NCBI RefSeq assembly: GCF_000739635.1
Contig: NZ_BATQ01000093.1
Location: 1-64,000, forward strand
DNA from: Verrucomicrobium sp. BvORR034
Lineage (GTDB): Bacteria > Verrucomicrobiota > Verrucomicrobiia > Verrucomicrobiales > Verrucomicrobiaceae
Length of the DNA stretch: 64,000 nucleotides
Direction of reading: 5' to 3'
In this document: positions 1-64,000 of the stretch, piece by piece
How the letters are laid out: every line of letters starts with the position of its first letter
Position numbering within the stretch: the stretch's first letter is position 1
The notes under the pieces: generated by a model
The model's database searches: none
What the model was told of the DNA's origin: nothing
What the model saw: only the letters and a program-made list of their open reading frames with translations
Translations under genes and position numbers: made by a program

Positions 1-134
1 GAAGCTCCCGGTAGTTTCCTGTTTTTGGGAGGAAGCTGCCGGGATCTGGAGGCATTAGGAGAGGGGGGGTGGCGTTTGGGGATAGGAGGAATAGGTCCTA
101 TAGGACTTATAAGACCTATTCATTCAGGGGTCGA
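1..134. repeat. Non-coding left edge with AT-rich palindrome
   Basis: No convincing gene is seen here. The segment lies just past the stop codon of the broken thiC copy. Positions 90-97 and 113-120 are perfect 8-bp inverted arms (AATAGGTC/GACCTATT), and inside them 96-105 is a 10-bp palindrome (TCCTATAGGA). There is no T-run, so it does not look like an intrinsic terminator on either strand. A G-rich stretch at 61-69 precedes it. It may be a dispersed palindromic repeat; this is inference. Confidence 0.4.
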
Positions 135-808
<674 letters not shown>

Positions 809-1650
809 TCACAGATCATTTTCAAGCCTTAGTGACTCAAGATCGTTCTTAAGCTCCTCCTCCATCGATTTGGTATAGATGCGTTGGATTCGGCCCTCAT
901 TTTGAAGCTCCACCAACTTCCGAAGGTCGTTGGGGCGCTGCTTCCAGGTGATCCCATCTGTGACCAGAAGAAGGACTGTGTCAGGCCGCTTTTCCCCGAC
1001 GATCCGGGCAATGTCTCCAATTACATCGGTCTGTTTGCTGCCCGTAGCACCATAAGCCTTCACTTCAATGAGGATGAGTGGATCGACCAATGAGGGTATT
1101 GCGAAGTCCGCTTTTTCGGTGCTTTGGCCCTTGGCCCCCGTGAAGCGTCCGCGTACGGCCACCTTCTTATCCGAAAAGATGGATCGTACGATGCCTTCAA
1201 CATAATCCTCCATGCCACGGCCGCGAGTCTGCCCTTTGATGGCGCTGCCACGTCCTCCTTTCAGCCGTTCGACCAAAACATCCGACCAATGAAGTGGCTG
1301 ATGAACGGCCATGCTCATCATATCACTTAGCCCCATCTGATTGAGCGCTTTGAGGTAGGCCGGCGGGTCAGCAAGGTACCTCTTGATGCCAATTCCTCCA
1401 ATCCCCAGGATCTCACGCAATTGATGGGTGTAATCGTCCTTCGAGAGATCCAGAAACAGTCGGATAGCTGTCGTGGCGGTGTCAAAATTGACAGCGAGCA
1501 GAGCGGCGATGTCCGCATCTTGTAGGCACTTTTGACGGGAAGGTTTTTGAGGAGAGTGATGACCTCCTCGGCATGGGCGTCGAGCCAGGAGGCTTCGATC
1601 GGAATCAAGGATGCTGAAATCTCTTCGAACGTCTGGTGATAGCGTTTCAT
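809..1650 (-). pseudogene. DpnII-like PD-(D/E)XK restriction endonuclease, frameshifted
   Basis: The gene starts at the ATG at 1650 in an ATGA overlap with the methyltransferase stop, so the two are translationally coupled. The first ~38 residues (MKRYHQTFEEISASL...) lie in one frame and the rest in another. One extra A in the AAAA run near 1535 would join them as LPVKKCLQDAD and give about 280 residues. The body has a GRGSAIKGQTRGRGMED segment, then an acidic D (KADFAIP) and E-x-K (LILIEVKAYG), the pattern of a PD-(D/E)XK nuclease. It ends with a VTDGITWK/IYT-like stretch reminiscent of DpnII/MboI-family enzymes. Family assignment is tentative. The frameshift may be a real inactivation or a base-call error. 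If real, the host keeps the methyltransferase but has lost restriction. Confidence 0.65.
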
Positions 1651-2723
1651 GAACCAATGATCAGGTATTCACTGACGACATTTCGCTTGGCTGCGGCGTG
1701 AGTGCCGAAGTGATAACGGTGCGTTTTTTCAAGGACGTCGACAGACTTTTTGTAGCGTTTCATGAGGGACCGCAGCGTCTCGAGATCTGGAAATGCGTTC
1801 GAAGAGTAGGAGAGCACTTGTACCGACTCCGCAAAATGGCGAAAGAGTCGGTCGAATGCTTCAAGCGCTGTGTGTCTATAGGAGAAGGGGGTGAACGGCT
1901 TGGCGATTTTTCGTACTTTGGTGTTCATCATCACCTCTTTACCTTCCCAGTAGCAAGCCAATCCCTCGAGAAAATGATACCTCTTGATGTAGCAGTTGTC
2001 GTCAGCAAGAGGGACATAGGGAGGGTCCATGTACACCAAGTCGCTTCCGGGCTGTACCTCAAATACATCCTTGCAGGTGGCCGAGTTTCGAAGGCCGTTG
2101 CTGAAAACTGCACCGTTGTAAATTGCAACCTGCTCGACGAAATGCTCAAGAATATTCAGTTGGAGATCCCTTCTGCCGTCTTGGTACCGAGTCGGATCGC
2201 TAACAGTGAAAAGGCCGCGAGGTTGCCGTTTGATGGCGGAACGTAACAGAGCGGCCATCGCCACTGCGCGCTTGAATGGGGATTCTAGCTGGCGGATGCC
2301 GGACCAAAGATCATCAAGTGAGGAAAGTTCCCCCGGGGTATAGAAGATGCCCTCGTAGGTGCTACGAATGAAGCGCTCCGACTGTGAACGCGCCTTTGAA
2401 GCCAGGACAAACTGGAGGTCGTCTGCGTTGAGGCGGGTGGCATTGTTGGCTACCGTCGCGGAAGTTAATACTGAGGGAAAGGCGAGAGTATCATTTGCCA
2501 GGACCTGCTTGCCCATTGCCTTGAGCAAGTATGAGACCACACCAGACCCTGAAAAAGCGTCGGTTGCCGTCTCAAAACCTATACCTGCCAGCGTCTCATG
2601 AATCCACGGGAGCAAGCGGAATTTGCTCCCCATGTAGCGGAATCGCGGGAACCTTGCAAGCTCATGAGGCAGCCCAGTTATCCCAGGGATGAAGGACAAC
2701 TGTTGCTCTGTCTGGGGTTTCAT
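1647..2723 (-). CDS. DNA adenine methyltransferase, D12 (Dam-like) class
   Basis: 358 residues, predicted to transfer a methyl group from SAM to N6 of adenine in a specific DNA sequence. Visible motifs are RYMGSK (29-34), the SAM-binding FSGSG (57-61), ND (78-79) and the catalytic DPPY (233-236), followed by a hydrophobic helix-rich C-terminus. This order fits the D12 class (Dam/DpnM/MboIA type). It is the first gene of the module and overlaps the endonuclease gene by 4 bp, so it would be made first and protect host DNA. The promoter should lie in 2724-2988. Its reading frame is intact, unlike its partner. The target sequence cannot be deduced here, although a GATC-like target is plausible if the partner is truly DpnII-like. 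Confidence 0.88.
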   Translation of the reverse strand: MKPQTEQQLSFIPGITGLPHELARFPRFRYMGSKFRLLPWIHETLAGIGFETATDAFSGSGVVSYLLKAMGKQVLANDTLAFPSVLTSATVANNATRLNADDLQFVLASKARSQSERFIRSTYEGIFYTPGELSSLDDLWSGIRQLESPFKRAVAMAALLRSAIKRQPRGLFTVSDPTRYQDGRRDLQLNILEHFVEQVAIYNGAVFSNGLRNSATCKDVFEVQPGSDLVYMDPPYVPLADDNCYIKRYHFLEGLACYWEGKEVMMNTKVRKIAKPFTPFSYRHTALEAFDRLFRHFAESVQVLSYSSNAFPDLETLRSLMKRYKKSVDVLEKTHRYHFGTHAAAKRNVVSEYLIIGS

Positions 2724-2988
2724 GAGTTTAGATTACCGAGAAGTGTTCAAATGAACAATTGAAATTTTACTGCCTCCAAATGCCAAGCACAAAATGTCCC
2801 ACCGGAGTAGGCCAGAGTGAGACGTTGTGGAATGGGTCGATGGCTCGATGTTAGCAAGAACACCTACAGCACAATCAATTCTACCCAAAATCTCCCAAGG
2901 CGGTGCTTGGAGAATGGATGAATCGCGCAATATCTGTCCAGCAAAATGGGTGAGGAGAGGATGACATGAATATTGCCAGACCTGAGAA

Positions 2989-5623
<2,635 letters not shown>

Positions 5624-6625
5624 ATGCGTTCTCGTTCCCATACCCTTTTCTCTGCTGGATCTCGTCCGACTCTTTCCCGACGTCTGTTTTTGCCTTTTGC
5701 CGGTGCGGCTGCGATGGCGGCGCTGGGCCTGGGGGTGGCGGTGCCGACGGTGTCGGCCAAGGACAAGACGAAGATCGTGATCCTGGCGGGGGAGAAGAGC
5801 CATCCGAGCGGTCAGCACGAGTTCGCGGCCGGGGCGAAGCTCCTGGCGAAGGCGCTCAATGAGCAGAGCGGGCTGGATGTCGAGGCGGTGGTGGTGACGA
5901 ACGGCTGGCCGAAGGACGAGTCGGTTTTCAACGGGGCCAAAGCGGTGGTCTGCTACGCGGACGGCGGTGGCAAGCACCCCTTTGTGACGCATCTTCCGGC
6001 GGTGGAGGCCTTGTCCCAGAAGGGTGTGGGCATCATGTGCATGCACTATGCGGTGGAAGTGGTGCCGGGTCAGGCGGGCGAGCCGTTCAAAAAGTGGATC
6101 GGCGGATTTTATGAAGGCCAGTACTCGGTGAACCCACACTGGGACGCTGATACGGAGGCGAACAAGGAGCACCCGGTGAGCCGTGGGGTGAAGCCGGTGA
6201 AGGTGCACGACGAGTGGTACTTCCGCATGCGGTTCGCTGAGCCTTCGACGGCAACGTCGTTGCTGACCGCGACGCCGACGCGCGAGCGGATCAAGCGGTA
6301 CATTCACTGGAATCCCGGTGCTGACGGCGAGCTGGGCAAACCGCAGACGCTCATGTGGGGCGTGCAGCGTCCCGATGGCGGTCGCGGCGTGGGCTTCACG
6401 GGCGGTCACTGGCACCGCAACTGGGCGCTGGAAGACTTCCGCAAGCTGGTGCTGAACGGGATCGTCTGGACGGCTGGCCTGGAAGTGCCCGAGGGCGGGG
6501 TGAAATCGAATGCCGTGACCGAGGCCCAGTTGAACGAGAATCTGGATGCCAAGGAGCCGATGGTGCATGTGAAGCTGCCAGCGGCGGAGGATTTTAATCT
6601 GCCGATGGCGGAGCCCAAGAAATAG
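5624..6625 (+). CDS. Tat-exported ThuA-like domain protein
   Basis: 333 residues from the ATG at 5624. The N-terminus has a twin-arginine motif (SRRLFLPFAG) followed by a hydrophobic stretch and an alanine-rich cleavage region (TVSAKD), so it is probably exported folded. The mature part starts with KIVILAGEKSHPSG, includes the MCMHYAVEV segment, and ends in a GRGVGFTGGHWHRNW-type region, matching the ThuA-like fold (class I glutamine-amidotransferase-like). ThuA is linked to trehalose/sugar utilisation, but most relatives in this phylum have unknown substrates. It stands alone between thiC and tRNA-Leu and is followed by an intrinsic terminator. Confidence 0.85.
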   Translation: MRSRSHTLFSAGSRPTLSRRLFLPFAGAAAMAALGLGVAVPTVSAKDKTKIVILAGEKSHPSGQHEFAAGAKLLAKALNEQSGLDVEAVVVTNGWPKDESVFNGAKAVVCYADGGGKHPFVTHLPAVEALSQKGVGIMCMHYAVEVVPGQAGEPFKKWIGGFYEGQYSVNPHWDADTEANKEHPVSRGVKPVKVHDEWYFRMRFAEPSTATSLLTATPTRERIKRYIHWNPGADGELGKPQTLMWGVQRPDGGRGVGFTGGHWHRNWALEDFRKLVLNGIVWTAGLEVPEGGVKSNAVTEAQLNENLDAKEPMVHVKLPAAEDFNLPMAEPKK

Positions 6626-6637
6626 GGAAAAGGGAAG

Positions 6638-6669
6638 AGGGGTAAGGGATAAGGGGTAAGGGATAAGGG
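6638..6669. repeat. Short tandem repeat (14-bp unit)
   Basis: The unit GGGGTAAGGGATAA occurs twice in tandem with a partial third copy (GGGG), just after the ThuA-gene stop codon. No function can be assigned. Confidence 0.6.
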
Positions 6670-6736
6670 GAGTTTGCCGCCGTTGGCGGGTTGAGGATTG
6701 GAGGGATGGAGTAGGGGAGTGTTGGGATTGTTTTTT

Positions 6737-6775
6737 GGCGGGCTGCGGTCGATTTGATCGTGGCCCGCTTTTTTT
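6737..6775 (+). terminator. Intrinsic terminator after the ThuA-like gene
   Basis: Arms GCGGGC (6738-6743) and GCCCGC (6763-6768) pair, with an additional inner CGAT/ATCG pairing, and seven T residues follow (6769-6775). Orientation and distance fit termination of the ThuA transcript. Confidence 0.8.
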
Positions 6776-7183
6776 GTGGGATGGTGGAGTAGGAGTCGAT
6801 GGGGAGCGCAGTCGGCTCGACTGCTACGAGGGCGGCCCGCCCGAAGGTGGGATCAGGGAGTGGGCCAGTGATCTGGAGAGGTGGCGGCAGGTTGACCACT
6901 TCGGTTGCCGGGCTTCGGGGGTGGGATGATGTGGTGGGCTGGCGGGGAGTCTGGGGTGGCGATGACCCAGGCGGGACGCCTGGGGAACGCACAGCCAGGA
7001 TGGCTGTGTCACTTTATCAGGGAGGATGATGGCATGCCTGGAGAACGCACGGCCAAGATGGCTGTGGTACTCACTTTTCCGTGCTGTTCTTGTTGCACAA
7101 AACGTCAGGGAGGCTTTAATGACTTCCCTGTTCCGAACTGCATTGCAGCACGGGCAGTGTTCTTCCAGGAAAAGAGATCAAAG
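6776..7183. repeat. Intergenic region with palindromic repeats having GGA triloops
   Basis: No gene is supported in this ~400-bp gap. Two perfect hairpins follow one another: 6966-6984 (8-bp arms CCCAGGCG/CGCCTGGG, loop GGA) and 6990-7008 (8-bp arms CACAGCCA/TGGCTGTG, loop GGA). A degenerate second copy of the whole ~50-bp unit follows at 7021-7070. The arrangement resembles REP-like dispersed palindromes of this bacterial group. It lies just upstream of tRNA-Leu. Confidence 0.6.
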
Positions 7184-7266
7184 GCCGGCGTGGCGAAATT
7201 GGTAGACGCGCTAGACTCAAAATCTTGTTCCCAAAAGGAGTGTCGGTTCGAGTCCGACCGCCGGTA
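7184..7266 (+). tRNA. tRNA-Leu (anticodon CAA)
   Basis: 83 nt. The acceptor arm is GCCGGCG with CGCCGGT (one G-U end pair), discriminator A at 7266, no encoded CCA. The D-arm (TGGCGAAATTGGTAGACGCG) is typical of leucine tRNAs. The anticodon loop is CTCAAAA inside AGA/TCT pairs, giving anticodon CAA (codon UUG). A long variable arm (about TGTTCCCAAAAGGAGTG) marks it as class II. The T-arm GTCGGTTCGAGTCCGAC is perfect. Confidence 0.96.
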
Positions 7267-7384
7267 CTTTCCCGAATCCTTTTCCTGTCTGATTTGAGAT
7301 GAAGCGACGATGGAGTCGCGTTTGGGGGGTAGGCGATGTCCTGGGGCGAGAGGTGCTTGATGCCGATTGCCAATTGGCGGCACA

Positions 7385-7401
7385 GCAGACTGCCAGTCTG
7401 C
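7385..7401. repeat. Palindrome with 3-nt loop
   Basis: A perfect 7-bp stem GCAGACT/AGTCTGC with a GCC loop lies between tRNA-Leu and the stop codon of the SHD1-like gene. It has the same design as the palindromes at 6966-7008 and 44309-44325. No T-run follows on the minus strand, so a terminator role is not supported. Confidence 0.5.
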
Positions 7402-7418
7402 GCTACGGTGGGGAGCGG

Positions 7419-7910
7419 CTACTTCGTGGCGGGTTTGGAGGTGCCGATTTTGGCGACGTTGATGAACTCCTGGTCTTCTTTGGTGAGACGGGTGAGGGGG
7501 AGTTCGTAGGGCTGGTTGTTGACGAGGAGACGCACCTTTCCATCGCGGATGACGGTGGGAGGTGAGGGCAGGGCGACGGGGGCGGGAGTGGGGGACTCGG
7601 GGATGCCTTTGACGGTCTCGACGACATGTTCCTCGAACGCGATCAACTTACCGACCAGAGCTTTGCCATCGGCGCTGGTCCACTGGCGGGAGTGAGAAAG
7701 GGAATAATACGTGACCGTGCGGATCACGGTGGGTGGGGGCGGAACCGGGGTGACGTTGACGTCCGCGGTATTGGCACCTCCGCCCGAACCCCGAATTTTA
7801 AAATTGTTGGGCGTGGTGGGAACGACCTGGGCGTGGGCGGTGGTGACCGTGAAGGCCGTCGTGAGGACGGCGAATAGGAGAAGGGTGGCGCGGCACGTCT
7901 TCGTCTTCAT
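7419..7910 (-). CDS. Secreted SHD1-like domain protein
   Basis: 163 residues from the ATG at 7910, chosen because it begins a clear signal peptide (MKTKTCRATLLLFAVL... ending AHAQ). After a Pro/Val-rich linker, the C-terminal ~85 residues contain RQWTSADGKALVGKL and, later, RDGKVRLLVNNQPYELPLTRLTKEDQEFI. This is the R-x-W-T...G...DG-x...LPL-x-x-L-x-x-x-D pattern of SLA1-homology-domain-1-like repeats common in secreted PVC proteins. Function is unknown; a structural or binding role in the periplasm is inferred. It is monocistronic. The upstream gap (7911-8289) holds palindromes and the terminator of the next gene. Confidence 0.7.
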   Translation of the reverse strand: MKTKTCRATLLLFAVLTTAFTVTTAHAQVVPTTPNNFKIRGSGGGANTADVNVTPVPPPPTVIRTVTYYSLSHSRQWTSADGKALVGKLIAFEEHVVETVKGIPESPTPAPVALPSPPTVIRDGKVRLLVNNQPYELPLTRLTKEDQEFINVAKIGTSKPATK

Positions 7911-8106
7911 GGGGAAAGCGTAGCGGAAATTGCCGCGGGTGGGAATTTGGAATTTGGCATTTTGATTGGGTGGCGAGTGGGAGTGTGGATTGGCTGTATC
8001 CACACCTGACCTAATGTGAGTCGATGTTGCCAGAGGAGTGGCGGCACGCCCACCCTGGAGGTGCACATCGCTGGCATCCCTTCAGGATGCGACAAATGTC
8101 GACGAA

Positions 8107-8169
8107 CCGGAGGTATCAGTCGCTACGCTCCTTCAACCGTCCGGCGTCTAATGGCTGTGATGCCTCCGG
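8107..8169. repeat. Inverted repeat in intergenic region
   Basis: Arms CCGGAGGTATCA (8107-8118) and TGATGCCTCCGG (8158-8169) form a 12-bp stem with one G-U pair around a ~39-nt loop. A smaller hairpin, GCATCC/GGATGC, lies just upstream (near 8075-8091). The wording resembles a dispersed repeat family I associate with planctomycetes and verrucomicrobia. No gene is seen in 7911-8289. Confidence 0.5.
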
Positions 8170-8213
8170 CATCTGACCGAGTGGCCAATGCCCGACGCGT
8201 CAAAGGCTTGCAA

Positions 8214-8242
8214 AAAGGCCTCTCCGGGGTGGAGAGGCCTTT
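8214..8242 (-). terminator. Intrinsic terminator of the dehydrogenase gene
   Basis: A perfect 12-bp stem (AAAGGCCTCTCC/GGAGAGGCCTTT) with a 5-nt loop, followed on the minus strand by further T residues. It lies about 50 bp past the stop codon of the large minus-strand gene ending at 8290. Confidence 0.85.
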
Positions 8243-8289
8243 GTGGAATGAGCTCAGGTCTGATCCTTGGCGCCTGGCAGTCTGGTGTC

Positions 8290-11118
8290 TTATTTGATCT
8301 CGTCAGACTTCAGGTAGGCGACGATGTCGGCGAGGGCCTGGGCGTTGAGACCCATCATATCGGCAGTGAACATGAGGGAGTGTTTCATGCCGGTATTGGA
8401 CTTGATGAGGCGCTTGGGCACGGCCTGGATGACGCCGCCCATGGACTTGATTTGCACGGGGTCGTCGTTGCTGAGAACCATGCCGTCGATGGTGACGCCG
8501 TCCTTGGTGACAATGCGCTTGCCTTCATAACCGTGGGCGATGTCGCCGGAGGGATTGATGATGGCGTTGAGTAGCACTTCGCGGGTCTGGGTCTTGCCGA
8601 AGACGGTGAGGTCAGGGCCGAAGTCCACGCCGGGTTCGCCGATCTTGTGGCAGGTGTAGCAGGTGGCCACGGCGGTCTTGCCGCGGGTGGCATCGCCTGA
8701 CAGCTTGAGGATCTCTTCCACCGGCGGCAGGGCCGAGGGGGTGGTGGGTAGCTCGGGCGAGACGAAGGGTGTGAGGGCCACGTTGGCATCGGCATCATAA
8801 ATGCCGCGCTCCTTCAGGGCATCAGTGAGGCCGTAGTCCTTCCAGAGACTGGCTCGGCGGTTGAAGAGCCACCAGAGGGTGTCGCCTTTGAGCGTGGTGT
8901 CCGGGGCCTCGGCCACCTCGACCATCGCCAGGGCGGCGAAGGGAGACTTGATGAAGGCGAGGGAATCGAGGGCGAGCTTGCGCTGCTCGCGGCTGAGTTT
9001 GGTGGAGAGAATGCGGGTCTTGAGCACAGGGACGGCCTCCGGGGCATTGAGACGCCAGGTCAGCCAGGCAAAGGCATCGCCCCAGGCTTCGGGCTGCGCC
9101 TTGCCATCGGGCAGGGCGTCTTTGATCGCGGCATAGAGGGCGCGGGTGTTGCCTTCGGCCGCGAGACCGAGGGCCTCAAGGTAGCTGCGGTCCTTGCCAT
9201 CGAAACGCTTGGCCACTTCCACGAGGATCGGTCCGCTCTGGGCGAACGGCACATCCCGCAGACTGAGGGCCACCTCGCGACGCACGGCGGCGGAGCTGTC
9301 GGACGCCATCTTCTGGGCCATGGCGACCACGTTGTGATTGGCGCGGCGCAGGGCGCGGTAAGCGATGACGCGGGTTTGTTCCTCCCCAGCACCCAGCAGA
9401 GGCTCCACCTTGGCGATGCCGGCAGGGCCCATCTGAGCGAGCAGCCAGATGGCGCGGGCGGCGATGAAATGATTCTGGTCCTGCAGCAGTGCCGCCACGG
9501 CGGGTACGGCTTTTTCACCCTGGGTCTTCAGACGGGTGAAGCCTGCGTAGCGCACGTTGGGAGCGGGGCTCTTAAGCGCAGCAACCTGGCCTTCGGTCGT
9601 GCTCAGATCAAACTGCGGCACGACGGACTTGAAACCCTTGGGCGCGATCCGGTAGATCGTACCAGAGGTGGTGTTGTCGAGATCGGAATGACCGCCAACG
9701 CGGGCGTCGAACCAGTCAGCCACATAGAGGGCGCCATCGGGACCCACCGTCACGTCGCTGGGGCGGAAGAGAGTCTTGAGCTCTGACGTCACGCTATTGG
9801 TGCCGCCGAGGAAGTCGGATCCGGCGAACTTGCCCTCCTTGTTGGAGGTGAGAAAGTCGAAGCGCTCCAGCTTGAAGCCGGCACCGTCGGGTTTAGGGAG
9901 ATAACCGAAGATCACGTTGCGGCCGGCCTCGCAGGCCAGCAGCAGGCCCTGCCACTTGTCGCCCAAGGCTCCGTTCTCATAGAACGCCACGCCGGTGGGC
10001 GAGCCGCCGCCATACACATCGCCCACGGGCATGGTGCCGGGGTCATCCTGACGCCACTCGGCGGTGGGAATCTTCTGCCCTGGACGGCGGTCTGCGGCCC
10101 ATGCGCGCTGGCCATCGGCGGAGGCAAAGCCTGCATTGCCGAACTCCAGCACCGGGGTGACGCGGCAGGCCGGCGGATCGTCGTTGTCGCTCTGGTAGAT
10201 ATCGCCAAAGGAGTTCACCGCCTGCTCATAGCTGTTGCGGAAGTTGTGGGCGATGACGTTGACGTTTGAGCCGTCCGGATTCATGCGGGCGAGGAAACCA
10301 CCGATCCACACGCGGCCGTCATCGCTCTTCTGCCCCGCGATGGTGCTGGGGTCCACGACCTGCTTGCCATTCTGGTGCACATACGGGCTGCCCAGGCGGA
10401 AGGTCTTGCCGGACTTGTCTGTAAAGAGGGCGCCGGTGTTGCCCTGGTTGAAATACCACTGGCCATCTGGACCGGCAGTGACGGAGTGCAGGCTGTGATC
10501 GTGGCTGCGACCGTTGAATCCGGTGAGCAGCACATCGCGCTTGTCCACGGCAGGGTCGAACTTGCCATCGCGATTCACGTCCGTGTACACCAGCAGATCC
10601 GGCGGCTGGGAGACGATGACCTGGTTGTCCAGCACGGCCACGCCGAGCGGTGCGAGGAAACCGGCTTCCTGAATGAAGGTCTCCGATTTGTCCGCTTTGC
10701 CGTCACCATCGGTGTCCTGTAGGATCGCGATGCGGTCGCCTTCCTTTTTGCGGCCGCTATGGCTGCGGTAGTTGACGCCTTCTGCGACCCAGAGACGGCC
10801 GTCTTTGTCGAAGTCGATGTTCGTGGGGTTGTTCAGCAGCGGGGTCGTGGCCCAGACTGTGACTTCCAGCCCCTCAGGCACGGTGAAGAGGTCCGTCGGA
10901 ACGATGGTCGGCGCTGGAGGTGCCGGGGGTGGCGTGGGAGCGGGTGCAATCGCGGGAGCCGGGCTGGCCGCGGCTGCTGCCGGGGCTGCTGCCGGGGCTG
11001 CTGCCGGGGCTGGCGCGGGGGCCGGAGTCTGCCCGGGGAGGGCGACGCTCAGCGAGGACGAAAGCAGGGAGGTGGCGAGGGTGGCTCCAACGGCCGGGCG
11101 GAAGAATCTTGGAAGCAT
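8290..11118 (-). CDS. Pirellula/Verrucomicrobium-type dehydrogenase with HEAT repeats and c-type haem domain
   Basis: 942 residues. The signal peptide ends near ALPGQ and is followed by a ~45-residue Pro/Ala linker (visible as GCC/GCT triplet repeats near 10970-11030). Residues ~80-490 resemble the beta-propeller putative membrane-bound dehydrogenase domain (EGLEVTVWATTPLLNNPTNI, WVAEGVNY, VADWFDARVGGH). Residues ~510-780 are helical HEAT-like repeats (FTRLKTQGEKAVPAVAALL, SAAVRREVALSLRD). The C-terminal ~130 residues carry one haem-binding C-x2-C-H (CYTCH) and a GPDLTVFGKTQTREVLLNAI segment, as in the Pirellula/Verrucomicrobium haem-binding domain. It is probably periplasmic and takes part in sugar or polysaccharide oxidation; substrate unknown. 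A strong terminator follows. Confidence 0.85.
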   Translation of the reverse strand: MLPRFFRPAVGATLATSLLSSSLSVALPGQTPAPAPAPAAAPAAAPAAAAASPAPAIAPAPTPPPAPPAPTIVPTDLFTVPEGLEVTVWATTPLLNNPTNIDFDKDGRLWVAEGVNYRSHSGRKKEGDRIAILQDTDGDGKADKSETFIQEAGFLAPLGVAVLDNQVIVSQPPDLLVYTDVNRDGKFDPAVDKRDVLLTGFNGRSHDHSLHSVTAGPDGQWYFNQGNTGALFTDKSGKTFRLGSPYVHQNGKQVVDPSTIAGQKSDDGRVWIGGFLARMNPDGSNVNVIAHNFRNSYEQAVNSFGDIYQSDNDDPPACRVTPVLEFGNAGFASADGQRAWAADRRPGQKIPTAEWRQDDPGTMPVGDVYGGGSPTGVAFYENGALGDKWQGLLLACEAGRNVIFGYLPKPDGAGFKLERFDFLTSNKEGKFAGSDFLGGTNSVTSELKTLFRPSDVTVGPDGALYVADWFDARVGGHSDLDNTTSGTIYRIAPKGFKSVVPQFDLSTTEGQVAALKSPAPNVRYAGFTRLKTQGEKAVPAVAALLQDQNHFIAARAIWLLAQMGPAGIAKVEPLLGAGEEQTRVIAYRALRRANHNVVAMAQKMASDSSAAVRREVALSLRDVPFAQSGPILVEVAKRFDGKDRSYLEALGLAAEGNTRALYAAIKDALPDGKAQPEAWGDAFAWLTWRLNAPEAVPVLKTRILSTKLSREQRKLALDSLAFIKSPFAALAMVEVAEAPDTTLKGDTLWWLFNRRASLWKDYGLTDALKERGIYDADANVALTPFVSPELPTTPSALPPVEEILKLSGDATRGKTAVATCYTCHKIGEPGVDFGPDLTVFGKTQTREVLLNAIINPSGDIAHGYEGKRIVTKDGVTIDGMVLSNDDPVQIKSMGGVIQAVPKRLIKSNTGMKHSLMFTADMMGLNAQALADIVAYLKSDEIK

Positions 11119-11251
11119 GGCGGAAAGACGATGCTTCTAACGCCAATCCATTCTATGCACAATCGGACATTTGTTCATGAAGTATCTGAGCCCACCCTGC
11201 AAGAATGGGGCTCAGAAGTGCGGGGGGGTGTCCTGAATCGGCCTGTCGAGG

Positions 11252-11938
11252 CTAATCCTGCCCTTCCAGGGCTTTGCACGGGCCCAGCACTTCCCGCAGG
11301 ATGAAAGCCTGCTTGTAGCCATGGGTGGTCTTGAGCATGTCGGTGAGCGGATGGGGGCGTCTCGGCGCAACCACCGTGGCGAGAATGGGGCGGTCTGGCG
11401 AGTCGGAGGATTGCTGGGCGGCAGCAGCCCGGGTCATGCGAGCTGGATGGCTGGCCGGGACAGGATGCGAGGCGGCTCGGGCCGCGCCGGGCAGTACAGG
11501 TGGGCGGACGGGTGCGGCCGGAACAGAGGGGGCTGCCGCAGGGCGGGGCGAGCTCACGTCATCGATGCTGCGGCGCAGCGTGTCCATGAGATCGGCCAGG
11601 GAGCCGGGCGTGGTGGAGGCAGGTGCCGGACGTGCGGAGGGAGTGGGAGGTGGAGTCGAGCGCGGCAACTGCGGAGGTGCCGGGATACGGGTGGGGGGAG
11701 CTTGCGGGGCGCGGCTGTCATCCACCGGACGCGTCTGCTCCGCCCAAGCCCGGCGACGGGCCTCCTGCTCCTCGGTGGACACTGGGAGCTGCCTATCCCG
11801 TTCGGCAGCCTCTTTGTTTTTCTTGAGCAGGCTAAACAGCCACTGCAGGAACCCCACCACCAGGAAGACGATGACGAACACAATCTCCTGCAGATCCGCC
11901 GCAGCCAGGAGAGGGGAATTGGGGAGCAGAAGGTTCAT
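11252..11938 (-). CDS. Single-pass membrane protein with Pro/Ala-rich tail
   Basis: 228 residues, not recognised as a named family. One hydrophobic segment (about residues 17-37, EIVFVIVFLVVGFLQWLFSLL) is followed by a charged stretch (KKNKEAAERDRQ). A long disordered-looking Pro/Ala/Ser/Arg region spans ~55-190. A more ordered end (HPLTDMLKTTHGYKQAFILREVLGPCKALE) may be the conserved part. It lies ~100 bp downstream of floA in the same direction, behind a hairpin, so it may be a FloA-associated protein; that link is only positional. Confidence 0.6.
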   Translation of the reverse strand: MNLLLPNSPLLAAADLQEIVFVIVFLVVGFLQWLFSLLKKNKEAAERDRQLPVSTEEQEARRRAWAEQTRPVDDSRAPQAPPTRIPAPPQLPRSTPPPTPSARPAPASTTPGSLADLMDTLRRSIDDVSSPRPAAAPSVPAAPVRPPVLPGAARAASHPVPASHPARMTRAAAAQQSSDSPDRPILATVVAPRRPHPLTDMLKTTHGYKQAFILREVLGPCKALEGQD

Positions 11939-11969
11939 GAAACGGACAGCGACAGGGGTGGGGGCTAAT

Positions 11970-12017
11970 TAAAAGCAGAGAGCGGGGACCTCCCCGCAGA
12001 GCCAGTGAGGGCTCTGC
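11970..12017 (-). terminator. Double hairpin terminator-like element after floA
   Basis: Two adjacent perfect hairpins: GCAGAGCC/GGCTCTGC (11996-12003 with 12010-12017), and GCGGGG/CCCCGC with a 4-nt loop just left of it. On the minus strand they are followed by CTTTTAATTA. This fits a full or partial terminator for floA. Confidence 0.6.
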
Positions 12018-12038
12018 GAGCGGCGGGGCGATTGACGG

Positions 12039-13058
12039 TTACTTCTTCTCGCTCGTGGCCGGGGTCTCACCGGCGATGCTCTGGCGCATTTCCGTATCGG
12101 CGAGGACGTTGCGATACTTCGCGTAGTCCATGATGCCGAGGTTGCCCTTGCGGAAGGCTTCCGCGATGGCCATGGGGACCTGGGATTCGGCCTCGACCAC
12201 CTTGGCTCGCATTTCCTGGGTGCGGGCTGCCATTTCCTGCTCGACAGCAACGGCAGCGGCGCGGCGGACTTCCGCGTTGGCCTGGGCGATCTTCTTGTCC
12301 GTCTCGGCCTGGGCGGCCTGGAGCTGGGCACCGATGTTCTCACCCACATCCACGTCGGCGATATCGATGGAAATGATCTCAAACGCCGTGCCGACGTCCA
12401 CGCCCTTCTGAAGCACCACCTTGGAGATGCTGTCCGGGTTCTCGAGCACGTCCTTATAGCTGGCGGAGGAGCCGATACAGGTGACGATGCCCTCACCCAC
12501 ACGGGCGATGACGGTCTCTTCCGTGGCGCCACCGATGAAACGGTCGAGGTTCGTGCGCACGGTCACGCGGGCACGAACGCGGAGGGAAATACCATCGCGG
12601 GCCACCGCGTCGATCTTGCCGCCCTTGCCCATGTCGGCGCCGGGGCAGTCGATGACCTTCGGGTTAATGCTGGTACGGACCGCTTCGATGACAGTCTTGC
12701 TGGTGCCTTTGACGGCGAGGTCGATAGCGCAGGCGCGGTTGAAATCGAGCTCGATGCCGGCCTTGGCGGCGGCGATGAGGGACAGCACGACCTGGGTGAC
12801 ATTGCCACCGGCCAGGTAGTGAGCTTCAAGTTCATCCGTGCCGACACGGAGACCCGCTTTGACGGCGGTGATGCGGCTGTCCACGATCAGGGCATTGGGC
12901 ACACCACGAAACCACATGGCCAGCAGGGTGGGGATGCCGACGGGGGCATTGGAAACGAGGGCGCGCAGCCACAGATTGAAAAACTTCAGCAGAATGAGCA
13001 GGAAGACGAAACCGACGATGACCGCGATGCCGATGCCAATGTAGGGGAGCATATCCAT
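12039..13058 (-). CDS. floA: Flotillin-like protein FloA
   Basis: 339 residues from the ATG at 13058 ([10 protein letters not shown]); an upstream in-frame start at 13130 would add a non-hydrophobic leader. A membrane hairpin occupies residues ~5-30. A SPFH-like domain follows ([54 protein letters not shown]). A C-terminal Ala/Glu-rich coiled coil ([25 protein letters not shown]) comes before the end. This is the bacterial FloA (YqfA/UPF0365) layout and length. FloA scaffolds membrane microdomains. The next gene downstream is the Pro-rich membrane protein at 11252-11938. Confidence 0.95.
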
Positions 13059-13283
13059 GATGCGTGAGGTGTAGGGTGCTGTGGGGGTTCGTTCAACAAA
13101 AGTGTCCGTGAAACCACGCCAGGGACGCAAGCCTTTTAAGCCGGGTGGTGTGCGGAATCAACCCCTGCATCACCCGACAACTTTGCGCGGCATTTGTTTG
13201 ATCTCTTTTTCACGACGGGATGGCTTTCTGATATGATTGCTATTGAGTCCGGCGAGGAATGTGCCTTACCATTTTGGGAAAAC

Positions 13284-14171
13284 ATGATGCGAATCATTAC
13301 CCTCTCTGTTCTGGTCTTCTGGGTGGCCATGACGGGGCTGCTGGTGCGGACGGTTTATTTCCCAGACCACTCCCGCTTTGTCGAGGTGCCGCCCAGGCTG
13401 GTGCTCAAAGGCTTTCTGGAAGGCGGGGCCACGATCAACACGCTCCACGTGTACAAGAAGGATCAGAAGCTGGGCCACGCCTCTGTAAGCACGAGGCGGG
13501 TATGGGCAGGTGGGGTGAATCAATACCGGGTGTATTTCTCCGGCGTGCTGGACAAGGGCGCGATCGAGATGGTGGACGCGCCCATGAACTGGAGGCTGGA
13601 ACTCCTGCTGGAGGATCTGGACACCTGGGCCGGGGCCAAGGGGCAGATCCGTCTGGGGGAGACAAACACCGTGTTGGATTTCGAATGGGTCAAAAGCGAG
13701 CGGATGCCGCGCTTTACCCTGAAGCAAAAGGGGCAGGTGGTGGCGGATGACAACAGCATTCAGCCCATGCTGGGGGCCTTCATGGGACCGCAGGCAGCGG
13801 GGGCGGACCCAGTACTGCCTGAAGGGCTGGGACTGGCCCCGGGTGCGGATGTGGCCACGCTGTTCCAAGTAAAGACGCTGCAGGGGGTGATGATGCTGGC
13901 AGGGCAGGAGCGGCAGGCCTTCCTGATGGAGCTCTCTGCCATGGAGCACTGGAAGGCGAAGGCCTTCTTCACGGAGGCTGGGGAGCTGGCGCTGGTGGAC
14001 CTGCCGGAAGGCTGGAGGCTGGTGGAGCCGGTGATTTACGGTCTGGTGCCAGAATATCCGGAGGATGAGGACATCCCCGTGCCGCCCATGGAGCAGCCCG
14101 CGACCGTGCCGGGCGCTCCGCCACAGGATGGGTTGGCCGTGCCAGACACAGCGGGAGGCGGCAAGACCTGA
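13284..14171 (+). CDS. Membrane-anchored protein of unknown function
   Basis: 295 residues from the ATG at 13284, chosen because MMRIITLSVLVFWVAMTGLLV forms an N-terminal anchor directly at that start; an upstream start at 13194 would bury it. The rest is predicted outside the cytoplasm, with alternating short hydrophobic strands (INTLHVYKKDQKLGHASVSTRRV, YRVYFSGVLDKGAIEM) suggesting a beta-rich domain, and a Pro/acidic C-terminus. I do not recognise the family. It lies 180 bp upstream of an ABC ATPase gene in the same direction and may belong to that transporter, but no permease is nearby. Confidence 0.6.
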   Translation: MMRIITLSVLVFWVAMTGLLVRTVYFPDHSRFVEVPPRLVLKGFLEGGATINTLHVYKKDQKLGHASVSTRRVWAGGVNQYRVYFSGVLDKGAIEMVDAPMNWRLELLLEDLDTWAGAKGQIRLGETNTVLDFEWVKSERMPRFTLKQKGQVVADDNSIQPMLGAFMGPQAAGADPVLPEGLGLAPGADVATLFQVKTLQGVMMLAGQERQAFLMELSAMEHWKAKAFFTEAGELALVDLPEGWRLVEPVIYGLVPEYPEDEDIPVPPMEQPATVPGAPPQDGLAVPDTAGGGKT

Positions 14172-14351
14172 AGACCAGGTTTTGCAGAAGGTCGAATGCA
14201 GTTGGGGGAGGATGGAGGGAGACGCTTGCAGCGTGGGTGGGACCGCGATAGAAAAGAGCGAGTCCAGCGGGCGACGTGGATCCAACGGCATCAAACATTC
14301 ATCACACCAGGGACAACACACGGGCGGGCATAGCAGGGGAGACAACGGCAC

Positions 14352-15110
14352 ATGATTGAAATCAAAGACCTCACGATGGACTACGGGAACTTCCGTGCTC
14401 TGGACGGACTCACGCTGACCATCCCGCAGGGGGAGTTTTTCGCCTTCCTGGGGCCAAACGGAGCGGGGAAGACCACCGCCATCAAACTGCTGACGGGGCT
14501 GATGAAGCCGGTCAAAGGGACGGTGCATCTGGGCGGGTTTGACATGCAGGAGCAGCCGCTCCTGGCGAAGGCGCTGCTCGGCTATGTGCCGGATGTGGCC
14601 GTCTTCTATGAGAAACTCACCCCGCTGGAGTTCATGCGGTTCATTGCCGACATCTTTGAGATGGACGAGGTGAAAGCGGAGAAGACCGGGGCGGAGTTGT
14701 TTCAAAAGTTTTCGCTCGGTGCCTACGCGCACCAGCGCATCGAGAACTTGAGCCACGGTACACGGCAACGGCTGGCCATCGCGGCAGCATTGCTTCATGA
14801 ACCCAAGGTCTTCATCATTGACGAGCCGATGGTGGGGCTGGATCCCATCCATGCCCGGACGGTGAAGCGGGAGCTCAAGGAGCGCAGTCGTGCTGGCATG
14901 ACGGTGCTGATGAGCACACACCTGCTGAATATCGCGGAGGAACTCGCAGACCGCATTGGCATCCTGCACAAGGGGCGTCTCATCGCCCTGGGCACCATGG
15001 ATGAGATCCACCAGGTGCGCTCCACCACGGGCAAGCGACTGGAAGAAGTCTTCCTGGAGATGGTGTCCGATGAGACGGAACAAAACGGGAACGCAGCAGC
15101 AGAAATCTAA
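14352..15110 (+). CDS. ABC transporter ATP-binding protein
   Basis: 252 residues. Walker A GPNGAGKT (34-41), a signature-like LSHGTRQRL, Walker B FIIDEP with MVGLDP, and the H-loop STH in VLMSTHLL mark an intact ABC ATPase, of the class usually serving two-component exporters (NatA/CcmA-like). No permease gene adjoins it, so its membrane partner is elsewhere or could involve the anchored protein just upstream. Gluconokinase follows 9 bp after its stop, so they are probably co-transcribed. Confidence 0.9.
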   Translation: MIEIKDLTMDYGNFRALDGLTLTIPQGEFFAFLGPNGAGKTTAIKLLTGLMKPVKGTVHLGGFDMQEQPLLAKALLGYVPDVAVFYEKLTPLEFMRFIADIFEMDEVKAEKTGAELFQKFSLGAYAHQRIENLSHGTRQRLAIAAALLHEPKVFIIDEPMVGLDPIHARTVKRELKERSRAGMTVLMSTHLLNIAEELADRIGILHKGRLIALGTMDEIHQVRSTTGKRLEEVFLEMVSDETEQNGNAAAEI

Positions 15111-15119
15111 GCAGACAGA

Positions 15120-15668
15120 ATGAGCAGACCAGGAACTTTCATCATCATGGGCGTGTCGGGCTCCGGCAAGAGCCTCATCGGCGGCAAGCTGGCAGAGGCG
15201 CTGGGGGCAGACTTTGAAGACGGGGATGACTTCCACCCCGCGGCGAACAAGGCGAAGATGTCTGCCAAGATCCCGCTGACAGATGAGGACCGGTGGCCCT
15301 GGCTGCAGGCGATGCGTGATCGGATCGAGGAAAAACAAGCGGCGGGGCGCAGCTATGTGCTGGCCTGCTCTGCCTTGAAGGCGGTGTACCGGGACCTGCT
15401 GTCAGGGGGCGATCCGCGATCGGTGGTGGAGTTCGTCTTTTTGAAGGGATCGCCTGAACTCATCGCTGACCGCATGGCAGCGCGGAAGGGGCACTTTTTC
15501 CAGGGTGTTTCGACGACCGTCCAGGCGGCAGGTGGCACTGCGGCACCGACGCTGCTGGACAGCCAGTTCGCCACGCTGGAGGAACCGACGGCAGACGAGG
15601 CCATGATTGTGAACGTGGACCAGACACCCGATGAAATCGTGGGCGACATCCTGCGCAATCTGGGCTAG
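15120..15668 (+). CDS. gntK: Gluconokinase
   Basis: 182 residues. It phosphorylates D-gluconate to 6-phosphogluconate with ATP. The P-loop GVSGSGKS is near the N-terminus, then FEDGDDFHPAANKAKMS and LTDEDRWPWLQAM, the highly conserved substrate-region sequences of the GntK family, and ACSALKAVYRDLL. Length is normal for the family (~165-180). It is packed between the ABC ATPase and the helicase-nuclease genes, an unexpected pairing that suggests genome compaction rather than shared function. Confidence 0.94.
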   Translation: MSRPGTFIIMGVSGSGKSLIGGKLAEALGADFEDGDDFHPAANKAKMSAKIPLTDEDRWPWLQAMRDRIEEKQAAGRSYVLACSALKAVYRDLLSGGDPRSVVEFVFLKGSPELIADRMAARKGHFFQGVSTTVQAAGGTAAPTLLDSQFATLEEPTADEAMIVNVDQTPDEIVGDILRNLG

Positions 15669-15689
15669 TGACGGTGCAACGTTCGACAC

Positions 15690-18557
15690 ATGGCAGGTGT
15701 AAAACTGACATTCTGGGGCTGGGACTCGCCGGTGCTGCACAAGGCTGCGGCAGAGCTTTCCCACGGGTGGAGCAGCGGGGCGCTGGACCTGAGTGACACG
15801 CTCATCATCGTGCCCACGGCGGAAACGGTGCGGCGACTGCGCGAGGCTCTGGCGGTGGAGGCCGGAGCCCGGGACAGCGTGGTGACGGCTCCGCATCTGT
15901 GGCACGCCGGCCTGGTGTTCCAACCCAAGGCCACCGCCATCCCACTGGCATCGCCTCTGCAGGAGCGGGCGGCCTGGACGGAGGTGCTGGCGAAGGTGCC
16001 GCTCGGGGAGATGACGGCTCTGTTTCCCGCGGCCCCGGAATCGCAAGATCTGACCTGGGCCTCTGCGGTGGCGGAGACGGTCGGCACCTTGAGGAAGACG
16101 TTGGGGGCCGGAGGTTATACATTGGCAGCGGCGGCTGAGGCGCTGGCTGGGCTGGATGATCCCGCCAGGTGGAGTCAGCTCGCAAGGCTGGAGGAGCTGT
16201 ACCTGGAGACACTGGAGGCCTGGGGCCTGGCCGATGGAGAATCTGCCAAACAGAATGCGGCCAAGCAGGCGGTACTGCCAGAGGGGGTGACGCAGGTGAA
16301 GGTCTTCGCTGTGGCGGATGCGCCACCGCTCTTTGGCGTGTGGTTGCGTCATGTGTCTGAACAAGTGCCTGGGACGGTCTTTGTCCAGGCACCGGCCGAG
16401 GGGAGGGCTGGGTTCGATGAAATCGGGATGCCCCGTATCCTGAGCTGGGGTGGTGACGCGAGGCTGGAGTGCCCGCTGCCGCATGATCGCATGCATCGTG
16501 TACCCGGTGCGGAGGATCAGGCACGCCTGTCCGTACGACTTCTGGGAGAGCTCGCTGCCATCGGGCAGGAGGTGGCAGTGGGGTCCTGTGATCCGGCGTT
16601 GAACAGTGTGCTGGAGGGGACCCTGACCTCCCAGGGAGTGCGGGTGTACAATCCGGCGGGACGTTCGGCCAGGCAGCATGGTCTGGTACAGGTGTTGCGG
16701 GCAGGCTGGCGCGCCGCCCGCAGTGCGTCATGGCGGGATTGGCTGCCCTTTCTGCGGCTGGACGATGTGTCACGCGCCCTGTGTGCGGAGACGGGCATGC
16801 TGGTCACCAAGTACTATGAGCAGCTGGACGAATTTGACGCGACGCATCTGCCGCCGACGGTCCGGGATGCGCAGTCTCTTGCCGCATTGCATGAAGCCTG
16901 GGCAGAGCTCGGGCAGGTGCTGAGTGCCGTGGTACGCCATGCCGAGGGCTGGGACGCGGAGACTTGCGAGGGGGCGGTGAGGAACTTCCTGCTCTGGCTT
17001 TACGGCGAGACCGAGTTCGACAGCGGCCGGGAGCATCAGAAGCATCATGGGGAACTCTTTGGCCAGGTGGTGCGGCTGGCCATGCAGATGGATGCAGGCC
17101 GGGCGGCCGCGGGGGCCTCGTCCTCACCAGCGGATGCGGCGGCATGGCTGGGGCTGGTGTTTGATGCGCTGGAAGAAGGGCAGCTCACCGACCTCCGTGG
17201 CGAGGCGGACCTCGTGCTGCACGGATGGCTGGAACTGCTGTGGGAGTCGGCTCCGGGGTTGGTCATCACGGGGTTCAATGACGAACATGTGCCTGGCACA
17301 CTGACGGCGGACCCCTTTCTACCTGACAAGGCGAAGGCAGCGCTCGGGCTGCCCTGCCAGGCGACACGACGGGCGCGTGATGCTTATTTCCTGAAAGCGA
17401 TGGCGGAGCAGCGGGCAGGAGGTCGCACCCTGCACACGGTGCTGGGGCGGCACACGGCGGAGGGTGATGCGTTGCGTCCCTCCCGATTGCTCCTGGATGC
17501 CTCGGATGACGATCTGCCACTGCGGGTGAAGCACTTGTTTCCTGCGGAGGACGAGGTGCAGGCTCCGCCGCGCCCCTTGCGGACGCAGGCCTTCCAACTG
17601 ACGCCTCCCTTGCGGAAGTGGACACGAAGCGCCATTTCTCCGACAGCACTGCGGCGTTATTTGCAATGTCCGTTCCGCTTCTATCTCACCGACGTGCTGG
17701 GCATGGAGTCGGTAAGCACAGGGTTGAGGGAGCTTTCACCCGCCACGGTGGGGGATCTGATTCACCAGGTGTTCAAGGCCTTCGCTGATGAGACGGCGGT
17801 GGCGGAGAGCCGGGATGCAGGGATCATTGCGGCGTGGCTGGAGGCTGAGCTCGACAAGCGAGCGGCGTTGTACTTTGGCTCGGAGCCGCTGTTCTCCGTG
17901 ACCTTGCAGGTGGAGTCACTGCGACAGCGTCTGGCGGCCTTTGCCGAGAAGCAGGCGGAGCTGCGCGAGCAGGGGTGGCGCATCCTGCGGGCCGAGGAGA
18001 AGATCCAGGCTGACTGGGGTGTGGACTTGGGCGGGGTGATTCTCTCGGGCAAGATCGACCGCATCGACAGGAATGACAAGACGGGCATGCTGCGGGTGAT
18101 TGACTACAAGACCTCGCGGAAGAAACCCGAGGAAGCGCACCATCGGTCAGCTCGCAAGGAGCTGCTCGCCGATGTGAACCAATCGTGGAAATGCTTCGAT
18201 GACGCCAGGGGCAAGGCCCGCTGCTGGACAGACCTGCAACTGCCACTGTATGCGAGGGCTGTCTCCGCAAAACTTGCAGAGGGAGCGCCCGTGGAGGCGG
18301 CTTATTTCCTGCTTCCCGCTACGGTGAGTGAGGTGAAGACGCATGTCTGGGAGGGGCTGGAAGCGGACCTGATGGACGCTGCCGGGGACTGTGCTTGCGA
18401 AGCGGTGCAGCGCATTCGTGATGGGGTGTTCTGGCCTCCGGTGGAGGATCTGAAATTCGACGACTTCGCAGAGTTGTTTCAGGGGGATGTGATGAAGGCC
18501 GTGGCCCCGCCGGAACGCTGGCTGGTGGAAAAAGTGGCGGAGGAACTGGCGCTATGA
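15690..18557 (+). CDS. AddB-like PD-(D/E)XK exonuclease subunit
   Basis: 955 residues. The N-terminal ~600 residues resemble an inactive helicase-like fold as in AddB (TLIIVPTAETVRRLREAL near residue 32; GLVITGFNDEHVPG near 525). From about residue 650 a RecB-family nuclease begins (ISPTALRRYLQCPFRFYLTDVLGM), with GDLIHQVFKAF and the catalytic VIDYKTSRK near 800. The usual C-terminal Cys cluster of iron-sulphur AddB proteins is not obvious. It overlaps the addA-like gene by ATGA, so the two are coupled and likely form a double-strand-break end-resection complex. The start codon lies 22 bp after gluconokinase. Confidence 0.8.
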   Translation: MAGVKLTFWGWDSPVLHKAAAELSHGWSSGALDLSDTLIIVPTAETVRRLREALAVEAGARDSVVTAPHLWHAGLVFQPKATAIPLASPLQERAAWTEVLAKVPLGEMTALFPAAPESQDLTWASAVAETVGTLRKTLGAGGYTLAAAAEALAGLDDPARWSQLARLEELYLETLEAWGLADGESAKQNAAKQAVLPEGVTQVKVFAVADAPPLFGVWLRHVSEQVPGTVFVQAPAEGRAGFDEIGMPRILSWGGDARLECPLPHDRMHRVPGAEDQARLSVRLLGELAAIGQEVAVGSCDPALNSVLEGTLTSQGVRVYNPAGRSARQHGLVQVLRAGWRAARSASWRDWLPFLRLDDVSRALCAETGMLVTKYYEQLDEFDATHLPPTVRDAQSLAALHEAWAELGQVLSAVVRHAEGWDAETCEGAVRNFLLWLYGETEFDSGREHQKHHGELFGQVVRLAMQMDAGRAAAGASSSPADAAAWLGLVFDALEEGQLTDLRGEADLVLHGWLELLWESAPGLVITGFNDEHVPGTLTADPFLPDKAKAALGLPCQATRRARDAYFLKAMAEQRAGGRTLHTVLGRHTAEGDALRPSRLLLDASDDDLPLRVKHLFPAEDEVQAPPRPLRTQAFQLTPPLRKWTRSAISPTALRRYLQCPFRFYLTDVLGMESVSTGLRELSPATVGDLIHQVFKAFADETAVAESRDAGIIAAWLEAELDKRAALYFGSEPLFSVTLQVESLRQRLAAFAEKQAELREQGWRILRAEEKIQADWGVDLGGVILSGKIDRIDRNDKTGMLRVIDYKTSRKKPEEAHHRSARKELLADVNQSWKCFDDARGKARCWTDLQLPLYARAVSAKLAEGAPVEAAYFLLPATVSEVKTHVWEGLEADLMDAAGDCACEAVQRIRDGVFWPPVEDLKFDDFAELFQGDVMKAVAPPERWLVEKVAEELAL

Positions 18558-21500
18558 CGGAACTCAAGAACGAGCTCATCCGCGCTTCCGCAGGGACGGG
18601 AAAGACGCACTCCCTGGTGCAGCGCTATCTGTGGCTCCTGGAGCATGGGGCGGAGCCGGAGCGCATCGCGGCCATGACGTTCACGCGCAAGGCGGCGGGT
18701 GAGTTCTTCGAGCGCATCCTGCAAGAGCTCGCCACCCGCAGCATGAGCACAACCGGTGGTGGTGCAGCCCTGGCGCTGCTGCGGAAGGTGGTGCGACGCA
18801 TGGATCAGTTGCGCCTGGGCACGATCGACAGCTTCTTTGCCACGATGACGCAGTGCCTGCCCTTTGAGCTGGGGCTGACGGGCAAGGCGGCACTGATGAG
18901 TGAAGCCGAAGCCACGCGGGCGGAAGAGGAGGTGATGGACTCGCTGCTGCTGGCCATCGGAAGAATGAATGACGCGGCCGCTCTGGATGAACTGCGGGAA
19001 GCGTGGAAGGCGGCCAGCCATGGAACGGAGCAGGGACGCCCCGCGGAGGCTCTGGCCACGTGGTGCGGACGTCTTCATCAACTGCTCATCGAATGCCCGG
19101 ATCCGTTGAAATGGGGCGGGGCCGAGGCGATCTGGGATGCAGCCTCCCCGGCCTTCCCGATCTCGGCAGCCGGTCAAGATCTCGCCGCTGCGGTGGATCG
19201 TTTGGAAGGGGTGCTGGACTACGCCAAGTTCGACAAACGCGCGCCTCAGAAGTGGGACGACTTCTTTCAGGCGGCCCGTGAGTACGATGGGTTTCAGAAG
19301 TTCGACAAGCCCATCGTTTACATGCTGGATTCGGACCGTGGGGATCACTCCCGTCTGCGTCTGGGCGGGGTGGAGTGGAAGATCTGGAAGGCGGTGCCGC
19401 TGGATCGCCAGGCGGGCAATGCACTGGCGGATGTGCTGGAGATCCTGGTGGCGCGTGCGCTGCTGGTGCACCTGCGGCGGACACGCTCCCAGCGGGAGAT
19501 CGTGCGGATCTATGAAACCACCTACCACCGGCAGGTGAGGTCGCGCGGCAGGCTGGTCTTCAGTGATCTGGCGTGGCTGCTGTGTGGCAGGGTGCAGACC
19601 ACCGCGATGGCGGAGCACGACTGGGAAGCCATGCGGACGGCGCTGGAGTTCCGCATGGATGCGAAATACGATCACTGGCTGCTGGACGAGTTTCAGGATA
19701 CCAGCGAGCGACAGTGGGAGGTGATGTCACCCCTGCTGGAAGAAGCGCGGCAAGATCCGGAGGAGCGCCGGAGTGTCTTCCTCGTGGGGGACGTGAAGCA
19801 GAGCATCTACCTCTGGCGCCAGGCGGAGCCGGAACTCTTCCACCATGTGGAGACGGCCTGGAGCGGTCATCGGCTACAGACCACTCCATTGAACGAGAGT
19901 TACCGCTCCTGCCCGCAAGTGCTGGGGATGGTGAATGGAGTGTTTCTGAATGCGGAGCGGGAGCTGGAGGCTCTTTTCCCAGGGTTGGGACGGCTGTGGA
20001 AGTTCGAGGAACATCGCTGCTCGGCCCGGGTGGCGCGGCTCGCGGGGCATGCCGCGCTGGTCCACGTGGCTGCCTTGGACGAGGAAACTACGGAAGAGGA
20101 CGGGCCCATCACCATGGGGGCGGCCAATCTCATCCGGGAGATCAATCCCATTGGCCGGGGGCTGACGTGTGCGGTGCTCGTGCGCAGCAACCGGACGGCG
20201 CGGGCGCTCTCGGATGCGTTGCGCCGTCTGCTCGGGATGGAGGTGATTTGTGAATCCCAAGAAAACGTGGTGGTGGATAACCCCTCCACCCTGGCGCTGC
20301 TGAGCTTGCTGCAGGTGGCCGTGCACCCTGGGGACTCTGCGGCGTGGGAGCATCTGCTCATGTCGCCCCTGCGGGAGGCCATCAACACCCAGAGGTTGAC
20401 CCGACCGGCGCTGACGGCTCGGGTGCGGGCGGATCTGTCGAATGAAGGTTTTCTGCCCGTGCTTCAGAAATGGGCGGAAATCTTGCGTCAGGCACTGCCT
20501 GCGCAGGATGCCTTCACCTCCCGGCGTCTGGCCCAGTTGCTGGATCTGGCCGCAGATTTTGACGAATCCGGCAGTCGCGATGTCGGTGAATTCCTTTCCA
20601 CAGCGCGTGATCACTCGGTACGCGAGGACAGCGCCTCGGCACAGGCCATCCAGGTGATGACGGTGCACCAGAGCAAGGGCCTGCAGTTTGACGTGGTGAT
20701 CTTGCCGGAGCTACAGGGAGAGGCGCTCGATGCCGTGCAGCGCAACCGTCTTTTCGTTGCCAGAAAGAAACGGGGCACGGTGGGATGGATGCTGGACAAG
20801 CCGGAGAAGGTGGTGGTGGAGCGGGATGACGTGCTGCTCACCGAGCAGCGGCGCGAGAAGGCCCGGCAGGCCTTTGAGGGGCTGTGTCGCTTCTACGTGG
20901 CCATGACCCGGGCCAAGCTCGGCCTGTATGTGCTGCTGGATCCCAAGAAGGTGAGAGCCAGCAACAATGAGGGCAGACTCCTGGCAATGCGGCTGGAGCC
21001 TGGCTTTGACCCTGTGCCCTATGACCCCGTGGGAGTGGGCGGTCTTGCCACATGGGAGGTGGGGGAAAGGTCCTGGTACCTGGCGCATGAGGTGACGAAG
21101 GTGCAGGCGCAGGTCGCCAGCGTGGCCGTTCCAGATGCCAACTTGGGCCTGCTGATCCGGGCGGTGAACAAGCCGTTGGAGCGCCGTGCGCCATCAGGCG
21201 AGGAATCGTTTGTCCTTCGTGGTGGGGAGTTGCTTTCCACGGCGAGGGAGGTGAAGCGCCAGCACGGGACGCGGGTGCATGAACTGTTCTCCGCCATCGC
21301 CTGGCTGGAAGACGTGCCGGATGCCGTGGCTCTCTGGAGGACCAAGGGCTGGGTGGCTGCGGATCTGGCTCCGGATGGTGCAGGTGATCCCGCTGCGGAA
21401 GAGGTGTTAAAGGTGCTTTCCGCCCCAGAAGTGCAGCCCTGGTTCCGACAAGGTGGCCAACGGCGCACGGCTTGGATGGAGCGGCGCTTTGACTACATCG

Positions 21501-21761
21501 AAAAAGGCGGCTGGGTCAGCGGGATCGTGGACCGGGTGGTGGTGGAATGGGATGAAAACGGCGATCCCATTCGGGCGACCATTCTGGACTTCAAAACGGA
21601 TGCAGTAGCGACGGAGGAGGACATGGCGGCCCGGGGGGGCGGGCTATGCCCCGCAGTTGGCGCTCTACGTGCCCGCGGTGATGAGGATGACCGGTCTCAA
21701 GCCGGAGGCGATTCATAAGGCGCTGATTTTTACCATGACCGGTAGGGTGGTCCCCGTCTGA
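18554..21761 (+). CDS. AddA/UvrD-like helicase-nuclease with a C-terminal frameshift
   Basis: Superfamily 1 helicase with Walker A ASAGTGKTHSL near residue 10, MTFTRKAAGEFFERI, the DExx-type motif LLDEFQDTS, LVGDVKQSIYLWR and VMTVHQSKGLQFDVVILPEL. A RecB-type nuclease follows at the C-terminus (WVSGIVDRVV..., ILDFKTDAV). The frame as read stops at 21718 after a nonsense tail. In the next frame the expected ending continues (YAPQLALYVPAVMRMTGL... to VVPV, stop at 21759-21761). Removing one G from the 7-G run at 21633-21639 joins the two. So either a base-call error, or a real lesion that removes only the last ~40 residues after the nuclease motif. Partner of the AddB-like gene. Confidence 0.88.
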
Positions 21762-21854
21762 AGGGACGGTTCTACCGAAAAGTCCTCAAAATGCTAAACT
21801 TTTTGCTTAGTCGTGCTTGCGTCTCAATTTCTAGGTCACTAGAGTTGACGTCCC

Positions 21855-23633
21855 ATGCCAAACCCCCAAGGCGCGGATTCCTCACCATCAACCAGTAAGA
21901 AACTCCAGACATGGGCCACATGGCTCGTGGCGTGGGTTCCTGCGCTGGCGATGCTGCTGTGGCTAAACCAGTACGTGATGCCGCTTCCGTACCATGATGA
22001 CTGGGAATTTGTCAGCCAGTATCAGCATTGGACCGAAGGCTCATTTGATCTGAAGGATCTTTTCCGGCCGATCAACGGACAACCGTTGGCAGTGCCCAAG
22101 ATGATCTTCTTCGCGGCGCTCAAGTGGAACAACGGTGATCTTTCCATATTGCCGTACTTGAGCTGGTTGATGTCGGTGGGGATCGCCGTTGGCCTCTGGT
22201 GGCTAAGTCGCTCGTGGCGGAAGGAGTTGGCCGGAAAGGGCTGGTATCTGGTCGGCCTGTGGAACCTGGGTATCTTCTCGCCAGCGCAAGAGGGCACGTG
22301 GTTTTGGAACTGCACCTTCCACACTTACATTCCTGGATTCTGTCTGGTAGCAGGTGTGGTGGTGATGCTGGGTGGGCTGCCCGTTTGGGTAAGGCTTGCG
22401 CTAAGCGGACTGGCGTCAGCGGTGGCGACTTTTTCTTTTGGTGCAGGGTTTGTGGTGCCCTGGCTGTTGATGCTTCTCATCCTGTCCCAGATGTTTGGCC
22501 CTCAAAGGCGTTATCGACTGCTTCACCTGGGAGTTTGGGCGTTGCTGGCAGCGGGTCTGGCGTATCTGGCCCTGTTTGGATTTCCGGAGTCGGGTGGGGG
22601 AGGTGGGTTGGGGGATCAACTGGCCCGTCAGGCGGGGCGACCATTGCTGGTCGGCTCCTATTGGCTGTTGCTACTGGGCAGTACGCTGGCAGATGCAGCA
22701 CCCTTTGAGCCGGTCACCTTTGGGATGGTGATGGGAGGTTCACTGCTTTTGCTGGGAGCGGTCGCGGCAGTGAAACTGATCCGGCGTGGAGAGTTGTCAC
22801 AGGCCATGCCGTGGCTGGTCTTTGGCGCCTGGGCAGCGGGGAATGCGGTGCTGATCTCGATCGTCCGTCTCAACAACTTGCTCGATACCGCACTCGCTCC
22901 TCGGTACGCCACGCACATGCACTTCTTTGTGGCCGGAGCGGTTGGCCTGATGGCGGCGGCATTTTGGGTAAGAGGACAGTTCGGTCGGTTGGGATTACCC
23001 GCGGGTGCAGCTGTGTTGATTGTGGTGCAGGCCTTTGCCTGGGGAGACGGGCAGCAAATGATGGCGACGCAGTATCGGCGTATGCAGCAGGACCGGGCGG
23101 TGCTCAGCTTTGTCAAGATCCTCGAACCCCAGCCCGGGTTAATCTGGGCACCGGTGGCTCCGTCAGACACGGTGAATGTGGCCAAGTTCATGTCAGCTCA
23201 TGGCCTGATTCGCGGCTTGAAGTTCATGGATTCACTGGATCCCGGGAGCTATCGCCAGGGGCCGCCCCTGCCTGAGAAATGGGGTTCATGGAAACTGGTT
23301 CGCGACGAGTCGGGAATCTTCACTGCAACTGGCACTTGTGGATCGTCCAAGCATATGGACGTACTGCCTGATCTGGTGGTTCTGACTGTTCCAGATGCCA
23401 CCGGGGCCGAACGGATCGCTCATCTGACCAAGCCGTTGTTGCCGGAGGATTTCGAGCGCCGGGTTGCCGCGCTCCGTTTGCATCCAGATCATTACTTTGG
23501 CTGGTCCTTGCAACTGCCGCCCGGTACGCCCGAAAGCGTGAAGGCGTACGGCTTCTACGGAGAGAAATACCATCTCCGGCTCATCCCCAAAGCACAGGCG
23601 GCCGCAACTGGCGCAGCGCTGTCGAAACAATAA
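21855..23633 (+). CDS. Polytopic membrane protein, GT-C glycosyltransferase-like
   Basis: 592 residues with about ten hydrophobic segments in the first ~400 residues and a soluble C-terminal part. The first membrane segment (ALAMLLWLNQYVMPLP) is followed by YHDDWEF; an acidic pair in the first outer loop is typical of GT-C enzymes that use lipid-linked sugars. It is the first gene of the surface-glycan cluster and lies 29 bp from the aminotransferase gene. The assignment rests on topology and context, not on a recognised family. Confidence 0.6.
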   Translation: MPNPQGADSSPSTSKKLQTWATWLVAWVPALAMLLWLNQYVMPLPYHDDWEFVSQYQHWTEGSFDLKDLFRPINGQPLAVPKMIFFAALKWNNGDLSILPYLSWLMSVGIAVGLWWLSRSWRKELAGKGWYLVGLWNLGIFSPAQEGTWFWNCTFHTYIPGFCLVAGVVVMLGGLPVWVRLALSGLASAVATFSFGAGFVVPWLLMLLILSQMFGPQRRYRLLHLGVWALLAAGLAYLALFGFPESGGGGGLGDQLARQAGRPLLVGSYWLLLLGSTLADAAPFEPVTFGMVMGGSLLLLGAVAAVKLIRRGELSQAMPWLVFGAWAAGNAVLISIVRLNNLLDTALAPRYATHMHFFVAGAVGLMAAAFWVRGQFGRLGLPAGAAVLIVVQAFAWGDGQQMMATQYRRMQQDRAVLSFVKILEPQPGLIWAPVAPSDTVNVAKFMSAHGLIRGLKFMDSLDPGSYRQGPPLPEKWGSWKLVRDESGIFTATGTCGSSKHMDVLPDLVVLTVPDATGAERIAHLTKPLLPEDFERRVAALRLHPDHYFGWSLQLPPGTPESVKAYGFYGEKYHLRLIPKAQAAATGAALSKQ

Positions 23634-23662
23634 TTTGCACAACGTAGTTTTGCGTCACCGGC

Positions 23663-24802
23663 ATGTCTGCTCCACTGTTCGATCCACCCACCTTCAGCGC
23701 CTACCCCCTGGCAGACTGCCAGGCTCACCAGGAGGAGATCCATGCTGCGCTGCAGGAGTTTCTGCGCGGTGGAAGTTATATCCTCGGTCCCGAGGTGGCG
23801 GCTTTCGAGCGTGAGTTTGCCCAGTTTGTTGGTGCGTCGCAGGCGATCGGAGTTGCCAACGGGACAGATGCCATTGAGGTGCTGCTTCGTGCGTTGGAGA
23901 TCGGGTCGGGGGATGCTGTAGCGGTGCCGTCACACACAGCCGTGGCGAGTGCATCGGGCATCGCCCGGGCGGGCGCTCAGCCGATCTTTGTCGATATTGA
24001 CCCAGACACCTTCACAATTTGTCCTGACGCCTTGGAGGAGTTGCTCAAGTCGTCAATCGGTGCACGCGTCAAGGCGGTACTGGCGGTGCATCTCTACGGA
24101 CACCCTTGTGATATGAAACGCCTGGAGGAGGTGGCCCGGGCCCACGGTGTGGTCTTGCTGGAGGATTGCGCCCAAGCCCATGGTGCGGTGTCTCGCGGAC
24201 GCAGTGTTGGAAGTTTGGCGAGAGCGGCGGCATTCAGCTTCTACCCGACAAAGAACCTTGGAGCTCTTGGCGATGGAGGGGCTATCACCACCTCTGATGC
24301 TGCATTGGCTGAAGCCTGCCGGGTCGTGCGTCAATACGGATGGAAGGAGCGCTACATCAGCGCCTCTCAAGGAGTCAACAGCCGCCTGGATGAGTTGCAG
24401 GCAGCGTTGCTCAGAATCAAGCTAAGGGCATTGCCTGTGGGATTGCGCCGTCGTCGGCAACTTGCCGCGCTCTATGGATCCCTGCTCAAAGGATGCCCGA
24501 ACTTAGTGACGCCCGTTTGCCGTCCGGAGTGTGAGCATGCTTATCATCTCTACGTGGTGCGCACTCCGCACCGGGATGGATTGACGAAGCACTTACTGGG
24601 CAAGGGCATACCCGCGGCCCTCCATTATCCGGCAGCGATTCACCAGCAACCCGGCTACACAGAGGTGGCTGCACTATCGCCACCCTTGCCGTCCACCGAG
24701 ACTGTCGTGAAGGAGATTCTCACCCTGCCGCTGCATCCCTACCTTGATGATGCGGCCGTGCATTACACCTGTGCAGTTGTCCGTGAATATTTGTCCGCGT
24801 AA
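23663..24802 (+). CDS. DegT/DnrJ/EryC1-family sugar aminotransferase (FdtB/WxcK-like)
   Basis: 379 residues. A PLP enzyme that aminates a keto group on a nucleotide-activated sugar. The PLP-binding lysine lies in FYPTKNLGALGDGGAITT; VANGTDAIEVLLRAL and HLYGHPCDM are also family landmarks. Just downstream lies a fused acyltransferase/3,4-ketoisomerase, so this is likely the 3-aminotransferase of a dTDP-3-amino-3,6-dideoxyhexose route (FdtB, QdtB or WxcK type). The glucose-1-phosphate thymidylyltransferase and 4,6-dehydratase needed upstream are not in the window. Confidence 0.9.
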   Translation: MSAPLFDPPTFSAYPLADCQAHQEEIHAALQEFLRGGSYILGPEVAAFEREFAQFVGASQAIGVANGTDAIEVLLRALEIGSGDAVAVPSHTAVASASGIARAGAQPIFVDIDPDTFTICPDALEELLKSSIGARVKAVLAVHLYGHPCDMKRLEEVARAHGVVLLEDCAQAHGAVSRGRSVGSLARAAAFSFYPTKNLGALGDGGAITTSDAALAEACRVVRQYGWKERYISASQGVNSRLDELQAALLRIKLRALPVGLRRRRQLAALYGSLLKGCPNLVTPVCRPECEHAYHLYVVRTPHRDGLTKHLLGKGIPAALHYPAAIHQQPGYTEVAALSPPLPSTETVVKEILTLPLHPYLDDAAVHYTCAVVREYLSA

Positions 24803-24822
24803 CCCGTCAATTAACGCCTTCC

Positions 24823-25581
24823 ATGCTGAACAAAGAATATGAAACCATGCGCCAGGTGGAGGACACCTACTGGTGGTACCAGGTGCTGCATGGGTATGTG
24901 CCCCAGCAGGTGGCAGACTTGCTGAAGGACGGCTCAGGGCGGGTGTTGGATGCCGGATGCGGCACCGGCGGCACGCTGCGCCATTTGCGGGACCGCAATA
25001 AAGCATGGGATCTGCACGGCTTCGATTTCTCGCCCCTGGCCGTCGAGTACTGCAAGTTTCGCGGATTCAACCAGGTGAGTCAGGGCAGCGTGGACGCCAT
25101 CTCTGCGGAGGATCGCAGTTTTGACGTGGTGATCAGTCTGGATGTGCTGTGCCACGCGGGGCTGGATGAGACCAGGGCGGTGGCGGAATTTGCACGGGTG
25201 GCCAAACCGGGGGGACATGTCATCCTCAACCTCCCGGCATTCTATTTCCTGATGGGTCGGCACGACATCGCCGTGGGCAGTGTGCGTCGCTACGATGAGC
25301 GTCGAGTCAGGGAGTTGATGGCGGAAGCCGGACTGCGGATCAAGGAAATACACTACTGGAATGCGTGGCTTTTCCCGCCCATCCTCCTGTGGCGGCAGTT
25401 CAGCCGCCTGCTGAGTTTTGGGCGTGAGAAGGAAGAGGCCAAGTCGGACCTGACGCAGCTGCCGGGGTGGTTGAACAAGGTTCTGGCCGGGGTGGCGAGG
25501 GTTGACCTCAAACTCTGTCGATGGGTGGGAGTGCCGATTGGCACGTCTGTCTTTGTCGTGGCTGCAAAGCCCAACTCCTGA
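24823..25581 (+). CDS. Class I SAM-dependent methyltransferase
   Basis: 252 residues. The SAM-binding motif I is VLDAGCGTGGTL (near residue 44), followed by DLHGFDFSPLAVEYCK and FDVVISLDVLCH, then ARVAKPGGHVILNLPAF. This is the standard order for UbiE/Methyltransf_11-type enzymes. It starts with MLNKEYETMRQVEDTYWWYQ, seen in sugar- or lipid-linked methyltransferases of glycan loci. It is embedded in the surface-glycan cluster, 20 bp after the aminotransferase gene, so its target may be a sugar. Confidence 0.88.
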   Translation: MLNKEYETMRQVEDTYWWYQVLHGYVPQQVADLLKDGSGRVLDAGCGTGGTLRHLRDRNKAWDLHGFDFSPLAVEYCKFRGFNQVSQGSVDAISAEDRSFDVVISLDVLCHAGLDETRAVAEFARVAKPGGHVILNLPAFYFLMGRHDIAVGSVRRYDERRVRELMAEAGLRIKEIHYWNAWLFPPILLWRQFSRLLSFGREKEEAKSDLTQLPGWLNKVLAGVARVDLKLCRWVGVPIGTSVFVVAAKPNS

Positions 25582-25586
25582 CGATC

Positions 25587-26612
25587 ATGGAACGGAACTT
25601 TTTGAATTCTGCTACGTCCGAATCCCTCTGGGTGAGCTTCGTAGTTCCCCTCTACAATACGGGGGATGCCCTTGGCAGGCTCCTTCATGCGTTCCGAGAG
25701 CTGAACATTGCTGGGGGCTATGAACTTGTGCTGGTGAATGATGGCAGCCCCGATGGTACGGGAGACCGGGTGCCAGGACTGATCAAAGACCTGCCGTATC
25801 CGGTGACCTTTGTGGATATGGCCAGGAACTTCGGCGAACACGCCGCTGTGCTGGAGGGCTTCCGACACGCCCGCGGCAGGTATGTGGTGAATCTGGATGA
25901 CGATCTGCAGAATCCAGTGAATGAGGCCCTGCGATTGGTGGCGCATCTTGACCGGACCGGCGCGGATGTGGTGTACGCTTACTACGAAGAGAAGAAGCAC
26001 GCCTGGTATCGCAATCTGGGAAGCCGGCTGACCAACAGCATGGCAACTTTGCTCGTGGGAAAGCCACGTGATCTCTATCTGTGCAGCTTCCGGGCGCATC
26101 GGCGTGAACTGATCGACTGGCTGGTTCGCTACACCGGGCCCTATCCCTATATTGATGGATTGATCATTGGCTCCACGAACCGCATTGAGCGTCTTCTTGT
26201 GGCACATGAAGAGCGTGCGGTCGGCCAGAGTGGCTACACTCTGCGGCGGCTGGTGCGACTTTGGATGAACATGTTCTTCAACTTCAGCATCATTCCGCTT
26301 CGGATTGCAAGTGTGTTGGGGGTGGTATCTTGTTTGGTGGGGCTGCTGGGGTTCATGGTGGTTCTGCTGGAGTATGTCTTCTTCAAGGTGCAGTCCCCGG
26401 GCTGGAGCTCGTTGATGGCCGGCATCACCGTATTCTCAGGAGCCCAACTCATCATGCTTGGGCTTATCGGAGAGTATGTAGGACGCACCTACATGACGCT
26501 GGCTGGCAAGCCGCAATCGCTGGTCCGGAGTGTCACCGACCATCGTGTGATAGGGAACACCGGGATCGTGACCAATGCGACCGCGTCGGGCGCAACCTCT
26601 TCTGTCATATGA
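25587..26612 (+). CDS. Family 2 glycosyltransferase, DPM1/GtrB type
   Basis: 341 residues from the ATG at 25587, 5 bp after the methyltransferase stop. GT-A domain: SFVVPLYNTGDALGRLL, LVNDGSPDGTGD, DMARNFGEHAAVLEGF and the metal-binding NLDDDLQNP. Two C-terminal membrane helices (near residues 232-256 and 268-290) give the layout of polyprenyl-phosphate sugar transferases such as GtrB or ArnC. It would load a sugar onto undecaprenyl phosphate for the GT-C-like protein encoded upstream. Its stop overlaps the next start (ATGA). Confidence 0.9.
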   Translation: MERNFLNSATSESLWVSFVVPLYNTGDALGRLLHAFRELNIAGGYELVLVNDGSPDGTGDRVPGLIKDLPYPVTFVDMARNFGEHAAVLEGFRHARGRYVVNLDDDLQNPVNEALRLVAHLDRTGADVVYAYYEEKKHAWYRNLGSRLTNSMATLLVGKPRDLYLCSFRAHRRELIDWLVRYTGPYPYIDGLIIGSTNRIERLLVAHEERAVGQSGYTLRRLVRLWMNMFFNFSIIPLRIASVLGVVSCLVGLLGFMVVLLEYVFFKVQSPGWSSLMAGITVFSGAQLIMLGLIGEYVGRTYMTLAGKPQSLVRSVTDHRVIGNTGIVTNATASGATSSVI

Positions 26613-27556
26613 CGACTACGTCCAGCGTAAAGCTGCACTCAGACGCCCGGTGCCACTCGCTCGAAATTGGGGAAGGAACGGAGCTGGAGGCCTTTGCCTA
26701 TGTGGAGAGCGGTGCCAGAGTGGGAAACGACTGCCTGATCGGTGCGCACTGCTATATTGAGAAGGGGGTCAGCCTCGGCAACAAGGTGATCGCAGAAGGT
26801 GGGTCACGCTTCTATGCTGGCCTGGTGGTGGAAGATGAGGTGCATGTGGGGCGCAATGCCACTCTGGCTCGCGCTCTCCACAGCTGTGCTTCGCAATCTG
26901 GGCAAACCACGCCTTCCATCCTCCTGCGCCAGGGGTGCCATATCGGTGCCAATGCCACGATCTGTCCGGGAGTCACGGTAGGGGCTCATGCCATAGTGGA
27001 TGCAGGCGCGGTGGTGACGCACTCCGTGCAGCACTATGCCATCGTCTCCGGCAATCCTGCTCATGTGGTGGGTTTTGTGAATGCCAAGGAGCCGATTTCG
27101 ACCGGGAAAGGGGAGATCAACCGCGGCGAGGTAGGGGTGACGGTGTCCCTCGTGAGGGGGGTGACCGCCTACGACATCCCCTACGTCAGTGATCCGCGGG
27201 GAAACCTGACGGTGGGGGAGTTTGAGCGCACCCTGCCTTTTCAGCCCAAGCGCTACTTCATGACCTTCGACGTGCCGAGCGCGAAGCTAAGAGGGGAACA
27301 TGCGCATCGCACCTGCCACCAGTTCCTGATCTGCATGCACGGCTCTTGCGCGTTGGTGGTGGATGACGGGGTGAATCGCGAGGAATACCTGTTGGACCGA
27401 CCCACGTTCGGCATCCATGTGCCCCCCATGATCTGGGCGACGGAGTACAAACACACTTCCGATTCTGCCCTGCTGGTGTTTGCGTCTGAGTATTATGACG
27501 CCGGGGACTACATCCGGGACTACCACCAGTACCTGAAGGAGCTGAGGCCGCAATAG
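26609..27556 (+). CDS. WxcM-like fusion: sugar N-acyltransferase plus 3,4-ketoisomerase
   Basis: 316 residues from the ATG at 26609, which overlaps the previous stop. Residues ~15-165 are hexapeptide repeats of a left-handed beta-helix acyltransferase (AYVESGARVGNDCLIGAHCYI, CHIGANATICPGVTVGAHAI, YAIVSGNPAHVVGF). Residues ~180-316 match the FdtA/QdtA cupin ketoisomerase (YFMTFDVPSAKLRGEHAHRT, with the catalytic H-x-H; GIHVPPMIWATEY; FASEYYDAGDYIRDY). The same two-domain order occurs in Xanthomonas WxcM. With the aminotransferase at 23663-24802 it would make a dTDP-3-acylamino-3,6-dideoxyhexose such as Fuc3NAc or Qui3NAc; which one cannot be told. Confidence 0.88.
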   Translation: MTTTSSVKLHSDARCHSLEIGEGTELEAFAYVESGARVGNDCLIGAHCYIEKGVSLGNKVIAEGGSRFYAGLVVEDEVHVGRNATLARALHSCASQSGQTTPSILLRQGCHIGANATICPGVTVGAHAIVDAGAVVTHSVQHYAIVSGNPAHVVGFVNAKEPISTGKGEINRGEVGVTVSLVRGVTAYDIPYVSDPRGNLTVGEFERTLPFQPKRYFMTFDVPSAKLRGEHAHRTCHQFLICMHGSCALVVDDGVNREEYLLDRPTFGIHVPPMIWATEYKHTSDSALLVFASEYYDAGDYIRDYHQYLKELRPQ

Positions 27557-27660
27557 GGAGGGTGGTGCCCGGAAAGCCCATGGAGGTAAATCATGGGCTA
27601 GGAGGGAAATGATTGGATGACAGCGGATTGCGGGATTATTTGCGTCCCTGCCAAAATTCT

Positions 27661-28428
27661 ATGTCGTCCTCAGTATTGTGCATTGCCCACCCCGGTCATG
27701 AGTTGCGTGTTCTTCAGTGGCTCCGTGAGGCACGCCCTGTGGTTTTGATCCTGACGGACGGCTCGGGATCGAGCAAGTGTTCCCGTCTGGAGGCGTCTCG
27801 TACGCTGGTGCAGGATGCGGGAGGCACCGTGGGCCGGGTCTTTGGCCGCTATCCAGACCGGGGACTCTATGAGATCATCCGCAACCAGGATCTCGCCGCC
27901 GTGGTCGGGCTGGCGGACGATCTGCTGGCCACCCTTGAAGAGTCCAATGCGGACGTCATTGCCGGAGACATGCTGGAGGGGTTCAACACCGGCCACGACC
28001 TGTGCCGGATGCTCATTCAGGCGGCGGTGGGCCGGTACTGTCGACGCCGGGGTCACCCGGTGAAGAATTACGAAATCGTGCTGGAGCGTCTGGCCGCCAC
28101 CATGGCAGTGCGCAAGCCAGCAGTGACCCTCCGGCTTGGAAAGGATGAGATCGCCGCCAAAAGGAGCTGCGTGGAGCTCCGGTTTCCGCAACTGGTGGAG
28201 GAGATGGACCGCGCCGTAGCGAAATACGGCGATGTCGCCGTGGCCACGGAAACCCTTTTTGAGGCAGCGGACGGGTTGGATGACCGATGGCTGGATGCGG
28301 AGCCGCCGTACTACGAGACCTTTGGGCGGAAACAGGTGGCTGCAGGTCTCTACATGGAGGTGATCACTCATGAAACCCACATGCGGCCCCTCGCCCAGGC
28401 CTTGCAGAAGTGGGCGGCACAGGCATGA
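27661..28428 (+). CDS. PIG-L-like protein with altered metal motif
   Basis: 255 residues from the ATG at 27661. The N-terminal VLCIAHPGHELRVLQWL resembles the PIG-L/LmbE zinc motif AHPDDE but reads AHPGHE, and the region EASRTLVQDAGG fits the following helix. A GHDLCRML segment near residue 115 could supply the downstream ligand normally seen as H-x-D-H. Family members remove acetyl groups from GlcNAc-linked lipids or small glycosides. Given the glycan context it may act on a sugar, but the changed aspartates leave activity in doubt. It starts ~100 bp after the WxcM-like gene. Confidence 0.6.
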   Translation: MSSSVLCIAHPGHELRVLQWLREARPVVLILTDGSGSSKCSRLEASRTLVQDAGGTVGRVFGRYPDRGLYEIIRNQDLAAVVGLADDLLATLEESNADVIAGDMLEGFNTGHDLCRMLIQAAVGRYCRRRGHPVKNYEIVLERLAATMAVRKPAVTLRLGKDEIAAKRSCVELRFPQLVEEMDRAVAKYGDVAVATETLFEAADGLDDRWLDAEPPYYETFGRKQVAAGLYMEVITHETHMRPLAQALQKWAAQA

Positions 28429-28457
28429 TGGGATGCCTGCCGCCCGAATTCTGAGCT

Positions 28458-29657
28458 ATGCGAGTCCTCTTTACCAACCATGGCCTGAATCTGCGGGCGG
28501 GCACCGAGCTCTATGTCCGGGACATCGCAGTCGCCCTTCTCAAGCGGGGGCATGAGCCCTGGTGCTGGTCCACGGAACTGGGTGCGGTGGCCGAAGAACT
28601 GCGCGCCGAGGGGATCTTGGTGGTGTCATCGCTGGCCGACTTGCCCGGCCGACCGGATCTGATTCACGGGCACCACCGTCTGGAAACGACCGCAGCGGGC
28701 CTGTATTTTCCTGATGTGCCGGTAATTTCCTATTGCCACGGACCGAAGGCCTGGCAGGAGAGACCCTGTCGGCTGCCGAATGTGGCCTTCTGGATCGCGG
28801 TGGATGAGGCCTGCCGGGAGAGGCTGGTCATGGAGGAGGGGCTTGACCCCTCACAGGTCAGGGTCCTGCTGAATTTTGTGGATACAGAGCGCTTTCCCCA
28901 GCGGGGTCTGCTGCCGTCTCGCCCGGAGCGGGCGTTGGTTTTTAGCAATCACGCCTCCAGGGATACGCATGTGCCGGTGCTGCGCCAGGTTTGCGAGGCT
29001 GCGGGTATCCAGCTGGATGTTGCCGGGCTGGCGAGCGGACAGGTGGTTGAGGATCCGGGGGGATTGCTGCCGCAGTATGACCTGGTGTTCGCCAAGGCGC
29101 GTGCCGCCATTGAGTCGATGGCTGCGGGTTGCGCGGTGGTGCAGTGTGATTCCTTTGGGGCAGGCCGGATGGTCACTCCGGATAATTTCCATGAACTGCG
29201 TGAGCGAAACTTTGGCTTCACCACCATGAAGATGCCGCTGACCGTGGATCATCTGGCCGGGCAGGTGCGGTTGTATGACGCCGTAGCGTGCCGGGCATTG
29301 AGTGATCGCGTCCGGGTGGAATGTTCCCTGGATCACGCAATGGATCAGTTGCTGCGGCACTACGAGGACGCACTCCGATGGATGCCCCCTCAATCATCGG
29401 GCGCTGGAGATTTGCGGCGTGCGGCACTTTTTCTGGAGACAGAGATTCCTCACGCCCGGGCGGGCAGGGAGGTGGTGGACCTGCGGCGGGAACTGGGCAA
29501 ACTTCGCGGCGAGTTGGACCGGGTTCGTGGGGAACGTGATACGGCCAAGGCGTCGCTGACGGTGGCAAAGGATCGGTTGAAGGAGAGCAAGGCGTTGGCG
29601 GCAGCGTCTCCGCAGCGTCGCTCATGGTGGAATCGATTGACCGGCCGTCGGCGGTAG
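28458..29657 (+). CDS. Family 4-like glycosyltransferase with C-terminal coiled coil
   Basis: 399 residues. The N-terminal MRVLFTNHGLNLRAGTELYVRDIAVALLKRGHE is a typical GT-B/GT4 start, and YCHGPKAWQ follows. The C-terminal donor site is recognisable in LVFAKARAAIESMAAGCAVV, the GT4 acidic helix region. The last ~80 residues form a charged heptad-like coil (VVDLRRELGKLRGELDRVRGERDTAK) ending in a basic tail (WWNRLTGRRR), possibly for membrane or partner binding. It ends the surface-glycan cluster. Donor and acceptor are unknown. Confidence 0.82.
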   Translation: MRVLFTNHGLNLRAGTELYVRDIAVALLKRGHEPWCWSTELGAVAEELRAEGILVVSSLADLPGRPDLIHGHHRLETTAAGLYFPDVPVISYCHGPKAWQERPCRLPNVAFWIAVDEACRERLVMEEGLDPSQVRVLLNFVDTERFPQRGLLPSRPERALVFSNHASRDTHVPVLRQVCEAAGIQLDVAGLASGQVVEDPGGLLPQYDLVFAKARAAIESMAAGCAVVQCDSFGAGRMVTPDNFHELRERNFGFTTMKMPLTVDHLAGQVRLYDAVACRALSDRVRVECSLDHAMDQLLRHYEDALRWMPPQSSGAGDLRRAALFLETEIPHARAGREVVDLRRELGKLRGELDRVRGERDTAKASLTVAKDRLKESKALAAASPQRRSWWNRLTGRRR

Positions 29658-29785
29658 GGGCGGCTGCTGAAAGCTGGGGCATTTTGGTCAATTCTGGCCA
29701 AAAAATGCAAAAAGAGAGAAAGAACTGTCCAGCGATCACGTTTCCGCGGCGACAAGGGACTTTTTGAACCTTCACCGCTCTGGCT

Positions 29786-31939
29786 ATGAAACCGCTTCTT
29801 CCTCTCCTGGCTCTTCTAGCAGCCCCCGCGTTCATCTCCGCTGCCTCCCTCCCGGAGGCGCAAAAGATTGACGCCATTCTCGCCAAGGACTGGCAGAAGA
29901 ACAATCTGACCCCCAACTCTGCGGCACCGGACGCAGTGCTCGTCCGCCGTCTGTATCTCGACATTGCGGGGCGGATTCCCACGGCGGAGGAGACCCAGGA
30001 GTATATGAAGTCTCAAGATCCGCAGAAGCGGACGAAGCTGATTGACCGGCTTCTGGCTTCCGATGGATACACCAGCAACATGTTCAACTACTGGGCGGAC
30101 ATTTTGCGCCTTACGGACAATGTGAAGGGCAAGATCACGGCCCAAGCTTATGAGGAATGGCTCAAGCAGCAGCTCAAGGCGAACAAGCCCTATGACCAGT
30201 TCGTCCGTGATCTGCTGACCACGGATGGCGGGGTGTGGGACAGCGGATCGATTGGTTTCTACCAGCGCGATGAGAACAAGCTGGATCATCTGGCCTACAC
30301 CGTGCAGGTGTTCCTGGGCACGCAGATTGTGTGCGCCCAGTGCCACAACCACCCTTTCGACAAGTGGTCCCAAAAAGATTACTATGGGATGGCGGCCTTC
30401 ACTTATGGGATGGATACCAAGGGGGGCGGGCTGGACTTCAAAGGACTGGCCAAGAACGCAGGCAAGCCGCAGGTGGACCGGGCAGCGCTCAAGAACATGA
30501 CCCCCAAGGAGCGCAAGGCCTACATGGCGGAGCAGCGCAAAGAGGGCGGCACCGTCGCTGCCTCAACGATGAGCCGTGAGGAAATGCAGGAGGTGCGCAA
30601 GACGCTGCAGGATGTGATGAAGCCGCTGCGCTACACCTCGATCCAGTGGAACGACAACAAGCTGCCCAAGCTGCCGAATGACTACAAGTACCCGGATGCA
30701 AAGCCGGGTGAGGAGATCGCGCCCAAGGTGCTGTTTGGTCATGACGCTGTCGCCAATGGCGTGGAGACCCGGCTGCAGGCGTTTGCCGACTGGATGACCT
30801 CGCCGGACAATCCCCGTTTCACCACGGTGATCGCCAATCGCATGTGGAAGAAGGCGTTTGGCATTGGCCTCATCGAGCCGGTGGATGAGATGATGGACTC
30901 CACGGTTCCCTCCAATAACGAGCTCATGGAGTACCTCAATGAGCTCATGGTGGAGAAGAAGTATTCGCTCAAGTCCTTCCTTCGCGTGCTCTACAACACT
31001 GAGGCCTATCAGCGGATGTCCACCCGTGAGGAAGTGCAGCTGGGTGAGAACTACCACTTCACTGGTCCGGTGCTGCGCCGCATGTCGGCCGAGCAGATCT
31101 GGGACAGCTTTGTGACCCTGGCTCGGGGCAGCGTGGATGGTGCGGTGGGAGAGAAGGATGACCGTATGCACCAGTACCTGGGTGACCTGAAGTACCTCAT
31201 CGACACCGTGAAGGACAAGGGGCCGGAAGGCCTCGTGGAAGTCGCCCGCAAAGGGGCCGCTGAACGGGAGGCGACCAACGCCAAACTGGAATCCCTCCGC
31301 AAGGAGATGGAAGCAGCCCAGGCCAGTGGCAATGCCAGCACGGCCGGTCAGCTTGCCAGAGAAGCCAATCGTCTCCGCCGGGAAAACTCCAATGGCATGC
31401 TGGAAGCGATTGTGGGTGAAGACCGCGCGGATGATCTGCGCCGCGGTTACAATCCAGGCAAGAAGGGCGGCAAGAACGCCGTTCCCGCTGGGCTGACCCG
31501 CGAGCAACTGGCCACGATGTCCAAGGAGCAGCGGCGTGATGCGATCAAGATGGGCAACAGCCTCAATCTGACGGCGCGCGCTTCAGAGATTGCCTCCCCG
31601 GCGAGGCCCGGGCACCTGCTGCGCACCTTCGGCCAGTCCGATCGTGAGCAGATTCAGAATGCCAGTGATGATGCCACGGTGCCGCAGGCGCTGGCCCTCC
31701 TGAATGGCCCGACTTCCGAGGTGCTGAACAGCCCCGTCAGCAGACTCCGACAGGATGTGGAGAAGGCCACCTCTCCTCAAGCCAAGATGGACGCCATCTA
31801 CATGGCATGCCTGAGCCGTCTCCCCAGCAACAATGAGCGGACCATGCTGAATGATGTGATTCACGAGCGTGGTGACCGCGCCTACGGCGACGTCATTCAG
31901 GCCCTCCTTACCGGCAGTCAGTTCGTTTTTGTGCAGTAA
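29786..31939 (+). CDS. DUF1549/DUF1553 planctomycete-type surface protein
   Basis: 717 residues with a signal peptide (MKPLLPLLALLAAPAFISAAS). The DUF1549 part contains DIAGRIPTAEETQEYM, the FNYWADILR region and IVCAQCHNHPFDKWSQKDYY, which includes a C-x2-C-H that could bind haem. DUF1553 follows (NPRFTTVIANRMWKKAFGIGLIEPVDEM). Between and after them is a Lys/Glu-rich helical insert (~residues 480-590). Proteins of this type are almost always encoded next to a DUF1501 protein, as here (41 bp downstream), and are thought to work together outside the cytoplasm; the function is not established. Confidence 0.92.
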   Translation: MKPLLPLLALLAAPAFISAASLPEAQKIDAILAKDWQKNNLTPNSAAPDAVLVRRLYLDIAGRIPTAEETQEYMKSQDPQKRTKLIDRLLASDGYTSNMFNYWADILRLTDNVKGKITAQAYEEWLKQQLKANKPYDQFVRDLLTTDGGVWDSGSIGFYQRDENKLDHLAYTVQVFLGTQIVCAQCHNHPFDKWSQKDYYGMAAFTYGMDTKGGGLDFKGLAKNAGKPQVDRAALKNMTPKERKAYMAEQRKEGGTVAASTMSREEMQEVRKTLQDVMKPLRYTSIQWNDNKLPKLPNDYKYPDAKPGEEIAPKVLFGHDAVANGVETRLQAFADWMTSPDNPRFTTVIANRMWKKAFGIGLIEPVDEMMDSTVPSNNELMEYLNELMVEKKYSLKSFLRVLYNTEAYQRMSTREEVQLGENYHFTGPVLRRMSAEQIWDSFVTLARGSVDGAVGEKDDRMHQYLGDLKYLIDTVKDKGPEGLVEVARKGAAEREATNAKLESLRKEMEAAQASGNASTAGQLAREANRLRRENSNGMLEAIVGEDRADDLRRGYNPGKKGGKNAVPAGLTREQLATMSKEQRRDAIKMGNSLNLTARASEIASPARPGHLLRTFGQSDREQIQNASDDATVPQALALLNGPTSEVLNSPVSRLRQDVEKATSPQAKMDAIYMACLSRLPSNNERTMLNDVIHERGDRAYGDVIQALLTGSQFVFVQ

Positions 31940-31979
31940 GCAACCCGTTCCCGTTTCATCTTCCACCCACCTCACGATC

Positions 31980-33278
31980 ATGAAAAGTCTCCTTCAAAAA
32001 GCAGACGAGATCTCCCGCCGCGACTTTGTGATGCGGGCCGCCAAGACCTGTCTCGGGGTCTCCGTGCTGGATGTGCTCGCAGGGACGCGCGCCCATGGCG
32101 CCTTTGAAGGGGCGGCGAAAGTCCGCCAGGTGCCCACTGCCAAGAACGTGATCTACCTGTATATGAGCGGGGGCATGAGCCACCTCGACACCTTTGGCGT
32201 GGTGCCCGGTGCAGAGGAGATGGGGGCGACCAAGGCCATTGCGACCTCGGCAGATGGCGTGCAGATCAGCGAGTACCTTCCCACAGTGGCCAGGTCCATG
32301 CATCATGGCGTGGTGCTCAAGTCGCTCACCTCCACCCAGGGGGCGCATGCTCAAGGAAACTACTTCGTTCACACCAGCTACACCATGCGGGGTGCCACTC
32401 GGCATCCTTCCATGGGAGCCTGGATGACAGCTTTCCAGGGGCGAAACAATCCGGCGCTCCCCGGGAGCGTGATCATCACTGGGGATAGCAAGCACCCTGG
32501 GGGCGGATTCTTTGATGCCTCCATTGCTCCACTGGTGTTGAACAATCCCGCAGGCGGCCTGGCCAACAGCAGCCGGCTCGCTTCGCTCACCGAAGGGGAT
32601 TTCGACTACCGCCTGGGGCTCTCTGCCCGGTTGGACGCCGGATTCCAGAATGCCTATAGCTACAAGGGAGTGAAGGCCTATTCGGACGTGTACCGTGATG
32701 CGGTGCGGGTCATGAAGAGCGAGGATCTCACCGCCTTTGACCTGAGCAAGGAGCCCGAAGCGGCCCACGAAGCCTATGGGAGTGACAACTTCGGCCAAGG
32801 GTGTCTGTTGGCGCGTCGCTTGGTGGAACATGGCGTCCGCTTTGTGGAAGTGAATCTGGGCGGCTGGGACACTCACCAGGACAATTTCATCCGCGTGCCG
32901 GAGAAGTGTGCGACGCTGGACCAAGCATTGGGTGCGTTGCTGCCAGACCTGGATCGCCGCGGATTGCTGAATGAAACGCTTGTGGTGCTGACTACTGAGT
33001 TCGGCCGCACGCCGAAGGTGAACCAGAATGACGGACGCGATCACTATCCCAAGGCCTTCTGCTCCGCCATGTGGGGCGGGGGACTCAAGGGTGGCCAGGT
33101 GTATGGCAAGACGGACCGCGGTATTGAAGTCGTGGAGGACAAGATCGGAGTGCCCGACCTCAATGCCACCATCGGCTATGCCGTGGGGCTGCCGCTTGAC
33201 CAAGTCATCTACTCGCCGACGAAGCGACCCTTCACGGTGGCAGATCATGGCCAGCCGCTGACGCAGTTGTTTGCGTAG
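31980..33278 (+). CDS. DUF1501 protein with Tat-like leader
   Basis: 432 residues from the ATG at 31980. An N-terminal SRRDFVMRAAKTCLG sequence is a twin-arginine export motif. Family landmarks are KNVIYLYMSGGMSHLDTFGV, LKSLTSTQGAHAQGNYFVHT, FVEVNLGGWDTHQDNF, the VVLTTEFGRTPKVN segment and GRDHYPKAF. The fold belongs to the alkaline-phosphatase/sulfatase-like group. It is the normal partner of the DUF1549/DUF1553 protein upstream. The substrate is unknown. Confidence 0.93.
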   Translation: MKSLLQKADEISRRDFVMRAAKTCLGVSVLDVLAGTRAHGAFEGAAKVRQVPTAKNVIYLYMSGGMSHLDTFGVVPGAEEMGATKAIATSADGVQISEYLPTVARSMHHGVVLKSLTSTQGAHAQGNYFVHTSYTMRGATRHPSMGAWMTAFQGRNNPALPGSVIITGDSKHPGGGFFDASIAPLVLNNPAGGLANSSRLASLTEGDFDYRLGLSARLDAGFQNAYSYKGVKAYSDVYRDAVRVMKSEDLTAFDLSKEPEAAHEAYGSDNFGQGCLLARRLVEHGVRFVEVNLGGWDTHQDNFIRVPEKCATLDQALGALLPDLDRRGLLNETLVVLTTEFGRTPKVNQNDGRDHYPKAFCSAMWGGGLKGGQVYGKTDRGIEVVEDKIGVPDLNATIGYAVGLPLDQVIYSPTKRPFTVADHGQPLTQLFA

Positions 33279-33833
33279 GGGGCGGTGGGTCGTAGCCTCG
33301 CAGGCGCGCGAAGCGAGAGAGCTCCTGAGATTCGGTGGGCTTTTGTTCGCGGAAGTGTCTTCGGAGTGCGTGTGGCTCGACACCGCCTTGGCGGCCCTTG
33401 TGAGAGTCTAGAACCTTGGGTGCGGGAGCAGCGGCAGAGGACAAAGGAGGCGGGGGTTCCCAGCCCCGCTGGTGAGCGAAGCCGCAGATGTTCGCAGATC
33501 CAGCGGCCCCTTGCCGTCTGCAGCAAGCGCGACCTCAGTCATGCGGGGCCAGAGACTCCGCCTCCTTTACCGGCTGGCGAAAGGGCTTGGGGTGGGAGGC
33601 AGTTGTGCGGGCGGGCGAAAGCGGCGTCAAGCCGCCAGCACTCCAAGACGCTGCCTGAGACGGGATGTTCCAGCAGTAGGATCAGCCATAGATCTCTGAA
33701 CGAGTAGCGCTCCAGTGGCCTACACGGGCTGGAAAGGGACGGATAACTCAAAGCTTGCGTTTTGGGTGACTATCTATCAGGCTTTCGGGTTCCGCTCTGG
33801 CCCTGCAAGCGTCAACCCTCCGCTGAAGACCTC
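33279..33833. repeat. Non-coding stretch resembling dispersed verrucomicrobial repeats
   Basis: No real gene is supported in this 555-bp gap. Open frames exist but encode low-complexity Arg/Ser/Pro-rich sequence without a start signal. The segment at ~33345-33400 (translating as FVRGSVFGVRVARHR on the plus strand) and the segment at ~33610-33650 (GCGGCGTCAAGCCGCC) resemble sequence I recall as repeated many times in verrucomicrobial genomes. A 17-nt match to 44453-44470 (AGAGTCTAGAACCyTGG) is also present at ~33403-33420. Confidence 0.4.
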
Positions 33834-34298
33834 ATGATGCTCACTCCGCTGCCTCTTCTGTTGCGTGAAACGATGTCGGAACTCGGCATGGGGGCAGTGG
33901 ATCGATGGTGGGAAGATCTCGATGAATCGGGACGTCGCGATGTGATTGAGCTCTGGCAGGAAGCAGCCCTGGCTGGACCCGTAGAGGTCCGGGTCTCAGG
34001 GGTGTTCGTGGACGGGGATGGGCCTGAAGACAAGTCAGGCTTCTGGCACAACGATTTTTATGAGTACCTCGTCAACAACGAGATCTACCTGCTTGATCCG
34101 ATTCAGGCGCATGTTTGCACAAGACATCCCCTTGCACGTGCTGCTGTGCAGAGTGGACTGATCTCTCGCGATTTTGAATGTCCCTTCTCAGATGGCAATT
34201 GCCCGATGCGACGTCTCCTTGGAGTAAAGCCTGGGAAATCGATGCGGTTGGGCGTTACGTTTGAGCGCAAGGTCGTGGAATACCTGCCTCCCTGTTGA
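33834..34298 (+). CDS. Hypothetical cytoplasmic protein
   Basis: 154 residues from the ATG pair at 33834/33837 (MMLTPLPLLLRETM); the frame is open further upstream but enters the repeat-like region. The protein is acidic and soluble, with WWEDLDESGRRDVIELWQEAAL near the start and a Cys-containing end (FECPFSDGNCPMRRLL). I do not recognise a family. It is convergent with the ADP-ribosylglycohydrolase gene, only 28 bp from its stop. Confidence 0.6.
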   Translation: MMLTPLPLLLRETMSELGMGAVDRWWEDLDESGRRDVIELWQEAALAGPVEVRVSGVFVDGDGPEDKSGFWHNDFYEYLVNNEIYLLDPIQAHVCTRHPLARAAVQSGLISRDFECPFSDGNCPMRRLLGVKPGKSMRLGVTFERKVVEYLPPC

Positions 34299-34326
34299 GA
34301 GAGGGGCCGCAGGACCGCCTCTGGTC

Positions 34327-35409
34327 TCACGAAATAGCCCCTGCTACCACCTTGGCGAGCCGGACGATCTCCGGGCCATCGGCCAATCCTTCCACAAAGC
34401 GGGAGGGGATTTTGCTCAATCCCACCTGAGCTCCAACCAAGGCGCCGGCCAGGCAGGCGCGGGACATGTTTTGGCCTCCGCCATTGATGGCGTGGAGGAC
34501 TGCGCTCTCAAAGTTGTCTGGGAACCGGGCGGCGAGATGATAGGCCGCGGGAAGAACGAACTGGATGGCGCAGGACATCCCATAAACCTGCGAGACTTTC
34601 CAGGCTGGTTCGGCCTGCGTGTCGGGATCGGTGGCAGACTTTGCGACCCAGGAAGGTAGTAGCAGGGCATCTGGCGAAGCAAAGCCAAAGCCCGAGGGTG
34701 CCGAAGACGATGCGGCAATGGACGAGGGGGCGACAAAGGGGATCTCTCCACTGCGCACGCGGTCCATGAGTTTGTCAGAGAGGTCTTCGTCAAACGCTTC
34801 TCCCCGAATGAGCTGGGTGAGCACGCAGGCATAGCCGACGGTCTGTTGCTCCACCAGAGAGTCGGTCTGGGAAAGGTTGGTGTTTTCCCAAGCATGACGA
34901 GCGGCCAGTCCGGGTTCCATGGCATAACGGGCAGCAAGGATGGTCACCCGTTCCGCAGCCTCGGAGGTGTCAGCGTTTCCACCAGTTTGGCCCCAGGGCT
35001 TGCCTTCCTTCACCCGGGCCTGCCACACCTGGCGGATCGAGTGGTTGGTATATCCACCGGGTCCGACATACGGGGTGCCATCGAGGAGGGGGAGCAATTG
35101 CTCATCCAGCCGACGGGTGAAGTCAGCCTCATCGTATCCGCCTTGTTCAGCCACGGATCGCAGCAGATGGAGCATGATGATGCCGGTCTGCGACAATTCG
35201 CCGCCCTTCATGCCAGCGTGATATTTGGCGTGTGGTTTGGGGTCGGTATAACCGCTGATCCAGGGGCCGAAGTCACGTCGCTGTTCATCCAGGTCGTAGT
35301 ACCAATGGGGGCCAAGGCCCAGCGCATCCCCGATAAAAGCTCCGACAATGGCACCTGCGGCACGATCAGCGGACGGTTCGAACGAAGGCGGAGAGACGGG
35401 AGGGATCAT
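34327..35409 (-). CDS. ADP-ribosylglycohydrolase family protein
   Basis: 360 residues from the ATG at 35409 (MIPPVSPPSFEPS). The N-terminal AAGAIVGAFIGDALGLGPHWYYD and the C-terminal NMSRACLAGALVGAQVG match the ARH/DraG family core that removes ADP-ribose groups. The common acidic metal ligands are partly changed (G-D-A-L-G kept; the last motif reads GGGQNMSRAC rather than GGDTDTxA), so catalytic activity is uncertain and a different substrate is possible. It is divergent from the DUF4336-like gene, so they share the ~110 bp between them for promoters. Confidence 0.8.
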   Translation of the reverse strand: MIPPVSPPSFEPSADRAAGAIVGAFIGDALGLGPHWYYDLDEQRRDFGPWISGYTDPKPHAKYHAGMKGGELSQTGIIMLHLLRSVAEQGGYDEADFTRRLDEQLLPLLDGTPYVGPGGYTNHSIRQVWQARVKEGKPWGQTGGNADTSEAAERVTILAARYAMEPGLAARHAWENTNLSQTDSLVEQQTVGYACVLTQLIRGEAFDEDLSDKLMDRVRSGEIPFVAPSSIAASSSAPSGFGFASPDALLLPSWVAKSATDPDTQAEPAWKVSQVYGMSCAIQFVLPAAYHLAARFPDNFESAVLHAINGGGQNMSRACLAGALVGAQVGLSKIPSRFVEGLADGPEIVRLAKVVAGAIS

Positions 35410-35518
35410 ATGAGGAGTGAAGAAGAATTGTGGGAGTGCAATGTTTACGTCTGGGGTGCGGGTCCGGGAGCGACAACGTTTTTGGGCGCAGGCCCGTCGT
35501 GAGGTGCGTAGAGGGAGT

Positions 35519-36205
35519 GTGAGCTTGCAACCCATCGCCGAAAATCTCTGGCTGCAGCACTTCCCGTTGTCGGTGCTGGGGACTCAGCACGGACGCAACG
35601 TGACCGTCATCCGCCTTTCATCCGGGAAGGTCGTGGTGCACTCCATGGCACCATTTACTGCCGGTGATGTGGAGGAGATTCGGGCACTGGGACCGACGGG
35701 ATGGTTGGTGGAGGCCATGCTGCTGCATGACACCTATGCCAAGGAAGGCCGCGCGGCATTTCCCGGCGTGAATTTCTTGGGCCCTCCGGGATTTGAATCT
35801 GTGGTAGGGTTCCCAGTGGCTCCGCTGAATCCGGCCCCCGCCGAGTGGGCGGACGAGTTGCAAGTGTTCCCGCTGGAGGGGGCTCCGAAGCTGGAGGAGC
35901 AACTCGTGCTGCATGTGCCCTCACGCACGCTGATTGTTGCGGATCTGGTGTTCAACTTTAACCCTCATGAGAAGGGATGGGATCGCTTCTTCCACCGGTA
36001 TCTTGCGGGCTTCAAGCGCTACCCAGGGATGAGCCGGATCTTCCGCCTCTTCGTGAAAGACAAGGAGCGTTTCCTCCAATCTTTGAGGCCGGTGATCGCG
36101 GCCGATTTTGACCGGTTGGTGGTAGGGCACGGCACATTGATCGAGACGGGAGCCAAGCAGAAGCTTGTCGAGGCCCTCCGGGATGCCGGCTATGTGCTCG
36201 ACTGA
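35519..36205 (+). CDS. DUF4336-like metallo-beta-lactamase-fold protein
   Basis: 228 residues from a GTG at 35519 (VSLQPIAENLWLQHFPL), chosen because relatives start close to this NLW motif; an upstream ATG at 35417 would add a basic, unlikely leader overlapping the divergent gene's control region. The body has VVHSMAPFTAGDVEEIRALG, LHDTYAKEGRAAFPG and VVGHGTLIETG, arranged like a metallo-hydrolase fold with several ligands altered. LIVADLVFNFNPHEKG is also characteristic. Function unknown. Confidence 0.65.
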   Translation: MSLQPIAENLWLQHFPLSVLGTQHGRNVTVIRLSSGKVVVHSMAPFTAGDVEEIRALGPTGWLVEAMLLHDTYAKEGRAAFPGVNFLGPPGFESVVGFPVAPLNPAPAEWADELQVFPLEGAPKLEEQLVLHVPSRTLIVADLVFNFNPHEKGWDRFFHRYLAGFKRYPGMSRIFRLFVKDKERFLQSLRPVIAADFDRLVVGHGTLIETGAKQKLVEALRDAGYVLD

Positions 36206-36288
36206 AGTTGTGCTTGAACGCGAAGGCTGCTGATGCGAGAGCCTTTGCCCTCCTTTTCTGAAGGGTTCACCCATCATCTCTGTAGCTC

Positions 36289-36870
36289 GTGTCATTGCCA
36301 ACTTCTGGACAACGTTTCACACCTGTCGCGTTTGCGGTCACCCCGATCCGCTGGTTTCGCGCCATCTGGTCTCGGCTGAGCAGACTGTTGAAGGTGGCGC
36401 CATTGACCGGGTTGATCGGTTGTGGCGGTGATGGCCAGACTCTCCCCACTTTCGATCATGATCGCTCCGTTTCCGGACCCAGTGCGCATCCGCTGGCGAT
36501 TGAGGTAGCCAAGGTGGGGGCCTATCCAGCGCTGGTGAAGTCCGGCGCGGGCTACTTTTACGATGACGTTCTGGAGTATCGCGTCTGGATGCATCCTGAG
36601 CGTGGAGCTGCGCCAAGGGAAGATGGTGGTGGCGACTGCTATGTGGCCTTCGCCCAGTATGAGAAGGCGCTGGCGTTCTCCAAGGCAACCACCGGTGCGG
36701 AGGAGCCCTTGGTTCTGATACGTCAGATGGAATACATCAATGAACCCGAAGAGGGCGTGTATGAAGCTGCGGCAGGTGAACGGCTGACGGAGTGGCAGGT
36801 AGAGTGGCTGGAGGGATCCAAGAGGCAGGCCGACTCGATCGAGAAATTCCTGCGGGAGCACCGTAGGTAA
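36289..36870 (+). CDS. Conserved hypothetical protein
   Basis: Up to 193 residues from a GTG at 36289; the start is uncertain. Residues from ~65 on (AIEVAKVGAYPALVKSGAGYFYDDVLEYRVWMHPERGAAP..., YEKALAFSKATTGAEEPLVLIRQMEYINEPEEGVYE) look well conserved in character and resemble small proteins I have seen labelled as acetyltransferase-like, though no acetyl-CoA motif is visible. The N-terminal ~60 residues are basic and end in LTGLIGCGG, which resembles a lipobox (LIGC), but the leader is long for a lipoprotein. Convergent with the acetyltransferase gene at 36902. Confidence 0.55.
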   Translation: MSLPTSGQRFTPVAFAVTPIRWFRAIWSRLSRLLKVAPLTGLIGCGGDGQTLPTFDHDRSVSGPSAHPLAIEVAKVGAYPALVKSGAGYFYDDVLEYRVWMHPERGAAPREDGGGDCYVAFAQYEKALAFSKATTGAEEPLVLIRQMEYINEPEEGVYEAAAGERLTEWQVEWLEGSKRQADSIEKFLREHRR

Positions 36871-36901
36871 GCACGTGCCCCGTCAGAGAGTTTGATCCGC
36901 A

Positions 36902-37357
36902 TCACGGATTCAGCGGCATACGGTAGTAAACCACCCGCTCTGTTTCCTCGAATCCCAGGGCCTCGTGCATGAGATGGCTGGGGGTATTCTCCAGGAGGGC
37001 GTCTGAGGCCAGCTCGTGGCAGCCCAAGGACCGGCCCCATTCCATGACGGCGGTGATGAGCAGACGGGCCACGCCGTGGCGGCGGGAGAGCGGATGCACA
37101 TAGAGCCCCTCAAGAAACGCCACCGGAGAGCTGGAGGTGCCGTTTACATAGCCGTGGCGCAGGGAGGCTTCCGCCAGCCCAACGGGATTGCCAGCGGCGT
37201 CGAATGCCAGCAGATCGTGATGGTGTGTCGGGTCGGCGAGCTGATCCTCCATTTCCACGAGATGTTCTTCGGCGGAAGATTCAGGCCAGAGGGCGAGCCG
37301 GAAGTCCAGCCAGCCCGGATCGCTGGTGGTGGTGCATAGTCGCAAGGTGAAGTTCAT
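36902..37357 (-). CDS. Aminoglycoside 6'-N-acetyltransferase, AAC(6')-Iy-like
   Basis: 151 residues from the ATG at 37357 (MNFTLRLCTT). GNAT enzyme of the chromosomal AAC(6')-Ic/-Iy subgroup, which acetylate the 6'-amino group of aminoglycosides. Diagnostic stretches are WLDFRLALWPESSAEEH, GLAEASLRHGYVNGTSSSPV, FLEGLYVHPLSRRHGVARLLI (the acetyl-CoA R/Q-x-x-G-x-A/G motif is RRHGVA) and HEALGFEETERVVYYR. It stands alone with no mobile element, so it looks like an intrinsic gene. Whether it confers resistance or has another natural substrate is not known. Confidence 0.88.
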   Translation of the reverse strand: MNFTLRLCTTTSDPGWLDFRLALWPESSAEEHLVEMEDQLADPTHHHDLLAFDAAGNPVGLAEASLRHGYVNGTSSSPVAFLEGLYVHPLSRRHGVARLLITAVMEWGRSLGCHELASDALLENTPSHLMHEALGFEETERVVYYRMPLNP

Positions 37358-37404
37358 CGGCGGAGCAAGGGGATGGGGGCGCGTTGACAATGCCTGGACG
37401 ACAG

Positions 37405-37436
37405 AAAAAAGCGTGAACCGGAGGTCCGGTTCACGC
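37405..37436 (-). terminator. Intrinsic terminator of the sugar isomerase gene
   Basis: A perfect 11-bp stem (GCGTGAACCGG/CCGGTTCACGC, 37411-37421 with 37426-37436) and a 4-nt loop, followed on the minus strand by six T residues. It lies 27 bp past the stop of the gene ending at 37463. Confidence 0.92.
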
Positions 37437-37462
37437 TGAAGTTAATCGCTTGAAGATCGGGA

Positions 37463-38287
37463 CTACTCGACGAGGCCGGCGAGGTTTTCTTTGCACCACT
37501 GACCGTTCTGGCGGGTCACGCCGTCTGGATCGCCGATGGCTTCATGGCACTCATCTTCGCAGATGATCCAGCCTTCGAACTTACGGACCACGAGCCATTC
37601 CGTGATCTTGTGGAAGTCGAGCTTGCCTGTGCCCATCTTGGCCCAGGGCTCAGGACCGTTGCCGGAGAAGTCCTTGTAGTGGATGTGATCCACGAGATGG
37701 CTCCACTTGTCCAGCGTGGCGATGACGTCCATGCCACCGCGGGCGATGTGACCCACGTCCGGTGTCCAGCCCGTGACGGTCGGGTCCAGGCTGTTGATGA
37801 TGACGTCATAGTCTTCCTGCGTGCGCACCACGGAGGATGGCGGGCTGTTCGGGTGGAAGGAGCAGGAAATGCCCTGCTCGACCGCGCGACGGCTCACGGC
37901 GTTGACATTCTTCACAAGGTTCAGACGACGCTCGTGGATGTTTTTGCGATTCGTCGGGAGGGGTACCGTGCAGAGCTTGGCACCGGGGAAGTTCTTGAGG
38001 ATGGCGAAGGTGTCGTCCGCCTGCTTGCGCTCGTCGGCGGTTTCCGTGGCCTCATTCCAGCCGCAAACGAGGGCGATACCGGCCAGCTCGACGTTGTTCT
38101 TTTCCAGATGTTCTTTGAGCTTGGAGGGGTCGGCCAGGTCGCCCATCCAGAAGTGCATGGGCTCGATGCCGGCAAATCCGCTCTCACCCGCCACCTTGAT
38201 CATGTGGTCGAGCTTGTTGTTGTAGGCTTGTCCGGAGCCTTGCATGAACCAGGTGTAGACTTCGGAGCCGAACTTGATTTTGGCCAT
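37463..38287 (-). CDS. Sugar phosphate isomerase/epimerase (TIM barrel)
   Basis: 274 residues. A xylose-isomerase-like TIM barrel: KFGSEVYTWFMQGSG at the start, GFAGIEPMHFWMGD, a CSFHPNSPP strand end with a histidine, VTGWTPDVGHIARGG (metal ligand D/H), and HIHYKDFSGNGPEPW with the catalytic-face H and D. The last glutamate/aspartate lies in WIICEDECHEAIGD. Members isomerise or epimerise keto sugars or inositols; the substrate is not predictable. It is probably monocistronic, with its own terminator. Confidence 0.85.
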   Translation of the reverse strand: MAKIKFGSEVYTWFMQGSGQAYNNKLDHMIKVAGESGFAGIEPMHFWMGDLADPSKLKEHLEKNNVELAGIALVCGWNEATETADERKQADDTFAILKNFPGAKLCTVPLPTNRKNIHERRLNLVKNVNAVSRRAVEQGISCSFHPNSPPSSVVRTQEDYDVIINSLDPTVTGWTPDVGHIARGGMDVIATLDKWSHLVDHIHYKDFSGNGPEPWAKMGTGKLDFHKITEWLVVRKFEGWIICEDECHEAIGDPDGVTRQNGQWCKENLAGLVE

Positions 38288-38433
38288 AAGGTCGCGTGCT
38301 GTTTGGTTAGGATGTTGGTGGCTGAGAACGGTGAAAAAATTCCGCAGCGGAGAGCCTCTTGGCTAGCGGAATCCGGGGGCGAAGTCCAGCGGGAACTTGC
38401 CGGGTGTTTCAGTACGCAGCAGGCGGGTTGGGA

Positions 38434-39537
38434 TCATTCAGCCGCTTTCTCAAAAAACAGGGTCAACTCGTGCCGGTTGTAGGTCAGGTGGGTCTGGGAG
38501 AAGAGCTTGAGGCCGGAGGCATCCGCCTTGGCCACGATCTCATCCCGCAATTCAAGCGGAGCGCCCACGGTCTCGACTTTGGGCAGCTTGAGGGTGAAGA
38601 CGATGATGCCCTTTCTGCGGAGTTGGCGGGAGAGCCGGATGACCTGGCGGATGGATTCGTCAGGCTCGCCATTCATGTCGTTGAGGATGGCATCGTAGCG
38701 ATCCTCGCGGGCGGGGCGAAATTCGGCCACATCCATCTGGTGAAACACCAGCGCTGGATTCTGAAACAGACGCCGATCCAGCGGGGAGCGGTCCAGTGCG
38801 GTCACGCGGAACTCACGCACCAGCAGCTCCGACGTCATCCCACCAGGGCAGGCCCCGAGTTCCAGCCAGTGGCTGCCGGGAGTGAGCGCGGGGCGGTACA
38901 GCTTCAGGTAGTGCAAGGCCTCGGCAATCTTGGCGCCTGCCCGGCTGATGGTATCGGGGGTGTCCTTGGCGACATAGAGGCTGCCGCCTGCGTAGAAGCC
39001 GTTCGCAGACTGCGGTGTGGAGAGGCCGCAGAAGAGACCTTCCTTGCCCACAAGACAGAAGAGCGTGGGTGACTGGCTGTCCTGGTCCTCCACGCCTTTG
39101 GCCTTCATGGGCGGGAAAAGCTGCAGGGCGCGGCCACGGAGGTTCGAGGCCAAACTCTTGTAGTAGGGATCGGGTGAGCCGGGATTGAGTTGACCGATGA
39201 GCAACTGCTGGGGCGTGCGGGCTCCGAATTTCTTGATGAGGGTCTGGGCTGCCTTTTCCACGAACCCTTCCATCTTGGCAGGGTGGCAGGGCCAGGAGTG
39301 CTCCAGGGGGATGTTCCACCGGGCGAGCACGGCTGCGGGACTCTGCCGGATGGCCTCAGGTGTGGCGGTCTTGATGGAGTAGAAGTCCGCTCCCAGACGG
39401 GTATGAGTGCTGGCTCCAAAGCGGGCCAGCACCTGCTCAGCCACCGGTGCAAACACTTCCGAAATGCGCACCAGCCACGGTTGCGGGGTGGGAGCAGGGG
39501 CAGAAACGGGGGCGGCAGCGGGATCAGCAGAGGACAT
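38434..39537 (-). CDS. RlmM/FtsJ-like RNA 2'-O-methyltransferase
   Basis: 367 residues. After a Pro/Ala-rich start, the N-terminal ~200 residues would form the RNA-binding part, as in RlmM. The catalytic part has SAM motif I WLELGACPGGMTSELL (near residue 225), VTALDRSPL, YDAILNDMNGEPDES (motif IV with D) and a lysine in IIVFTLKLPKVET, giving the K-D-K-E-type arrangement of FtsJ enzymes. RlmM methylates the ribose of C2498 in 23S rRNA; the assignment to that exact site is by resemblance only. Confidence 0.75.
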   Translation of the reverse strand: MSSADPAAAPVSAPAPTPQPWLVRISEVFAPVAEQVLARFGASTHTRLGADFYSIKTATPEAIRQSPAAVLARWNIPLEHSWPCHPAKMEGFVEKAAQTLIKKFGARTPQQLLIGQLNPGSPDPYYKSLASNLRGRALQLFPPMKAKGVEDQDSQSPTLFCLVGKEGLFCGLSTPQSANGFYAGGSLYVAKDTPDTISRAGAKIAEALHYLKLYRPALTPGSHWLELGACPGGMTSELLVREFRVTALDRSPLDRRLFQNPALVFHQMDVAEFRPAREDRYDAILNDMNGEPDESIRQVIRLSRQLRRKGIIVFTLKLPKVETVGAPLELRDEIVAKADASGLKLFSQTHLTYNRHELTLFFEKAAE

Positions 39538-39730
39538 GGGCAGGGGTGACGATGCCGATGGGTGGGGGTGCGGTCAATGCCAAACGGGCGGGTCGTGAGG
39601 CTGGGCACAATGTCTAACTTAAATCAGCCCCCGTACTGGGTCCGGCACGATTGACCAAAAACGTGAAATCCAATTCGACACCGGTGGCCCCTCTGGGTAG
39701 CATGCCGGGCAATCCCGCCATCTCCCGCCC

Positions 39731-40552
39731 ATGTTGCGATGCTTAGCCCTTGCGGTACTCCTGGCTCTGCCAATCTCTTTGGGAAGTTGTGCCTCCTCCG
39801 GTCAGTCCCGGGAACTCTCCAACCAGGAGGCGCAGACCTTCCTCAAGCACGTGCAGATCTGGGTGATGTCTCCCAAGAAGGGGCGGGCCTCCATTCTCCG
39901 GCCGCCTGCAGGCGCGGAAGTGGATGCCTCACTGGCGGTGCCGATCAGCAGTGACGGGTATCTGCTGGCGACGGCCCATGGGATTCCGGCCCACGGCGTG
40001 GTGCTGACCCTGCGCGATGGGGAAAACCGGCCCGTGTACATTTCTCTGCTGGATGGCAAGGGGCCGGCCGAGTTTCAGGTGGTGATCCCGGGGAGTGACG
40101 GGGAGGGGGCTGCGGCGTCAACCCGTACGGTGGCGGTGAAGCTCAAGGAACAGCGCCTGCGGGTGGTGAAGCGCTTCTACGCCAGCGACCTCGTCCTGTT
40201 GAAGGCTCCTTTCAGAACCCCGTCGTATGTGAAGGTTCTTTCATCGGTCCCAGTGCCCAATGAGCCCGTGTACTTTCCCTCGAACCCGGTGCTTGGCGAG
40301 GCCAATGCACTGGTGCTTTGTCCCCTGGACCGCGTGGCCATCACGGGTATCAGTTCCTGGTTCATAGCGGTGGAGCATGCGGCCCGGCAAGGCTACAGCG
40401 GCACGCCGATGATGAATCAGGACGGCGAGTTGATCGCGCTGGGAGTGAAGAGCTCACTCTCCAGCAAGCATCCTGTGCTGTGGGGATCAGGTCTTTCGAA
40501 AGAGACCTTGGATGAAGCGATGGCGATCGACAGACGTCATTCGCGCGGTTGA
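39731..40552 (+). CDS. Lipoprotein with trypsin-like serine-protease triad
   Basis: 273 residues. The N-terminus is a lipoprotein signal (LALPISLGSC, Cys ~20). The mature part fits a degenerate chymotrypsin fold: histidine in DGYLLATAHGI, aspartate in YASDLVLLKAP and serine in GYSGTPMMNQDGELIALG, in the order H-D-S and with normal spacing. That would make it a cell-envelope protease. The residues around Ser (GYSG rather than GDSG) are unusual. No PDZ domain follows, unlike DegP. It is convergent with the dapA-like gene. Confidence 0.7.
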   Translation: MLRCLALAVLLALPISLGSCASSGQSRELSNQEAQTFLKHVQIWVMSPKKGRASILRPPAGAEVDASLAVPISSDGYLLATAHGIPAHGVVLTLRDGENRPVYISLLDGKGPAEFQVVIPGSDGEGAAASTRTVAVKLKEQRLRVVKRFYASDLVLLKAPFRTPSYVKVLSSVPVPNEPVYFPSNPVLGEANALVLCPLDRVAITGISSWFIAVEHAARQGYSGTPMMNQDGELIALGVKSSLSSKHPVLWGSGLSKETLDEAMAIDRRHSRG

Positions 40553-40594
40553 GGGTGGGAACCTCGTTGGTTAGAGGTCTCTCCTCTCTGAAAA

Positions 40595-40631
40595 ACAAAA
40601 AAGCACGCCAAGGGCGAAGGCCCTGGCGTGC
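40595..40631 (-). terminator. Intrinsic terminator of the DapA-family gene
   Basis: On the minus strand GCACGCCAGGGC pairs with GCCCTTGGCGTGC (one bulge) around a TTC-containing tight loop and is followed by TTTTTTG. It lies between two convergent genes and mainly serves the minus-strand gene ending at 40658. Confidence 0.85.
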
Positions 40632-40657
40632 GAAGATGGTGACCCGTGCTTTGGAGG

Positions 40658-41572
40658 TTACTCGCGGGACCAAGCCAGCAACTCCAGCGCGGCTTTTTTG
40701 ATCTCGACCTGCTTGTTGGAATCCAGATCCGCCAGCAGAGGAAGCTGGGGGCCGGTGGCGGCGATGCCCGCGAGATCCACGGCGTGATGAAGCACCTGGA
40801 TGGGGTTGTAGCCATTGCGCAGGTCTTCCAGCGCGAGGAATCCCTTACGAAGGGTTTCCGCCTTCTCAATGTCGCCCGCCTTCAGGGCCTCCAGCATCTG
40901 CTGGGAGCGGTTCGGGGCCACGCAGACGCAGCCAGCGGTGTAGGCGTGCACGCCGAACTTGGTCCAGTGAATGATGGCGGGCTGCTCGCCGATGCCGCTC
41001 ACCAGGAGTTCGCGGGGCACCTCATTGGAGATTGCCTCAAGGAGGGGATCGACGGCGGGGTTCTCGCGCACCACAGCGTACTTGATCCAAGAGATCGCTC
41101 CGGCTTCCACGAGCGACTTCACCACATCCACGGTGACGTAGCCTTCATCCTTCACGTAGAGCACGGCCGCGCGGCCAAATTTTTCCACGAACTGCAGGAC
41201 AGCTGCACGTACTCCGTCCGGTTTGGAGACGGCCGTGGTAGGAAGGATCATCGCGGTGGGGAACTGCTTGCGCGCCAGGATGGCGGCCTGATCCATCATG
41301 GTGCCGAAGTAGGGCCCGACAGCGGGGATGATGAGAGAGTTGGCTCCGGCAACCTCGGCCAGTTGGTCGAGCACTTCTTCGTATTCGCCCAGTGAGATGT
41401 TGTAGAAGTTGGCATTGCCGCCATACAGGAAGATGTCCACGCCGCCGTTCTCAATGTGGCGAATGAGTTTGGTGTTCTCGGCTGCGCTCACCTTGAAGTT
41501 GGCGTCCCGACAGAGCGGGGGCACGGAGATGACGGAGCGCTGAAGGTCAGAAGGCGTGAACGTGGTTTGCAT
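40658..41572 (-). CDS. DapA-family aldolase/dehydratase, probably of keto-sugar acids
   Basis: 304 residues. A Schiff-base lyase of the dihydrodipicolinate synthase superfamily. The Schiff-base lysine is in SWIKYAVV, the GGNANFYN segment replaces the GTTGE motif of true DapA, and the C-terminus has FGVHAYTAGCVCVAPN. These changes argue against lysine biosynthesis. Next to it on the same strand, 67 bp upstream, lies an IlvD/Edd-type sugar-acid dehydratase, so it may act on a 2-keto-3-deoxy sugar acid such as L-2-keto-3-deoxyarabonate. A terminator follows. Confidence 0.82.
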   Translation of the reverse strand: MQTTFTPSDLQRSVISVPPLCRDANFKVSAAENTKLIRHIENGGVDIFLYGGNANFYNISLGEYEEVLDQLAEVAGANSLIIPAVGPYFGTMMDQAAILARKQFPTAMILPTTAVSKPDGVRAAVLQFVEKFGRAAVLYVKDEGYVTVDVVKSLVEAGAISWIKYAVVRENPAVDPLLEAISNEVPRELLVSGIGEQPAIIHWTKFGVHAYTAGCVCVAPNRSQQMLEALKAGDIEKAETLRKGFLALEDLRNGYNPIQVLHHAVDLAGIAATGPQLPLLADLDSNKQVEIKKAALELLAWSRE

Positions 41573-41639
41573 GGGAAAGGGAGATGGGAGCTAGGTTGGA
41601 GAAGATTTAGGTGGGGCGCAATGGGCAAAAAGAGGCCGG

Positions 41640-43370
41640 TCAGTGAATGCGGGGTTCCGGAGTCGGGGTGCCGGTGTGATGAAGGAAACGGAAGTCGCAG
41701 CCTTCGTTGGCCTGCGTCACCTCATTGAGAAAGAGGTGCAGGTAGCCGCGATCGACCTTGCGCTTGGGTGCCTGCCACTCCGCGCGGCGGGCGGCCAGTT
41801 CCTCATCGCTCACGCCCAGGGTGAGCGTGCGCTCGGGCACGTTCAGGGAGATGATGTCCCCATCCCGCACGAAGGCCAGCGGACCGCCCACGGCGCTCTC
41901 TGGAGCCACATGGAGGATGCAGGCGCCGTAGCTGGTGCCGCTCATGCGGGCATCGCTAAGTCGCAGCACATCGCGTACACCTGCCTCGAGCAGTTTCTTT
42001 GGAAGGGGAAGCATGCCCCACTCCGGCATGCCGGGTGCGCCGACAGGGCCGGCGCTCTGGAGCACCATCACGGAATCAGCCGTGATGGGCAGATCGGGAT
42101 CGTCCAACCGAGCGGCGAGATCTTCATAGTCCTTAAACACGACCGCCGGTCCGGAGTGTGTCCAGAAACGCTGCTCCATGGCGCTGTGTTTGATCACGGC
42201 ACCATCAGGGCAGAGGTTCCCGGTAAGCACGGCGGTGCCGCCCTCGGGAGAAAGGGCTTGTTCACGGGGCCGGATGACTTCGGTGTTGTGGATCACGGCG
42301 TCGGCCACGTTTTCGCCCAGTGTCTTGCCGTTTACCGTAAGGCACTCGGTATGCAGGAGGTCGGTGAGTTGGTTCAGCAGGGCGGGCAGGCCGCCAGCGA
42401 AGTAAAAGTCCTCCATGAGGAAGCGGCCTGCAGGGCGCAGGTCTGCCAGACGCGGGGTGATGCGGGAGACGGCATCGAAGTCGCTAAGGGGAAGCTTGAT
42501 GCCAGCGCGGCCGGCCATGGCAATGAGGTGCACGATGGCATTGGTGCTGCCACCGACGGCCATATCCGCCACGATGGCATTGTGGAAGGCCTCCTTGTTG
42601 AGGAACTTGGCGGGGTTGAGGTCATTCCAGGCGTTCTCCACGATCTGGCGTCCGGAGGCTGCCGCCATCCGCCAGTGGCGGGCATCGCTGGCGGGGATGC
42701 TGGAGGCTCCTGGCAGGGAGAGTCCGAGCGTCTCGGTGATGGCCGTCATGGTGGCGGCGGTGCCCATGGTCATGCAGTGGCCGTGGGAACGGGCGATGCC
42801 GTCTTCGATCTCGCACCAGTCGTCCTGAGTGATGTTGCCCGCGCGGAGTTCGGCCCAGTATTTCCAGGCGTCGGTGCCGCTGCCCAGTGTCTGGTCGCGC
42901 CATTGGCCGCGCAGCATGGGGCCACCTGGCACGAAAATAAAGGGCATGTCGGCGCTGAGCGCTCCCATGATGAGGGCGGGTGTCGTCTTGTCACAGGCAC
43001 CCAGGAGCACGGCTCCGTCCACCGGATGGCAGCGCAGCACCTCCTCAGCCTCCATCGCCAGGAGGTTGCGATAGAGCATGGTGGTGGGCTTCATGAAGTT
43101 CTCGCTGAGCGAGAGCACGGGAATTTCGATCGGCATGCCGCCAGCCTGGAGAACGCCCTTCTTCACGTTCTCTGCCAGCACCTTGAAGTGCAGGTGGCAG
43201 GGGTTGATCTCCGACCAGGTATTGAGAATGGCGATCACCGGCTTGCCCTGCCAGTCCTCTGGGCCCAGACCCAACTGGCGCGCCCGGGAGCGGTGGCCAA
43301 AGGAGCGGAGATCATTGGGGCCAAACCAACGGTAGGAGCGGAGTTCTTCAGGAGAGCGGCGGGTGGGCAT
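41640..43370 (-). CDS. IlvD/Edd-family sugar-acid dehydratase (arabonate dehydratase-like)
   Basis: 576 residues. The iron-sulphur cysteines expected for the family are visible in NTWSEINPCH, LLGACDKTTPALIMG and RSHGHCMTMGTA. The start (RSPEELRSYRWFGPNDLRSFGHRSR) and length resemble L-arabonate/D-xylonate-type dehydratases rather than IlvD of branched-chain amino-acid synthesis, which is usually shorter at the N-terminus. With the DapA-like gene it would form a non-phosphorylating pentonate route. The promoter is shared with the divergent SDR gene. Confidence 0.85.
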   Translation of the reverse strand: MPTRRSPEELRSYRWFGPNDLRSFGHRSRARQLGLGPEDWQGKPVIAILNTWSEINPCHLHFKVLAENVKKGVLQAGGMPIEIPVLSLSENFMKPTTMLYRNLLAMEAEEVLRCHPVDGAVLLGACDKTTPALIMGALSADMPFIFVPGGPMLRGQWRDQTLGSGTDAWKYWAELRAGNITQDDWCEIEDGIARSHGHCMTMGTAATMTAITETLGLSLPGASSIPASDARHWRMAAASGRQIVENAWNDLNPAKFLNKEAFHNAIVADMAVGGSTNAIVHLIAMAGRAGIKLPLSDFDAVSRITPRLADLRPAGRFLMEDFYFAGGLPALLNQLTDLLHTECLTVNGKTLGENVADAVIHNTEVIRPREQALSPEGGTAVLTGNLCPDGAVIKHSAMEQRFWTHSGPAVVFKDYEDLAARLDDPDLPITADSVMVLQSAGPVGAPGMPEWGMLPLPKKLLEAGVRDVLRLSDARMSGTSYGACILHVAPESAVGGPLAFVRDGDIISLNVPERTLTLGVSDEELAARRAEWQAPKRKVDRGYLHLFLNEVTQANEGCDFRFLHHTGTPTPEPRIH

Positions 43371-43493
43371 GGGAGGTGGAGAATGGCGGGAACGGCGGGC
43401 GAGTCAAACGCGAGTCAAACGATCGGGAAAACCAAACGCTGGCAGTCGCTTCAAGCTTGCCACGATCATTGCTCTGCATGTAAACAGGGCCGC

Positions 43494-44219
43494 ATGGTAC
43501 TGGAGTCAAAATCATGTGTGGTCACGGGAGCGGCGCGGGGCATCGGTCTGGCGCTCTGCAAGGCGCTGGTGGAAAAAGGCGCTCAAGTGGTGATGGCGGA
43601 TGTGGATCCCGCCGCGCTGGAGCTGGCCGCAGCCAATCTGGGGGCAGCGGTGCTTCCCGTGGTGTGTGATGTGACCCGGGCGGAGTCCGTGGCGGAGGCT
43701 GGGAGAAGGGCTCATGAGGCGTACGGTGCAGTGGATGTGTGGATCAACAATGCCGGCCTGGCCCGGCACCGGTGGATCACTGACTACACTGAGGCCGATA
43801 TCGATCTCATGCTGGATGTGAACTTGAAGGGGACCATTCTGGGCTCCCAGGAGGCTCTGCGCCGCATGATCCCGGAGCGCCGGGGGCATATCGTGAACAT
43901 CATCTCGACTGCCAGCTTGCGCGGCATCCCCTCAGAGACCGTGTACTGCGCCGCCAAGTGGGGCGTGCGCGGGTTTACTCAAGGCTTACAGGAGGAGGCC
44001 GGTGCTCATGGAATCCGGGTGACGGCCCTGCTGCCCGGCGGTGTGGACACCGCTTTTTGGGATGGGGCCTCCAACCGCAAGGCACCCGTGGAAAAGTTCC
44101 TAAGCCCCGCCCAGGTGGCAGATGCGACCCTCAAATTGCTGGAGATGGACGACTGGTGTGTGCCGCGGGAACTGGTGCTGCGGGCGATTGCAGATTCGGA
44201 CTTCTCGGTTCAGCCGTAG
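43494..44219 (+). CDS. Short-chain dehydrogenase/reductase
   Basis: 241 residues from the ATG at 43494. Classical SDR: cofactor motif TGAARGIG (T-G-x3-G-x-G), MADVDP with an aspartate that favours NAD over NADP, NNAG, the catalytic Ser in NIISTASLRG, and Y-x3-K in YCAAKWG. It is divergent from the dehydratase gene with only 123 bp between starts, so it could oxidise the sugar that feeds that pathway; this is inferred from position. The frame is also open for a long way upstream, but that is antisense to the dehydratase. Confidence 0.92.
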   Translation: MVLESKSCVVTGAARGIGLALCKALVEKGAQVVMADVDPAALELAAANLGAAVLPVVCDVTRAESVAEAGRRAHEAYGAVDVWINNAGLARHRWITDYTEADIDLMLDVNLKGTILGSQEALRRMIPERRGHIVNIISTASLRGIPSETVYCAAKWGVRGFTQGLQEEAGAHGIRVTALLPGGVDTAFWDGASNRKAPVEKFLSPAQVADATLKLLEMDDWCVPRELVLRAIADSDFSVQP

Positions 44220-44579
44220 AGCAGCCCGTTACACGGGAGAGAGAGTCGTCACAGGCTTCCGCCTGTTCAGTCGAGATGTCCATGTCTGTTGCCGCCTGCC
44301 GGCGTAGTCCGGTTGTCCCAACCGGCCCCCACTCCCATTGCAGACCGGTTCTAGGTTCGTACATCGATATGTAATCAAACGTCGCGCTCCTGGTTGCGTT
44401 CGTACTTTTGAGACGGTTCGAGGTGTTCAACTGCACCCAGCATGCAACAATAAGAGTCTAGAACCCTGGCGTGAGGTAATATCTGACCCTTTCGCCTGTA
44501 GATCCTGATCATTGAGCCGCACGAGGGCGAATATTCCTAATAAAGTAGGGAACCTCTGCTAGGGAGACGCCCGACTCGC
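44220..44579. other. Intergenic region with palindromes
   Basis: No gene is supported in these 360 bp. A perfect hairpin at 44309-44325 (CCGGTTG/CAACCGG, loop TCC, which is GGA on the other strand) belongs to the same design as 6966-7008. A second small hairpin (ACAGGC/GCCTGT with a TTCC loop, near 44251-44266) lies upstream. The right half is richer in A+T and should contain the esterase promoter. Confidence 0.5.
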
Positions 44580-45386
44580 ATGACCGCCTCCTCCCCATTT
44601 CGCACCGTGGAGCTCTCAGACCCAGCCTTTACCGGCCCGGGGCTGCGCTTCGCCACCGTGAAAAGCAAGGCGCTGAAACGACGTGCGGACGTGGCCCTCT
44701 TTACCCCGCAGGGGTATGCACCCAAGAGCCTCCCGCTCGTGATTCTCCTGCATGGCGTCTATGGCAGTCATTGGGCCTGGGCTCTGAAGGGAGGGGCCCA
44801 CCGGATGCTTCAGCGGCTGGTGAGCCGGGATGAGGTGCCGCCCATGATGCTCGCCATGCCCTCTGACGGTCTGTGGGGGGATGGCTCTGGCTACCTCACG
44901 CACCAGGAGGCGGACTATGCTTCATGGATCGTGGATGAGGTGCCTGAGGTGGCCGCCCTGGTGGCACCGCAAGTGGAAGGGGCTCCCCAGTTCATTGCGG
45001 GGCTCTCCATGGGGGGCTATGGCGCGATGCGGCTGGGAGCCCTGCATTCCCGAAGGTTCCGGGGAATAAGCGCTCACAGCAGCATCACCGACTACCAGCA
45101 AAAGCAGGTGTTTGTGGAGGAGCCGCTGGATGATTTCAAGTTGAAGCCGGGTGAGGTGACCTGTGTGGCCGAAGCGATCCGGATGAACCGCGTGCACCTG
45201 CCTCCGTTGCGCTTTGACTGCGGTACAGACGACCCCTTGATCGAGCACAACCGGAAACTCCATCAGACTTTGCGAGACGAGGGCATCGCGCATCACTATC
45301 AGGAGTACCCTGGCGGGCACACCTGGAGGTACTGGAGCACACACCTGGCAGAGACCCTGCGTTTCTTTGGCGGCCTGGCGAAATGA
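44580..45386 (+). CDS. Esterase of the alpha/beta-hydrolase fold (esterase D-like)
   Basis: 268 residues. The nucleophile serine is in GLSMGGYGAM (G-x-S-x-G). LVILLHGVYGSHWAW carries the oxyanion-hole HG. The aspartate of the triad is likely in LRFDCGTDDPLI and the histidine in YPGGHTWRYW. This order fits the esterase D/tributyrin esterase/S-formylglutathione hydrolase group. No signal peptide is present, so it is probably cytoplasmic. The natural ester is unknown. Convergent with the protein kinase gene, 17 bp apart. Confidence 0.9.
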   Translation: MTASSPFRTVELSDPAFTGPGLRFATVKSKALKRRADVALFTPQGYAPKSLPLVILLHGVYGSHWAWALKGGAHRMLQRLVSRDEVPPMMLAMPSDGLWGDGSGYLTHQEADYASWIVDEVPEVAALVAPQVEGAPQFIAGLSMGGYGAMRLGALHSRRFRGISAHSSITDYQQKQVFVEEPLDDFKLKPGEVTCVAEAIRMNRVHLPPLRFDCGTDDPLIEHNRKLHQTLRDEGIAHHYQEYPGGHTWRYWSTHLAETLRFFGGLAK

Positions 45387-45403
45387 AAGAGCTCAAGTGA
45401 CTC

Positions 45404-47893
45404 CTAGACCCCAACGTCACGAGAGGCGTTGCGGATCTCCTCCGGAGTGCTTTCTGGGCGGTTGAGCACCTGAATCAGGCTCCGCACCTCGGTGCTGCCG
45501 ATCCCGGGTTCCTGGAAGAGGGGGTGCTGCAGGAGGTCGGTGATGGGGGGGCGCATCTGGGGATCGGGATGGAGCATCTGGTTGATGAGCCGGTCCAAGG
45601 TGCCGACACCGCGACCGAGAAGATTGCCGGAGCCATCGGTTCCCAGCGGGCGGGCGGTATGGTCAGGATCGGTGCCGAACTGCAAAACCGCGTCGTAAAC
45701 CTGCTGCAGGTACCTGGGGTCCTCTTTGTCCAGGGTGGCAAAGAGGTGCTGGTTCCCGTGAAAGAGCTGGAAGGCGGTGATGCCCAAGGCCCAGGTGTCC
45801 GACTTGCCAGTCACCACGAAACCTTCCTCCTCACCGGGCAATGGGGCACCGGACTCAATGGCGCGAGAGGACGTAAGGACCTCCGGTGCGAGGTGCAGGG
45901 TGTTGTCGATGGGTTTCTCCTGGAACGTCTGACTGGTGCCCTGGAGGGAGAATCCGAAGTCGGCCACCTTGGCGCGGCCATCTTCGCCGACGAGGAAGTT
46001 CTCCGGCTTGATGTCGAGGTGGAGCATGCCCCGGGTCTCCTGGACGTGTTGCATGCCTTCCAGCATATCGCGCAGCAGTGTCAGCCGGGCCAGGTTTGCT
46101 GACTCCGGGGTGATGTCGCCGCGCCGCTCCGCATCAGAGATGCGGTCGCCTACCCTGGCGACATCGCCGCCAGGGGCCAGCTCCATGGCCAGAAAGACGA
46201 GGCCGTTGGGCGAGAGGAAGGCCCCTTTGTATCCCACAATGTTGGGATGGCCTTCGCCGTGGGCGAGGTGGTGGCTGCGCGCTTCCCGGGCCGAGATCTC
46301 AAAGAAGGGCTGGGCGGTCTCCTCATCCAGCATCGGCATGTTGGCAATGGTGGGGTACTTCAGCACGATGCGTTCGGTCTTCTCCACCTCTTTTCCGTCG
46401 ACCACTTCCGTCCAACGGGCTTCGTAGAGATCGACGATGCCCAATCCGCCCTGGTTCAAGTAGTCAACACGATGGTAGGTGCGGCCATTGAGCACGCAGG
46501 TCTCCGCATCCACCATGTGATTGGAGAGCTGGCTCACCGCGGTGATGTAGGCCTTGTTGATGAAAAGACGTACACCGTACGGGGCGGTGTCAAAGGAGTT
46601 CCCCAGGGCATTCTGCTCAATACCAAGGGTGGCGGCGAGCGCGCGATGCAGATCTTCTTTGAAGGCGGGTCCTTTGGAGGTGATGAAGCCCAGTTGCTGG
46701 TCCTCCGTGAGCTGACGGAGGTCCCGGGCCATGAGTTCACCCAACGTTTTGGAGAGGTGCTCAACGGCGTCGTCGTCCCGGTTGGCAACGGCTTCCTGGA
46801 GGAGTCGGCCCAGGCTCTGGAAGGTGTCTGACTGGAGGGTCTCCTGGGAGACATGGCGGAAGCTGGGATCTTCCAACGGGGGCGGAGCATCCTGGCCCAG
46901 CTGCACCTCGGTGTGGGGTGTTACTTGATGCGACTGTTTGCGAAAGGTCTCCACTGCAGAGGCGAGTCCGGTGCGTTCGTCTGTGGGGACCTGTTTTAGG
47001 CGGTCACGGGAGAAGGTTTCGATCTCCCGGTTGACCTCGCCTTGGGCGACCATGCGATTGGGATCTTCGCCGAGTTTGGCAAAGTAGATCTCCTGCTTGG
47101 CCCGGGCAAACTCATCGCCCCGGTCCACAGGGGTGGGGCGCAGTTGAGTGCGGCCTTCCTGGAGTTGCTTGTCGAGAGGTTGATAATTCTCCAACGGCAC
47201 GAGCTGACAATGAGCCTCGGCCAGACGAAGGTTCAGCGTGTTGTCCGTGCCTTCGGGATTGGCCCCTTCCAGGTGCAGTTTCAAGGAGCGGAGAGTTTCC
47301 ACCCGGGTCTCCACCGGAGCCCCTTCCTGCTCCTGCTCTTGCAACAACGCGGCAAGCCGGTCGGCCTCTTCAAGGTGCTTGCAGGGCAGGGTCTGGATCT
47401 CACTTTCCACGAACCGGATCATCTCGATGACGGGGCTGGCATCACCGTGGCCGTCCTCGCCGCGATGCCGCTGGATGATCTCGAGCTTGGCCTTGAGTTG
47501 ATTGAGCACAGGGAGAAGCTCTGCGTCTGGAGCGCCCTGGGACTTGAGCTGGTGGTACTGTTCCCCCAGGCGGATGGCGGCCTTGTGGTTGCTGCCAACT
47601 GTGGGATCGGGAGCCAGGTGGTTGTTGATCCGGTGAGCGAGGCGCAGCACTCCGTCCTTGAGATTCGCGTAGCGGGACGCCCTGCCAATGGCGGTCTTGA
47701 TACCGCCGCGGCTCAGCAAATTCTCCGTGGAGACGCGGTCTCCGCCCAAGCGGTTGTTAATGCTGTCCACCACGGTCTGCTGAGAGGCCCGGGCCGTCCC
47801 ATTGGGGCTGATCTTGATGCCGCCCTGCAGATCCTGCTGAGGGGCGTGACCAGGATTGAGATGCTGCTGCGACTGGGTGCGGGTGACGTTCAT
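45404..47893 (-). CDS. Large soluble Ser/Thr protein kinase with novel N-terminal region
   Basis: 829 residues. The kinase domain spans ~475-790: glycine loop QGGLGIVDLYEA (481-492), lysine in IVLKYP (K512), helix-C glutamate in AREARSHHLA (near 537), catalytic loop HLDIKPENFL (625-634; HRD changed to HLD), DFG (645-647), APE (669-671) and DTWALGITAFQLFHG. All key catalytic residues are present. The N-terminal ~470 residues are polar, mostly helical and Gln/Glu-rich, with no domain I recognise and no membrane segment, unlike most bacterial PknB-type kinases. It lies 115 bp downstream of the giant SIR2 gene on the same strand. It may be a signalling kinase, a secreted effector or part of a defence unit; the sequence does not decide. 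Confidence 0.85.
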   Translation of the reverse strand: MNVTRTQSQQHLNPGHAPQQDLQGGIKISPNGTARASQQTVVDSINNRLGGDRVSTENLLSRGGIKTAIGRASRYANLKDGVLRLAHRINNHLAPDPTVGSNHKAAIRLGEQYHQLKSQGAPDAELLPVLNQLKAKLEIIQRHRGEDGHGDASPVIEMIRFVESEIQTLPCKHLEEADRLAALLQEQEQEGAPVETRVETLRSLKLHLEGANPEGTDNTLNLRLAEAHCQLVPLENYQPLDKQLQEGRTQLRPTPVDRGDEFARAKQEIYFAKLGEDPNRMVAQGEVNREIETFSRDRLKQVPTDERTGLASAVETFRKQSHQVTPHTEVQLGQDAPPPLEDPSFRHVSQETLQSDTFQSLGRLLQEAVANRDDDAVEHLSKTLGELMARDLRQLTEDQQLGFITSKGPAFKEDLHRALAATLGIEQNALGNSFDTAPYGVRLFINKAYITAVSQLSNHMVDAETCVLNGRTYHRVDYLNQGGLGIVDLYEARWTEVVDGKEVEKTERIVLKYPTIANMPMLDEETAQPFFEISAREARSHHLAHGEGHPNIVGYKGAFLSPNGLVFLAMELAPGGDVARVGDRISDAERRGDITPESANLARLTLLRDMLEGMQHVQETRGMLHLDIKPENFLVGEDGRAKVADFGFSLQGTSQTFQEKPIDNTLHLAPEVLTSSRAIESGAPLPGEEEGFVVTGKSDTWALGITAFQLFHGNQHLFATLDKEDPRYLQQVYDAVLQFGTDPDHTARPLGTDGSGNLLGRGVGTLDRLINQMLHPDPQMRPPITDLLQHPLFQEPGIGSTEVRSLIQVLNRPESTPEEIRNASRDVGV

Positions 47894-48008
47894 GGTCGTG
47901 CTGCTCGTTTCGGGTACTCAGCCCAATTCGCCAAGGCGATTACGTCCATGACCTCTATTTTTCAGGTTTATGTGTCTCGGGTCTCGTGATGAAGGAGACG
48001 CACCACGT

Positions 48009-51000
48009 CTAGGGTTGAAGGGTGGTGGAGCTGAGAATGGCCTTCGTGAGCTCTGCCACTGTCGTTTCCCAGAATGCTGTGCCTTCTGGAGACAGGAGTG
48101 GGGTGTCCAGCGTTTCACCGCTCGAGGCAAACACAAACTGCTCCAGCATCCCTTCGATGGAATTCTGGTCGACCTGTCCCTTGGACAACCCCGCAAAGTT
48201 GGCGTGCCCCTGAAGCGTGCGGACAAAATTATCCGGGCCTCCCGGATCCTTTTCGTGAGATTGCAGCCTCTGGCAGGCTTTACAAAAATTCTGCAGCAGG
48301 CGAATGCGGTGGTAGGAGTGTTTCGTGGAGATGTGAACTGCGTGATCAAACCACGAATTCAGCTTCTCTCCGTAATTGATGCGTCCGCGGAAGACCAGCG
48401 ACTCCAAGGACACTCCTTCGGGATCAGGCGATTGCATGTGCGATGACACGCACCAGAACCGGAGGGACAGCAGCCGCGACCACCAGGTGGTGGAACGTGA
48501 ACCCACTTTCAGGTAGCCTTCCGCAATATCCAGTTGGGAGACCGCATCATTGATCTTGGCCACATGCAGGGCATAGGCCGTCATCTTGTTGTCTACAGGG
48601 TCCTTTGAAAGGGTGCCGCCCAATTGCGGCAGGTGCCCGCCAACCATGCCAAGGCGGCCCCGCAGGTGTTCGTTGAAGTAAGCCGCATAATAGCGTGCTT
48701 GCACGAGGTCCAATTCAGCCCTTCTCAGGTGCACCACCGCATTCATCGCCGACACCTCCTGGGCAGGGGCTTGTTTTAGAAAAAACGTTGCTTCAGTCAG
48801 CCGCCGCTGGGCTTCCGAAAACCGGCCCAGATGCCCAAGGGCCAAGGCGTAGTTGACGTGAAACTCAAAGCGAAGTGCCAGCTCCCCCCGGAGGCTGCCG
48901 ACGGGCATGTGCGCGAGCAAGTCGATGACAAGGTTGCAACAAACCGTGGTGGCAAGCCAATGATGGAGAAACTCTGGCGGTGCAGTTCCGTGGGGATTCC
49001 GGTCCTCAATCCGTTGTTTGAGTTTGGCCACACGAATGTTCCAGACAACCAGCGGGAGCATGGTTTCCCGGACGAAATCGAGGAATCCACTCTGGGACAG
49101 TCTAAGAGTGCTCAGGAAGGTCTCGCGCATGGCGAAAAACACCTTCCGACGCTCGGACGGGTCTGTCGCCAGGTGGCCGGCGGTGCCCAGCCCGAGAAGA
49201 TTGATGGCAGATTCACTCAATTGACTTTCACCGCTCTTGGTTTTGTCGTCACGATGTGTCGAAAGATACCCCTCGATGGAGGAACGGAGGACAGCTGCGG
49301 TCAAGGAAGGTTTGCCGTGGATCCGGTAGTCCTCCGCATGCCAGGGATCAACACGTAGGAGGCGGTCCCCTGACGCCGGGTATCCACTGGAGACGACGTC
49401 ATGACGGCCACCGTCACCGGGCAGATAGCCCATTTCCCCACTCTCGATGCGCAGGCGGAGCTGAATGCGGTGTCCTGCATCAAGGAGCTCCAGAACGAGG
49501 GGGCTGAAGGTCGTCTGCAGGTCATTCAACAAGCTCAACTCTTCACCGGTAAGCGGATACATCTTGGGACCAAAAACCAGAGGAGCAAGCCAACCAGTCG
49601 TCTTTTGGGACCAGTCCGGGCCCAGGTTCACGGCGTCGAGAAGATTCTCGCGGGCAAACATGCCGATGATGGCGTCCGTTTGGGTCCAATACGCGAGGGC
49701 CTTCCATGCAACCATCATGGTCTTCACTGCCTTGAGAAGAGAGATGCGAAGCAGGTCAGTTCGATAGAGCAGGAGTTCCCTGCGATAGGCAGGATCGTTC
49801 ACCCCACCGCGTTGAGCACGGAATTGTTCCAGATGAGTGTTGGTGGCATCTCGCAGATGCCTGATGGCGCAGAAGCGGTGGTAGAGCGACTCGATGACCG
49901 TCGAAACGTGTTCGCTTGAGTAGAATGCGTGCAGGAACCATTCTCCAATCCAGTAGTGGATGGAGCTTCTGTAGCACCGCATCTGCACCTGATCCTCGTC
50001 TTGCTCGACACCCAGCAAGTCGATCAGGGGTTGTCGCACGTCGGCGTACATCCACAGGTAACCACCCGTCTTCCGGTGCATGACCCCGCCATTCACGAGC
50101 TGGTCAGTCCACTGTTCTGTGGTGGCGTAGCGCTTCTCATCATTGTCACTGAATGCCGTGTTGAACATGTCGGGACAAAGAACCGCTGCGTGAGAAATGC
50201 GCGATGCCGGATGACGCGATTGGCGAAACAGGCAGAGGCTGTAAAGGAACCGGAGTCGTTCGGTTGGCTGGTCTCCCTTGAGGAACTCCTGGATCTTGTG
50301 GAAACGGCTGGGCGCTTTCAGAGCGCTGCCATGCCAGCTGTCATCGGTCAGCTTCCCTTTGTGATCAGCACCAATCACGAAAAACCGGTTCTCCAGTTTG
50401 TTACCCCGGATGTTCGAGTCCCAGTTGGTCCATCTGGCAGTCTCCAAGGATGCCAGGTCACCACCTTTGGCTTCGACACTCTTCCGCACAAAGTTTTGTC
50501 GTAGCTGAAACTTCCTGTGCCTCGCCTGGGTGTATGGCAAGACAACCACAGAGACCTTGCATTGCAAAAGCGCGGTAATGAAATGATTCAATGCGCGAAA
50601 TTCCTCCGGGTTGGTCTCCGCCCAGGTAATGTTTTTCCAACCGGCACAGCTGCCGGGAGTGTTGCGATCATAGATGAAGATCACCCACTCCTGGCCCGAG
50701 GCATCAAAGTACTGGCTGAAGAGGTCTTTGATCCGGTTTGTCAGCATCGGCAGACTTTCGTCGGTCAGATCGCTTTCATTGATGGTCAAGTTTGCATGCG
50801 TTGCGTCAAAGCGCCCCAGTCTTAACGCCATGAGGGACAGGCATTCCGTGGCCAGTGCAGATGGGGTTGCAAAATCTTCCGACTCAAGCCACAGACATTC
50901 CCGGTACTGTCGCTGCAGCGTCTCATAGAGCCGCTGCATGATGGGGGACACTCCAGAAAAGGTATCAATAACCAATGCCTGCCCGCACCAATCCTTGGCT

Positions 51001-52865
51001 GGCATCTTGGAGGCAGGGGTGTTGCCCGGAACCGCAGTCCAACGAGCCCACTGCAGCTCGGTTCCTGCGACGTCCATTGCGCCGGGGAAACTGTAGAAGG
51101 TGAGGTCTTTAAAGTGCCGAAGGTTTTTCTGGGCCTGCCAGTTTTGGGCAAAGTCAATTTCCGCCGGTTTAAGAAGCTCGGCCAGTTTCTTGACGCAGTC
51201 ATCGATCTTCAGGTTCTTCAATTGGTTTTGAGCCGCATCCGAGTCGAGATCCTTGTGCCAGGCCGGAATGTGTTGCAGGAACTGGTAGGTGTATCCGGAA
51301 GGTGGAAGACGGTGGCTGACATGCTGATAGAGCTCATAAAGAAGCAAGTCCGTGTGTCTGGATTCAACGACATGCACCCGGCCGTTTCCAAGATGATCCC
51401 GAAGTTTTTGCCGGCAGTCTTCCGGACGGGTATGCGCGATCCAGAAGATCTTGACCTGCGGACGCATTCGGAGCACGGCGTTGAAATACTGGTTCATTCT
51501 TTCATCTGATCCCGAGCAACCCAGCACCAGCAGGTGCTTCGGCAGGTGTTTCGGCTGACGTTGCAGCAGTTGTTGCAGCACGTGGTTTGGCAGATGTTCC
51601 CGCAACTGCTGCTTGAGCTGGTTCGGCAGGTGTTTCTGCAGATTGGGCTCCTCATCCTCGAACTGGAGATACTGTGCCATGGTTTTCTGATCCCTCAACG
51701 ACGGGATGGTATCCAGGCTGAAGTCCGCACGGGTGTCATGTTGAGTGCCGTGAAGTTTGATCAAGGTGCGCTGCCCCAGGACGGTCATGGGATCTGGAAG
51801 ATTGCCATCGAGCGTCAGAGAGATCGTGGCCAAGGGGTATTTGAGGTCTTCAAATGACTCCTCAATGAGTGTATCAAAGTTGGTGGTCAGGTAGGTTTCG
51901 ATTCGTAATGGGCGGGACAGGTGCGCGAGCATGCGGTGGGTGAGGTTTGGCCGCCTGCCCTGCACAAGGTGAATGTTGAAGCTGTCAATGAGCCGTTGCT
52001 CGGTCTCCCCCCTCATTTCGAGATAGCCGCTGGGATGAAGGCGCAGGCGTGCCAGGAAGCCCAGGGCGGACCGCCAGTCACACAAGCTTCGCAGGCCGGA
52101 TTCCAGAATCGTGCTCGCATCAGACAAGCTATGTCCCGGAACCATCCCGTGTAGCGTCAGGTTGCGGAGGGCCTCTTTGCCATGGGCAACGCCCCACGCC
52201 GACAAGATGCGGGCGTCCTGCAGCTTGAGTCCATCCAGTTTTGCGTCGGCATTCCCATTGGCAATCATGCCCACCCACCGGGGCAGCGCTTCGTTGAGAT
52301 CCCCCAAAGAAAGCAACCGCGGCAGCAGAGGCCTCAGCAGCAGCTTCTCAAAGTGCTTGGGGTTGTTCAAATGATCCAGGCATTGTTCCACCAAGGACTG
52401 AAGTTCGAGCGCGGAAGGCTCGGGCAGGTCCCCATTCGATTCCAACTGGATCTTCCACTTGTTCAGTTCGATGCAGCATTTTCCGACGGGGTCTTTCCCG
52501 TCATCGATCTTGCCTGGAGCCACGATCCGAAGCAAAGCACACCGCAGGAACACGAGGGCGATCCATTGCACACAAACCTGCATTTGATCGTAGCGGGGAA
52601 AGTCAGGCCACCCATCACGGGAGAGATTCCGCTGGGGTCGCTTGTGCCCCTCGAAGAACATGTTCATCTGCTCTTTTTCAGTCATCACGCATCGGCAAAA
52701 CACGTAGGGCAGATATTCATCAAACCGGCGACCGATCATGATACCAGAAGCGCGGGACACGCCGGCGCCGCAAAAAACAGCGAAGCCCTCGCCTTTGTCC
52801 AGAACGCCATCAATCTCCTTGATGAACTTGTTGATCTCAGATTCCTGGTTTGTTTCAGCGCTCAT
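48009..52865 (-). CDS. Giant protein with N-terminal SIR2-like NADase domain and STAND-like layout
   Basis: 1618 residues. SIR2-like domain at ~25-510: NAD-binding FCGAGVSRASG (31-41), YLTTNFDTLIEE (325-336), LIKLHGT (368-374) and LLVLGCSGSDERM (445-457), the pattern of defence SIR2 NADases rather than deacetylases. After it, 630-740 keeps the order of a P-loop NTPase (LVIDTFSGVSPIMQRLYE in P-loop position, EWVIFIYDRNTPG in Walker-B position), but the GKS/T is missing, so it looks like a degenerate STAND/NACHT core. Residues ~850-1618 are long, helical, repeat-like and contain no catalytic motif; they may form a sensor. Base composition by eye is more A+T-rich than uvrA next door. Domain order recalls SIR2-STAND (Avs5-type) antiphage proteins, but the size is unusual. 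Function is inferred. Confidence 0.82.
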   Translation of the reverse strand: MSAETNQESEINKFIKEIDGVLDKGEGFAVFCGAGVSRASGIMIGRRFDEYLPYVFCRCVMTEKEQMNMFFEGHKRPQRNLSRDGWPDFPRYDQMQVCVQWIALVFLRCALLRIVAPGKIDDGKDPVGKCCIELNKWKIQLESNGDLPEPSALELQSLVEQCLDHLNNPKHFEKLLLRPLLPRLLSLGDLNEALPRWVGMIANGNADAKLDGLKLQDARILSAWGVAHGKEALRNLTLHGMVPGHSLSDASTILESGLRSLCDWRSALGFLARLRLHPSGYLEMRGETEQRLIDSFNIHLVQGRRPNLTHRMLAHLSRPLRIETYLTTNFDTLIEESFEDLKYPLATISLTLDGNLPDPMTVLGQRTLIKLHGTQHDTRADFSLDTIPSLRDQKTMAQYLQFEDEEPNLQKHLPNQLKQQLREHLPNHVLQQLLQRQPKHLPKHLLVLGCSGSDERMNQYFNAVLRMRPQVKIFWIAHTRPEDCRQKLRDHLGNGRVHVVESRHTDLLLYELYQHVSHRLPPSGYTYQFLQHIPAWHKDLDSDAAQNQLKNLKIDDCVKKLAELLKPAEIDFAQNWQAQKNLRHFKDLTFYSFPGAMDVAGTELQWARWTAVPGNTPASKMPAKDWCGQALVIDTFSGVSPIMQRLYETLQRQYRECLWLESEDFATPSALATECLSLMALRLGRFDATHANLTINESDLTDESLPMLTNRIKDLFSQYFDASGQEWVIFIYDRNTPGSCAGWKNITWAETNPEEFRALNHFITALLQCKVSVVVLPYTQARHRKFQLRQNFVRKSVEAKGGDLASLETARWTNWDSNIRGNKLENRFFVIGADHKGKLTDDSWHGSALKAPSRFHKIQEFLKGDQPTERLRFLYSLCLFRQSRHPASRISHAAVLCPDMFNTAFSDNDEKRYATTEQWTDQLVNGGVMHRKTGGYLWMYADVRQPLIDLLGVEQDEDQVQMRCYRSSIHYWIGEWFLHAFYSSEHVSTVIESLYHRFCAIRHLRDATNTHLEQFRAQRGGVNDPAYRRELLLYRTDLLRISLLKAVKTMMVAWKALAYWTQTDAIIGMFARENLLDAVNLGPDWSQKTTGWLAPLVFGPKMYPLTGEELSLLNDLQTTFSPLVLELLDAGHRIQLRLRIESGEMGYLPGDGGRHDVVSSGYPASGDRLLRVDPWHAEDYRIHGKPSLTAAVLRSSIEGYLSTHRDDKTKSGESQLSESAINLLGLGTAGHLATDPSERRKVFFAMRETFLSTLRLSQSGFLDFVRETMLPLVVWNIRVAKLKQRIEDRNPHGTAPPEFLHHWLATTVCCNLVIDLLAHMPVGSLRGELALRFEFHVNYALALGHLGRFSEAQRRLTEATFFLKQAPAQEVSAMNAVVHLRRAELDLVQARYYAAYFNEHLRGRLGMVGGHLPQLGGTLSKDPVDNKMTAYALHVAKINDAVSQLDIAEGYLKVGSRSTTWWSRLLSLRFWCVSSHMQSPDPEGVSLESLVFRGRINYGEKLNSWFDHAVHISTKHSYHRIRLLQNFCKACQRLQSHEKDPGGPDNFVRTLQGHANFAGLSKGQVDQNSIEGMLEQFVFASSGETLDTPLLSPEGTAFWETTVAELTKAILSSTTLQP

Positions 52866-53183
52866 TGTGAAATGGGTGGACCTTGAACCGGTGGAAAATT
52901 TCAGCCGCAGTCGAAGTGTACTTGGATGCAGTGGAAAAACTTGCTCTTATTCTACAGGATGGGCAATCCACGTGCGCAAGCGTTTTTTTCCTTGTGAACA
53001 CCTGAAGATTTAGTGTCGCGGTTGGTCCGTAATGTGCTTGCGCGCACTCGCTGGTGCCGCTGAGACGCGGCTGCGGGATTTCGCGGAGAATATCCGCAAT
53101 CACCATGTCCTGGTGTCCTCGCCAGCGCGGCCGCGAGCTCCCGGTCCGTCCGTCGCCATGCCGGACAACGTGCAGGGCCAGCG
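52866..53183. other. Intergenic region upstream of the SIR2-like gene
   Basis: A 318-bp gap between the uvrA stop and the SIR2-like start, both on the minus strand. The half next to the SIR2-like gene (52866-53010) is A+T-richer and is the likely promoter region. The half next to uvrA is GC-rich; no convincing terminator with a T-run was found. Confidence 0.4.
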
Positions 53184-56126
<2,943 letters not shown>

Positions 56127-56298
56127 GGGGCAGGGGATTGCCAACATCCACCGGAAGGGGGGCGGCATCAAGGCGCAGAGCCCGCCTGGGGGCCAAAAAG
56201 TTCTGAAATATCAGCGCAACCTTCTCAAACAGCGTGTGTTTACGATGTCCATGTCCACCCTGACCTTGCGAACCGTCCCAGCCTTACTAGCTTGGAAC

Positions 56299-56922
56299 AT
56301 GCCGGAATGGACTCCGACACCCGCAACATCTCAACCTGCCGTGGACACCTCCGCGGACGAGGAGAGCGTGCGGTTGATGCTCAGGGTCAAGGAAGGGGAC
56401 ATGCGGGCTTTTGAACAACTGGTGGAGATTCACCAGCGTGCCGTGATCGGCACCGTGGCCCGGATGCTGAACAACATGGATGATGCGCACGACATCGCGC
56501 AGCAGGTCTTTGTGCGCGTGTGGCGCTCCGCCTCCCGCTATGAGCCCAGCGCGAAGTTCACCACCTGGCTCTTCACCATCGCGCGGAATCTCGTCTTCAA
56601 TGAGATGCGGCGTCGTGGGCGGAAGAAGGAAGTCTCCATGGAGGAGGATCAGGAGGAGCACCATCGGGAGCATGCCACCTCAGCCAGGCAGAATCCTGAC
56701 AATGTCGTCGCCCAAGGGGAAATGGAGTCCGCGATCGACCGCGCCATCCAGAGCCTGCCGGAAAAGCAACGTCTGGCAGTGAGCCTGCGCAAGGATGCGG
56801 ACATGCCCTACGAAGAGATTTGCGAGATTCTCGGCATGTCCCTCTCGGCCGTGAAGAGCCTGCTCTTCCGCGCCAGAAATGAGCTCAAGGAGAAGCTCTC
56901 AGCCTATCTGGACGAGGCCTGA
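56299..56922 (+). CDS. ECF-type RNA polymerase sigma factor
   Basis: 207 residues if the ATG at 56299 (MPEWTPTPATS) is used; another ATG at 56245 is possible and neither has a strong ribosome-binding site. Region 2 is EGDMRAFEQLVEIHQRAVIG...DDAHDIAQQVFVRVWRSA and FTTWLFTIARNLVFNEMRRR, with a charged linker (EEDQEEHHREH). Region 4 is SLPEKQRLAVSLRKDADMPYEEICEILGMSLSAVKSLLFRARNELK. No anti-sigma gene adjoins it, so its control is not visible here. Confidence 0.92.
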   Translation: MPEWTPTPATSQPAVDTSADEESVRLMLRVKEGDMRAFEQLVEIHQRAVIGTVARMLNNMDDAHDIAQQVFVRVWRSASRYEPSAKFTTWLFTIARNLVFNEMRRRGRKKEVSMEEDQEEHHREHATSARQNPDNVVAQGEMESAIDRAIQSLPEKQRLAVSLRKDADMPYEEICEILGMSLSAVKSLLFRARNELKEKLSAYLDEA

Positions 56923-57035
56923 GTCTCAGAAATCCTCTGTCTTCCGGTGTGACGTGACTGGATCGTGACACGCCGCAGGCTCTCAAGGAATAATTCCGTT
57001 GGCAACTTGTCCGTGCGTGTGGCACCTCAGAAGTG

Positions 57036-57764
57036 ATGCCCACGTCCCCCCTGCCAAGCATCCCAGTGGCCTCTGAGGCTGCTGACGCCCAACCCAAGAA
57101 GCATCCGGCGCTGTCGGAGCAGATCGGGTCGGTGTTATCGTCGATGGGGGGGCGGCCGATCCGCCTGCGGGACATCATTGAGGTGCTGCATGGCGGCACC
57201 TATCTGATGCTGTTGATTCTGCTTTCACTGCCGTTCTGCATGCCCATCCCGCTGCTGGGGTTGTCCACGCCCTTCGGCGCGGTGATTGCCATTATTGGCC
57301 TGCGTCTGGCGCTGAGAAAGGAACCCTGGCTGCCGGACAGGGTGCTGAATGTGGAACTCTCCCCGAAGATGGCCGGACGGATCCTCGGGGCCAGTCAGAA
57401 AGCGGTGCGCGGGCTGGAGAAGATGCTCCGTGCCCGCTGGACGGTGCTGGTGGATCCACCCGTGTTTCAGCACCTGTACGGTGCCGTCATCTTCGCGTGC
57501 GGCTGCCTGCTCCTGTTGCCGCTGCCCATTCCCTTTAGCAATGTGCTCCCCGCCGTCCCTGTGATCCTGCTTTCCGGTGCTTTGCTGGAGCGCGATGGCA
57601 AGTTCGCTGTTGGTGGTCTCGCCATGTTTTTAATCAACCTCGCCTTCTTCGGTGCGATCTTCCTCGGCGGTGGTGTGGTGATCAGCTGGCTGGAGTCCTG
57701 GTTCAGCGGCATCTATGATCCCGAGGAACACCTGACGCCGGCGTTGGAAGAGATTCTGGAGTAG
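57036..57764 (+). CDS. ExoD-family membrane protein
   Basis: 242 residues from the ATG at 57036 (a GTG at 57033 is adjacent in frame). A cytoplasmic start (RPIRLRDIIEVLHGGTYLMLLILLSLPFCMPIPLLG) leads into several hydrophobic helices, with PFGAVIAIIGLRLALRKEPWLP and a helix-rich C-terminus. This matches the ExoD (exopolysaccharide synthesis) family, whose biochemical role is unclear. It lies ~110 bp after the sigma factor gene in the same direction. Confidence 0.85.
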   Translation: MPTSPLPSIPVASEAADAQPKKHPALSEQIGSVLSSMGGRPIRLRDIIEVLHGGTYLMLLILLSLPFCMPIPLLGLSTPFGAVIAIIGLRLALRKEPWLPDRVLNVELSPKMAGRILGASQKAVRGLEKMLRARWTVLVDPPVFQHLYGAVIFACGCLLLLPLPIPFSNVLPAVPVILLSGALLERDGKFAVGGLAMFLINLAFFGAIFLGGGVVISWLESWFSGIYDPEEHLTPALEEILE

Positions 57765-57903
57765 GGAGTTGCCCCCTAGAACCGGAGTTGCAGATCGACT
57801 GGTACGTCTCGAAACGCGCCAGCGTCTTGGACTACGGTGTGAATCAGTCCAAGGCAATGGGCGGGAGATGAGGCGTTCTCACCCCTGGCTCGCATGGATC
57901 CTC

Positions 57904-58178
57904 TGACGCCAAGGGCGTCACACATGCTAGCCCAGGGTAATGCGAGGAACGAGCCGCCACCCTGGGTACACGGGCGGGCGCACCAGAACTCCGAAGTGAG
58001 TTCTACAAATCGTGACCACGTCCCTGAGGTGTCCACTGGATGTAGGGAGGCCATCTCCAGGCGATCTGGACGGTTTGTAGAACTACCTTGGAGTTCCCGC
58101 GCTCTCACCTCGATACCCGGGGTGGCGATCGCTTCGCGGTCTGACCCCGGGCTTTTCTGTGTCACGCCGTTGGCGTGA
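57904..58178. repeat. Inverted pair of ~110-bp dispersed repeat units
   Basis: Copy A (plus strand, 57904 to ~58012) and copy B (minus strand, 58178 back to ~58070) share the same order of elements. Each opens with a 7-bp hairpin with 3-nt loop (57904-57920 TGACGCC/GGCGTCA; 58162-58178 TCACGCC/GGCGTGA), then CACA, then an 8-bp stem (CCCAGGGT/ACCCTGGG at 57931-57938 and 57959-57966; CCCGGGGT/ACCCCGGG in copy B), then an AACTCC...GTTCTACAAA segment. The two copies face each other and could form a large cruciform. No gene lies in 57765-58238. Confidence 0.75.
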
Positions 58179-58238
58179 AGCTTCGGCCATCAGCGGCAAG
58201 CGCCACCTGCCAAGGCGAGGAGCCGCCTTCTCGACCAC

Positions 58239-59414
58239 CTACACCCCCACCCACGTCTGCTTCTCACTGCTTCGCAGGATGGCCTCGCAGAGCTTCACTT
58301 CATAGTGGCCATCATCGGCAGTGGCGTAGAGCACCGGCGTGGACTTGCCACTCGCGATGTGCTCGTACACGGCGCGATAGTGCATCTTGTGCCCATCCGG
58401 GAAGCCCTCGGCATGGCCGCCGGGGTTGTCGGTGAAGTTTGCGACGTCCTTGTCGAAGCCCGCGGTGTTGCGGGTGAGAACCTGGTTGGGCTGGTCGCGA
58501 TACCCCGCCTGGATTTCGTTGGGTTGCTGGAACTCCCACTGCACGCTGCCCTTGGTGCCGTAGATGCCGACATAGAGGCTGCACTTCCACCCGGCGGCCA
58601 CTTGGGAGATGGCACAGTTCGCGTGGGTGCCTGACACATGGCCGTGGTCGGCTTGTCCAAACTTCAAGAGCACGCTGCCGAAGTCCTCGGTGTCCACTTC
58701 ATACGGGACCATGCTGGCGGGGTCTGACTGGGAGGTGAAGGTTTGCACCTCACCTGTCGGCCGGTAGCGGGTCTTGTGAAAGGTTTCCAGCGTGGCGAAG
58801 ACAGACTTCGCCCGGGCTCCGAGGATAAAGGAAACTGCATCGATCCAGTGCGTGCCGATGTCGCCCACGGCCCGCAGTTTGCCGCCCTCGCTGGAGAGCA
58901 CCCGCCAGTTGTAGTCGGTGTCCTTGAGCAGCCAGTCTTGGAAGAAGTGCCCCTGCACATGAATGATGCGGCCCAGCTCTCCGCGTTGTACCATGGCGCG
59001 CATCTGGAGAATGGCGGGGTAGAATCGGCAGAGATAGTTCACCGCAAAGACGCGATCACTGGCCGCGGCGGCTGCGACCACCTTGGCGGTCTCCTCGGTG
59101 GTCATGCCGAGGGGTTTCTCACACACCACATGCTTGCCCGCTGCGAGAGCGGCCAGGGATTGCTCAACATGCACGCGATTGGGCGAGGTGATGTGAACGA
59201 CGTCCACATTGGGGGAGTTGATCAGGCTCTGGTAGTCGTAGTCGCCGTACACCTCAGGGGTGCCCCATTGCTCTGCCAGTGCTTGGGTGCCCTTGGTGGA
59301 GCCGCTGATGGCTGTGACCTGCACGCCCAGGCGTTTCAGAGCCTCGATATGAACGGGGGCGATGAAACCGGTGCCAATGATGCCGGCGCGAAGGTGGTGC
59401 AGAGGAAGGGGCAT
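58239..59414 (-). CDS. Gfo/Idh/MocA-family oxidoreductase
   Basis: 391 residues. NAD(P)-binding Rossmann fold at the start (RAGIIGTGFIAPVHIEAL), VDVVHITSPNRVHVEQSLAAL, and the family's EKPLG motif (HVVCEKPLGMTTEE) with the catalytic lysine. The C-terminal sheet domain includes RAVGDIGTHWIDAVSFILGA, with D-x-G-x-H in the active site. Such enzymes oxidise or epimerise sugars and inositols; verrucomicrobia carry many. The substrate is unknown. It lies ~100 bp downstream of the golvesin-like gene in the same direction. Confidence 0.93.
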   Translation of the reverse strand: MPLPLHHLRAGIIGTGFIAPVHIEALKRLGVQVTAISGSTKGTQALAEQWGTPEVYGDYDYQSLINSPNVDVVHITSPNRVHVEQSLAALAAGKHVVCEKPLGMTTEETAKVVAAAAASDRVFAVNYLCRFYPAILQMRAMVQRGELGRIIHVQGHFFQDWLLKDTDYNWRVLSSEGGKLRAVGDIGTHWIDAVSFILGARAKSVFATLETFHKTRYRPTGEVQTFTSQSDPASMVPYEVDTEDFGSVLLKFGQADHGHVSGTHANCAISQVAAGWKCSLYVGIYGTKGSVQWEFQQPNEIQAGYRDQPNQVLTRNTAGFDKDVANFTDNPGGHAEGFPDGHKMHYRAVYEHIASGKSTPVLYATADDGHYEVKLCEAILRSSEKQTWVGV

Positions 59415-59513
59415 GGTGAAGGAGGAGCGAGAAAAGGGGAGGCAGGTGGAAAGTGAGGGGTGAAGAACGAGGATTCAATCGGATCCATCGATCCAGGGCA
59501 AGCTCCAAGCAAT

Positions 59514-60170
59514 TTATGGCCGGGGTGAGGCCTCTGGGACGGGAAGAAACTGGACGGCATCCGCTACGACTACCTTGGTGGGATCGGTGCCTTCTGTGCT
59601 GATGCGCACGAAGCCGGACTTCCCGGCGGTGAATTCAAAGACTCCCAGGCTGCGGAAGACCCGGTCGTGGGCGGGCTCCTCCTGCTGATTGATGCGAATC
59701 ACGGTGTCGCCTCCGGCATGGTGGATGGTCACCGGGGTATTGGTGGCCCGGCGAACATTGTAGCAGTGCGCGATCCGTACCTCATAGCGGCCTGCTTTGG
59801 GCAGGTCCGGAGTGAAGGTGACGGACTTGGTGCCTTTGCCCGCCTTCATGTCGTGCAAATAGCCCAGACCGACGTAGGGCGGGGTGTGGGTGGAGTACTG
59901 CCAGTCGCCAACCAGCTCGGCGGCGGTTTCATCCACCACGATGCCTGGGAGTTTGGCCGGTTCTGGCACGATGAATGGCACCAACTCCGGGCGGTCCACT
60001 TCGCCAGGGGCATGGATGTTGCTTAGTGCCATCGGGTGGGGCTTTAGCGCCGGGGTTGGCGGGTCGGCATGGCCCAGCCCAAGCAGGAGCAGGAAGGTGG
60101 CTCCCACCCTGAGGGTGAGGGACAATCGCCGGTTGGCGGCAGGAGGGCGGGGTGGACTCAGGTGGGGCAC
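59514..60170 (-). CDS. Secreted protein with golvesin-C/xanthan-lyase-like domain
   Basis: About 218 residues if translation starts at the GTG at 60170; an ATG at 60302 would overlap the divergent MFS gene, so it is less likely. A hydrophobic leader (RLSLTLRVGATFLLLLGLGHADPP) suggests export. Residues ~85-210 fit a carbohydrate-binding-like beta sandwich often placed at the C-terminus of golvesin and xanthan lyases: GIVVDETAAELVGDWQYST, HDMKAGKGTKSVTFTPDLPKAGRYEVRIAH and KVVVADAVQFLPV. Here it stands alone without an enzyme domain. A role in glycan binding is inferred. Confidence 0.7.
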   Translation of the reverse strand: MPHLSPPRPPAANRRLSLTLRVGATFLLLLGLGHADPPTPALKPHPMALSNIHAPGEVDRPELVPFIVPEPAKLPGIVVDETAAELVGDWQYSTHTPPYVGLGYLHDMKAGKGTKSVTFTPDLPKAGRYEVRIAHCYNVRRATNTPVTIHHAGGDTVIRINQQEEPAHDRVFRSLGVFEFTAGKSGFVRISTEGTDPTKVVVADAVQFLPVPEASPRP

Positions 60171-60250
60171 TCCAGCGATACGCCAATGTTGACGTGGGCT
60201 TGCAGAATTTGCATTGCAGGCAAGCCCGGGCAAAGCGATGAAAGAGGGGA

Positions 60251-61513
60251 ATGTTCGGAAAAGGTGCTCCAGGAACAAAGCGCTTGTGTGCCCTCTATGC
60301 ACTCAACGCGGCTGCCTTGGGGCTCTGGAGCGTGAACTTCCCCAGTGTGCTCAAGGCCCACGGACTGGAGAGCCTGGTGCCCTATACCTTTGCGTGCAAC
60401 GCCACTGCGGCGCTGCTCTCGCCCTTGGCGGTCGGTGCCCTGGCGGATCAGCGGATGGCTCCGGAGCGGGTGCTGCGTCTCCTCGGCCTGGGCACCATGT
60501 TCTTCCTCGGGCTGCTCTTCTTTGGCATTCAGCAACATTGGGGACCGGGATGGGTGTGGGCGCTGGCGCAGATCCACGCTCTGTGGTCGGTGCCCACGTT
60601 TGGTCTCACCACCAGCTTGGTGATGTCCCGCCTGAGCAAGCCGAAGGAGCAGTTCGGCCCGGTACGAATCTGGGCCACGCTGGGCTGGATGGGGGCTTGT
60701 CTCATGGTGAGCTGGGTCTTGCACGCGGACACGTCTGTCACCTCGGGCTACGCCGCCTGTGTGGTCTGGGCCATCACCGTGGGCATGACCTTTGCCCTGC
60801 CGTACAAGGAGCGTCTCCATCTGCCGAAGCCCCGCCGCACGGTGAAGGAGATCATGGGGCTGGATGCGTTGCCGCTGTTGCGTCACCCAGACCACATCGT
60901 GGTGTTTGTCAGCGCCGGTCTGCTGAACATGGCACTTGCGGCCTTCTATCCTTTTACGGTGCTGCATCTGGCCGACCATGGCATCCAGCAGGTCACCGCC
61001 GCCATGAGCCTTGGGCAGGTCACTGAGATCATCGCCATGCTGGCGCTCTCCTCCATCATCACGCGGATCCGGCTTAAGTGGATCTTCCTCGCTGGCATCG
61101 CCTTTGGCGTGCTGCGCTATGCCTTGTTTGCTCTGGATAACGTCCCCGCGCTTCTCCTCGGCATCTTCCTCCACGGCTTCTGCTTCACCTTGTTTTTCGT
61201 GACCGCCCAGATCTACCTGGAGCAGCGCATCCCCGGTGAAATGCGCGCCCGCGCCCAGGCCCTGCTCACTCTCATGATGGGCGGCTTCGGCAATCTCTTT
61301 GGTTACCTCGGCACCGGGTGGTGGCGCAAATATTGTCAGTCCACTTCACCAGACGGTGCCCTCACCACCACAGCCTGGTCCACCTTCTGGATCGGCATGA
61401 CCTTGCTCACGCTCGGTGTGTTTGTGTTCTTCGCCCTGGCGTATCAGGGGAGGAAGCGGGGAGTGGGGACGGACGAGGGTGAGTCCCACTATGGTGGGCA
61501 TGAGAAAATGTGA
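60251..61513 (+). CDS. MFS transporter, nucleoside:H+ symporter-like
   Basis: 420 residues with about 12 hydrophobic segments (e.g. LCALYALNAAALGLWSVNFP, TMFFLGLLFFGIQ, IIAMLALSSII, FWIGMTLLTLGVFVFFALAY). LAQIHALWSVPTFGLTTSLVMSRL and FGPVRIWATLGWMGA resemble the nucleoside/proton symporter (NupG-like) branch of the major facilitator superfamily. Divergent from the golvesin-like gene; the Gfo/Idh/MocA gene beyond it suggests sugar-derivative import, but this is only contextual. Confidence 0.85.
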   Translation: MFGKGAPGTKRLCALYALNAAALGLWSVNFPSVLKAHGLESLVPYTFACNATAALLSPLAVGALADQRMAPERVLRLLGLGTMFFLGLLFFGIQQHWGPGWVWALAQIHALWSVPTFGLTTSLVMSRLSKPKEQFGPVRIWATLGWMGACLMVSWVLHADTSVTSGYAACVVWAITVGMTFALPYKERLHLPKPRRTVKEIMGLDALPLLRHPDHIVVFVSAGLLNMALAAFYPFTVLHLADHGIQQVTAAMSLGQVTEIIAMLALSSIITRIRLKWIFLAGIAFGVLRYALFALDNVPALLLGIFLHGFCFTLFFVTAQIYLEQRIPGEMRARAQALLTLMMGGFGNLFGYLGTGWWRKYCQSTSPDGALTTTAWSTFWIGMTLLTLGVFVFFALAYQGRKRGVGTDEGESHYGGHEKM

Positions 61514-61753
61514 TGAGGGCTTCTCGGTCTCCCTAGAGGATGCAGGGTCGATCCACCCACCGTAAGGAGCGCTCGATAACAGGATGCAGGCTTACCGTCT
61601 GGATGGTTTGTGTTATCTCCTGTGAGAAGCTTTATTGAGAAACTTATTTATCACGCGGTTGGTGAAAAATGTGAGCCGCGTTTCATGAAATGATGGAAAT
61701 ACTATTGCAATTACATAGATGAATACTCTATCTTTAGGGAAATCCCCCAAATC

Positions 61754-64000
61754 ATGTTGGCATTTCCTTACCTTAGGCGTGCTGTTTGTTTGCGCCGCCA
61801 CGTCCTGATTTTATTTACTGGTGTCTCGCTGGTTGCGATGGCGGAGCCGTTGGCTATCGCTTCGGACAACTGGAATCCATCTGGGCAGGTGATCGGAGGA
61901 GGGTCTGCATCCGGACTCATCGATGCCGCGACTATTCCTGGCTCGCGAATCATCTCATCGTCTGCCACCGGTTTTGGAGTGACGAGTCCTCCTTCCGAGA
62001 GTCTCTATTTTGCTCACTTGGCTGGATCCTCTTCCACAGCCATCGCGTGGAAGACGCCTGACACATCTGGATCAGACCTTTCATCTGGTGCTCAGGCCGG
62101 GCTAATGTTGCGGGCGGGAACCGCGGCTTCCTCAGGGGCACCCTTTGTGTGGGCTGGCGTGCGACAAGGAGTCGCGGGAGTTCAACTGACGTGGAGACTT
62201 GTGCAAGATGGGCCTGTGAAGACAGTTGCTGGTGTTCTCTCCAGTACCGATTTTCCTGCGCGCAGTTGGCTGAAGCTAGAGCTGGTAGATGGGAGGGTTT
62301 TTCTCTCCTATAAGAAAGCCAGCGAGGCCGTAGAGGTTCCGTGGCATAAGCGACTTGCAGTGGAGTTTCCAGGCACAGGGAGTCTCAGTACTGGTCTGAG
62401 TTTGGTGAACAATGGTTCCGGTACCGCCACGCTTCAGGTTGCCAATCAAGACGTGCAGGTTGAGACAGCGAGATTTGGCAAACGTTGGAACCGTCTGATC
62501 GAGCCGCGTGGTGTCTTGGATTCGAGCGAGCCGGCGGATAGACTCAGTTACAAGGCCAGCAATTTTTTCTGGAACCCAATGTGGGGCACGCCAGATATTG
62601 TGGCGGAGAAGGTGGACGGCACTGGGGCAACTGCATACTCTGGGGGGGAGTATTGGAAGTGGACGCGCAATGCTTCTGATTGGGTATTGGATCCGAGCTT
62701 GGAAGATGGTGCCATCCTGACTTTCAATGACATCACCTTGAAGTCAGTGTCAGAGGAGGAGGTTGATCTTTACGCAAGATTCGGGGAAGTTGGGGCTGCA
62801 ACTGCTAATCCCATGCTGCGTTATCTGTATTGGGATTGGGAGGTTCTGGCGAACGATGAACCCATCGCCGGGTTGCTGGGAGACGGGCTTTGGACCTATG
62901 TGAAATCGCTTCCCAAGGCAATCAATGGCAATTCGTTCTTCGAGATGGATCTAAGTTGGACCTTCAAAAAGGTTGGAGGCACGCTCAAGAACGAAGGAGC
63001 TCTGGATGGATTGCTCTTTGTTGGAAGCACCTACCATGCAGACGGAAACAATGACGGGGTGCCAGATGACTTTGGTGGAAATCTCGCTGGTTTGCTTGCT
63101 GCCAACGGAGACTTCGATGGAGATCGCCTTACCAATGTCGATGAATACACTCTTGGCTACAATCCTGGCATCAATGAATCTGGATATCCGGCGACGCTGA
63201 CATTGGTGGCACCCACGCAGAACCCATGGCGTTTGGCAAAAGGACATTGGTCAAAACAACCAGCGCAGATTAAGGCAGTTTATCCCGGGACGACTCCTCC
63301 GATCCCTGTTCCCGGGTATGGCATTGAAATAGGTGCCTACGAAGAGAGAATTCGTTTTGCTGGCAATCCGAGTCTGGTCCCATCCTCTGGAAAACAGGTG
63401 GTGACCACGGGTCTGGATGGCGTGGCTAGTGTGTACCTGTGGCTCGAATCCAACTGTCCCGATTCAACATCTGGGCACGATGTGACGGCTCGGGGTTGGA
63501 ACTACGACGGGCCCACCGGAGGCTATGCGAGTTTTGATGTCAAACCATACGACAACATCTCGCCGGGACCTCTTGATTTGCTGACCGCAAATCGAACGCT
63601 CACTCATGTAGGCGACGCTGGGGTGGAAAGTGCAGATCGGGTCGCAGTCTCAGCCGAGTGGATGACAAGTGGTGTTGTCGGCGCACCGGGGAGGGTTCTT
63701 CTTTCGAAGTGGGACGGCGTCCTTGGTCGATGGTTGCCACATCACTACCTGGAGCCGGTATCTGGGGCGTATTTGTTGGGGCTTGTCATGGATGGGGACT
63801 TGATGGTGCTGTCATCAAGCAACGGCTCTACGTTTACCTATCGACTATCAACTGATCGGCAGACTTGGACCTCGTGGGGAAGCGCCTTGACCTTTGCTGG
63901 CAACCTTGCGCTGCGCAACGGCCGTCTCGCTATCGGCAATCCGGATAACGCAGGGAGCGTCAAGGTCTACGAAAGAGGAACTTCGGCGTGGACATTGAAA
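61754..64000 (+). CDS. Large secreted protein with Ca-binding-like and FG-GAP-like repeats (5' part)
   Basis: 749 codons without a stop, running off the right edge. The ATG at 61754 begins a signal peptide (MLAFPYLRRAVCLRR... then LILFTGVSLVAMA). The first ~400 residues are beta-rich and look like a concanavalin-type domain (WVWAGVRQGV-like strands, SWLKLELVDGRVFLSYK). At ~427-465 are two acidic loops, DGNNDGVPDDF and GDFDGDRLTNVDE, like thrombospondin type 3/EF-hand calcium sites. From ~680 on, FG-GAP-like propeller blades begin (NGRLAIGNPDNAGSVKVYERG). It is A+T-richer than its neighbours. It may be an adhesin, an Rhs-type toxin carrier or an autotransported surface protein. The 240-bp gap upstream is AT-rich and likely holds its promoter. 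Confidence 0.8.
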   Translation, partial: MLAFPYLRRAVCLRRHVLILFTGVSLVAMAEPLAIASDNWNPSGQVIGGGSASGLIDAATIPGSRIISSSATGFGVTSPPSESLYFAHLAGSSSTAIAWKTPDTSGSDLSSGAQAGLMLRAGTAASSGAPFVWAGVRQGVAGVQLTWRLVQDGPVKTVAGVLSSTDFPARSWLKLELVDGRVFLSYKKASEAVEVPWHKRLAVEFPGTGSLSTGLSLVNNGSGTATLQVANQDVQVETARFGKRWNRLIEPRGVLDSSEPADRLSYKASNFFWNPMWGTPDIVAEKVDGTGATAYSGGEYWKWTRNASDWVLDPSLEDGAILTFNDITLKSVSEEEVDLYARFGEVGAATANPMLRYLYWDWEVLANDEPIAGLLGDGLWTYVKSLPKAINGNSFFEMDLSWTFKKVGGTLKNEGALDGLLFVGSTYHADGNNDGVPDDFGGNLAGLLAANGDFDGDRLTNVDEYTLGYNPGINESGYPATLTLVAPTQNPWRLAKGHWSKQPAQIKAVYPGTTPPIPVPGYGIEIGAYEERIRFAGNPSLVPSSGKQVVTTGLDGVASVYLWLESNCPDSTSGHDVTARGWNYDGPTGGYASFDVKPYDNISPGPLDLLTANRTLTHVGDAGVESADRVAVSAEWMTSGVVGAPGRVLLSKWDGVLGRWLPHHYLEPVSGAYLLGLVMDGDLMVLSSSNGSTFTYRLSTDRQTWTSWGSALTFAGNLALRNGRLAIGNPDNAGSVKVYERGTSAWTLK

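Follow-up and report, generated by a model that had tools for sequence, protein, structure and literature searches.

The inserted gene

The window, a stretch of 64,000 nucleotides from contig NZ_BATQ01000093.1 of Verrucomicrobium sp. BvORR034, carries at 48009-52865 (minus strand) an intact ORF with an ATG start and no internal stop, which is present as a single copy in the 8.58-Mb genome. Its product combines a SIR2 domain, a STAND-like core (NOD) with degenerate nucleotide-binding motifs and a long helical C-terminal half (Table 1). The surroundings of the gene are housekeeping-like, with a kinase gene downstream and uvrA on the other side.

Table 1. Positions of the SIR2/pseudo-STAND gene, its domains and motifs in the window
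Feature	Position	Strand	Residues	Remarks
Single-gene insertion replacing the 105-bp kinase-uvrA intergenic region	47894..53208			That region intact in two congeners
SIR2 - pseudo-STAND (NOD) - helical/TPR-like putative receptor	48009..52865	-		1618 aa
SIR2 domain at the N-terminus, including a family-specific inserted subdomain	51276..52865	-	1-530	Pfam SIR2_2 and PDB profile matches
SIR2 NAD-binding motif AVFCGAGVSRASG	52743..52781	-	29-41	G33, G35, S37, G41 invariant
SIR2 catalytic motif TTNFD	51873..51887	-	327-331	N329 20/20, D331 invariant
KLHG with catalytic His	51747..51758	-		H372 18/20 (Y in L042, N in L053)
12-nt repeats coding an LP/QxL-rich insert in the SIR2 domain	51532..51642	-		Absent from homologs
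Pseudo-NTPase (NBD) core	50466..50993	-	625-800	AF2 models, Foldseek, hhalign
Degenerate Walker A QALVIDTFSGVSPIMQR	50931..50981	-	629-645	Family consensus GxSGVS
Walker B position WVIFIYDRNTPG	50646..50690	-		Family WhhFLYGRNxPG; most members without the acid; R734 and G738 each in 17/19
Sensor-1-like strand VSVVVLPYTQAR	50514..50558	-		R782 14/17
Winged-helix-like part	50001..50273	-	865-955	GGYLWMYADVR; hhalign and wing hairpin in model
Helical C-terminal half, candidate sensor	48012..49988	-	960-1618	Secondary structure of its first part; conservation
TPR-like helix pair FHVNYALALGHLGRFSEAQRRLTEA	48771..48878	-	about 1335-1360	TPR_4 E=0.6, below cut-off

In the congeners G654 and G646 (complete chromosome of 8,220,857 bp) the kinase gene and uvrA are found in the same order about 100 bp apart, and this region is 84-91% identical to the window at the DNA level. 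The SIR2 gene was found in neither genome. In the window 5.3 kb separate the two genes, and homology to the congeners breaks at 47893 and 53209. The GC content of the insertion is 0.562 compared with 0.614 ± 0.015, and its GC3 is 0.68 as against 0.75-0.80. The insertion comprises one large gene only, with no integrase and no flanking repeats at its edges. Most simply, the gene was acquired alone by insertion; the alternative, loss from both congeners, is less simple. A second clean empty site, for the homolog locus L026, was not obtainable, the whole neighborhood differing between species.

Because a single gene was inserted at an otherwise intact junction, its neighbors in the window are not partners. 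The downstream kinase gene (45404-47893, minus strand) was ruled out as an operon partner, since it adjoins uvrA in the two congeners that are devoid of the SIR2 gene. The kinase itself is an 829-aa protein in which a long N-terminal region lacking any Pfam match precedes the C-terminal Ser/Thr kinase domain; the syntenic copies in the congeners are 88-91% identical, and there are several paralogs, one of them at G000:C191.

Homologs and their distribution

Relatives were gathered by family, class and phylum searches plus an alignment-based search of genome contigs; with a single sequence as query the contigs yielded no relatives, while the alignment query did recover them. About 21 homologs were obtained. 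Most align collinearly from end to end, and the alignments gave 22-28% identity with the window protein. The hosts are Verrucomicrobiota (the same family, Akkermansiaceae, Opitutaceae and others), Planctomycetota, Myxococcota, KSB1 and one gammaproteobacterium (Thalassolituus). Occurrence is patchy: in the family of the host 5 of 40 genomes were positive, one by a SIR2-only match, and in the class 8 of 384, several by SIR2-only matches. Viral contigs and phage and plasmid records yielded no full-length relative.

Some copies are broken. The loci L052 and L053 are split into several ORFs; in the Polyangiaceae copy (L053:8368-11937, plus strand) these are three consecutive ORFs with the first break inside the SIR2 domain. 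At L024:8343-10598 (plus strand) a frame change interrupts the homolog in the pseudo-NTPase region, beyond which residual core sequence is encoded in a different frame; this copy is a pseudogene or an assembly error.

The SIR2 domain

SIR2 was the sole Pfam model above cut-off in the window protein. SIR2_2 (PF13289) matched residues 323-488 with E=2.7e-11, and it matched in all eight family members scanned. The original prediction of an N-terminal SIR2 domain with hallmark motifs was borne out by four motifs, FCGAGVSRASG (31-41), TTNFDTLIEE (327-336), KLHG (370-373) and GCSGSDER (449-456). Its catalytic numbering, N328/D330, was one off: the Asn and Asp are N329 and D331, and the catalytic His is H372. 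G33, G35, S37, G41, N329, D331, E335, K370 and G373 are invariant in the tabulated family members; the counts for N329 and H372 in Table 1 take in L228. The spacing of about 290 aa between the GAG motif and TTNFD is unusually long because a family-specific subdomain is inserted. The 12-nt repeats of the window gene suggest that a loop of the SIR2 domain has recently grown by repeat expansion.

Searched against PDB sequences, the family profile matched SIR2-APAZ best (8in8, 2.9e-10) and also ThsA (8e-5). PADLOC matches were confined to the SIR2 part, led by the defense sirtuins ThsA, SIR2-pAgo and PDC-S65, and no whole-protein PADLOC model fits. NCBIfam and PHROGs searches of the window protein added nothing useful. 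In DSR2 the Asn/His pair is required for NAD cleavage, and it is conserved in the ThsA, pAgo-associated, DSR1 and HerA sirtuins (PMC11087589). Because the window protein retains Asn and His and its nearest PDB sequences are defense sirtuins, its SIR2 domain is likely a NADase. The systems of these nearest SIR2 domains are nevertheless different, as no APAZ/pAgo partner was found with the window protein, the Pfam scan detected no SLOG domain as in Thoeris ThsA, and the insertion holds no second gene that could be ThsB.

One homolog deviates at this end of the protein. L042:1591-7233 (plus strand) has an N-terminal extension (residues 1-400) of two apparent class III cyclase-like halves fused to SIR2. 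The extension matches Guanylate_cyc with 2.1e-5, matches to Pycsar cyclases are weak, and by eye there are Asp motifs in the first half and an NxxAR-like motif in the second. The SIR2 motifs are SVNTD and KIYG with the His lost. Possibly a nucleotide cyclase replaces the NADase effector here.

A STAND-like core with lost nucleotide-binding motifs

Residues 625-800 follow the order of a P-loop domain: a strand, the glycine loop, a helix, the strand WLESED, helices, the strand WVIFIYDRN, a helix and the strand VSVVVLPYTQAR. At the P-loop position the window protein reads LVIDTFSGVSPIMQRL, and no NTPase model of Pfam matches it. The P-loop layout without GKS/T that had been noted at the outset extends to the family, since a canonical Walker A GxxxxGK[S/T] was found in none of the 20 members covering the site. 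L023 has a GKS tripeptide, but out of register: it precedes the site by a few residues, where the other members vary. The Walker B acid is replaced by Gly or Ala in 17 of 19 members. Compared with GxxGxGKS the loop GxSGVS resembles the loss of the GK pair. As the defect is family-wide, neither a sequencing error nor the decay of an individual copy accounts for it.

The fold of the core was approached with profiles and models. In hhalign the family core aligned with NB-ARC/NACHT proteins of the same class with a score of 31.9 (P 0.003), while the reversed profile scored 11 and 30 column-shuffled profiles at most 12.4; no match to these proteins was obtained with the profiles of the SIR2 and C-terminal parts. 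Residues 865-955 aligned with the NB-ARC winged helix (P 0.003-0.01), and the wing hairpin is also seen in the model of a compact homolog. Thus this part, with GGYLWMYADVR, resembles a winged-helix-like equivalent of the STAND MHD/WHD region. The AlphaFold model of window residues 525-1080 (pLDDT 68) gave weak PDB matches, many of them P-loop NTPases, and Foldseek with the NOD model of the window protein itself returned nothing below E 0.06, i.e. no significant match. The compact homolog region, L055:3843-5162, was modelled with a pLDDT of 72 and a pTM of 0.71 and had 20 Foldseek matches at E up to 1e-3. Archaeal ORC2/Cdc6 (1.3e-5), Apaf-1 (1.7e-5), the apoptosome, eukaryotic ORC and a clamp loader were followed by ZAR1, NRC2 and the Avs5 filament, and the top 50 were all AAA+/STAND. 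In the core L055 has diverged to 20% identity with the window protein, and with TM-scores of 0.2-0.4 confidence in these matches is moderate. Structure prediction, which had been proposed along with the original prediction, hence renders the core STAND/NOD-like. Because the L055 model matches Apaf-1, ORC/Cdc6, plant NLRs and Avs5, we regard the core as a STAND-type NOD lacking canonical nucleotide-binding motifs; models and profiles support the fold class well, its detail less so.

The closest known architecture is that of Avs5 (AVAST type 5), likewise a single protein with an N-terminal SIR2 NADase, a central STAND and C-terminal repeats. The family has the same domain order, the NADase Asn/His and the STAND fold (Foldseek of the homolog model; hhalign), and fold searches with the family models retrieved the Avs5 structure 9nc9. 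Yet the 9nc9 chains have about 768 residues, and the window protein is about twice as long; for the TPR/Sel1-type repeats of Avs5 it offers only a sub-threshold TPR_4 match. One could envisage a divergent Avs5-like SIR2-STAND in which nucleotide binds a rebuilt pocket (e.g. R734, R782 and the GxSGVS backbone) and the usual ADP/ATP mechanism operates. R734 and G738 are in fact nearly invariant, the GxSGVS loop is kept in most members and not obviously needed by a pure scaffold, and for SAMD9 NTP binding has been proposed even though the lysine is missing (PMC5445408). However, immunity by PaAvs5 is abolished when Gly362 or Lys363 of Walker A is changed to Ala (PMC12931631), while in the family the canonical Walker A is lost throughout and the Walker B acid in most. 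We therefore consider an Avs5-like nucleotide switch unlikely and do not file the family under Avs5, as the Walker A essential in PaAvs5 is absent; the initial notion of a distinct type gains support relative to Avs5. No Avs model was among the PADLOC matches of the window protein up to E 10, coverage of all Avs5 clades by PADLOC not being assured.

The C-terminal half

The long helical C-terminus of the original prediction is upheld as far as it was modelled (to residue 1080). Family conservation drops toward the C-terminus, and the TPR-like motif near 1335-1360 is kept across the family despite its low Pfam score. By analogy with other STAND proteins, residues 960-1618 may be the sensor. The roles could be reversed, with the inactive STAND core sensing by binding nucleic acid and the helical part being structural only. 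For iSTAND and iSTAND2, bacterial STANDs with similarly eroded NTP-binding motifs from predicted conflict systems (PMC7159879, PMC8195603), the sections cited here predict that the inactive modules are nucleic-acid receptors (PMC8195603), and DNA-binding ORC/Cdc6 is among the closest fold matches of our family. But iSTANDs are part of MoxR-vWA ternary systems, and those sections describe no SIR2-led single protein; MoxR and vWA genes were not seen with the window family, the insertion being one large gene and the partly identified neighbors of homologs being unshared. Furthermore, the C-terminus is the more variable part of the family, as expected of a sensor. A nucleic-acid-sensing core thus appears very unlikely to us, and we favor the C-terminal half as the sensor.

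Neighborhoods of the homologs

An all-against-all blastp of neighboring genes revealed no conserved partner gene in the relatives, in line with the initial claim that a known partner is absent. Defense-type neighbors are found at 3-4 of about 14 loci, a figure that stands without a background rate and is supportive only. At L046 an OLD/GajA/AriA-like ATPase occurs with a TOPRIM ORF that ends 15 bp upstream of the homolog, a GajB-like helicase is located near that of L050 and a PD-T4-6/mad6-like kinase near that of L048. In genome G124 an LRR-Roc-COR-TIR protein (L026:4386-8090, plus strand) is encoded directly upstream of the homolog; with its TIR effector and Roc GTPase it has the look of a further putative immune receptor. 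Apart from this, a 782-aa ORF without a Pfam or PADLOC match (L048:6146-8491, plus strand) starts 14 bp downstream of the planctomycete homolog.

The context of the family is mostly neither defense-like nor conserved, many hosts are large-genome bacteria, and the phage role is a prediction. These points would suit a signaling or regulatory sirtuin outside defense, e.g. one that carries out NAD-dependent modification during development or under stress and has been spread by transfer. On the other hand, the SIR2 domain is nearest to defense NADases rather than deacetylases, the gene is patchy, single and gained or lost between congeners, and the layout of a NOD plus repeats is typical of immune receptors. 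A non-defense sirtuin is to our mind very unlikely.

Discussion

The general view of STAND receptors, whether from plants, animals or bacteria, is that they work as ATP/ADP switches. DSR2 has about 1000 aa and is not known to contain a central STAND-like module; its SIR2 domain is directly followed by the helical sensor. The window protein shares with DSR1 and DSR2 the SIR2 NADase type with the same catalytic Asn/His and a large helical part, but has a NOD-like core between the two. A combination parallel to ours is found in SAMD9/SAMD9L, antiviral animal proteins of >1500 aa with bacterial homologs, in which a SIR2-like domain is located beside an Apaf-1-like P-loop without the Walker A lysine (GGT/S), together with TPR-like repeats (PMC5445408, PMC13245274). 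SAMD9 differs by its AlbA_2 (tRNase) and OB-fold, for which no Pfam match at E up to 1 was obtained in eight family members. In the window protein the SIR2 domain retains the NADase residues and comes first, and the family consensus is GxSGVS instead of GGT/S, though the fold is Apaf-1-like. SAMD9 was not among the PDB sequence matches of the family profile, and the likeness rests on the described architecture. In the open-access literature searched we found no description of a SIR2-led bacterial pseudo-STAND family.

Taken together we think that the gene probably encodes a stand-alone, horizontally acquired immune receptor of SIR2 pseudo-STAND type, which would kill by NAD depletion without an ATP/ADP switch. 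In the resting protein the SIR2 domain, the NAD-cleaving effector, would be kept inactive. The pseudo-STAND, i.e. the Apaf-1-like nucleotide-binding fold with its winged helix, would serve as scaffold and conformational relay, and the helical, partly TPR-like half would detect an invader-derived molecule. Binding of this ligand may rearrange or oligomerize the protein and activate the SIR2 domains, whereupon NAD would fall and the infected cell would stop growth or die before phage release. The retained SIR2 residues, the defense sirtuins as nearest sequences, the STAND fold matches, the Walker A loss in 20/20 members, the clean insertion with low GC, the patchy occurrence and some defense neighbors argue for an immune receptor. 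Several observations count against it: viral, phage and plasmid records hold no full-length relative and therefore provide no direct link to mobile elements, defense neighbors are few and the window surroundings housekeeping-like, no whole-protein PADLOC model fits, the fold support comes from a divergent homolog with moderate confidence, and the TPR match is sub-threshold.

The protein would be an immune receptor of SIR2-NOD type whose pseudo-nucleotide site is conserved. Its architecture is well supported, while NADase activity, an antiphage role and ATP independence are predictions. More tentatively, the homologs may constitute a cross-phylum NLR-like family without a nucleotide switch, in which a conserved pseudo-STAND controls the SIR2 NADase solely through ligand-driven assembly; it would be the bacterial counterpart, and possibly a relative, of the SAMD9 core with its SIR2 and lysine-less P-loop. 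If true, the family would be a clean system for asking if nucleotide is dispensable for signaling by a NOD, and it would bear on the origin of SAMD9-type proteins, which have a similar defect. It is also a NADase defense candidate that consists of a single gene, is transferable and fits no whole-protein PADLOC model.
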